A DNA stretch of 35,268 nucleotides from Chthoniobacter flavus (GTDB lineage: Bacteria > Verrucomicrobiota > Verrucomicrobiia > Chthoniobacterales > CAKUMP01), in contig DYRR01000004.1 of NCBI GenBank assembly GCA_020718605.1, positions 1 through 35,268 on the forward strand. The letters are read 5' to 3'. Both the position numbers and the translations under genes were made by a program. Below the pieces are notes generated by a model. That model worked only from the letters and a program-made list of their open reading frames with translations, had not been told where the DNA came from and did not search any database. The stretch's first letter is position 1, and each line of letters starts with the position of its first letter. Of this stretch, positions 1 through 35,268 are shown piece after piece.

Positions 1-2
1 CC

Positions 3-92
3 TACATCCGCGCCTTCCACAGGATTTTCCGCTGTCCGCCCCAGGAATACCGCAGGGCACGCCTCGACGAGACCGGTAAACGCGAAAGATAA
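3..92 (+). CDS. AraC-family transcriptional regulator, C-terminal fragment (runs off the left edge)
   Basis: Reading from base 3, the frame gives 29 residues ending at TAA, including FHRIFRCPPQEYRRARL. This is the typical last helix-turn-helix region of AraC/XylS regulators (F-x-R-x-F-G-x-x-P-x-x-Y-R). Only the extreme C-terminus lies in the window, so ligand and targets cannot be judged. It was too short for the ORF track. The family match is by motif only and is fairly secure; whether the full gene is intact cannot be seen. Confidence 0.7.
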   Translation, partial: YIRAFHRIFRCPPQEYRRARLDETGKRER

Positions 93-114
93 AAGGTGCC
101 GGGCCTGCAATCCC

Positions 115-136
115 CCTCTCCCTCCCGCGCGAGAGG
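115..136. repeat. GC-rich hairpin between the AraC-type gene and the hsdM remnant
   Basis: Arms cctctc and gagagg enclose a C/G-rich loop (ctccctcccgcgc region), 23 bp after the regulator stop. No T-run follows, so an intrinsic terminator is not supported. It looks like a dispersed palindromic repeat of the kind common between genes in such genomes. Confidence 0.4.
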
Positions 137-155
137 GCGAGGAAAAGTTCTCCAT

Positions 156-861
156 ATGAAAAAGATCAACCAATCCGAAATCAACGACGTCGCGTGGCGC
201 GCCTGCGACACTTTCCGGGGCGTCGTCGATGCCGAAAATTATCGGAACTACATCCTCGTGATGCTCTTCTGGAAATACATGTCCGACTGGCAAAGCTGCT
301 CGCGCCGAAGAAGGCTCAGACCATCTGCGACCCCTCCTGCGGCTCCGGCTCCTTGCTCATCAAAGTCGGCCGTCAGGCCGATGAGCGGGACTTCGCCCTC
401 TTCGGCCAGGAGATGAATGGCACCACCCATGCCCTCTGCCGCATGAACATGTTCCTGCACGGCATGGACAACTTCCGCATCGAGTGGGGAGACACCCTGC
501 GGAATCCCCGCCTCACCGAGCACGACCAGATCATGAGGAAAATTTACTGGAGGCCGTCATCGGCCTGTCGGCCAATCTCTTCTTCGGCACCGGCATCCCC
601 GCCGCCATTCTGATCTTCAATAAAGCCCGGACCACGGGCGATGTTCTCTTCATCGACGCCTCCCGTGAGTATAGGGAGGCCAAGAACCAGAACATCCTCA
701 CCGACGAGCACGTCCAGAAGATCGTGAGCACCTACGCGGCCTTCCAGATCGTGGAAAAATACGCCTACCGCGCCATCCCGCAGGAGATCGCCGACAACGA
801 CTTCAACCTCAATATCCCCCGCTACGTCGATACCTTCGAAGAAGAGGCCGAGATTGACCTG
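156..861 (+). pseudogene. hsdM: hsdM remnant: type I restriction-modification DNA methyltransferase with two internal deletions
   Basis: Three HsdM pieces follow each other in three frames. The N-terminal helical part starts MKKINQSEINDVAWRACDT and ends near YMSDW. The next frame resumes at LAKLLAPKKAQTICDPSCGSG, holding the SAM-binding motif DPSCGSGSLL and the conserved FLHGMDN region. A third frame resumes at EENLLEAVIGLSANLFFGTG and runs to NIPRYVDTFEEEAEIDL. Compared with the family, roughly 120-150 codons are missing at the first junction and about 100 or more at the second, including the catalytic NPPF/Y motif. The gene therefore cannot make an active adenine methyltransferase. Conserved codons on both sides of each junction suggest fairly recent deletions; an assembly collapse would look the same. 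Confidence 0.8.
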
Positions 862-1287
862 ATTTCATCTCCTTCGAACGTCTTCGAAAAACTCAAGCGT
901 GTAAACGAACACGGCTCTGAAACATGGTCTGCCCGTGAGTTGGCAAAAATCCTCGAATACTCGGAATTCCGCCACTTCCTGCCTGTCATCGCCAAAGCCA
1001 GGGAAGCCTGTGAGAAGAGCGGACACAAGATCCAGGACCATTTCGAGGAAATGCTCGATATGGTCGAAATCGGCTCCGGTGCCCAGCGCCCGGTGGAGAA
1101 CTGGCTCCTCTCCCGCTACGCCTGCTACCTTGTCATTCAGAATGCGGACCCGTCAAAACCACTCGTTGCTTTGGGGCAGACCTACTTTGCTGTTCAGACC
1201 CGCCGCCAGGAGCTGACCGATGCCGATGCCGTCAAGGAGGAAAAGATGCGCCTCCTGCTGCGGGATGAGATGCTGGGACAAGCGTGA
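862..1287 (+). pseudogene. dinD: dinD remnant (DNA-damage-inducible protein D), fused in frame behind the hsdM remnant
   Basis: The frame that ends HsdM continues without a stop into a DinD-like sequence: WSARELAKILEYSEFRHFLP, EACEKSGHKIQDHFEEMLDM, LSRYACYLVIQNADPSKP and GQTYFAVQTRRQEL, as in Escherichia coli DinD. It stops at LLLRDEM-LGQA, so about half of the usual length (the C-terminal part) is missing. The DinD start codon has been lost at the junction. DinD genes are known passengers of type I restriction loci, often next to hsdM, which supports one ancestral hsdM-dinD-hsdS-hsdR locus. E. coli DinD affects RecA function; this fragment is probably inactive. Confidence 0.75.
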
Positions 1288-1807
1288 CAGGAATCGACCG
1301 GCCAGCCGCAACCCACGAAGTTGGCGTGCTGAAGGTGAGTGCCATTTCACAGGGAAAGTTTAAGAAGTTCGAGCCGGTGTCCGAGGGTGCCCGTCGTCCG
1401 GTGACGCGGTACCTGAGCCGTGCCCTGCTAAAGAGCATCCGCCATACCGAGTTGCACGACTTGCGGAATCCGTTCCCAGAGGTCCTGAACGATTTGTCCT
1501 GTGACGACTACTACGGCGTGGTGGCCGAGCTGCACGATGCGCTGGAGCTTTACAGCAGCCTCGAAGGCAAGTTCGACGCTGAAGATCTGGAAGACACGAT
1601 TAATCGCCCACATCCTTTTATGAGGCGGTTTTCAACGACAGCGTCCTGAACAATCCGTTTGTGCCGGCCGGCGTGGCCCCTGTGGACGCGCAGCACCTGC
1701 GCGAGGTGGCCCACGCGACGCCGGTCCAGCAGGGCCGGGGCGGCAACATCATCCACGTCAACTTTTCCGACGAAAAGGAGCCCGCCGCAAAGGCGGTCGG
1801 AGAATAG
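1284..1807 (+). pseudogene. hsdS and hsdR fragments plus an unidentified tail (end of the collapsed type I RM locus)
   Basis: A short piece (about 1311-1368) reads EVGVLKVSAISQGKF, like the start of an HsdS target-recognition domain. The same frame continues into RALLKSIRHTELHDLRNPFP and EVLNDLSCDDYYGVVAELHD (about 1420-1605), typical of the C-terminal half of HsdR. After a frame change near 1610 an open stretch of about 65 codons (YEAVFNDSVLNNPF to KAVGE, stop 1805-1807) has no family I recognise. A full hsdS plus hsdR needs over 4 kb, so this is a scar, not a gene. The ATG at 1284 overlaps the dinD stop only by chance of the junction. Confidence 0.6.
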
Positions 1808-1819
1808 CGGATACCCCTG

Positions 1820-2425
1820 TCAGGCCAGGGCCTTCAAGGCCAGGCGGACGAGGTCTTCGCTGGCGACGGTCGGGTCGGCCTGTGCGGCGGCGGATTTTAC
1901 GGCTTTGTGTGCTTCCACCTGTTTGTAGCCCAGGGAGATGAGCGCCAGTACGGCGTCGTTGATGTGCCGGTCGGCTTCACTCGGGGCATGGGCGGCACTG
2001 GCGGCCTCCCACGCGGCGGCCACCCCCACTTTGTCCTTGAGCTCCAGCACGACGCGTTCTGCGGTCTTTTTTCCGAGCCCGCTTATTTTGGAAAGGGACG
2101 CGACATCGGAATCCACCACGCATCCTTTGAAGCGGGTGACGGTCATGCCGCTGAGCACGGCCAGGGCGAGTTTGGGACCGACGCCGCTCACATGGTTGAC
2201 GAGCAGGCGGAACAGGTCGCGTTCCTCGGTCGAGGCAAATCCGTAGAGGATGTGGGCGTCCTCGCGCACGGCGAGATGGGTGAGGAGCTTGACCTGGCCG
2301 CCCGGCGCGGGCAGTTTGTCGAACGTGGAAAGCGGGATCAGCACCCGATAACCGATGCCGCCGACCTGCACCACCACCTGGGTGGGCCATGCTTCCGCCA
2401 GAATACCGTCGAGAAACGCGATCAT
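1820..2425 (-). CDS. ruvA: Holliday junction DNA helicase subunit RuvA
   Basis: 201 residues, the usual RuvA length. RuvA binds four-way DNA junctions as a tetramer and loads the RuvB motor for branch migration in recombinational repair. The OB-fold domain (about 1-64, MIAFLDGILAEAWPTQVVVQ), the tandem helix-hairpin-helix region (about 65-140, with VSGVGPKLALAVLSG and ISGLGKKTAERVVLELKDK) and the flexible C-terminal three-helix domain that contacts RuvB (about 150-201) are all present. The start at MIAFLDG matches the family; the track ORF is extended upstream by a fake N-terminus read antisense to the divergent gene. ruvB and ruvC are not in the window. It ends 12 bp from the RM scar. Confidence 0.97.
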   Translation of the reverse strand: MIAFLDGILAEAWPTQVVVQVGGIGYRVLIPLSTFDKLPAPGGQVKLLTHLAVREDAHILYGFASTEERDLFRLLVNHVSGVGPKLALAVLSGMTVTRFKGCVVDSDVASLSKISGLGKKTAERVVLELKDKVGVAAAWEAASAAHAPSEADRHINDAVLALISLGYKQVEAHKAVKSAAAQADPTVASEDLVRLALKALA

Positions 2426-2454
2426 TTGACGCACCATGTCCGAAACAATAAAAA
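2426..2454 (+). promoter_or_regulatory. Predicted sigma-70-type promoter for the secreted-protein/phosphatase pair
   Basis: TTGACG (2426-2431), a 17-bp spacer and TAAAAA (2449-2454). It starts at the first base outside ruvA. Transcription would begin near 2461, downstream of the ATG at 2436, which favours the GTG at 2469 as the start of the next gene. Confidence 0.5.
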
Positions 2455-2468
2455 ACATCAATCGCGCA

Positions 2469-3116
2469 GTGCGCCCCTCGGGGCGGCTTCGGGCACGTCT
2501 CCTTGTTGCCTGTGTTCTGCTGGTTGTGCGCATGGATGCGCGGGCCCAGCAACCCAGGGTGGAAATCCCAACCTGGCTGGACCCCGACCGCTGGTGTCTG
2601 CAAATGCAGCCCGGATTCCTGCGCCCGCCGGTCTTTCGAAAAATCCCCGGCGCCAAAACCACGGTGGTCGCGGCCGGCACCCTGGGAAGTGAAGGCGGGC
2701 CGCGGGACCTTGCGGCGGCGGAGTTCCGCACTCTTGGAGTGGATTGGGCCGGTTTTTCAGCGCGGGCGGGTGTCAATGCCGATGCGTTGCTGGCACAGAT
2801 CGAGCCGGAATTTTTCCGGGACAAACACGGTTCCATCACGCACGCCCGGCTCCAATCCGACAAACCCTTTGCGGCATTGGTGGTGTTTGCGCCCGGATTC
2901 GGCCGGCGGTTTGAGGACACTCTGGGTCCCGATCCGCTCGTGGCGGTGCCCAACCGGTCCACCGTGTTTGTGTTTCCCAGGCTTGCGGGACCGCACGAGG
3001 CATTCGGGGAGACCGTACTGTCGTTGTATAAAAACTCGGCCTATCCGGCCAGCCTGGAAATTTTCGAATGGCAACCAGAAGGCTTGCGGGCGATGGGCAC
3101 TTATGGCGATGATTGA
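2469..3116 (+). CDS. Secreted protein of unknown function
   Basis: 215 residues from GTG 2469 (226 if ATG 2436 is used). The N-terminus RLRARLLVACVLLVV followed by ARAQQ looks like a Sec signal peptide cut after ARA, so the product is probably periplasmic. The mature part is rich in Phe, Pro and Gly, with no motif I recognise. The promoter-like hexamers lie over the ATG at 2436, so I prefer the GTG. The phosphatase follows after 6 bp, so they are probably co-transcribed; a shared role in phosphate-ester metabolism is only a guess. It is divergent from ruvA. Confidence 0.8.
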   Translation: MRPSGRLRARLLVACVLLVVRMDARAQQPRVEIPTWLDPDRWCLQMQPGFLRPPVFRKIPGAKTTVVAAGTLGSEGGPRDLAAAEFRTLGVDWAGFSARAGVNADALLAQIEPEFFRDKHGSITHARLQSDKPFAALVVFAPGFGRRFEDTLGPDPLVAVPNRSTVFVFPRLAGPHEAFGETVLSLYKNSAYPASLEIFEWQPEGLRAMGTYGDD

Positions 3117-3122
3117 GGCTCC

Positions 3123-4421
3123 ATGAAATTTCTATTGTCCGCTCTGGTCCTTCTCGCCACCTGTCCCCTGTGCGCCGGGGCACCGCCCGCCCCGGGCAGC
3201 GTGATTTTCATCCATCCCGACGGAAGCGGTCTGGGAATGTGGAACGCCCTGCGCATCCATCGCCATGGACCGGATGGCATGACCGAATGGGACAAACTCC
3301 CCCGCACCGCCTTCTATCGCGGACATCTCCGGGACAGCCTCGGGGCCACCTCCCATGCCGGCGCCACCATTCATGCCTACGGCGTGAAAGTTCAGCGCGA
3401 TTCCTTCGGCAAGGACGGCAAAAAATCCCTTCAAAGTGCTTCCGGGTTCGACGGAAGTCTCATGCACGAAGCCATCGCGCGCGGTCTGCCGGTGGGCATG
3501 GTGCAGAGCGGGCACCTTGCCGAGCCCGGCACGGCGGCATTCCTGGCCCGGGTGGACCAGCGCAAGGAGGAGCAGGAGATCGTGCGCCAACTCATCGAGA
3601 GCGGGGCCGATGTGATCCTCGGCGGGGGCGAAGTGCTGTTTCTTCCCGAAGGCGTGCCGGGCCGCCATGGAAAACCCGGGGTGCGCGGGGACGGACTCGA
3701 TCTGTTTGCCAGGGCGCGCGAACTCGGATACCGGGTGGTTTTCAACAGGGATGAGCTTGCCGCCCTTCCCGACGATGCCGGCAAAGTGCTGGGCGTCTTC
3801 GCTTCCGGGCACACCTTCAACGACGTTTCCGAGGAGGAACTCGTCCGCTGCGGGCAAGTTCCCTACCCGGCGGAAATGCCCACACTGGCGGAGATGACAA
3901 CCGCCGCGCTGCGGTTGCTGGCCGCCCGGAACAAGCCGTTTTTTCTCGTGGTCGAGGAGGAGGGAACCGACAACTTTGCAAACACCCAGAATGCATCGGG
4001 CACGCTCGAAGCGCTGGCCCGGGCCGATGCCGCCATCGGAGTGGCCCGCGCGTTTGTGGAAAAGCATCCGCGCACCCTCATGGCCACCGCAGCGGACAGC
4101 GACGCCTCGGGTTTCTGTCTTCTCGACGCGGCGTCCTGGCTTGGGACCGCGAAAAAACTTGGCCAGCCGGAAGTGTTGCCCGCCGTCACGGATCTCGGCG
4201 CCCCGTTCGATGGCAGGGCGGGAGCGGGTGGCGAACCGTTCGTATCCGGTCCCGACAAGAACGGGCGGACCTTCCCCTTTGGCATCGCGTGGACGACCGG
4301 ACTGGACAACTTCGGCGCGGTCGTTTCACGCGCCGGGGGTTACCGTTCGGAGGAATGGCCCGTCCATCTCGACAACACCGCCCTGTTCGGCATTTTTCGC
4401 GCGACCCTTTTTGGGGAGTGA
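3123..4421 (+). CDS. Alkaline phosphatase superfamily protein with altered zinc ligands, secreted
   Basis: 432 residues. Signal peptide MKFLLSALVLLATCPLCAGA, so the protein is exported. The fold of PhoA-type phosphatases is visible in order: metal Asp in HPDGSGLG (D33), nucleophile region TSHAGATIHAYGVK (S77 aligned with the catalytic Ser), EEEGTDNFANTQNASGTLE (about 278-295) and TAADSDASG (about 322-330), then WTTGLDNFG (about 390-397). By motif alignment with E. coli PhoA the Asp/Glu ligands D51, E322, D327 and D369 have counterparts, but H331, H370 and H412 fall on N287, S326 and D395. It may therefore bind a different metal or a different ester, or be non-catalytic. It follows the secreted protein by 6 bp. 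Confidence 0.85.
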   Translation: MKFLLSALVLLATCPLCAGAPPAPGSVIFIHPDGSGLGMWNALRIHRHGPDGMTEWDKLPRTAFYRGHLRDSLGATSHAGATIHAYGVKVQRDSFGKDGKKSLQSASGFDGSLMHEAIARGLPVGMVQSGHLAEPGTAAFLARVDQRKEEQEIVRQLIESGADVILGGGEVLFLPEGVPGRHGKPGVRGDGLDLFARARELGYRVVFNRDELAALPDDAGKVLGVFASGHTFNDVSEEELVRCGQVPYPAEMPTLAEMTTAALRLLAARNKPFFLVVEEEGTDNFANTQNASGTLEALARADAAIGVARAFVEKHPRTLMATAADSDASGFCLLDAASWLGTAKKLGQPEVLPAVTDLGAPFDGRAGAGGEPFVSGPDKNGRTFPFGIAWTTGLDNFGAVVSRAGGYRSEEWPVHLDNTALFGIFRATLFGE

Positions 4422-4487
4422 CTTGGCCGCTCCCGCCGTTCCATCTGCGGCGTCTTCCGACACAAACCCCGGATTTTATTCATCAAA

Positions 4488-5453
4488 GTGGCCCCGCTCA
4501 CCCTGCTTTGGATCCTGTTTGCCGTGATTGTCGTCGTGGTGTCGGCCCTCGATCTTTTCGTGATCACCCACCGGCACTCACCGGTCGGGGTGGCATCGGC
4601 GCTGCGATGGACCGGGTTGTGGGTGACAGTGGCGCTGGGTTTCGGGGCGCTCGTCTATCTGCTCCATCCGCGCGGACACGAACTGGCCATGCTCTATGTC
4701 GCGGGCTACCTCACGGAATACTCCCTGTCGGTGGACAACCTTTTCGTGTTCATTCTCATTTTCTCGCTCATGGGAGTTCACGAAGAGGCCCAACCCAAAC
4801 TCATCAAACTCGGGATCTATCTCTCCATTGTCCTGCGCATCCTTTTTATTCTGTTCGGCATCGCGCTCATTCACCAGTTCCACTGGCTGATCTATCTTTT
4901 CGGTCTGCTGCTCATCTGGACCGCCTGGAAAATGCTCGTGGCGGATGAAAACGAGCAGGTCAGGCCCGAGAACAATATTTTCCACAAACTGGCGTCGAAA
5001 TTTCTCCCGATCCACGAAGTCCCACCGGAGAGCCGCCGCCTGGCCATCCGGCACGGGGGCCGCTGGTACGTCACCCCGCTCTTTCTGGTCTTTCTTGTCA
5101 TCGGCAGCACCGACATTCTTTTCGCCCTCGACTCGATCCCGGCGATCATGGGCATCAGTCAGGATCCTTTTGTGGTCCTCACGTCCAACATCTTTGCGGT
5201 GCTCGGGCTCAACTCGTTGTTTTTCGCGCTCCGGGGGGTCATGGGCATGTTCAAGTTCCTCAAGCACGGGGTCAGCGTGATCCTGTTCTTCATCGGGGCA
5301 AAAATGATTGCCGGGGCCTGCCATCCCGTTGAAGAATGGTTCAAGCAGCACGCGTTTGTTTCACTCGTCGTTATTGCAACCGTGCTGATTGTTTCCATCA
5401 TCCTTTCCATCTGGCACACCCGCACCTATCCCACCCCTCCCAATCATGAATAA
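4488..5453 (+). CDS. TerC/Alx family integral membrane protein
   Basis: 321 residues, GTG start, with about 8-9 hydrophobic segments. TerC-family proteins are implicated in metal-ion handling, including manganese export linked to maturation of exported proteins, and in tellurite resistance. Diagnostic acidic membrane motifs are present: EYSLSVDNLFVFILIF (about 78-95) and STDILFALDSIPAI (about 206-220), each with the conserved Asp residues. The length matches the family. No yybP-ykoY-like leader is visible in the 66 bp upstream. Its last 8 bases overlap the oadG start (caatcATGAATAA), so the three genes 4488-6752 are likely one transcript. Assignment to the family is secure; the substrate is not known. 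Confidence 0.92.
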   Translation: MAPLTLLWILFAVIVVVVSALDLFVITHRHSPVGVASALRWTGLWVTVALGFGALVYLLHPRGHELAMLYVAGYLTEYSLSVDNLFVFILIFSLMGVHEEAQPKLIKLGIYLSIVLRILFILFGIALIHQFHWLIYLFGLLLIWTAWKMLVADENEQVRPENNIFHKLASKFLPIHEVPPESRRLAIRHGGRWYVTPLFLVFLVIGSTDILFALDSIPAIMGISQDPFVVLTSNIFAVLGLNSLFFALRGVMGMFKFLKHGVSVILFFIGAKMIAGACHPVEEWFKQHAFVSLVVIATVLIVSIILSIWHTRTYPTPPNHE

Positions 5454-5589
5454 CCTTACATTTGGCCTCACCATGCTGGTCGTCGGCATGGGCGGCACCC
5501 TGGCCACTCTGCTTTTGATCACGGTTTTGATCCGTGTGCTGGTGGCGTGTTTTCCGGTCCGCCCCGAACATCCGGATGGCGGAAAATGA
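5446..5589 (+). CDS. oadG: OadG-like gamma subunit of a Na+-translocating decarboxylase (small membrane protein)
   Basis: 47 residues with a single N-terminal membrane helix (LTMLVVGMGGTLATLLLITV) and a short polar tail, the layout of oxaloacetate decarboxylase gamma subunits. These anchor the biotin-carrying alpha subunit to the beta pump. It starts inside the terC-like gene and its TGA stop overlaps the next ATG (ATGA), so translation is coupled on both sides. It is shorter than typical OadG (about 80 residues) and lacks the His/zinc-binding tail, so the call rests mainly on position before oadB. The upstream start at 5389 in the track would add residues read out of frame through the terC-like gene. 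Confidence 0.75.
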   Translation: MNNLTFGLTMLVVGMGGTLATLLLITVLIRVLVACFPVRPEHPDGGK

Positions 5590-6752
5590 TCGAGACAATG
5601 CTGCAAGCGATGGAGTCCCTGTTTGAGGGCGTCCGGTTTCTGGGCACGCAGGGTCTTCCCAATGTGATCATGATCGCCGTGGCCGGAATCATGTTCTGGC
5701 TCGCGGCCGGAAAGGGCGTCGAGCCGCTTCTCCTGCTGCCGATCGCCTTCGGCTGTCTGCTGGTGAATCTTCCGCTCAGCGAGGTGATGGCCGCCGATGG
5801 CGTGTTGAAAACGCTCTACGATTTCGGGATCGGCAATGAGCTGTTCCCCCTGCTGATTTTTGTCGGCATCGGGTCGATGACCGATTTTACCCCACTCCTG
5901 GCCAACCCGCGCCTGCTGCTGTTCGGCGCGGCCGGTCAGCTCGGGATCTTCATCACGCTCATGCTGGCCCTGGCGCTGGGCTTTTCCAAGGAAGAGGCGG
6001 TATCCGTGGCGGCGATCGGCGCCTGTGACGGGCCGACCGTCATTTACGTGTCCAACATGTTCGCCGGCCTGGACAAAATTCCGACCGCAATGGTCGGGGC
6101 GCTGGCCGTGGCCGCATACTCCTACATGGCACTCGTGCCCGTGATCCAGCCGCCCATCATGCGGCTGCTCACCACGCGCAGGGAGAGGGAGGTGAAGATG
6201 CCCAGCCCGAAGGGTCAGATCTCCCGAACGGCACTCATCGCGTTCCCCATTGTGGTGACGATTCTCACCGGTATCGTGGCTCCCAAGGGGCTTCCTTTGA
6301 TGGGGATGATCATGCTCGGCAACTTCATGAAAATGACCGGGGTGGTTCCCCGGCTCTCGCACGCCGCCGAGAATGAGATCGCCAACATCGCCACCCTTTT
6401 CCTGGGACTGGCCATCGGTGGCACCATGGCGGGGTCGCAGTTTTTGACGCGCGAAACGCTGATGGTGTTCGGGTTGGGGCTGGTCGCGATCACCATCGAC
6501 ACTGTGGGGGGCGTCCTGCTTGGAAAAATCTGGTATCTTCTTTCGGGAGGAAAAGTGAACCCGCTGGTGGGGGCGTCCGGCATTTCGGCATATCCGATGG
6601 CGGCCCGGCTCGTGCAAAGCGAGGGGCAGCGCTGGAACAAGCAGAACTTCCTGCTCATGCACGCCATGGCCGCCAATACCGGCGGCCAGATCGGCTCGGT
6701 GATGGCCGCCGCCATCATGCTTTCGATCCTCAAGGGAATGGGAATCATCTGA
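5586..6752 (+). CDS. oadB: Na+-translocating carboxylate decarboxylase, beta (membrane pump) subunit
   Basis: 388 residues, about 9-11 membrane segments. The OadB/GcdB/MmdB family couples decarboxylation of carboxybiotin to outward Na+ transport. Family signatures seen: [23 protein letters not shown], the core [13 protein letters not shown] containing the functional Asp, and [19 protein letters not shown]. The length fits. Whether the substrate is oxaloacetate, methylmalonyl-CoA or glutaconyl-CoA depends on an alpha/carboxyltransferase subunit that is not in the window; nor is a biotin carrier. It overlaps oadG by ATGA. Confidence 0.93.
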
Positions 6753-6805
6753 GCGCACCCCGCACGGAACACAGGGCCTCCAAAAAAGTCCGGTGCGACT
6801 TCGGC

Positions 6806-6834
6806 TTTTCAAACACGTTTTTCTCTGGTTCAAT
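6806..6834 (+). promoter_or_regulatory. Predicted promoter of ilvD
   Basis: TTTTCA (6806-6811), 17-bp spacer, TTCAAT (6829-6834). The predicted start is about 6 nt before the ATG at 6847, giving an almost leaderless mRNA. Confidence 0.4.
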
Positions 6835-6846
6835 GCGGGTTCTCTC

Positions 6847-8634
6847 ATGAAAAAGAAACCGGCAGCACCCAAACAATCCCCCAAGAAAATCAACCCGGCT
6901 CCCGCCGCCTGGCGCGAGTTTTCCTCGCCCATTGTGGACGGCCCCGACCGGGCGCCCAGCCGGGCAATGCTGTATCCCGTGGGGTTCAACCGGGCCGATT
7001 TCAAAAAACCGCAGGTCGGTATCGCCTCGACCTGGAGCATGGTGACCCCCTGCAACATGCATATCGACAAGCTCGCGCTGGAAAGTGCGGCGGGGGCGGA
7101 TGGGGCCGGCGGCAAGGCGGTGATCTTCAACACGATCACGGTGTCGGACGGCATCTCGATGGGCACGGAAGGCATGAAATACTCGCTCGTCTCGCGCGAG
7201 GTCATCGCGGACTCCATCGAGACGGTGGCCGGTGGCGAGGGATTCGACGGATTGGTCGCCATCGGCGGGTGTGACAAGAATATGCCGGGCAGTCTCATGG
7301 CCATCGCCCGCCTCAACCGCCCCGCAGTGTTTGTCTATGGCGGCACGATTCTTCCGGGCTGTCTTACCGGAGTGATTGCGGGCCAAAAACTCGCAAAAGA
7401 AAAAGAGGACGCACTCCGCAAACGCAAGCTGGACATTGTGTCGGTGTTCGAGGCGGTGGGCGCCCATGCCGCCGGAAAAATCGGCGATGCCGAACTCGCC
7501 GTGATTGAGGAAAACTCCATCCCGGGCGCGGGTTCCTGCGGCGGCATGTACACCGCCAACACCATGGCATCCGCCATTGAGGCGATGGGCATGAGCCTGC
7601 CCGGATCTTCGGCACAGAACGCCATCTCGCCCGAGAAACATGAGGACGCGCGCCGGGCCGGCAGGGCCGTGCTCGCCCTGCTCAAGAAGGGCATCCATCC
7701 GCGGGACATCATGACCCGCGAGGCATTTGAAAACGCCATCACGGTGGTGATTGCCCTGGGCGGATCGACCAACGCCGTGCTGCATTTGCTGGCCATCGCC
7801 CATGCGGCGGAGGTGAGGCTCTCCATCGACGACTTCACCCGGATCGGCCGCCGCGTTCCGGTGTTGTGCGACTTGAAACCCAGCGGACGTTTTTTCATGT
7901 CGGAGATGGTGTCCATCGGCGGGATCCAGCCGCTCATGAAAACCCTGCTCGCCGAAGGGTTGCTGCACGGCGACTGCCTCACCGTGACGGGACGCACGCT
8001 CCGGCAGAATCTCGTCCGGGTGAAACCCTACCCCGCCGGACAGGAAATCGTGCGCCCCTTCCGTGACCCGATCAAGGCCGACAGCCATCTGGTGATTCTC
8101 AAGGGCAACCTGGCTCCGGAAGGTGCCGTGGCAAAAATCTCCGGCAAAGAGGGGCTGCGCTTCCGCGGCAAAGCCCGGGTGTTCAATTCCGAGGAGCTTG
8201 CGATGAAGGCCATTCTCGACGGGATCGTGGTCAAGGGCGACGTGATCGTAATCCGCTACGAGGGCCCCGAAGGCGGTCCCGGCATGCGGGAAATGCTGGG
8301 ACCCACCTCCGCCGTGATGGGCAAAGGCCTCGGCAAGGACGTCGCGCTCATCACCGACGGACGATTCTCGGGCGGCAGCCACGGATTTGTGGTGGGACAC
8401 ATCACCCCCGAGGCATTCTGCGGCGGATTGTTGGCACTCGTGAAAAACGGCGATCCCATCACGATCGACGCGAGCCGGCGCCGCATCGATTTGGATCTGC
8501 CCGCCACCGAGATAAAGAAACGCGCCGCCGCATGGAAGCGACCCGCTCCGCGCTACCGCCGGGGCGTGCTCGCAAAGTTTGCAAAACTCACGCGGTCCGC
8601 CTCCGAGGGCGCCGTCACCGACGCCGGGCTTTGA
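6847..8634 (+). CDS. ilvD: Dihydroxy-acid dehydratase
   Basis: 595 residues. IlvD is a cytoplasmic Fe-S enzyme that dehydrates 2,3-dihydroxy-isovalerate and -methylvalerate in valine/isoleucine synthesis (and so also leucine and pantothenate). Seen: the three cluster cysteines in TPCNMH (about C69), [13 protein letters not shown] (about C142) and [33 protein letters not shown]; and the C-terminal [21 protein letters not shown] start at ATG 6847 ([10 protein letters not shown]); the track start 6793 lies upstream of the predicted promoter. It stands alone: no other ilv gene is nearby. Confidence 0.96.
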
Positions 8635-8655
8635 GAATTCCCACGGTGCGCGGGT

Positions 8656-8684
8656 TTGACAGACCCCGCAGCATTCACTAGCCT
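8656..8684 (+). promoter_or_regulatory. Predicted promoter of the tandem secretion ATPase genes
   Basis: Consensus TTGACA (8656-8661), 17-bp spacer, TAGCCT (8679-8684). Transcription would begin near 8691, leaving a leader of about 54 nt before the GTG at 8745, the longest leader among the promoters predicted here. Confidence 0.5.
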
Positions 8685-8744
8685 GCCGTCCCACAGTCGT
8701 CCCGCCCGACTGCACCGCTTCTCCCCACCTCCCTCCTTCATACC

Positions 8745-10451
8745 GTGGCCCACAACGACGACTACATTTTAGATATCCTGCTGGATGCGGGACTGGCAAC
8801 CCGCTCGCAAATCGAACACGCCCGCGCGGGTGCCACCGCCAACCACCGGAGTGCGGTGGAGCAGATCGTGGTGGATGGCGTGCTCTCCCAGGAGGATGTT
8901 TCCCGGACGCTCGCCGCGCATTCGAGCATGGATTTTGTGGATCTCTCGCAGGTGAGCGTCTCCCCCGAGATCATCGCCACGATGCCCGTCGAGTTCGCGC
9001 GGCGATACCGGGTGGTCCCCGTCGCCAACACCGAGGCGGGGTTGGTGGTCGCAATCAGCGATCCGCTCAACTTCGAAACGCTCGACAGTCTCCGATTCCT
9101 GCTCAAACGCGAAGTGGAGCTGGTCTGCGCCACCGAGGATCAGATCAAGGCCGCCCTCATCAAGTACTACGGGTCTGCGGACGACGCCGCCGACGAGTTG
9201 ATGAAGCAGCTCGGCGGGGACATCGATCTCGGCAGCGTCCATTTGGGTGCGGAGGGACAGGCCGAGGGAGACTCCGCCGACGCACCCATCATCAAGATGG
9301 TGTCCTCCATGATCCTCGAAGCGCACCGGCTCCGGGCGAGTGACATCCACATCGAACCGCTCGAGAACCGGTTGCGCGTCCGGTTCCGCATCGACGGTGT
9401 GATGCAGGAAATGCAGAACCCTCCCAAGAAACTGCAGTCCGCCATCGTGAGCCGCATCAAGATCATGACCGGCTCGATGTCGATCGCCGAAAAGCGCCTG
9501 CCCCAGGACGGACGCATCCAGGTGAAGATGGGCAAGAACGCGGTCGATCTGCGTGTCTCCACCATTCCGTGCACGCACGGCGAGAGCGTGGTGATGCGTA
9601 TCCTCGACAAGACTTCTCTCATGATCGGCATGTCGGAGCTGGGATTCCTGAGCGATGACCAGGAGATTTTCGAACGGCTGGTGGCGCTGCCCGACGGCAT
9701 CCTGCTGGTCACCGGCCCCACCGGCTCGGGCAAGACCACCACGCTCTACGCCTGCCTCAATTACATCAACAAACCCGACCGCAAAATCATCACGGTGGAG
9801 GATCCCGTGGAATATCAGATGACCGGCATCAACCAGGTGCAGGTGCTCCCCGAAATCGGCATGGATTTCCCGCGCGCCCTGCGGTCCATCCTGCGCCAGG
9901 CGCCCAACATCATCATGATCGGTGAAATCCGCGATGCAGAGACGGCGAACATCGCCATCAACGCCAGTCTCACCGGTCACCTTGTGCTGAGCACCCTCCA
10001 CACCAACGACGCCCCGAGCGCCGTGGCCCGCCTCGTGGACATCGGGGTGCAGCCCTTCCTGGTCTCCAGCTCGATCCGCGCGATCATGGCCCAGCGTCTC
10101 GTCCGCAAAAACTGCGCGAACTGCCGCGCACCGCACGAGATGAACGAAAGCGAACTATCCGCGCTCAACATCGATCCCTCCCAGACCCAGCTCGTGAATG
10201 TGATGAAGGGAACCGGATGCGAACTGTGCCGACGCACCGGATACAAGGGACGCATGGGTATTTTCGAGATATTCCTGGTGGACGACGAGGTGCGGCGCAT
10301 GGTCAATGAGCGCTCCTCCACAATTCAGCTCCGCGAGCGCGCCCGCCAGCTTGGCATGCGCACTCTGCGGGAGGACGGCGTCCGCAAAGTTCTCTCGGGA
10401 CTTACCACACCGGATGAAGTGATCACCTCCACGATGTCCGACGCCAACTGA
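8745..10451 (+). CDS. Type II secretion/type IV pilus assembly ATPase GspE/PilB, copy 1
   Basis: 568 residues, GTG start. A cytoplasmic hexameric ATPase that powers pseudopilus or pilus assembly at the inner membrane. N-terminal MshEN/T2SSE-N region (about 1-160), then the catalytic core: SDIHIEP Asp-box region, Walker A GPTGSGKTTTL (about 324-334, Lys330), Asp box ITVEDPVEY, Walker B IIMIGEIRD (about 388-396), His box LSTLHTNDAPSA, and a tetracysteine zinc site (C457/C460, C492/C495). The length fits extension ATPases (PilB/GspE) rather than PilT. The next gene begins 5 bp downstream. No gspF/pilC or pseudopilin gene is in the window, so pilus versus secretion cannot be decided. Confidence 0.95.
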   Translation: MAHNDDYILDILLDAGLATRSQIEHARAGATANHRSAVEQIVVDGVLSQEDVSRTLAAHSSMDFVDLSQVSVSPEIIATMPVEFARRYRVVPVANTEAGLVVAISDPLNFETLDSLRFLLKREVELVCATEDQIKAALIKYYGSADDAADELMKQLGGDIDLGSVHLGAEGQAEGDSADAPIIKMVSSMILEAHRLRASDIHIEPLENRLRVRFRIDGVMQEMQNPPKKLQSAIVSRIKIMTGSMSIAEKRLPQDGRIQVKMGKNAVDLRVSTIPCTHGESVVMRILDKTSLMIGMSELGFLSDDQEIFERLVALPDGILLVTGPTGSGKTTTLYACLNYINKPDRKIITVEDPVEYQMTGINQVQVLPEIGMDFPRALRSILRQAPNIIMIGEIRDAETANIAINASLTGHLVLSTLHTNDAPSAVARLVDIGVQPFLVSSSIRAIMAQRLVRKNCANCRAPHEMNESELSALNIDPSQTQLVNVMKGTGCELCRRTGYKGRMGIFEIFLVDDEVRRMVNERSSTIQLRERARQLGMRTLREDGVRKVLSGLTTPDEVITSTMSDAN

Positions 10452-10456
10452 TCCCT

Positions 10457-12142
10457 ATGAACGCAAAACAAGTGCTAGATCTTTTCGTGGACCAGGGGAT
10501 CGTTCACCCCGATCAGGTGGACGACATCCAGCAGGAGATGAGCAACACCGGCAAGAGCATCGTCCAGGTGCTCATCGATTTCGAGTTCATCACCGAGGAC
10601 CAGTTCTATCATGTGATCGCGCAGGCACTCGCCTCCGAGGTGATCGACATCCGCGAGTTCGAGCCGTCCGCCGAGCTGCTCAAGGAGATTCCCGGCGGTC
10701 TGGCCCGGCTGCATCAGGCACTTCCGATCGGATCCGTGGATGGCGTCCTGCAGATCGCGCTCGCGGATCCGCTCAATCCGCAGACCGCCGAGGACCTGAG
10801 GTTTGCGCTGGGCAAGGACATTCAGGTGCTCATCGCTCCGACCTATCAGGTTGAAGAGGCCGTGGGCAAATACTACGGAGCCGACACCACCAGCATGGAC
10901 GACATCCTCGCCCAGCTTGGGGGCGCGGAACTCGAATTCGGAGGGGGCGACCAGAGCGACACGCAGAATGTCGAGGCCGAGGCCAATGCGACCCCCATTG
11001 TCCGGTTTGTCGATCTCATCCTCTACCAGGCCATCCAGGACCGCGCGAGTGACATCCATTTCGAGCCGTTTGAGAATGAGTTCAAAATCCGCTACCGGGT
11101 CGATGGCGCGCTCTACGAGATGGCGCCCCCCCCGCGGCATCTCGCGCTGCCGGTGATCTCGCGCGTGAAGGTGATGAGCAATCTGAACATCGCCGAGCGC
11201 CGCCTGCCCCAGGACGGGCGCATCCAGAAAGTCATTGCCGGGCGTCCGGTGGACCTTCGTGTCTCCACGCTGCCCACGCAGTTCGGCGAGAGCGTGGTGC
11301 TGCGCGTGCTCGATCGTTCCACGGTGAATCTCGATCTCGAAACGCTCGGGATGCCGGAGTACATCTACAGCTACATCCTGCACACCATCGAGAAACCCAA
11401 CGGCATCTTCATCGTCACGGGCCCCACGGGATCGGGAAAGACCACCACGCTCTACTCCTGTCTGCGCAAGATCAACACGATCGATTCCAAGCTTCTCACC
11501 GCCGAAGACCCGGTCGAATACGACATCGAGGGCATCATGCAGGTGCCGGTCAACGACGCCATCGGGCTCACGTTCGGCCGGGCTCTGCGCGCCTTCCTGC
11601 GCCAGGACCCCGACCGGATCATGGTGGGGGAAACACGCGACCTCGAAACGGCGCAGATTTCCATCCAGGCATCGCTCACCGGCCATCTGGTCTTCACCAC
11701 GCTCCACACCAACGACGCCCCCGGTGCGGTGACCCGCCTCATCGACATGGGCACCGAACCGTTCCTGATCTCCGCCGCCCTCGAAGCCGTGCTTGGCCAG
11801 CGGCTCATCCGCAAGATCTGCGACAACTGCCGCACCGCCTACGAGCCCAGCGAGGCGCTGCTCTCGCAGCTCGGGCTTTCCCCGCACGAGATCGGAGAGA
11901 AACATTTCTACTACGGCAAAGGCTGCGACGCCTGCAACCATACGGGATACAAGGGGCGCAAGGGCATTTACGAACTGCTGGACATCACCGACCCCCTGCG
12001 CGAACTCATCAACCAGCGCGCACCCTCTCTGGTGCTCCGCCAGAAAGCCATTGAGCTCGGCATGGTGACCCTGCGCGACGACGGCCTGCGCAATATCTAC
12101 GAGGGTGACACCACGATCGAGGAAGTGCTCAAATATACCTGA
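10457..12142 (+). CDS. Type II secretion/type IV pilus assembly ATPase GspE/PilB, copy 2
   Basis: 561 residues, same architecture as copy 1: N-terminal MshEN-like region, SDIHFEP, Walker A GPTGSGKTTTL (about 322-332, Lys328), AEDPVEY, Walker B RIMVGETRD, FTTLHTNDAPGA, and four cysteines (C455/C458, C490/C493). The Walker B replaces IGEIRD with VGETRD, and the linker after the N-domain differs, so the copies are diverged paralogues rather than a recent duplication. Both look catalytically intact. They probably form one operon and may serve two systems, or mixed or alternative motors. Confidence 0.95.
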   Translation: MNAKQVLDLFVDQGIVHPDQVDDIQQEMSNTGKSIVQVLIDFEFITEDQFYHVIAQALASEVIDIREFEPSAELLKEIPGGLARLHQALPIGSVDGVLQIALADPLNPQTAEDLRFALGKDIQVLIAPTYQVEEAVGKYYGADTTSMDDILAQLGGAELEFGGGDQSDTQNVEAEANATPIVRFVDLILYQAIQDRASDIHFEPFENEFKIRYRVDGALYEMAPPPRHLALPVISRVKVMSNLNIAERRLPQDGRIQKVIAGRPVDLRVSTLPTQFGESVVLRVLDRSTVNLDLETLGMPEYIYSYILHTIEKPNGIFIVTGPTGSGKTTTLYSCLRKINTIDSKLLTAEDPVEYDIEGIMQVPVNDAIGLTFGRALRAFLRQDPDRIMVGETRDLETAQISIQASLTGHLVFTTLHTNDAPGAVTRLIDMGTEPFLISAALEAVLGQRLIRKICDNCRTAYEPSEALLSQLGLSPHEIGEKHFYYGKGCDACNHTGYKGRKGIYELLDITDPLRELINQRAPSLVLRQKAIELGMVTLRDDGLRNIYEGDTTIEEVLKYT

Positions 12143-12173
12143 GCGCTCCAGCCACCCCAGGTTGCGGGTGCGC

Positions 12174-12202
12174 TTGCATATTCTCACGGGGAAAGCTTTA
12201 CT
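12174..12202 (+). promoter_or_regulatory. Predicted promoter of the exbB-exbD-TPR operon
   Basis: TTGCAT (12174-12179), 17-bp spacer, TTTACT (12197-12202). The start of transcription near 12209 lies after the GTG at 12205, so ATG 12220 is the better start for exbB. Confidence 0.4.
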
Positions 12203-12219
12203 GTGTGATCCATCGAGTC

Positions 12220-13047
12220 ATGAAAAAAATATTGCCTTTGCTTGCAATCCTCGCACCCATGGTTCTGTCCGCCCAGGAGCCGGGACCAAAACCCGCGGGA
12301 GACCTCCCTCCTTTCACCACCGTCTGGGAAATTATCCTGTCGGGCGGCTGGGTGATGATTCCACTCGGGGGGTTGTCCTTTATCGCGGTCACGCTCATCC
12401 TGGTGTACCTTTTCACGCTCCGTCGCAGTGCGGCGGTGACCTCCCACTACAAACACACCGCCGAGACCCTGCTTCGCAAAGGGGATTTCGCCGGGCTCAT
12501 CGCCATTTCCAACCGCCACGGCGAGGCCCTGGCGCGCGTGGTGCAGCGGACCCTGGAGTTTTTGCAGCACAATCCCCGGACCAACTTCCGCCTGCTGCGC
12601 GAGATCGCCGAGACCGAGGGGGCGCGGCGCGCCGCAGGATTTCATCAGCAGATCACCTATCTGGCCGATGTGGGGTCCATCGCGCCGATGGTCGGGCTTT
12701 TTGGCACGGTGGTGGGTATGATCCAAAGCTTCTCGGTGCTGGCCGGCGATGTGGCGGCCAGTCGGCCCATGATGCTGGCCGAGGGTGTGTCGGTGGCGCT
12801 CATCACCACGGCGGCGGGTCTTCTCATCGGCATTCCTTCGCTGGCCTTCCACGCCTACTTCCGGGGGCGCGTGGGCACGCTCATCTCCGATCTCGAATCC
12901 GCTTCCACCGACATGCTGGCGCTCATTGCGCTGCATTTTCAGGATGCCGGTGCGACCGCCCCAGAGCCGGGGCGTGCCACGGGGAATGAGCGCGGGAAGG
13001 CTTCGTCGGTGAGGGTGTCCTCCCCGCTTTTTGACGATGATTTTTGA
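12220..13047 (+). CDS. exbB: ExbB/TolQ/MotA-type proton channel protein with N-terminal signal-like extension
   Basis: 275 residues from ATG 12220. The first 20 residues (MKKILPLLAILAPMVLSAQ) look like a cleavable signal peptide, as in many environmental ExbB homologues. Three membrane helices follow (near residues 40-65, 150-175 and 190-215). The MotA_ExbB core is seen in DVGSIAPMVGLFGTVVGMIQSF and AEGVSVALITTAAGLLIGIP. With ExbD it forms a pmf-driven motor in the inner membrane that energises an outer-membrane process. The C-terminal tail is charged and low in complexity. A GTG at 12205 with a possible GGGGA site is an alternative start. exbD begins 9 bp downstream. Confidence 0.92.
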   Translation: MKKILPLLAILAPMVLSAQEPGPKPAGDLPPFTTVWEIILSGGWVMIPLGGLSFIAVTLILVYLFTLRRSAAVTSHYKHTAETLLRKGDFAGLIAISNRHGEALARVVQRTLEFLQHNPRTNFRLLREIAETEGARRAAGFHQQITYLADVGSIAPMVGLFGTVVGMIQSFSVLAGDVAASRPMMLAEGVSVALITTAAGLLIGIPSLAFHAYFRGRVGTLISDLESASTDMLALIALHFQDAGATAPEPGRATGNERGKASSVRVSSPLFDDDF

Positions 13048-13056
13048 GGCCGGTCT

Positions 13057-13482
13057 ATGAACTTCACCCGGCACATCAAATCCCACACCGCCGAGCTGCC
13101 CATCGCTCCGATGATCGATGTGGTGTTTCTGCTGCTTATTTTCTTTATTGTCACCTGGAACTTCGCGCGCTGGGAGACCGAGTTGGACGTGACGGTGCCC
13201 GCCGCAAAAGAAGGCAAGGAAAGCCGGCACTCCGTGGGGGAGATTATCGTGAATGTGAAATCCGACGGCGCCATCGTGGTGAACCGGCAAACCCTCTCCG
13301 ACGCGCAGCTTCTGGATAAACTCATCAGCATCGCCAAACTTTATCCCGACCAGGCGGTCATCCTGCGCGGGGATGAAAACGTCGGCTACAGCCATATCGT
13401 GGGCGTGCTGGATATCTGTCGGCAGGCCAATATCTGGAACATTCTCTTCGCCACCGCCCGCCCCGAAGACGTTCACCGATGA
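13057..13482 (+). CDS. exbD: ExbD/TolR-type biopolymer transport protein
   Basis: 141 residues: a short cytoplasmic N-terminus, one membrane helix with the functional Asp in IAPMIDVVFLLLIFFIVT (about 18-35), and a periplasmic domain (about 45-140) ending in YSHIVGVLDICRQANIWNI, as in the TolR/ExbD fold. It is the partner of the preceding ExbB-like protein. Its TGA overlaps the ATG of the TPR gene (ATGA), so the TPR protein is very likely made in step with the motor. No TonB or TolB gene is in the window. Confidence 0.93.
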   Translation: MNFTRHIKSHTAELPIAPMIDVVFLLLIFFIVTWNFARWETELDVTVPAAKEGKESRHSVGEIIVNVKSDGAIVVNRQTLSDAQLLDKLISIAKLYPDQAVILRGDENVGYSHIVGVLDICRQANIWNILFATARPEDVHR

Positions 13483-16022
13483 ATTGCCCCCGTCGCGTCC
13501 TCGCGCTTCTATTCTGCGGTCTTCCTCTGGTTCCCGTTTTTTTGTCCGGGCAGATCCCCGCCGGAGCGGAGCCCGAGGTGCGGCGCGCAATTCCAGTGGA
13601 GCCTCCCATGGCCCCCGCTGTGGCCGTTCTCCCCGCAGCCACACCCAGCCCCACTCCGGAGGGCCCCCGCACGGCGCCGGCGGTTCCTTTCGACGCACCG
13701 ATTCCGGCACCCCCGCCGGGGTCCGCAGCCGCGCAGGGCGAGCCCGCCGATCCCGGAATCCGGATGGCTCCCGGTGCCGGCGTTTCCATGACCCCGGAGC
13801 AGGCGCAGTTTGAAAGCGCCAACCGGCAGTATGCCCGCAAGGCGTTTGAGTTTGCCGCTTCGGAGTACGAAGCCTATCTGCAAATGTTCCGCGCCGGGGC
13901 TTATCGCCAGGCCGCGCTGTTCCGTCTGGGGGAGTGCTTCCGCGCCATGGGGAACACCAACAACGCCCGCCAAATTTATGAGAGGCTGCTGGCAGAATTT
14001 CAGACCGGCGAGTTTGTGGGGCCCACCGCCTACCGCCTTGCCGAGATGTATTTCTCCACGGCCAACTATCGCGCGGCCCTGCCGCTCTACGAAACCGCCT
14101 CCCGCCGGTTGACGGACCCCGCCGTCCGTCTTGCCTGCACCTATCGCGAGGCGCGCTGTCTGGAACTCCTGGATCGCCCGGAATCCGCCCGGGCGGCCTA
14201 CCGCGCCGTGCTGGCTGAGAAAGGCGACAATCCCTATCGAGACGCCTCGCTGCTTTCCATGGCCGGGATTTCGGAAAAAACGGACCGTCCGCGCGAAGCG
14301 CTTGAAGCCTATGTGAGCCTTGCCAACTCGGGCAACAAGCCGGCACTGCGCTGCGAAGCTGCGGTGAAGGGTGGGGTGGTGGCCGCCAAGCTCGGGAATA
14401 CGGACCGCGCCCGGTCTCTGTATTCCATGGCGCTGGGATTCAAGGAGGCCGGGGCCTGGGCCGGCCTGGCCAGGCTGGGATTGCTGCGCCTCTCCTACGA
14501 GGAAGGCGACTACCAGAAAGTGCTCGATGCCTTCGGCGAAACGGTGGACGCCTTTCCGGAAGACGCCCGGGCCGAGGCCCTGCTCATCGCGGCAAACACT
14601 CGGCGGCAGCTCGGCAAGCACACCGAGGCCGGCGCGGACTACGACGCCATCATCACCCGCTATCCCGGATCGCCCCAGGCGGAGGAAGCGGCCTTTCAGA
14701 GGTTGGTGAGCCTTTACAGCCTGGGCGGAACCGATATTCCCACGCGAATAGACGAGTTCCTGGCCGGGAATCCGCCCGCCCGCCAGGCCGACCAGGCGCG
14801 TCTGCTCAAGGCCGAGTATTTCTACAAAGAAGGCCAGTTCGGCCCCGCTGCGGATGTCTATGAGACACTCCCCGAGTCGTCGCTTTCGGCCCCGTTCAAA
14901 GCCGACGCTCTCTTCAAGCTGGGCTGGTGCCGGGGACAGACGGGACAGAACGACAAGGCGATCGCCGCGTTCACCGCGTTCCTGGACAAACATTCCGTTC
15001 ACCCGCTGGCAGCATCCGCGCTGGCCCGGCGCGGACTCGCCTCCCAGCAGTCCGGAGATTTTGCCTCAGCGCTCGCGGATTTCAGCACCGTGATAGAGAA
15101 ACATCCCAAGGCCAAGGAACGCGAAATCGCGCTCCAGCAAAAAGCACTCATCCTCGGCCAGCGCAAGGATAACGCGGGCATGGCGGATACCTTTGCCAGA
15201 CTGCTGGCGGACTATCCCAAATCCGCCGCCGCCGCCCAGGCCAACTATTGGATCGGCTGGGTGCGCTTTGAGGACAAGAAATATCGGGACGCCGTCCCGC
15301 CTCTCACGAAAGCCCGCACGGCCGATGAAGCCGGATATTTTGACCGCGCCACCCTGCGCATCACGCTGGCGCTTTATTATCTCGAGGACCGGGACGCCTG
15401 TGCCCGGGAAGCCGATCTTTATCTCTCCCGCAAAACTCCGATCGCCCTTCCCTCCGACATTCTCCACTGGCTCGGGGCGGAATACCTCGGCGCTGGGCAG
15501 TATGCCGCCGCCGGCAAATATCTCACCGTTCTGGCGGAGCGAGAAAATCCCTCCCCTCCGCCGGAGGATACCTGGCTGTTGCTGGGCCGGGCGCGGATCG
15601 GCCTGTCGCAATGGGAGGATGCGTTCGCGGCATTAAAAACCTATCTTGGCAAAGCCCAATCTCCACAGGATCAGGCATCCGGCTATCTCGTCCTGGCCCA
15701 GGCCCAGATCGAAGCCGGGCGGTTCGGGGACGCCGAAGCCTCCGTCGAGACACTGCTTCGGCTGCGTCCGGAAGGCAGACTGAATGCGGAGGGCCGACTT
15801 CTCAACGGTGAGATTCTCTTTGCCCGTGGCCGGTATGAGGATGCCGCCAAGGCATTCCTGAGCGTGTCGGTGCTTCACGACGATCCGAAGATCACCCCGC
15901 GCGCCATCGAACGGGCTGTCGCCGCGTACACAAAGTCCGGCGATACCGCCGAGGCCGCCAAACTTTTCAACCAACTGCGCACCCGCTTTCCAGAATACAA
16001 ATTCTCCGTTGTGGCTCCGTGA
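13479..16022 (+). CDS. Large secreted TPR-repeat protein coupled to ExbBD
   Basis: 847 residues. Signal peptide (RRVLALLFCGLPLVPVFLSG), a Pro/Ala-rich linker (about 26-105), then tetratricopeptide-like helical repeats to the end, with recurring A-x-Y-x-x-[IVL]-L and YP/FP units such as YARKAFEFAASEYEAYLQMF and LADYPKSAAAAQANYWIGWV. Such periplasmic TPR proteins (compare YbgF/CpoB and BamD-like) act as scaffolds. Its translational coupling to exbD suggests a partner or effector of the motor in the periplasm. No enzymatic domain is visible. It converges on the minus-strand gene that ends at 16062. Confidence 0.9.
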   Translation: MNCPRRVLALLFCGLPLVPVFLSGQIPAGAEPEVRRAIPVEPPMAPAVAVLPAATPSPTPEGPRTAPAVPFDAPIPAPPPGSAAAQGEPADPGIRMAPGAGVSMTPEQAQFESANRQYARKAFEFAASEYEAYLQMFRAGAYRQAALFRLGECFRAMGNTNNARQIYERLLAEFQTGEFVGPTAYRLAEMYFSTANYRAALPLYETASRRLTDPAVRLACTYREARCLELLDRPESARAAYRAVLAEKGDNPYRDASLLSMAGISEKTDRPREALEAYVSLANSGNKPALRCEAAVKGGVVAAKLGNTDRARSLYSMALGFKEAGAWAGLARLGLLRLSYEEGDYQKVLDAFGETVDAFPEDARAEALLIAANTRRQLGKHTEAGADYDAIITRYPGSPQAEEAAFQRLVSLYSLGGTDIPTRIDEFLAGNPPARQADQARLLKAEYFYKEGQFGPAADVYETLPESSLSAPFKADALFKLGWCRGQTGQNDKAIAAFTAFLDKHSVHPLAASALARRGLASQQSGDFASALADFSTVIEKHPKAKEREIALQQKALILGQRKDNAGMADTFARLLADYPKSAAAAQANYWIGWVRFEDKKYRDAVPPLTKARTADEAGYFDRATLRITLALYYLEDRDACAREADLYLSRKTPIALPSDILHWLGAEYLGAGQYAAAGKYLTVLAERENPSPPPEDTWLLLGRARIGLSQWEDAFAALKTYLGKAQSPQDQASGYLVLAQAQIEAGRFGDAEASVETLLRLRPEGRLNAEGRLLNGEILFARGRYEDAAKAFLSVSVLHDDPKITPRAIERAVAAYTKSGDTAEAAKLFNQLRTRFPEYKFSVVAP

Positions 16023-16061
16023 GGCGTTGCAGCGGGGGCGCCGCTTCGAATCCGGGTGGTG

Positions 16062-17744
16062 TCACAAGGCTTCTATTTTATACAAGGCGGCTTTCGGGAC
16101 GCGTTTCCACAGGGTTTCCCCGTATGCCCAGGGGCGGGTGCTTTCGGGATAGAGGGCCGTTTCGCGCTCCCCCCAGAAAACATGGGTTGCGCCAAGCCTC
16201 CGCGCCGCCTGACCCCATCCCTCCCGGCCGTTCATGAGTGTGTCGAGGTCGCGAGTGGGTGCCGCATAGGGCAGGCCATGTCCCAACAAATGGCCGTTGT
16301 ATGCCATGGCCATCTTTCTGCCCAGCAGATAGGCCGGGTGATCATGCACCGGTGCCGTGGCAAGACGGGTTTCGCGCGGCAATTTTGCGAGCAGATGGCG
16401 GGCCTCGTCCAGTTCCTGGCGGTTGGCAATCGTGACGGCCGGAGCCCGCAATCCGCCAAAAAGCGACACGGCACCGGAGAAAAACAGCGCGATCAGCACC
16501 GCGCTCCTCCAGGCGGGATGCCATCCGGCCAGTGTCGTTCCCAGCACGGGAAGAATCCCGAGCCATGCCCAGATCATGAGTTTGGTGTTGTCCCAAAGCC
16601 ACGGGGCAAATCCGAAAAAGCAGCACGCCAGAAACAACAGCGCACAGGGCCAAACCCACGCGCGGGCTTCCGCATCGCGGCGTGTGGACCAGACCAACCA
16701 GGTGCCGAGAGGCAGCGAGATTCCGAAGTTCACCGTCCAAAACCAAAACACATTCTCCTCCGTCCGCATCCAGCCCGGAGCCCAGCGGACCGCGCCCGCC
16801 CCCGAGAATCCGTCGGTGACCAGCCAGAACAGCCCCACCATCGGAGGCAGCGCCGGCAGGAGCGAGCGGGCGATTTCTTTTCGTTTCCCGGCGGGGCCGA
16901 AACACAGCCAGGACCCCGCCAATCCGACCAGAAACAGAACCGAGTGTCCGTGAAACAGCGGCATGGCGACCAGCAGCAGCACTTCGACCCATCGTGGGAG
17001 CGGTCGTGTCGTGGGTGCGCCGCCCGGGCGAAGGCGTTCCCTCCACGAGCACAGGAGAAGCAGACCGGCGGGCAGCGCGAACAACAAACCGCGCTGGGTG
17101 ACGACCATGGAGAGAAATAGATTTTTCCAAGCCACAGCCCCCTGAAAATCCCGCAGGCCTATGCCGGAGAAAATGGCGAATCCCGCCAGACCACCCGCGA
17201 ACAACAATCCGGCCAGCCCGAGTGCTCCCGCCCACCGCAGCAAGGTCTGGTGAAGGCAGAACATCGCGAGGAGTCCCACCCATATCAGGGGTCGCTCCAA
17301 TCCGGCTCCCGCAAGCAGCAGGGCCGTATTGAGAAGATCCGAGCCGAACGGGTAATGGATGCCGCCCCCGGCGAGCAGGGGGTTGTCGGGCCAGAACGCG
17401 CCGCCGGCGAGATGCCGGATATAATTCATGTGCTTGGGAAGATCCCCGAGATTGTTGGCCGACTGCACCTTGATTGCGGTGCCCGATGTGAAGACCAGAA
17501 AAAAGAAACTCCGCCAAACCGCGAATGCGAACACGGCGGACATTCCCCATTGCCAGGGACCACGCGGGATCGTGAGCCAGGGTTCATGTCGCCAAGTTGA
17601 GGCGGGCAGTGCCGATACCATCGCGCCGACGGCAAGTGAAGCCCACGCCACGGGAGCGGAAAAAACTCCGGCGGCAAGGCCCAGCCCGGTTGCTGCAAGT
17701 CCAAACGCGGCGGTGCCGACGGTGAGAGAGGCGGCGAGTCTCAT
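16062..17744 (-). CDS. Polytopic membrane protein, possible lipid-linked glycosyltransferase-like
   Basis: 560 residues from the ATG at 17744 (MRLAASLTVGTAAFG), with about 11-13 hydrophobic helices spread along the sequence and a soluble C-terminal part (about 460-560) that contains WGERETALYPESTRPWAYGE. The motif HYPFGSDLLNTAL after a long first loop resembles large membrane glycosyltransferases and related DUF families, but no catalytic motif can be named. The track start at 17831 would lie within the upstream gene. It follows the secreted peptidase-like gene by 13 bp, so it probably belongs to the same four-gene transcript. Confidence 0.75.
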   Translation of the reverse strand: MRLAASLTVGTAAFGLAATGLGLAAGVFSAPVAWASLAVGAMVSALPASTWRHEPWLTIPRGPWQWGMSAVFAFAVWRSFFFLVFTSGTAIKVQSANNLGDLPKHMNYIRHLAGGAFWPDNPLLAGGGIHYPFGSDLLNTALLLAGAGLERPLIWVGLLAMFCLHQTLLRWAGALGLAGLLFAGGLAGFAIFSGIGLRDFQGAVAWKNLFLSMVVTQRGLLFALPAGLLLLCSWRERLRPGGAPTTRPLPRWVEVLLLVAMPLFHGHSVLFLVGLAGSWLCFGPAGKRKEIARSLLPALPPMVGLFWLVTDGFSGAGAVRWAPGWMRTEENVFWFWTVNFGISLPLGTWLVWSTRRDAEARAWVWPCALLFLACCFFGFAPWLWDNTKLMIWAWLGILPVLGTTLAGWHPAWRSAVLIALFFSGAVSLFGGLRAPAVTIANRQELDEARHLLAKLPRETRLATAPVHDHPAYLLGRKMAMAYNGHLLGHGLPYAAPTRDLDTLMNGREGWGQAARRLGATHVFWGERETALYPESTRPWAYGETLWKRVPKAALYKIEAL

Positions 17745-17757
17745 TCTGGAGGGGGAT

Positions 17758-19083
17758 TCACTCCAGTTCCGCCTCGAGGGTGTCGAGGTATTGGGAGATC
17801 GGATCGTTGCGCGGCGCGGCGCGGCGGGCATCGGCCTTCCTGGCGGTTTGCATATAGGTGTCGAACGCCCCGCTGCGAACCCCCACCTGGGTGGCTTCGA
17901 CCCAGTTCATGTGATCCACGATATGCTCCGAGAGTCCGTCGATTTGTTTGCGGAGCTGTTCCGCTTCCCGCATTTTTTTGACCGCAGGCCGGTCTTTGCC
18001 CGCTGCGAGCTGGCGCACCGCATCCATGTAGGCATCGGTCACCGGGCGGTAAATGGGATTGGCATTGAGTCCCAGCCTGGCGAATCCCGAGGCGACTCCC
18101 TCCAGTGCCTCCGCGCGTCCGGCCGACTTGGTCTGACCCGGAAGTCCGGCGAGTTCCATCTCCCGGGTGCCGCCGTCCGCCTGGGGTATCCGGAGCATCA
18201 GCAACTCCTCCAGTGCCTTGCGGGTGCGGTCGATGGAAAGCATTCCGCCCACATCCGCAGAGGCGAGTTTGGCGAGCGCGAGGGACCACCATTTCTCGAT
18301 CCCGTCCGGGCCGCCGGAGGAGGGAAAGGCGGTTTCGAGCGCCGGAAGATCCTGCGTGGCGGGATCGAGCCGGGCCGTGACATAGCGGGGAATTCCAGAC
18401 TGACCCCCGGGCAGGTCGAGCAGGGCCCGGACCAGGGCCGCCGCGTACGCACACCGGATTCGATGGGACATGCCTTCAAGGAACCAGGCGGGAGTTTCCA
18501 GAAATGCCGCCAATGGAGGCATGGACCCCGCGCGGAGGAGGCTCTCAAAAACGTCGGATTTTTCCCTGCCCTGTTCCAGATCATACAGGGTCGCCAACCC
18601 GGTCACCAGCCAGGCGGGCGGCTGGCCATACGGGGCACCGGCGAGGATTTGGGGCGAGTCGCGCAAGGCCATTTCCAGAAGCACGGCGCGGAGGACTTCC
18701 TCCGAGACCGAGACGGGGCGGTCGGTCTTGCCTGCGATCAAGTCGAGTTGGATCTTGGCTCCGGCCTCGGTGGTGAACAGCATGAGGCGGGCGGGTTCCT
18801 GCCGGGGGTGCGCGGTGGATGCAGGCTGAACCTGGATCACCACGGGCGTCCTCCATCGGTCGGGCATCCGCAGTTTTCCGAGCAGCCATTGCTTGGTCTC
18901 GTCGGCAACCGATGCGATCGCGCCGCGCCACTGGGGATCGGTCCCGTACACCACAAATTGTTTCGAGGAACTCACCGTTTTGTCGCCCAGACCCGGCGCG
19001 GCGGTTGCAACACCCGCACAAAGGAGCACGGCCGGGACTATTCCGGCGGAAATGAGACGCCGGTATAAAGTCCTGATCTTCAC
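17758..19083 (-). CDS. Secreted peptidase-MA-like protein lacking the zinc motif
   Basis: 441 residues from GTG 19083; the TTG at 19116 used by the track would overlap the upstream gene. Signal peptide LISAGIVPAVLLCAGVATAA. The layout resembles secreted peptidase-MA/gluzincin-like domains: a beta-rich N-terminal part, then a helix where HEXXH would lie (here EEVLRAVLLEMALRDS) followed by PPAWLVTGLATLYDLEQGRE, which matches the usual PxWLxEGLAxY motif. The metal-binding histidines and the Glu are absent, so it is probably not a zinc protease; a binding or structural role is more likely. I infer this from motif spacing only. It lies between the zinc-ribbon protein gene and the membrane protein gene. 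Confidence 0.75.
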   Translation of the reverse strand: MKIRTLYRRLISAGIVPAVLLCAGVATAAPGLGDKTVSSSKQFVVYGTDPQWRGAIASVADETKQWLLGKLRMPDRWRTPVVIQVQPASTAHPRQEPARLMLFTTEAGAKIQLDLIAGKTDRPVSVSEEVLRAVLLEMALRDSPQILAGAPYGQPPAWLVTGLATLYDLEQGREKSDVFESLLRAGSMPPLAAFLETPAWFLEGMSHRIRCAYAAALVRALLDLPGGQSGIPRYVTARLDPATQDLPALETAFPSSGGPDGIEKWWSLALAKLASADVGGMLSIDRTRKALEELLMLRIPQADGGTREMELAGLPGQTKSAGRAEALEGVASGFARLGLNANPIYRPVTDAYMDAVRQLAAGKDRPAVKKMREAEQLRKQIDGLSEHIVDHMNWVEATQVGVRSGAFDTYMQTARKADARRAAPRNDPISQYLDTLEAELE

Positions 19084-19093
19084 GCCGGTGGAA

Positions 19094-19876
19094 TCAGCGT
19101 GCGGTGTGGAATTCAACGGAAACAGCGCCCTTTTCCACAGTGAGGCGGGATGCCTCCTTGAGCACCTTTTTATCCTGCTCCAGCGCGGTCCATACCCGGG
19201 AAAAGACGATGCGCAGATATTTCATCACGGGTCCGGGCACGTGGAGGCGCCCGAAGTTGCCCCCCAGGACCTCCACATCTTTTTTAAGAAGGGTGAACGT
19301 GGGTTCCATATCGATGCCCGCATGGAGCGCGTACCCAAAGACCGACTGGGCCACTCCCATGTGAACTTCGCCCGGATTGAGCCGGGCATAGATCCGCTCG
19401 AATTTGGTGACACTGGAGAGGGAACTCTTGTTCTCTTTCTTGGCCCGGATTGCATTCTTCAAATATCCGTTCACCTGCGACTCGGTATAAACCAGGCGGA
19501 CCGGTTTGGGCTGTGCGGCGGCGTCCTGCATGTCCACCACGATCATGGGGGCCGTGAGCACCGCGTCCTCCGTGAGTTCCGGAACATCCGGGGGCGGACG
19601 CACCGCCTGGACCAATGCGCCGGCAAAACAGGAATAGATGAGAATTTTGAACGCCTCGGAAAGCAGCTTGGTGGGATGCCAGGGGCTTTTCGGCGCCAGC
19701 TTGTTCACCGGCGGACGCCGCCGCGTATCGCCCGTGTCCGGAGCGGCGGCGGCGGGCAGTGAGGAGCGGTCAAGCTTGACCCCGCAGTTGTGGCAGTAAA
19801 CGCGCTCGACTTCGTTCGCGTGGCCGCAGTCCTGACAAGCCAGTGTTGCCGGAACGGGTGGAGGAATGGATTTCAC
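19094..19876 (-). CDS. Zinc-ribbon membrane protein of unknown function
   Basis: 260 residues, GTG start at 19876 whose first bases overlap the stop of the FmdB-like gene (GTGA). N-terminal zinc ribbon with CQDCG (about 14-18) and CHNCG (about 28-32), a Pro-rich linker, one membrane helix (about 76-92, ILIYSCFAGALVQAV), and a C-terminal domain of about 160 residues (YTESQVNGYLKNAIR, PTFTLLKKDVEVLGG) predicted outside the membrane. That domain is not one I can name. A cytoplasmic metal-binding head joined to an extracytoplasmic domain suggests a sensor or assembly role, but this is inference. The same operon carries fmdB and two further genes. Confidence 0.82.
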   Translation of the reverse strand: MKSIPPPVPATLACQDCGHANEVERVYCHNCGVKLDRSSLPAAAAPDTGDTRRRPPVNKLAPKSPWHPTKLLSEAFKILIYSCFAGALVQAVRPPPDVPELTEDAVLTAPMIVVDMQDAAAQPKPVRLVYTESQVNGYLKNAIRAKKENKSSLSSVTKFERIYARLNPGEVHMGVAQSVFGYALHAGIDMEPTFTLLKKDVEVLGGNFGRLHVPGPVMKYLRIVFSRVWTALEQDKKVLKEASRLTVEKGAVSVEFHTAR

Positions 19877-20199
19877 GATGATTTTTTTGGCGGTTTCTTA
19901 CTCTCCGCTTTCGGGGCGGCGGGCTTGGATTCGGATTTGGTTTCCTTCTTGTGGGCTTCCCCGGATTCCTTTTTGGCGGCGGTGTGATAGCCTTCGCTGC
20001 GGTAGTCGGTGATATAAAAGCCCGATCCCTTGAAGAGAAACCCCGCTCCGGATCCCAGGAGGCGTTTTACCCGTCCGTGTCCCCATTTTTTTTGGCGGCA
20101 CAGATCCTCGGGGCACGTCTCAAGCGTTTTGTCCTTCATTGACTGGTAAACGTCGAAGGTCTTCTTGCACTTCTCGCACTGGTATTCGTAGGTGGGCAT
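19873..20199 (-). CDS. FmdB-like zinc-ribbon protein
   Basis: 108 residues from the ATG at 20199. It begins MPTYEYQCEKCKKTFDVYQS, the hallmark of the FmdB/CxxC-CxxC regulatory-protein family, with a second cysteine pair in CPEDLCRQ (spaced by four instead of two residues). The core ends at about residue 75 (GSGFYITDYRSEGY). A Lys/Glu/Ser-rich tail follows (KKESGEAHKKETKSES), likely disordered. The family was named for a formamidase regulator, but most members have no known role. The track start at 20409 runs through a palindromic repeat and is not credible. It is the first gene of the minus-strand group 16062-20199. Confidence 0.9.
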   Translation of the reverse strand: MPTYEYQCEKCKKTFDVYQSMKDKTLETCPEDLCRQKKWGHGRVKRLLGSGAGFLFKGSGFYITDYRSEGYHTAAKKESGEAHKKETKSESKPAAPKAESKKPPKKSS

Positions 20200-20508
20200 G
20201 GAAAGCGGGACGTTCTGCGTGTGGCAGACGGGGACAACTACCAGAAGACCCGCCCGCCCGCAACGGGTTTCCTGAGGAAGAGTGGTCGGTGGGCGCATCT
20301 CTTGAGGATAGGAGCGCGGGCATCCTGCCCGCTTATTGAAGAATGCGGGCAGGATGCCCGATCCATTAAACAACGTCTTTGCCATCGGAGATGCGCCCGT
20401 GGTCGGCAATCCTCCATCACAAGTCGCATTGGAAGCGGGTCCGATGCGCTTTGGAGGGAGACGCTGGAGTGCCGGAATCTGCCGGATTGAGTGGGGAAAT
20501 GCGGTGGA
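20200..20508. other. Intergenic region between fmdB-like and epimerase genes, repeat-bearing
   Basis: About 309 bp with no credible gene. It holds a nested palindrome (20291-20398). I see no clear promoter for the FmdB-like gene; a TTGTCC about 40 bp upstream has no convincing -10 partner. The short ORFs here (20221-20627) are read through the repeat. Confidence 0.6.
20291..20398. repeat. Nested palindromic repeat, copy A
   Basis: Outer arms gggcgcatctc (20291-20301) and gagatgcgccc (20388-20398) are perfect 11-bp inverted copies. Inside lies a perfect 16-bp palindrome, cgggcatcctgcccgc (20317-20332) with gcgggcaggatgcccg (20345-20360), loop 12 nt. The right half shares cgtctttgc...cggagatgcgc with the copy at 21762-21880, so both belong to one family. 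Confidence 0.8.
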
Positions 20509-21573
20509 TCAGACTTCGCCCCGGGCCTGTTTGGCGCGGTGTTTTTCCACGAAATATTTCATCGTGTGAAGGATGGTCGAACGCATGTCGTGTTTGCTGG
20601 TCCAACCGAGGCCGCGTGCCTTGGTGACCACCGGGATCCGGCGGTCGCAATCCTCGTAGCCGGGGCCGTAGAATTCTTCGCCCGTGACACTGACAATCTC
20701 CGGGGTGGGATCGCCGGGCTGGCGGAATTCCGTGTTGAAGACCTCCACGCAAATATCGCAGAACTCCTTGATCGTCACCTCGTTGTCGGGGGTGCCGATG
20801 TTGATGATCTGATTCTTGCACTTCTCGGGATTCTCGATGATGCGCACCATGCAATCGACGGCGTCGTCGATGTAGGTGTAGGCACGGTAGGCGGTGCCGC
20901 CGTCCACCAGTTTGAGCGGGGTGCCGTAGAGCAGGCCGTTCATGAAATGGCTGAACACACGCGGATTGCCCTGAGCCTCGCTCGGCAGGAAATCGATGCG
21001 GGGCCCGATGAAATTGAAGGGGCGGATCACGGTCCACTCCAGGGATCCCCGGAGTCCGTATCCGTGGAGCACGCGCTCAAGAAGCTGCTTGGCGCAGGCA
21101 TAGATCCACCGCTGATTCTTCACGGGGCCCATGATGAGCGGGGTCTCGTCCTCGCTGAAGGGCATCGGATGGGTGCGGGAGTCGAGCCCCATGGCCTTGG
21201 CGGCCGTGATGCCATAGACCTCGCAGGTCGAGAACTGGATGAGGCGCTTTTTGTGGCGGATGCACTGCTGCACCACCTTCATGTTCTGGGTGAAGTTCAG
21301 ATCGAACACACCGACCGGATCTTCCACGTAGAGGGAGGGATTGGCAAACGCCACCAGATCGACCACCACATCGGAGGCTGCCACCAGTTTGTCCACCTCG
21401 GCTTCGTCCTTGGAAATGTCGAGATGGAGAAAATGAAGGTCCGTATCCAGCAGTTCGGAAATTTTTTCGTCCTGAATGTCCACCGCCGTGACTTCGTGAA
21501 CACCATCTTTCATCAGACGCTCCGTGAGGTTTACGCCGATGAATCCGCCAGCACCCAGTAATAGTATTTTCAT
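20509..21573 (-). CDS. NAD-dependent epimerase/decarboxylase, ArnA C-terminal-like (UDP-sugar oxidoreductase)
   Basis: 354 residues, an extended short-chain dehydrogenase. Rossmann motif GAGGFIGVNL (about 7-16); active-site region STCEVYG and YACAKQ (Y-x3-K). It follows the dehydrogenase half of ArnA (UDP-glucuronate decarboxylating oxidoreductase) closely: MGPVKNQRWIYACAKQLLER, IRPFNFIGPRID, INIGTPDNEVTIKEF and the C-terminal GWTSKHDMRSTI. Such enzymes make UDP-4-keto-pentose or UDP-xylose from UDP-glucuronate for LPS or exopolysaccharide sugars. The ArnA formyltransferase half is absent, so lipid A arabinosylation is not implied. It is flanked on both sides by repeat-bearing intergenic DNA. 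Confidence 0.9.
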   Translation of the reverse strand: MKILLLGAGGFIGVNLTERLMKDGVHEVTAVDIQDEKISELLDTDLHFLHLDISKDEAEVDKLVAASDVVVDLVAFANPSLYVEDPVGVFDLNFTQNMKVVQQCIRHKKRLIQFSTCEVYGITAAKAMGLDSRTHPMPFSEDETPLIMGPVKNQRWIYACAKQLLERVLHGYGLRGSLEWTVIRPFNFIGPRIDFLPSEAQGNPRVFSHFMNGLLYGTPLKLVDGGTAYRAYTYIDDAVDCMVRIIENPEKCKNQIINIGTPDNEVTIKEFCDICVEVFNTEFRQPGDPTPEIVSVTGEEFYGPGYEDCDRRIPVVTKARGLGWTSKHDMRSTILHTMKYFVEKHRAKQARGEV

Positions 21574-21578
21574 GAGAA

Positions 21579-21608
21579 GTTGTCTTTTTCTGTTTGAGCC
21601 CGGTTCAA
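21579..21608 (-). promoter_or_regulatory. Weak predicted promoter of the epimerase gene
   Basis: On the minus strand TTGAAC (21608-21603), an 18-bp spacer and GACAAC (21584-21579). The -10 is poor; kept because its position just before the ATG matches the other promoters in the window. Confidence 0.25.
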
Positions 21609-21761
21609 GTCAAATACTTTATTGTATTGCGCTCCCCCGGAGGGGGGGAGGGTGGACTCAAGGGGGGCGACCCTAGTACCCCGCGCGATCCAATGCAAGA
21701 GGAAGATGATAATTTTTTACTGGTATTAGAATAACTTGGCGGTGGAGTCGTCCGCAGGCGG

Positions 21762-21880
21762 GCGTATCTCTGAAAGTTGCAAATCAAAGGAGCGCGGGCA
21801 TCCTGCCCGCTTGGTGGAGAAAGCGGGCGAGACGCCCACGCTCCCTTCACGAAGCGTCTTTGCAACTTTCGGAGATGCGC
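21762..21880. repeat. Nested palindromic repeat, copy B
   Basis: Outer arms of 22 bp, from gcgtatctctgaaagttgc (21762 on) and from tttgcaactttcggagatgc (21859-21880), are inverted copies with two mismatches. Inside are gagcgcgggcatcctgcccg (21790 on) and the imperfect partner gcgggcgagacgcccacgct (about 21823-21845). The same outer and inner elements occur at 20291-20398, and the inner part resembles the insertion at 28784-28846. Confidence 0.8.
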
Positions 21881-21928
21881 TCCGCAGGCTGTCTCTGTGT
21901 CCGGATCCGGGTTCTGATGTCGTTCTGT

Positions 21929-22825
21929 TCAGTCTTCCGGTAGATTATGGAGTTGGCGGCAGGCTTTTAGGGTGTTGGCCATGAGCATGGCGATGGTCAT
22001 GGGTCCCACGCCTCCCGGCACGGGCGTGATGGCGGAGCAGCGCGGGGCGACTTCCCCGAACGCCACGTCCCCGACGAGGCGATAGCCTTTTTCCGAGGCG
22101 GGATCCCCGACGCGGTTGATGCCCACATCGATCACCACCGCGCCTTCGCGGACGTGTTCCGCGCGCACATACTCCGCGCGTCCGATCGCGGCGATGAGGA
22201 TGTCGGCCCGCCGGGTCACTTCGGGCAGGTCGCGGGTGCGGGAGTGGGCGACCGTGACGGTGGCGTCGCCCCCTGCGCCTTTGCGCATCAGGAGGAGAGC
22301 CAGGGGTTTGCCCACGATCATGCTGCGCCCGAGAATGACGACATTTTTTCCGCCGGTCGGGATGCCGGAAGCCTCGAGCAGCCGCACGCAGCCCAACGGG
22401 GTGCAGGGAACGAATCCCCGCGGATCGTCCATGGCGAGCCGGGCGACGTTGAGAGCATGGAATCCGTCCACATCCTTGCGCGGATCGATGGCGTCGATCA
22501 CGGCGGCCTCGTCGATATGTGCCGGCGGGGGGGACTGGACGAGGATGCCGTGGATGGAGGGGTTTGCGTTGAGGGAACGGACGAGGGCGAGAAGTTCGCC
22601 CTGCGGCGTGTCGGCGGAGAGTTCAAATTTCTCCGAGTAAAATCCGAGTTCCCGGCAGGTGCGGTCTTTGGAGCGCACATAGGCGCGGGAAGCGGGATCG
22701 TCGCCCACCAGCACGACCGCAAGGCCGGGAGTGAGTTCGCGGGCCTTGAGCCGGTCTGTGGCCAGGCGGGTTTCTTCGAGTGATGCGCGGGCGATCGCTT
22801 TGCCGTCGATGAGTTTGGGTGCCAT
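21929..22825 (-). CDS. folD: Bifunctional methylenetetrahydrofolate dehydrogenase/cyclohydrolase
   Basis: 298 residues from ATG 22825. FolD interconverts 5,10-methylene- and 10-formyl-tetrahydrofolate (NADP-dependent dehydrogenase and cyclohydrolase), supplying one-carbon units in the cytoplasm. Seen: [13 protein letters not shown] with the catalytic Lys, [36 protein letters not shown], the dinucleotide loop [14 protein letters not shown] and the terminal [14 protein letters not shown]. The ATG at 22837 overlaps the predicted -10 element, so MAPKLIDG is chosen. The 391-residue track ORF extends antisense into the toxin-antitoxin locus. Confidence 0.96.
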
Positions 22826-22835
22826 GGGAGCCCCC

Positions 22836-22864
22836 ATTAAACCGCGATCCGATGGAAAGTTCAA
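22836..22864 (-). promoter_or_regulatory. Predicted promoter of folD
   Basis: On the minus strand TTGAAC (22864-22859), a 17-bp spacer and TTTAAT (22841-22836), five of six matches to the -10 consensus. Predicted transcription start near 22829 leaves about 4 nt before the ATG at 22825. Confidence 0.55.
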
Positions 22865-22968
22865 TCCCGATGCGGGCAATCCCCGCTCCATTCCATTCGA
22901 TGCTTCCCCGCAACGAGGGCGTGAGGGTTGCACTTCAGAAATGCACCCCATTGGCACGCCCTGAAAAA

Positions 22969-22997
22969 TTGACATGCCTGCATGGTTGTGTTTCAAT
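22969..22997 (+). promoter_or_regulatory. Promoter of the vapBC-like operon
   Basis: Consensus TTGACA (22969-22974), 17-bp spacer and TTCAAT (22992-22997) preceded by an extended TGT. The transcription start would fall at about 23004, the A of the antitoxin ATG, so the mRNA is predicted to be leaderless. Confidence 0.65.
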
Positions 22998-23006
22998 GCA
23001 GGCATG
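22973..23006. promoter_or_regulatory. Operator palindrome of the vapBC-like operon
   Basis: Perfect 11-bp inverted repeat, catgcctgcat (22973-22983) and atgcaggcatg (22996-23006), with a 12-bp spacer. It covers the end of the -35, the -10 and the start codon. This fits autorepression by a ribbon-helix-helix antitoxin binding as paired dimers. Confidence 0.7.
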
Positions 23007-23270
23007 AAAAAAAGGCAATCTGTCCAATACACCGTTCGTGATATTCCCCACACCGCCGACCTGCGCCTGCGCGAGACGGCCGCTTTGGAAAAAATCAGTC
23101 TCAATCAAGCGGTGCTCCGGGCTTTGGTGCGCGGTCTTGGCATGGCCGGCGAGCCTGTGCCCCGCCGGTCGCTGCGCCACATTGTGCGCCCGGGGGACGC
23201 TCCCGACCGGGAGGCATGGGCGGCGACGCTGGCATGGATGAACACAGTGAATCCCGCCGAATGGACATGA
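23004..23270 (+). CDS. vapB: Ribbon-helix-helix-like antitoxin (VapB type)
   Basis: 88 residues from ATG 23004. The N-terminal [20 protein letters not shown] followed by [15 protein letters not shown] matches a ribbon-helix-helix DNA-binding domain (about 5-47). The C-terminal part (about 50-88) would wrap the toxin. It overlaps the PIN gene by ATGA, as in most vapBC pairs, and has a perfect palindrome over its start. The earlier in-frame ATG at 22974 is upstream of the predicted transcript start and is rejected. Confidence 0.85.
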
Positions 23271-23653
23271 GGCTCTTGATTGATTCCAATCGGTTCATCG
23301 ATTTCTGCGCGGGAGATCCGGTGGTGACGGATGTCTTTGAACGCGCGTCCCTGCTGGTCGTTCCGTTTGTCGTGCTGGCGGAAATCCGCTGCGGAGGGCT
23401 CTTGGTGAAGCGCGGGGAGGCACAGGTCCGGGTTCTCAACGAGTTGTTGCAGCAGGAGGGCGTGCGGGTTGCCCACAGCACCGACGTCACCGCCCACCAC
23501 TACGCAACGATCTACGCGACACTGCGGCGGTCGGGCACGCCGATTCCGGTGAATGACCTGTGGATCGCGGCCATTGCCATGGAGCACAACCTGGTCCTTT
23601 ACACCGGGGATGCCCACTTCGATCACATCACGAGCATTCCCAAGTTGGGCTGA
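23267..23653 (+). CDS. vapC: PIN-domain ribonuclease toxin (VapC type)
   Basis: 128 residues. PIN domain with acidic catalytic residues in the expected order: LLIDSNRFIDF (D6), VVLAEIRCG (E near 42), NDLWIAAIAMEHNLVLYTGD (D near 97 and D near 115). VapC toxins cleave tRNA or rRNA when free of antitoxin. I use ATG 23267, which overlaps the antitoxin stop (ATGA); an ATG 6 bp earlier is possible. The stop is 6 bp from the convergent rsmA-Nudix gene. Confidence 0.9.
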   Translation: MRLLIDSNRFIDFCAGDPVVTDVFERASLLVVPFVVLAEIRCGGLLVKRGEAQVRVLNELLQQEGVRVAHSTDVTAHHYATIYATLRRSGTPIPVNDLWIAAIAMEHNLVLYTGDAHFDHITSIPKLG

Positions 23654-23659
23654 AGCTCC

Positions 23660-25006
23660 TCAGTGCGTGCTTGGCACCGCCTGCCACACCCGAAGGCAGG
23701 CCAAAAATCCTGGTGCAAAATCTTCCGGACGGTTGCGAATCCACCGGTGAACGACGGCGATGGGGAAGAATAGTCCGCTCTCAATCTCTGCGGGTGCGAG
23801 CCGGAACGGTCCTTCGTGTTCTGCGGTATAGAGCCGTAGAAACTCCTGCCCGGTTTCCTCGCACGCATCGATCCGGCCGATCTCCCGCACGGAGGCTGTG
23901 ATCCCGAGCTCCTCCCGGAGTTCCCGTTCCGCAGCGGCGGGATAGTCGTCGCCCGAGTCCACATGACCCGATGCGGAGGAATCCCAGCGGCCCGGAAAAT
24001 GGTCCTTCCAGGGGGATCGCTTCTGCAAAAACAACTCTCCCAGTGAGTTGAACACGAAGAGATGCACCGCCCTATGGCGCAACTTGTTCACATGAACGGT
24101 TCGCCGGGTTTCCCTTCCGGTGACACGATTTCGGGCATCGACGACATCGAACCATTCGCCGTCAAGCTTCTGCCCTTCCCCGGGGATTTCCGCCGCGGTC
24201 CGGCGGGCCACTTCTGTCCACTCTTCCAGAGAGAGCGCTTCGGCGCGGATTCCGGGCTCGTGACCCAGATCCCGGAGCACATCGGCAATGTCCGGCGCGA
24301 AGGGACGCAGCAGCTTGTGAAGTTGCTTGCGGCGCTGCGCAAATCCGGCGCGCACCAACCGCTCAAACCACCCGGCATCGCAGGGAGGCAGCGAGGTCAC
24401 GGGACGCCGGTCCATGCGCACCACGGCGGACTCGACCGAGGGTGCGGGATAAAACACATCCGGCGGCACGGTGCGCAGCATGCGGGTGTGCCATCGGCGC
24501 CCCATCACCACGGTGAGCGCGCCATACTCGGGGGTGGAGGGGGAGGCACCGAGACGGGCGGCAACCTCCCGCTGAACCATGATCAGCACTTGATTTGCGG
24601 GCGACGACTCCCCGGCGAACCGCTCCAGCACGGGACTCGTGACGTAGTAGGGCAGATTCCCGATCACGGCCAGCGGTCCATCGGCAAAAAGCGGTCTGGC
24701 GTCGTAGCGCGCCGCGTCTGCCTCCTCAAATTCTGCGGTGGTTCCGGCGAAGCGTTCCCGCAGATAGCCGACCATCCGCGCATCCTTGTCGATGGCCAGC
24801 AGCCGGGCACCCCGCTCCAGCAGCGGACCCGTGAGCGCACCCAGCCCCGGCCCGATCTCCAACACCCGGTCACCCGGCCCAAAATCGAGCTGTCCCGCAA
24901 TCCAGCGCGCCAGGTTGGCGTCGAAGAGGAAATTCTGACCCAGACTGCGGGAAGGCACCGTCTCCATGCGCCCAAGAGCGGCGCGTATTTCCTGCAGGGG
25001 GGTCAT
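23660..25006 (-). CDS. rsmA: 16S rRNA dimethyltransferase RsmA (KsgA) fused to a C-terminal Nudix hydrolase
   Basis: 448 residues; stand-alone RsmA is about 270. Residues 1-270 are RsmA, which dimethylates two adjacent adenines in helix 45 of 16S rRNA: SLGQNFLFD (21-29), SAM loop LEIGPGLGALTG (49-60), catalytic IGNLPYYVTSPVL (115-127) and PPDVFYPAPSVESAVV. Residues 280-440 are a Nudix domain of the IDI-like/NUDT branch: EWFDVVDARNRVTGRE, then Nudix box GHVDSGDDYPAAAERELREE (347-366) with Asp in place of the first Glu of the consensus. No stop or frameshift separates the halves. The Nudix substrate is unknown. A weak AAAGGA lies 12 nt before the ATG. Confidence 0.93.
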   Translation of the reverse strand: MTPLQEIRAALGRMETVPSRSLGQNFLFDANLARWIAGQLDFGPGDRVLEIGPGLGALTGPLLERGARLLAIDKDARMVGYLRERFAGTTAEFEEADAARYDARPLFADGPLAVIGNLPYYVTSPVLERFAGESSPANQVLIMVQREVAARLGASPSTPEYGALTVVMGRRWHTRMLRTVPPDVFYPAPSVESAVVRMDRRPVTSLPPCDAGWFERLVRAGFAQRRKQLHKLLRPFAPDIADVLRDLGHEPGIRAEALSLEEWTEVARRTAAEIPGEGQKLDGEWFDVVDARNRVTGRETRRTVHVNKLRHRAVHLFVFNSLGELFLQKRSPWKDHFPGRWDSSASGHVDSGDDYPAAAERELREELGITASVREIGRIDACEETGQEFLRLYTAEHEGPFRLAPAEIESGLFFPIAVVHRWIRNRPEDFAPGFLACLRVWQAVPSTH

Positions 25007-25108
25007 GAATAAAAATTTCCTTTCGGGAAGCCGTTCAGAAATCTTATGCCTGTGTGTTGATGAGAGAGAAAAACTGCTTTTTCACAAGTTATTCACAGGA
25101 ATTTTCCG

Positions 25109-26254
25109 CTATTTTCTGCTTGCATCGTCATTCCCGGGTGCGGGTAGTGCCGGATTTGCTGGATTGGCGGGTGGGCGGCTTCCCAGGCGCACCAATTTGC
25201 GGGCCTGCCCGATGCCGGCACCCTCGATGAAGTAGCCGATCGCGGCCCGACCGACAGCCCAGGTGCCTGTGCCGGCGATGAATCCCGAGACGGCATTTCC
25301 CCAGCCCGGCAGGAACCGCAGGAGGACGCGGGAAGTCTCGCGCAGAACCACGCCCGCACCGAAGTTCACGCCGAGGGCACCCAGAAATTCCGCCACCGTG
25401 CGGGGGCCAAGCGGGCGTCCCGACACATAGACGATTCCGGCCACCATGGCGGATTGCAGCGCGGTGAGAAACGGCAAATCGGCCAATGGGATGGGCTGGG
25501 CGCCCAGCGCGGTGCAGATGGCGGTGTTCGAGCGGACGAGTGTGAGCGCGATGCGTTTCTGTGCCTCGCGTTCTCCGGTGAGCCGCGCGGTCTCCAGTTG
25601 GGCGCAAAAGGGCAGATGTTCATTGAGCGCCAGGGCCAGGGCTCGGCGTCCGTCGGGAGCGGAAAGATCGGCGATCACCGTGGTGGCCACCAGCGGAGCC
25701 AGGGCGGGTTTGGTGAGCAGACTGGCATGCAGATCCATACGGGCGTCCTCCGCCGGGAAATCACCGGCAATCTGCATTCCCAAAACCCGGGGGGACGCCC
25801 CGGCGGGGGACATCCATGACGGTTGGATTTCCAGAGCGTGCCCCATCGCGGCGGCGAGTTCCCCTTCGATTTGTCCGCTGCTTCTCACGAACAACACCAC
25901 ATCCGGAGCCCGTGCCTTCAACCCGGCTCGCATGAGATCCGCAGCCGCCCCATCGTGCCGCCGGGCGTCCAGGAGATGCAGGCGTCCGCGATGCGGCAGC
26001 GAGTATTCCATCCAGCCTCCGGGCGCTTCCCCGTCGATGCGGCCCCCGACAGGTTCGCCGAAGAGAAATGCCGCGACTTGATCGGCCGACAACGCGCGTT
26101 CACCCACCAGCGCGATCCGGGCCGGACGCTGGAGCAGGAAAAGTTCCTTGAGCGGTGTGAGTTCGCGCAGGATCGGCTTTTGCAGCCCGCTGGGAAGACG
26201 CCCGAGCAGGGACTCCATTTTCTCGAAATAGGGAAGAAATTTTTGGGGATTCAT
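25109..26254 (-). CDS. DUF697-type membrane-associated protein with degenerate GTPase domain
   Basis: 381 residues from ATG 26254 (the track begins at a TTG 18 bp upstream). The N-terminal part (about 1-200) resembles an Era/YeeP-like GTPase fold, but at the P-loop it reads IALVGERALSADQ, lacking the GK[ST] of a nucleotide-binding site. The C-terminal part (about 235-360) matches DUF697, with hydrophobic helices LPFLTALQSAMVAGIVYVSG and LPGWGNAVSGFIAGTGTWAV. DUF697 proteins often pair with dynamin- or Era-like GTPases at the inner membrane. A nearby GTPase partner is not seen. It is followed (transcript order) by the rsmA-Nudix gene after about 100 bp. Confidence 0.75.
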   Translation of the reverse strand: MNPQKFLPYFEKMESLLGRLPSGLQKPILRELTPLKELFLLQRPARIALVGERALSADQVAAFLFGEPVGGRIDGEAPGGWMEYSLPHRGRLHLLDARRHDGAAADLMRAGLKARAPDVVLFVRSSGQIEGELAAAMGHALEIQPSWMSPAGASPRVLGMQIAGDFPAEDARMDLHASLLTKPALAPLVATTVIADLSAPDGRRALALALNEHLPFCAQLETARLTGEREAQKRIALTLVRSNTAICTALGAQPIPLADLPFLTALQSAMVAGIVYVSGRPLGPRTVAEFLGALGVNFGAGVVLRETSRVLLRFLPGWGNAVSGFIAGTGTWAVGRAAIGYFIEGAGIGQARKLVRLGSRPPANPANPALPAPGNDDASRK

Positions 26255-26356
26255 GGGAATTGGAGGAAACAATGGCCGCCTTCAGCATTCGCACGGCGGC
26301 GGGCCACGTCCAGCACATTTGAGAACCCCCGACCCGACAGTGCCTCGGGGGGTAGC

Positions 26357-26393
26357 GCACGCGTCCCGCGTGCTGTTTCGGGCGTCCCGCCCG
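26357..26393. repeat. Two adjacent small GC palindromes
   Basis: gcacgc-gtccc-gcgtgc (26357-26373) and cgggcg-tcc-cgcccg (26379-26393), side by side in the 162-bp gap between the HIRAN and DUF697 genes. The second shares its core (gggcgtcccgccc) with the insertion at 28784-28846. No T-run follows either arm, so a terminator role is not supported. Confidence 0.6.
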
Positions 26394-26416
26394 GAACCCT
26401 TAGTTATGCGCCCGTT

Positions 26417-26812
26417 TTAGTCCCGCAGATAAATCCGCACCTCGACGTTCAGCCAGTCACCCTGCCACCGCTTCGATTCGAGCCGCGCAAAGAGCAGCTT
26501 GCCCGCGTCCATCAATCGGGCGAGTGCCTCGTTCTTGGCGCGTGGGACGTAGCCGAGGTGATGCCCGGCCTCGTCGAAGATCATGATTGCGAGGACGTCG
26601 TGGGGATTCGACGCTTCGCGCTTGAGCACCAACAGCGTGCCGGGAACAAGCGACGGTTCGACGTCCTGAATATCGCGGTAACTGGTCCCCGCGACGTGCG
26701 CTTCCACGAGCATGATCTCTCGTGCAAACGGCATCAGTGCGCCGTCTTTGCCGAATGAGCCGTGTATCAGCGCGAGCAGCGCCGGGTCAATTGGAACCAA
26801 AGATTTGTCCAT
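26417..26812 (-). CDS. HIRAN-domain protein
   Basis: 131 residues. HIRAN domains bind DNA 3' ends or damaged DNA and are found on SNF2 helicases and on stand-alone bacterial proteins. Seen from about 33-125: LVEAHVAGTSYRDIQDVEPS, LVLKREASNPHDVLAIMIFD and GHHLGYVPRAKNEALARLMD, the three conserved blocks of the family. The first 30 residues form a short N-terminal extension. The ATG lies 26 bp inside the J-domain gene, so the two are translationally linked. Function in this pair is not known. Confidence 0.85.
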   Translation of the reverse strand: MDKSLVPIDPALLALIHGSFGKDGALMPFAREIMLVEAHVAGTSYRDIQDVEPSLVPGTLLVLKREASNPHDVLAIMIFDEAGHHLGYVPRAKNEALARLMDAGKLLFARLESKRWQGDWLNVEVRIYLRD

Positions 26813-27620
26813 GGCCGTGATGGTTTATCATGACTTGCAGCCGTGCGTCGAGCGCGGCCCAAAGCCTGTCGTGCTCCGCGATTCGTGTGTGAATTTCCCT
26901 GGTTTGTGCGGAGACCCATGCCTCGTCCGCAAGTTGGGCCCGCATGGTGAAGGGCGGCTGGCTTTCCACCTTCCCGATGCGCCGGAGCATCTCTGCGGTC
27001 TGCCGTTCAAAAATATCGCGCTGCCGCCGCAACTCCTCCAGTCCGGTCGCGCCGGGTGTTGCAGTGGAAGACTTCTCCGCGAGCAGGTTCAAGGCGCACA
27101 ACTCGTCCATGTCGCTGCCTTCGTAGGCGGCTTGCACGCGCAGCCATAGCCGCTTCCGGCCCTCATCCGGCTCGGGGTTGAGGTCGGGGTGCAGTTTTTT
27201 CACCAGTGCATGGTAGAGTTTCTTGATCTCGCGATTCGCCGCCGGAGAAAGGAGGTTCTGGAGGCGCGCCTCAGCGTCGGTGATCTGCTGCGCCGCCTCC
27301 TTGACCTTCTGCTGCCACGCGAGAAATTCGAGTTCGAGCATCCCCTCGATCTGCGCCCAGTCCGGCGCGTGGCCCTGGTTCAACGCCGCCTGCGCCAGTT
27401 CGAGTTTGCGCCGTGTCCGCGATGCCCGCACCTGCGCCCGCAGACATTCCAGTTCCCACCGGCCGATCTTCTTCTGGTAGAGCGCAAGCAGGTTCGGCTT
27501 GATGATGTGCAACAAGTCGTGCTCCTCGGTGAGCAGTTGCGCCAGCTCCTCGCGCAGCAGTGAGATCTCGTCGAGCAGCACCCGGCAGTCGGGGTGGATT
27601 TCAAGAGGTTGGTCGCTCAT
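26787..27620 (-). CDS. J-domain protein with long coiled coil
   Basis: 277 residues. A long charged N-terminal coiled coil (about 10-125, LLREELAQLLTEEHDLLHII) precedes a J-domain core, EIKKLYHALVKKLHPDLNPE (131-150), with the HPD motif that stimulates DnaK-type ATPases, then a further helical region (about 195-260). The J-domain is not N-terminal and lacks the DnaJ Gly/Phe and zinc regions, so it is a specialised (type III) J-protein. It overlaps the HIRAN gene by 26 bp and lies 78 bp after the MmeI-like gene on the same strand. A dedicated DnaK is not in the window. Confidence 0.85.
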   Translation of the reverse strand: MSDQPLEIHPDCRVLLDEISLLREELAQLLTEEHDLLHIIKPNLLALYQKKIGRWELECLRAQVRASRTRRKLELAQAALNQGHAPDWAQIEGMLELEFLAWQQKVKEAAQQITDAEARLQNLLSPAANREIKKLYHALVKKLHPDLNPEPDEGRKRLWLRVQAAYEGSDMDELCALNLLAEKSSTATPGATGLEELRRQRDIFERQTAEMLRRIGKVESQPPFTMRAQLADEAWVSAQTREIHTRIAEHDRLWAALDARLQVMINHHGHGQIFGSN

Positions 27621-27698
27621 TTCCAGAAATAGCAGGTTGCGAGCATTCGGGGGTCTGACGAAGTGTGGGTGGGTTTGGTGGATTGCCGCACGGGCCGC

Positions 27699-30600
27699 TC
27701 AGCCCTGGGTGGCGTTGCGTTCGAGGAGACGGGCGGTGAGGGTTTTGGCGGGAAGGTCGGGCGGGAAACCGTAGGCTTCGGCGACCGCGGCGTCGAGGGC
27801 GGCATGCGCGGCGGCAAGCCATGCGGGACGGGTGTTGTAGAGCTTGGTGAGTGTGCGTTCCGCAAGCCGGGTCGCACACTCCGCATCGCGGGGCACAAGT
27901 CTCGGGTAACGCGCCATGCCGCCGGTCACATAACGCGCCCATGGACCATCGATGGAGGCCGGGAACTCCAGCACTTCCTCACGGGTCCACTCGGGCGGAT
28001 TGAGCCAGCGCCGCCGCAAGGTGTCCAGTTCCAGCGCCGCCGCCGAGATCCGCCCATGCTGCGCCTGCTGCCCGGACGTGAGTTCATCCGGCGGCATCCG
28101 GTGATCCCAAGGAAACGGGAAGGTCTCGAAACAGGTGGTGGGCGTGTAGCGAAAGCCGGATTCCTTTTCGCGCAACTGCGTGCCTTGCGCGAGCGACCAT
28201 GCTTCGTGGATGCGCGAATGCAGGACGCCGAAAAAGAAATCGTCGGAGCGGGCGAAGACGACCGTTTGGTCATCCGTGATCAGTGGCCAAGTGAACCATG
28301 AAAAAATGCGGTGTTTGGCGACTCGTGGCGTCGCAATAAAGCGGGGAAGATTGGAAATAGAAGCTCTCAACTCCGGGCGAATCCGCTGAAGCTTCCACCA
28401 GTTTTCTTTGAGCCATTTATTCCGGTTGGAATCCCGTGCGGGTTTCACCCTTGAGATGATAATTTCAAAAGGCTTTTCAAACATCTGCGCTTCCGCCCGG
28501 GTCATATCTGAATTATCGACCAGCCATCTTGGTTCACCGCGTCTCAAAATATCCATGCCGTTGCAGATCGGCTTGATGACATCGCTGTTGGGGAGTCCGT
28601 TGGGATTACCGGCCGAGGCCAACATCGCGCGGCCTTCCTCATCGGTGATGTCGAAACTTCCACCCTTGGTTACGCCGATAAAGCCAATACCGGAATTCCC
28701 CGGAAGGACGTTGGCGGTGGCGATATTTGCCGCCGCCGAAAGATTGGCATGGATTTCCCCGACCGGCACTCCATCGAGGACACAAAGGAGCGCGGGCGTC
28801 CCGCCCGCTTCGTTATCCAAATCGGGCGGGACGCCCGCGCTCCTTTGGGGAGCATTCCATTCCTTGCTGCAGAATCCGACCATCGAGATGTGGACGTTTG
28901 CGCCGTCGAGAATCCAATCGCGGTCGCTGACCGCAAAGAAGATGTCCCCCGATTCCTTGATGCGCTTGAGCACCTCGCGGTTTGCGCCGCCCCGGATGCC
29001 CTGGGTGGCGAGCAATCCGGCGCGCTTCACTTTGTCGTCCGCAATGAGTGCGCGGGTTTTCTCGAACCAATAGCAGCAGAGATCCGATTGCCCAGGAAGT
29101 CGGCCATGGAAAACCTTGCGAAGCGATTCCACGTAGTCATCGCCCAATTCACGCCGCATCATTTTGTCGCCCAGAAACGGCGGGTTTCCCACGACCACCA
29201 CCTCATGATCCGCACGGAACGTCGGCCACTGGCGTTCCTTTGGGTTGGCCGGATCGCTCAGGTCCAGCAGGGCGTCCATGAAATGGAAGTTCTCCAATTT
29301 TTTCAGCAGCGGGGTGGTGGTGAGCGGGTAGCCATTGCCCCGATGCCATTGCAGATAGCCGATCCAAAGCGTCATCTGCGCGAGTTCGAACGCGTAGGGA
29401 TTGATCTCGATGCCGTGGAATTGCCACGGGCCGATGCCGGGAAAAAAGCCGGTCTCCAGTCCGTCGCCGCCGCCGAAGAGGATGACTTCCTTTTCCAGAT
29501 CCTTGAGTTTTTGCAGGGCGATGTAGAGGAAATTGCCGGAGCCGCAGGCGGGATCGAGCACGTGCACGCGGGAGAGCCGGAGGAGAAAGGCGTGCTTGAG
29601 GCGTGCGCCTTCTTCGAGCGCCTTGCGCAGGGCGGGACCGGCGGGCGGCTTTGCAAAATCGGCGGGCTTGGGTGTCTTCTTTCCGGTGCGCAGCAGATGG
29701 GTGAGCGTGATTTTCAAAGACTCCCACTCGTGGCGCAGTGGCGCGAGCAGAACGGGGTCGATGAGATCCTCGATGTCGCGGCGTCCGGTGTATTCCGCTC
29801 CGAGCGCGGCGCGGGTGGCGGGATCGAGTCCGCGCTGGAAGAGCGTCCCAAAGATCGAAGCGTCCACCGCGCCCCAGTCGAGCCCGCAGGCGGCATGGAC
29901 AATGTCGAGTTCCGCCGGGGCAAGTTCAAGCACCGTGACATCGGAAAAGAGGCCGCCATTGAAGTGTCGGATTTTTTCGTATTGGAACTCGCCGCCGTCC
30001 GCCATGGCGCGGAACAATTCCCCGGCATACCGCGCGAAACGTTCGGGCTCGCCGCGGGTCTGGCCGACCAGCCGCGAGAACATGTCGGCGGGAAGCAGCC
30101 CGACATCCTCGGCAAACAGGCAGAAAATCATGCGGTCCAGGAAGCGGGCGACGGGTTCGGCGGGCTGACCGCGTCCGCGCAGGCTGCCGGCGAGTCCGGC
30201 GAGCGCGGAGGCCGCGTTGCGGGTCACCGTTTCGGACGTGATGCCCGGGCGGAGTTTGCCGGGGTTGTGAAACAGGGCGTGCAGGGTTTCGAGATTGCGG
30301 GGCTCGGCGAGACCGGCGGAGGTGATGCGCAGGACCCGTTCTGCCGTGCCAGTGAAGTTCGTGTGAATCTCGATGACATCCGTGTCGCAGACCACAAGCA
30401 GCGGCGGGTTTTCCAGCGAGGCGCGGTAGCGGAGCAGTTGATCGTAGGCTTTGGCGAGATTGGCATGGCGGCCTTTGTACTCGAAGGCAAAGGCGCCTTT
30501 TTTCCAGACATCCGCCCAACCGTCGCCGCCCCCGTGCTTTTCGACACCTTTCTCGAAGCAGAAGGATTCGCCGGTCGGGTCCAGTGCGGCGGGAGCGGGA

Positions 30601-30707
30601 TGGCCGGTCAGTGCGCAGAGATCGAGAAAATGCTGCTGGTAGGACGCCCGCTCCGAAAGATCGGTCTTTGCCCATTTCGCGATAAAATCCGCCACGGAAA
30701 GTGCCAT
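27699..30707 (-). CDS. MmeI-like single-chain restriction-modification enzyme (type IIG/IIL), with repeat-derived insert
   Basis: 1002 residues from ATG 30707. N-terminal nuclease of the PD-(D/E)xK type (D66...E76-x-K78 in GWADVWKKGAFAFEYKG), helical spacer (about 100-340), N6-adenine methyltransferase with DPACGSGNFLYIAL (about 385) and NPPF (about 508), then a target-recognition region and C-terminal helices. MmeI-type enzymes cut and methylate as one polypeptide. All catalytic motifs are intact. About residues 621-642 (QRSAGVPPDLDNEAGGTPAL region) are encoded by a palindromic repeat inserted in frame. It heads a same-strand series with the J-domain and HIRAN genes. The exact recognition site cannot be read from sequence. 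Confidence 0.9.
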   Translation of the reverse strand: MALSVADFIAKWAKTDLSERASYQQHFLDLCALTGHPAPAALDPTGESFCFEKGVEKHGGGDGWADVWKKGAFAFEYKGRHANLAKAYDQLLRYRASLENPPLLVVCDTDVIEIHTNFTGTAERVLRITSAGLAEPRNLETLHALFHNPGKLRPGITSETVTRNAASALAGLAGSLRGRGQPAEPVARFLDRMIFCLFAEDVGLLPADMFSRLVGQTRGEPERFARYAGELFRAMADGGEFQYEKIRHFNGGLFSDVTVLELAPAELDIVHAACGLDWGAVDASIFGTLFQRGLDPATRAALGAEYTGRRDIEDLIDPVLLAPLRHEWESLKITLTHLLRTGKKTPKPADFAKPPAGPALRKALEEGARLKHAFLLRLSRVHVLDPACGSGNFLYIALQKLKDLEKEVILFGGGDGLETGFFPGIGPWQFHGIEINPYAFELAQMTLWIGYLQWHRGNGYPLTTTPLLKKLENFHFMDALLDLSDPANPKERQWPTFRADHEVVVVGNPPFLGDKMMRRELGDDYVESLRKVFHGRLPGQSDLCCYWFEKTRALIADDKVKRAGLLATQGIRGGANREVLKRIKESGDIFFAVSDRDWILDGANVHISMVGFCSKEWNAPQRSAGVPPDLDNEAGGTPALLCVLDGVPVGEIHANLSAAANIATANVLPGNSGIGFIGVTKGGSFDITDEEGRAMLASAGNPNGLPNSDVIKPICNGMDILRRGEPRWLVDNSDMTRAEAQMFEKPFEIIISRVKPARDSNRNKWLKENWWKLQRIRPELRASISNLPRFIATPRVAKHRIFSWFTWPLITDDQTVVFARSDDFFFGVLHSRIHEAWSLAQGTQLREKESGFRYTPTTCFETFPFPWDHRMPPDELTSGQQAQHGRISAAALELDTLRRRWLNPPEWTREEVLEFPASIDGPWARYVTGGMARYPRLVPRDAECATRLAERTLTKLYNTRPAWLAAAHAALDAAVAEAYGFPPDLPAKTLTARLLERNATQG
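28784..28846. repeat. Palindromic repeat inserted inside the MmeI-like gene
   Basis: Two perfect 24-bp inverted arms (left from aaaggagcgcgggcgtcccg, 28784-28807; right 28823-28846) around a 15-nt loop, total 63 bp = 21 codons, so the reading frame is kept. The arm core (ggagcgcgggc) is shared with intergenic copies at 20311 and 21789. Confidence 0.9.
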
Positions 30708-30712
30708 GCCGC

Positions 30713-30742
30713 AGGCTATCCGTGGTTGGGCGGCGGATTCAA
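30713..30742 (-). promoter_or_regulatory. Predicted promoter of the MmeI-like gene
   Basis: On the minus strand TTGAAT (30742-30737), 18-bp spacer, TAGCCT (30718-30713). The -10 is identical to the one before the secretion ATPases. Transcription would start at about the ATG itself. Confidence 0.4.
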
Positions 30743-30797
30743 GCCCGCAGAGCATCCGACGCGACGCCTGTGCCCGTGGTGGCGGGATGGTCGGGCT

Positions 30798-32333
30798 TCA
30801 ATGCCGGTCCGGGACGAATCGGCCCTGCCTTTTTGGCAGGGCGGCGGATAAAATGCGTTTCTCCGGTTTGTGTGCGGAAGCGAACGGTCGCAGAAGGGCG
30901 GGCAGTTCGCGGCGTCCGGCCCGCTCAAAATCGGCGGCGAGCGTCGTGCCCGCCTGTTCGCCGGAGATGCCTGTGATTTCGGTCAGATAAACATAGAGCC
31001 GCTCCGCCAGGGTGCCGAGGCTGATGCTGTCGGTGCGGCGCAGTTGGGCGAAAAGCCAGTCGGCGAATCCCATCAGGCAGACAAAAGGCGACGCTCCCGG
31101 AGTGCTCCAGAGCAGGGGAGTGCCGGCGAGGAAATTGCCGCTGTTGCCCACCAGATCCCAATAGCGGACAAACCGCCGCAACCGTTGCATCGTCGGGAAA
31201 TCGATGAGGCGGTTTTTCAGGATTTCGTAAGGCGGGTCCGGCGACCACACCATGGCCCACTCCGCATCGTGCCGGGCGATGGGCACTCCGCGCAGGCGCT
31301 TGAGAATGCCGACCTGGATCTCCTGCGGTCCGAGCCCGATAAGCCGGTCGAATCCGCGCCCGAAACTCTCCATGTCCTCACCGGGCAACCCGACGATGAG
31401 ATCGGCATGCACATGAACTCCTGTCCGTTCCCGCAGAAACCGGAAGTTGTCCTCCAGGCGGTCCATGTTCTGCCTGCGGCTGATCCGTTGAGCCGACGCT
31501 TCGTTGAATGTCTGAATGCCGACTTCGAACTGCAGCGAGCCGGGCGGAAATTTCGCGATCATTTCGCGCAATGCCTCCGGCAGGCGGTCGGGGACCATCT
31601 CGAAATGCACAAACAATCCCGGGGTGAACCGGGCATGAAAAAATTCCAGAATCGCGCGGCCGGTGGCGATTTGCAGATTGAAGGTGCGATCCACAAACTT
31701 GAACTGCCGCCCCCCCCTCGCGAGCAGGGTTTCCATGGAGGCCAGAAACGGATCGAGCGCAAATTGCCGCACCGGGATATCGAGCGAGGACAGGCAGAAC
31801 TCGCAGGAAAACGGACATCCCCGCGACGCTTCCACGTAAAGAATCCGGTGGGCGATGTCCTCGTCGGTGTAATACGCGTAGGGTGTCTCCAGCCTGGCCA
31901 CGTCGGGAAGCTCCGAAGCGATGATTTTTTCCGGAAGCGGATCCCCGCGGAGCAGGTGTGCGCAGATTTCCGCAAATTTCAGATCGGCCTCGCCGGTGAT
32001 CACGTGATCCGCCAGGGCCGTGATGCGCTGTTGTTCCGTCTCGAAGCTCACTTCCGGGCCGCCCAGAATCACGGGGAGATCGGGCCGGATGCGTTTGAGC
32101 AGGCCCACAAGCTCCGTCGTCGGCCCGACGTTCCAGATATACACCCCAAGACCCACGATCCGGGGTTGGAGCGCCAGGATGGCTTCGGCGATTTCCAGCG
32201 GACGCTGTTTTATCTCAAATTCGACGATGCGGGCGGAATCGCGCAGCGGTCCCAGATTGGCGTAGAGATAGCGGAGCCCGAACGAGGCATGGATATAACG
32301 GGCGTTGAGCGTGGCGAGAACGATGTCGGGCAT
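30798..32333 (-). CDS. B12-binding radical SAM protein (DUF4080 type)
   Basis: 511 residues. N-terminal cobalamin-binding-like Rossmann domain (about 1-140, [10 protein letters not shown]), radical SAM core with the cluster motif [10 protein letters not shown] (C173, C177, C180), then a C-terminal region (about 370-500) typical of DUF4080 proteins. Radical SAM enzymes of this group reductively cleave S-adenosylmethionine; the substrate of this subgroup is not established. It starts 12 bp after the alanine racemase stop, on the same strand, and ends the right-hand operon. A small hairpin (gccctgcc-ttttt-ggcagggc, 30822-30842) lies within its last codons. Confidence 0.9.
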
Positions 32334-32345
32334 GGTGGGGGTGCC

Positions 32346-33467
32346 TTATGTGTAAAGGCGGGTTACCCGCTGCTGGATGCCGGTGAAGATTTCCCAGGGA
32401 ACCGTTTCGGCCCGGTGCGCCAGTTCCCAGGCCGGAATGCACTCGTCGCCCTGCCGCCCGAGCAGCACCGCGCTGTCGCCCGCCCTCACTCCGGGCACCG
32501 CCGAGACATCCACCACGATCTGATCCATCGTGATCCGTCCCAGCACCGCGCACCGTCTGCCCCCGAGCAGAACCACGGAACCGCGCCCGGAGAGAATGCG
32601 CGGGTATCCGTCGGCATACCCGGCCGCCAGCGTGGCCACCCGCATCGGTTGCCCGGACACAAAGGTTCGTCCGTAGCTGATCCCCTGTCCGGCCTGGATA
32701 TCCCGCACCAGACCGACACGGGTCTGCCACTCCAGCGCGGGCTGCAGCATGTCTTGGAATTCCGGCAACGGCGACACACCGTACAGCGCGAGGCCCGCGC
32801 GGATCAGATCCGGGGCATGGTCGGGAAAAACCAGCGCCCCGGCGCTGTTGAGTGCGTGGGACATCCGGATCGAGGGACAGGCGTTCCGCACGGCGGCCGA
32901 TAAACCGGAAAATTGCGCGAGTTGGGCGGCGGTGAACTCCGCGTCTTCATCGGCGGAGGGCAGGTGGGTCGCAAATCCCGTGATCCGCAGGCCCGGCAGC
33001 GCGGCGGCGGCTCTTGCGAATTCCACCGCATCGCCGGGTGTGATCCCGGCGCGTCCCATACCGGTATCCACCGCAAGATGCGCTTCCATCCCGCTCGATC
33101 CGGCGAGCACGGAAAACGCCCGGGCCTCCCCGATGTCGGAGAGCACCGGAATAAATCCCGCCGCAGCGACTGCGGCGCGCTCATCCGGCATCACGGGACT
33201 CAGGACAAATACCGGTGTATTCACATGACAGTCCCGCAGTTGCAGGCCCTCTGCGAGATTGGCCACGCCGAACATGGCCACTTCGCCGCAAAGGGCATTG
33301 GCAACCCCGGCCAGACCGTGTCCGTAGGCGTCCGCTTTCACCACCGCCATCACCTGCGCACGGCCGCCCGTGCGCCGCTTGAGCGCGGCCAGATTGTGCC
33401 GGAGTGCCTGTGTGTCGATCACGGCACAACAACGCGGGGCGGGCAACGGCGGAGTGGGATTTGTCAC
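32346..33467 (-). CDS. alr: Alanine racemase
   Basis: 373 residues from a GTG at 33467 overlapping the stop of the upstream gene (GTGA). PLP-dependent L-/D-alanine interconversion for peptidoglycan. Seen: PLP-lysine motif AVVKADAYGHG (K44), HALNSAGAL, DLIRAGLALYGVSP, the second catalytic base region ISYGRTFVSG (Tyr), LAAGYADGYPR and GRITMDQIVVDV. The length is standard. The track ORF of 573 residues is extended through the upstream MauE-like gene in another frame. Its place behind the DUF1573/rhodanese/MauE-like genes is unusual. Confidence 0.95.
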   Translation of the reverse strand: MTNPTPPLPAPRCCAVIDTQALRHNLAALKRRTGGRAQVMAVVKADAYGHGLAGVANALCGEVAMFGVANLAEGLQLRDCHVNTPVFVLSPVMPDERAAVAAAGFIPVLSDIGEARAFSVLAGSSGMEAHLAVDTGMGRAGITPGDAVEFARAAAALPGLRITGFATHLPSADEDAEFTAAQLAQFSGLSAAVRNACPSIRMSHALNSAGALVFPDHAPDLIRAGLALYGVSPLPEFQDMLQPALEWQTRVGLVRDIQAGQGISYGRTFVSGQPMRVATLAAGYADGYPRILSGRGSVVLLGGRRCAVLGRITMDQIVVDVSAVPGVRAGDSAVLLGRQGDECIPAWELAHRAETVPWEIFTGIQQRVTRLYT

Positions 33468-33889
33468 AAACGGCTTTTCCTTTCGAGCCGCAATAAGGAC
33501 ACGGTCAGGGTCAAAAGCGCAAGCGCGCGCATCAGGGCGATGCCGGTTCCCGTGTCGCCATACCGTCCGAAACACCCGCACTCCACATCCAGCCCGCGCA
33601 GCAGAGCCGAGGCGAGGGCCAGCGAGAAGAGGGCAAACATCGCGCAGGCAATGCGCACGGCACCCGCACGCATCGGTCGCGCCCAGAGCACCCCCGCCGT
33701 CACAATCTCCAGCCACGGAAGATACAGCGCACCGGCTGCGGCAACCGGCCATGGCACGAGATGAAACGCAAAGATGCTCCGCGCAAACATCGCGGGATCG
33801 GCAACCTTCATCAGTCCGGCAACAAGCAGCGCGGCGGAGAGGATCGCCCGCGCAACGAATGCGGCGGTCAATGGGAAAGAGCGTGCCAT
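33464..33889 (-). CDS. MauE/DoxX-like redox-associated membrane protein
   Basis: 141 residues from ATG 33889, four predicted membrane helices (SFPLTAAFVARAILSAALLV first). The DVECGCFGRYGDT loop carries the CGCFG cysteine motif of MauE/DoxX-type membrane proteins, which in methylamine dehydrogenase biogenesis help disulfide formation. It overlaps rhodanese upstream (22 bp) and alr downstream. I infer a thiol or electron-transfer role at the membrane. Confidence 0.82.
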   Translation of the reverse strand: MARSFPLTAAFVARAILSAALLVAGLMKVADPAMFARSIFAFHLVPWPVAAAGALYLPWLEIVTAGVLWARPMRAGAVRIACAMFALFSLALASALLRGLDVECGCFGRYGDTGTGIALMRALALLTLTVSLLRLERKSRL

Positions 33890-34314
33890 GCGTCGATGCC
33901 TCCGTGCAGAATGTGAATCTCCCCAAGATCGGAGGACCCGGCCCGCAGTCGCCGGGCGACGCTGCGGCTGGCATCGCACCCGCCCCCGCCGCAATAGACC
34001 ACCACACGCATCCCGGGCTGCCATGCGTCCAGAAAACCGTCGAGAAGATCCTCCCACTGTTCCTCATTCAACAACACCGCACCGGGAATGTGGCTCCGGT
34101 CGAACTCCGCCCGGGACCGGGCATCCACCCACAGCACGGGACCGGACCATGCGGCAATCTGTGACGCCGTCACCTCATCCGCCCGGGGTGCGGGCCGCGT
34201 CCAATCGGGCCGCGACGGATGCACCCAGGTGCTCACCACGGCCGGCAACAGTGCCAGAACGCACAACCGGACCGCCTGTTCCCACGGATGCCATGCCGGG
34301 CGGGGCTCTTTCAT
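33868..34314 (-). CDS. Membrane-anchored rhodanese-like protein
   Basis: 148 residues: a hydrophobic N-terminal segment (about 15-30, VRLCVLALLPAVVSTWV) that can act as anchor or signal, then a rhodanese domain (about 45-148) with VLWVDARSRAEFDRSHIPGA and the active-site loop VVYCGGGGCDASRSVARRL containing the persulfide cysteine. The loop is one to two residues longer than CxxGxR-type sulfurtransferase loops. Rhodaneses carry sulfane sulfur or handle thiols. ATGA overlap with the DUF1573 gene upstream. Confidence 0.88.
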   Translation of the reverse strand: MKEPRPAWHPWEQAVRLCVLALLPAVVSTWVHPSRPDWTRPAPRADEVTASQIAAWSGPVLWVDARSRAEFDRSHIPGAVLLNEEQWEDLLDGFLDAWQPGMRVVVYCGGGGCDASRSVARRLRAGSSDLGEIHILHGGIDAWHALSH

Positions 34315-34958
34315 TTCACCCGGGCCCGCACTTTGAAGACCATGGGCGTGCCGGAAGAAGCATCGGAGAACAACGTGATCGTGGCCCGCCCTTTCTTCAA
34401 TGGAGCGGAGGGAGTTACCGTGACCTCGTATTCACGGCCCGGTTCGATCGGGGCAAGTTCGGCGCGGAACGCCGGATCGGAACTCTCCACACGCACGATG
34501 CGGAGGGGTTCCGCGCGGATGACCTTGAGGCGCGTTTTTTGTGCGGAGGCGGGCTCGTCCGACTTCCAGAGCAGGATGGAGCGGTCCAGATCCGCGACGT
34601 CTTCGATACTCACATAAAGCGGGACGAGATATTTGGCGGGTTCGTCCGTGCGGATCTCGATCGCCTTGCGCTGGAGACCGCGCCGGTCGCCGACGTTGAA
34701 CACCACGGAGAGCCGCGCGGTCCCGCCTGCCTGGAGAACATCCGGCTCCAGTCTGGACGAGGTGCAGCCGCAGGAGTTCAGCAAATGACGCACGGTCACG
34801 GGGGTGGTGCCCGCGTTCCGGACCTCGACAACGCCCTCCACGGTGTCATCCCCGGACTGGGCCGCGAGTTCGAGAACCGCAGGGCTCCACTCCAGGCCCG
34901 CGCGCAGGGGCGTGGCAATCCCAGCGGGCAGGAGGCAGAAAATCAGAATGCGGAACAT
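34311..34958 (-). CDS. DUF1573-domain secreted protein
   Basis: 215 residues from ATG 34958. Signal peptide RILIFCLLPAGIATPLRAG, then an immunoglobulin-like DUF1573 domain (about 30-125) with the family motif LNSCGCTSSRLEPDVLQAGG, and a second beta-rich region (about 130-215). DUF1573 proteins are predicted periplasmic; the CGC motif suggests a thiol role. It starts the operon DUF1573-rhodanese-MauE-like-alr-radical SAM. The track start at 35159 is upstream of the predicted promoter. Confidence 0.88.
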   Translation of the reverse strand: MFRILIFCLLPAGIATPLRAGLEWSPAVLELAAQSGDDTVEGVVEVRNAGTTPVTVRHLLNSCGCTSSRLEPDVLQAGGTARLSVVFNVGDRRGLQRKAIEIRTDEPAKYLVPLYVSIEDVADLDRSILLWKSDEPASAQKTRLKVIRAEPLRIVRVESSDPAFRAELAPIEPGREYEVTVTPSAPLKKGRATITLFSDASSGTPMVFKVRARVK

Positions 34959-34968
34959 GGCGGGGCAT

Positions 34969-34997
34969 TCTTTAACAGCACCGACAACGGCAGGCAA
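34969..34997 (-). promoter_or_regulatory. Predicted promoter of the DUF1573 operon
   Basis: On the minus strand TTGCCT (34997-34992), 17-bp spacer, TAAAGA (34974-34969). Predicted start near 34962, about 4 nt from the ATG. Confidence 0.4.
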
Positions 34998-35134
34998 TCT
35001 GTTACCGGCGATGATCTGATCGTAAATTCCGCTGTATTCGGGCCGTTCTTGCAGTGTCTTCTGAGAGGCACTTTCCGATGAGTGAGGTGGGGCAGCGCGG
35101 TGGAAGTTGCGGTTCAGCACGTTTTTTTGCAAAA

Positions 35135-35175
35135 GCTCCGTCAAGCCGGAGCAATCCAAAGCGGGCTTCGCCCGC
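35135..35175. repeat. Pair of short hairpins
   Basis: gctccg/cggagc with a 6-nt loop (35135-35152) and gcgggc/gcccgc with a 3-nt loop (35161-35175), 8 bp apart. The second is followed by gaaatttacc rather than a T-run, so I call a repeat rather than a terminator. Confidence 0.5.
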
Positions 35176-35268
35176 GAAATTTACCACTATGAAAATGATT
35201 TTTCTTCGATTCGGGATAGGGGTCAGTCCGAGCATTTGATCATTTTTGCTTTGAGTGCTCTTGTTTCC

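Follow-up and report, generated by a model that had tools for sequence, protein, structure and literature searches.

The three genes that run from position 34958 to 33464 on the minus strand of the window, a complete contig of 35,268 nucleotides from Chthoniobacter flavus, encode a DUF1573 protein, a rhodanese and a MauE/DoxX-like membrane protein, which on balance we favour as a single cell-envelope thiol-disulfide module that is built on MauE and works like the DoxX-SseA-SodA system of M. tuberculosis without being a member of it. The DUF1573 gene (34311–34958, 215 aa; PF07610 and PF22544) is followed by the rhodanese gene (33868–34314, 148 aa; PF00581), the MauE gene (33464–33889, 141 aa; PF07291), alr (32346–33467; TIGR00492) and a gene for a B12-binding radical SAM protein (DUF4080; 30798–32333; PF02310, PF04055 and PF13311), all on the minus strand. 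As described in the first-pass annotation, the frames overlap within the trio (ATGA, 4 nt, between DUF1573 and rhodanese; 22 nt between rhodanese and MauE) and from MauE into alr (GTGA, 4 nt), whereas alr and the radical SAM gene are separated by a 12-nt gap. The cysteine motifs assigned there to the three proteins are also present (SCGCT, YCGGGGC and CGCFG, respectively). Only 310 bp lie upstream of the DUF1573 gene before the contig ends, and a promoter and terminator scan revealed no sigma-70-like site and terminators at no more than chance level.

Within the window's order (Chthoniobacterales-like), each of the 20 genomes with a strong rhodanese match shows the arrangement DUF1573, rhodanese, MauE, which recurs identically in at least 13 families of the Verrucomicrobiae and also occurs in individual MAGs from the Planctomycetota, Omnitrophota and Hydrogenedentota. 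Such recurrence, throughout these 20 genomes and in many other families, excludes a chance arrangement. The genes are also tightly spaced: at most 20 nt separate DUF1573 from rhodanese in 38 of 50 loci, and rhodanese and MauE either overlap or lie within 20 nt of each other in 56 of 63 loci (median overlap 16 nt). Together, gene order, overlaps and nearly invariant cysteine pairs lend good support to the earlier proposal that the three genes act as a unit in envelope sulfur or disulfide chemistry. The open-access literature searched yielded no account of the trio, and the constant order of paired-cysteine envelope proteins, in at least 13 families and in single genomes of three other phyla, indicates that it is probably an undescribed thiol-redox machine. 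A compact module kept across the whole class, with cysteine pairs of this constancy, provides three concrete proteins to test.

The membrane protein is assigned to the MauE family by Pfam (PF07291, 74.1 bits, cut-off 27) and matches no profile other than MauE at E <= 0.01, those of DsbB (PF02600) and VKOR (PF07884) included. It is modelled as a helical bundle with four long hydrophobic helices (AlphaFold pLDDT 91.5), in which Lys28, Glu61, Phe88 and Cys104-Gly-Cys106 are invariant, the latter within the CGCFG motif at residues 104–108. The CGC pair resides in the loop after the third long helix, and the positive-inside charge distribution places this loop on the outer, periplasmic side of the predicted topology. 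The CxC is retained in 141 of 142 copies, the one exception being cut by a contig end, such that every complete copy has it, and CGC is also seen in the MauE of several distant families. A small helical membrane protein with an exposed cysteine pair is reminiscent of DsbB and VKOR, and we propose an analogous task for MauE, which nonetheless matches neither family nor fold and carries CxC rather than CxxC. No solved relative was found by sequence, and a Foldseek comparison of the model with the PDB gave no fold match (best E 0.2), with DsbB and VKOR absent among the 50 matches listed. That the model resembles no solved structure, these two included, counts against the thiol-disulfide reading of the module.

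Alignment by hhalign relates MauE to DoxX proteins (E 1.7e-5, probability 79%), and in three genomes (G004, G005 and G012) the MauE loci of the module pass the Pfam cut-off for DoxX itself (PF07681), whereas the window protein matches MauE alone. In M. tuberculosis, DoxX, SseA and SodA constitute a membrane-associated oxidoreductase complex (PMC6930017, PMC7907618), in which a small membrane protein of the DoxX superfamily works with a rhodanese-family thiol protein and is tied to thiol redox balance (PMC6930017, PMC7907618); the module would resemble it in combining a DoxX-related membrane protein with a rhodanese. A further similarity is found in one related locus (L156), the only one with a superoxide dismutase gene after MauE; no such gene is adjacent in the window. 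The module is distinct in that its rhodanese consists of one anchored domain whose loop holds two cysteines, its membrane protein carries a CGC pair and belongs to the MauE branch, and it has an additional partner, the secreted DUF1573 Ig protein. PF07291 is shared with the MauE of the mau cluster, which has been speculated to aid disulfide formation (PMC7794033), whereas the partners of the window MauE are DUF1573 and rhodanese, with no mau genes adjacent on the readable side. The immediate neighbours in the window are rhodanese/DUF1573 and alr, and scans of the genes flanking related loci detected no mau family.

The rhodanese (PF00581, 57.5 bits, cut-off 22.2) comprises an N-terminal hydrophobic anchor and a single domain with a C-x4-C active-site loop (YCGGGGC), and is predicted to be anchored in the envelope. 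The active-site cysteine of the thiosulfate sulfurtransferase type is present as Cys108, whereas the basic residue, arginine, that closes the active-site loop in this type is absent, its place being taken by the second cysteine, Cys113. Ordinary rhodaneses of the window's order mostly have arginine at this position, and all three module rhodaneses in the sample compared with them have C-x4-C. Both loop cysteines are found in 158 of 162 distinct homologues, 157 of which match the pattern and one of which reads RCDARSC. The four true exceptions (L165, L185, L008 and L019) lack both cysteines, never just one, which indicates that the two rhodanese cysteines are retained or lost together; the MauE of these loci still has its CGC. 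These four loci would also fit a rhodanese that acts as a regulatory or structural scaffold, with redox chemistry left to MauE and DUF1573, yet the near-universal retention of the pair, as well as the Akkermansia-like genomes that keep DUF1573-rhodanese without an adjacent MauE, make such a role very unlikely. The same spacing recurs in TsoB, a rhodanese/DsbD selenoprotein with UxxxxU (PMC9312934, PMC13188914), in which a membrane domain of the DsbD type is named as attached to the U-x4-U rhodanese (PMC13188914). TsoB differs from the module in being a selenoprotein and a single-chain fusion, as opposed to cysteine proteins encoded by separate genes.

The rhodanese fold could alternatively point to a sulfane-sulfur relay, in which the rhodanese would carry a persulfide, the second cysteine would release or pass on the sulfur and the MauE/DoxX protein would carry either the electrons or the sulfur through the membrane, as happens when sulfide or thiosulfate is handled. 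The relationship of MauE to DoxX is compatible with this reading, since archaeal proteins of sulfur oxidation also contain a DoxX domain (PMC6930017), as is a SufS cysteine desulfurase gene directly downstream in one Akkermansia-like locus (L153). This gene is, however, absent from the sister locus (L152), no sulfur-oxidation neighbour recurs among the flanking genes labelled, and the loop has cysteine where the ordinary rhodaneses of the order mostly have arginine, such that we regard a sulfur relay as possible but doubtful.

The DUF1573 protein is predicted to be secreted, with a signal peptide followed by two tandem HYDIN/ASH-type Ig domains (PF07610, 56.5 bits, cut-off 26.1; PF22544, 27 bits). 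Its AlphaFold model (mean pLDDT 92.6) finds its best PDB fold matches in ciliary HYDIN-type Ig domains (E 2.8e-10), and no solved relative of the whole protein was found by sequence. The cysteine pair, Cys63 and Cys65, lies in the first Ig domain within SCGCTS (residues 62–67), and CxC is present in 132 of 135 copies; the other three are cut by contig ends, and thus all complete copies have it. Selenoproteins of the DUF1573 type carry UGC (PMC9312934, PMC13188914), which in OS_HP2 occupies the position of the CGC (PMC9312934, PMC13188914) and, by analogy, suggests a redox use of this site. The window protein itself contains no selenocysteine codon and scores below the threshold of the OS_HP2 family (NF041425, 31.4 bits, cut-off 100). 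DUF1573 is scarcely mentioned in the open-access literature searched, and the module would offer a first functional handle on it.

Nearly invariant cysteine pairs in the absence of a thioredoxin fold might instead bind a soft metal, for example Cu(I), with the two CGC sites and the C-x4-C serving export, storage or insertion into envelope enzymes. A gene for an FTR1-type iron permease follows alr in two loci (L120 and L146), and in H. influenzae a DoxX-like gene is clustered with those for COG3220/UPF0276 proteins (PMC7907618). No conserved histidine or methionine accompanies the cysteine pairs, though, and FTR1 is confined to part of one family with no recurrent metal neighbour, making metal handling a rather improbable function.

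For the thiol-disulfide module, given the conserved order, the overlaps, the cysteine pairs and the predicted topology, we infer a putative physical complex with MauE as its core, the CGC pair of which should lie on the periplasmic side. The rhodanese, held in this membrane by its anchor, would form an exchangeable disulfide between the two cysteines of its loop, with a resolving cysteine in place of the usual active-site arginine, and DUF1573, as a soluble secreted Ig-fold thiol protein, would donate electrons to client proteins, or accept them, through its CGC. Electrons could thereby pass along a chain from clients via DUF1573, rhodanese and MauE to the quinone pool, or in reverse, with no part played by alr. 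The oxidising direction, from thiols to quinone, is favoured only slightly, given that a supporting role in forming the disulfides of methylamine dehydrogenase has been suggested for MauE and that the order is devoid of DsbB. The three-step relay is not obligatory, since MauE keeps its pair alongside the four rhodaneses without cysteines and the Akkermansia-like DUF1573-rhodanese pairs have no adjacent MauE.

DsbB was found in none of 57 genomes of the order, and VKOR in eight, six of which are among the 20 with the trio; the remaining 14 trio genomes lack VKOR, and the genome studied here lacks both. Many genomes of the order have neither DsbB nor VKOR nor the trio, which, together with the six that combine trio and VKOR, argues against the trio as a simple replacement for these oxidases, a substitution we therefore do not adopt as a strict rule. 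A link to aerobic respiration was also set aside, as heme-copper oxidases are present in 56 of the 57 genomes and do not discriminate. The order includes soil bacteria (Udaeobacter and relatives of Chthoniobacter) without DsbB and mostly without VKOR. It is conceivable, but we consider it unlikely, that MauE, rhodanese and DUF1573 serve the Verrucomicrobiota and related phyla as a general route for forming (or reducing) envelope disulfides, performing the job of DsbB/VKOR outside either family, with an Ig-fold protein and a rhodanese replacing the thioredoxin-fold partners.

The downstream genes are far less constant. The alr product is an alanine racemase (TIGR00492, 287.5 bits, cut-off 168; PF01168 and PF00842 over their full length), encoded by the sole copy in the genome and hence best seen as a housekeeping neighbour. 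Among the 20 genomes of the order that carry a strong trio, alr comes after MauE in eight, which belong to three families (f1, f3 and f5; six of seven genomes in f5); it is not beside the trio in f4, f6, f9, f12 and the other sampled families of the class. The coupling to alanine racemase suggested previously is consequently not general and was rejected as a rule, and by comparison of gene order alr is not part of the conserved module; it probably shares the trio transcript in some lineages. The puzzle of a cell-wall enzyme at this site mostly dissolves, since a single-copy housekeeping gene would simply share a transcript in those lineages. In a FastTree phylogeny of the three module proteins, the f1, f3 and f5 lineages are placed apart, with weak deep support. 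The radical SAM gene, which had been included in the same unit, follows alr in none of eight other alr-linked loci (L120, L124, L142–L146 and L160), so that, while the trio is widespread, the five-gene order is unique to this genome within the loci examined. One pathway uniting trio, racemase and radical SAM protein, and joining envelope redox to cell-wall synthesis, could draw on the overlapping frames in this genome and on the alr adjacency kept in three families, but with alr apart from the trio in the other families sampled and the radical SAM gene adjacent in no other locus seen, gene order has already largely refuted it and we give it hardly any credence.

Flanking genes differ by lineage, excluding a fixed partner gene, and vary too much for a client to be named; they encode sugar-nucleotide enzymes, S8 peptidases, PagL, Clp protease, LspA and IleS (lspA and ileS), FTR1, superoxide dismutase and a DsbH-like protein. 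The last two, as redox neighbours in some loci, speak in favour of the thiol-redox reading. The DsbH-like protein is a thioredoxin protein with a weak TsoB match that is encoded directly after MauE in one locus (L147), and its counterpart in f5, in locus L145, belongs to PF03190.

The DUF1573 (34958-34311), rhodanese (34314-33868) and MauE (33889-33464) genes lie on the minus strand near the right end of the window, followed on the same strand by the alanine racemase gene alr (33467-32346) and a gene for a B12-binding radical SAM protein (32333-30798), all assigned by Pfam above curated cut-offs, with NCBIfam in agreement for alr. As the first-pass annotation had described, the frames of the trio overlap and run on through a GTGA overlap into alr; DUF1573 and rhodanese share 4 nt (ATGA), rhodanese and MauE 22 nt, and MauE and alr 4 nt. 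These gene starts are predictions, and the contig end truncates the operon upstream. A 12-nt spacer separates alr from the radical SAM gene. The window is one complete contig of a 2.46 Mb genome in 284 contigs, and a further MauE, incomplete but bearing a CGCFG motif, is found at another contig end of this genome (L002, G000:C254:12522-12662). On the minus strand, 42 nt past the radical SAM gene, a single-chain restriction-modification protein resembling MmeI is encoded (27699-30755), with MmeI N-terminal, helical spacer, methyltransferase and target-recognition domains.

The trio is conserved well beyond the window. In 20 of 57 genomes of the window's order, which is Chthoniobacterales or its equivalent, the rhodanese profile matches strongly, at E below 1e-40, and in all 20 DUF1573 is immediately upstream and MauE immediately downstream; these adjacency counts rely on profiles derived from the module itself and on genomes that are mainly draft MAGs. 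Within the class (Verrucomicrobiae), 78 of 141 genomes have a match at E <= 1e-12, and at the places inspected MauE, and DUF1573 too, adjoins the rhodanese in most families. A complete one-strand trio occurs in at least 13 families (f1, f3, f4, f5, f6, f7, f9, f12, f16, f18, f21, f24 and f27), a count that leaves out f29, f33 and f45, whose CGC variants are divergent. Departures include an opposite-strand DUF1573 at some places, DUF1573-rhodanese pairs without MauE (f15, f35) and rhodanese-MauE pairs without DUF1573 (some f4, f7, f14 and f46). The same picture emerges from 80 named loci, where the rhodanese is found mainly in Chthoniobacterales/Spartobacteria, including Udaeobacter and Chthoniobacter MAGs, next in Opitutales and Verrucomicrobiales, and in single MAGs of Planctomycetaceae, Phycisphaeraceae, Hydrogenedentota and Omnitrophota. 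With starts chosen by alignment, the DUF1573-rhodanese gap is at most 20 nt in 38 of 50 loci and the rhodanese-MauE gap in 56 of 63, the latter pair overlapping by a median of 16 nt. The order and tight spacing recur far beyond chance and indicate selection for co-expression.

The cysteine motifs noted initially are all present in the window, namely SCGCTS in DUF1573, YCGGGGC in the rhodanese and CGCFG in MauE, and each pair is highly conserved. CxC is retained in 141 of 142 distinct MauE domains and 132 of 135 distinct DUF1573 domains, all exceptions being truncated, and Lys28, Glu61, Phe88, Cys104 and Cys106 of MauE are invariant across 88 diverse sequences. The loop pair of the rhodanese is present in 158 of 162 distinct domains, counting the RCDARSC form; the other four (L008, L019, L165 and L185) have lost both cysteines and none retains just one, an all-or-none pattern that fits the two residues acting together. 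Two of these, L165 and L185 of family f27, retain the DUF1573 and MauE cysteines, and offer a natural test for a possible catalytic role of the rhodanese. For comparison, rhodaneses of the ordinary kind in this order mostly close the loop with Arg where the module proteins have their second cysteine (loops such as CKSGYRS and CHHGMRS), with C-x4-C in two of about twenty (L225, L227) and in all three module rhodaneses of the control sample. L225 (CGSPKC) and L227 (CNGIDC) have no detectable adjoining MauE and are possibly detached members of the module.

All three proteins are predicted to belong to the envelope. A signal peptide precedes DUF1573, which is modelled as two tandem HYDIN/ASH-like Ig domains, and the rhodanese bears an N-terminal hydrophobic anchor, both features being read from sequence. 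The positive charges of MauE cluster at the N-terminus, in the loop between long hydrophobic helices 2 and 3 and at the C-terminus, the remaining two loops being neutral or negative, a distribution that puts the CGC loop in the predicted periplasmic position. AlphaFold models are confident (pLDDT 91.5 for MauE, 92.6 for DUF1573), and no solved relative of MauE was found by sequence or by fold. MauE is probably a distant relative of DoxX, as suggested by hhalign (E 1.7e-5, probability 79%, for an alignment of residues 1 to 80) and by module MauE loci in three genomes (G004, G005 and G012) that pass the Pfam DoxX cut-off.

For three envelope proteins whose genes are arranged for joint expression, all carrying two nearby cysteines and one lying within the membrane, the economical reading is envelope thiol-disulfide exchange. 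Exchange would connect client proteins with DUF1573 as the secreted Ig component, the rhodanese on its anchor and MauE in the membrane, with a quinone as the likely far end of the chain; the direction, the clients and physical contact among the three proteins are what we infer. Precedent is provided by DoxX-SseA-SodA, a membrane oxidoreductase complex of M. tuberculosis that already joins DoxX to a rhodanese (PMC6930017, PMC7907618), by the speculation that MauE helps methylamine dehydrogenase to acquire its disulfides (PMC7794033), and by selenocysteine at the same sites, where DUF1573 can have UGC and TsoB, which resembles a rhodanese/DsbD fusion, has UxxxxU (PMC9312934, PMC13188914). An oxidising role is plausible because DsbB is absent from all 57 order genomes and VKOR is rare (8 of 57); both are missing from 14 of the 20 genomes that have the trio. 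This pattern is no proof, since many order genomes lack DsbB, VKOR and the trio alike and six trio genomes have VKOR. The domain families are already known; we found no description of a DUF1573-rhodanese-MauE operon in the open-access papers searched, of which only three name DUF1573 and none of these names MauE as well, although most subscription papers were outside the search and this is therefore no proof of absence.

The suggested coupling to alr is not general. Besides the window (f1), the gene stands immediately downstream of MauE in G002 (f3), six of the seven f5 genomes, and L120 and L124, both placed with f5 by the tree; it does not occupy this place in f4, f6, f9, f12 or the remaining sampled class families. 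Conservation of the gene order does not extend to the radical SAM gene, which is next to alr in none of the eight other alr-linked loci (L120, L124, L142-L146 and L160). The alr of the window is the single copy in its genome, and the simplest reading is that alr is a neighbour outside the module, a housekeeping gene carried on the trio transcript in some lineages. At the f5 locus L147, the gene next to MauE encodes a DsbH-like protein, and alr is about 3.5 kb further on. In f5, proteins of ~710-730 residues are encoded immediately downstream of MauE at L147 and downstream of alr at L145, L143 and L144; those of L145 (268-2388) and L147 (2184-4376) are DsbH-like, with PF03190 in L145 and a weak TsoB match in both, and those of L143 and L144 have the same length.

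Elsewhere the flanks vary, with dTDP/GDP-sugar enzymes, S8 peptidases and a CAP-domain protein, a trypsin-like/TonB protein, DUF2231-Rieske proteins, PagL, a Clp protease and an FTR1 permease. A few redox genes notwithstanding (the DsbH-like thioredoxin protein, superoxide dismutase), no flanking gene recurs widely and no client can be named from the neighbours. Among many Chthoniobacterales loci (L062-L118), GDP-mannose dehydratase and RmlD-like genes immediately precede DUF1573, or alternatively large S8 peptidases and a CAP-domain protein stand right before the trio. Two loci of a genus tentatively taken as Akkermansia-like (g32; L152, L153) have the order ileS-lspA-DUF1573-rhodanese; their rhodanese has a C-x3-C motif and MauE does not adjoin it, and at L153 a gene for the cysteine desulfurase SufS begins about 7 nt past the rhodanese. 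At L156 (4780-6346), a variant of the module has a cysteine-less rhodanese and, downstream of MauE, a gene for an Fe/Mn superoxide dismutase, an arrangement that recalls the mycobacterial DoxX-SseA-SodA set.
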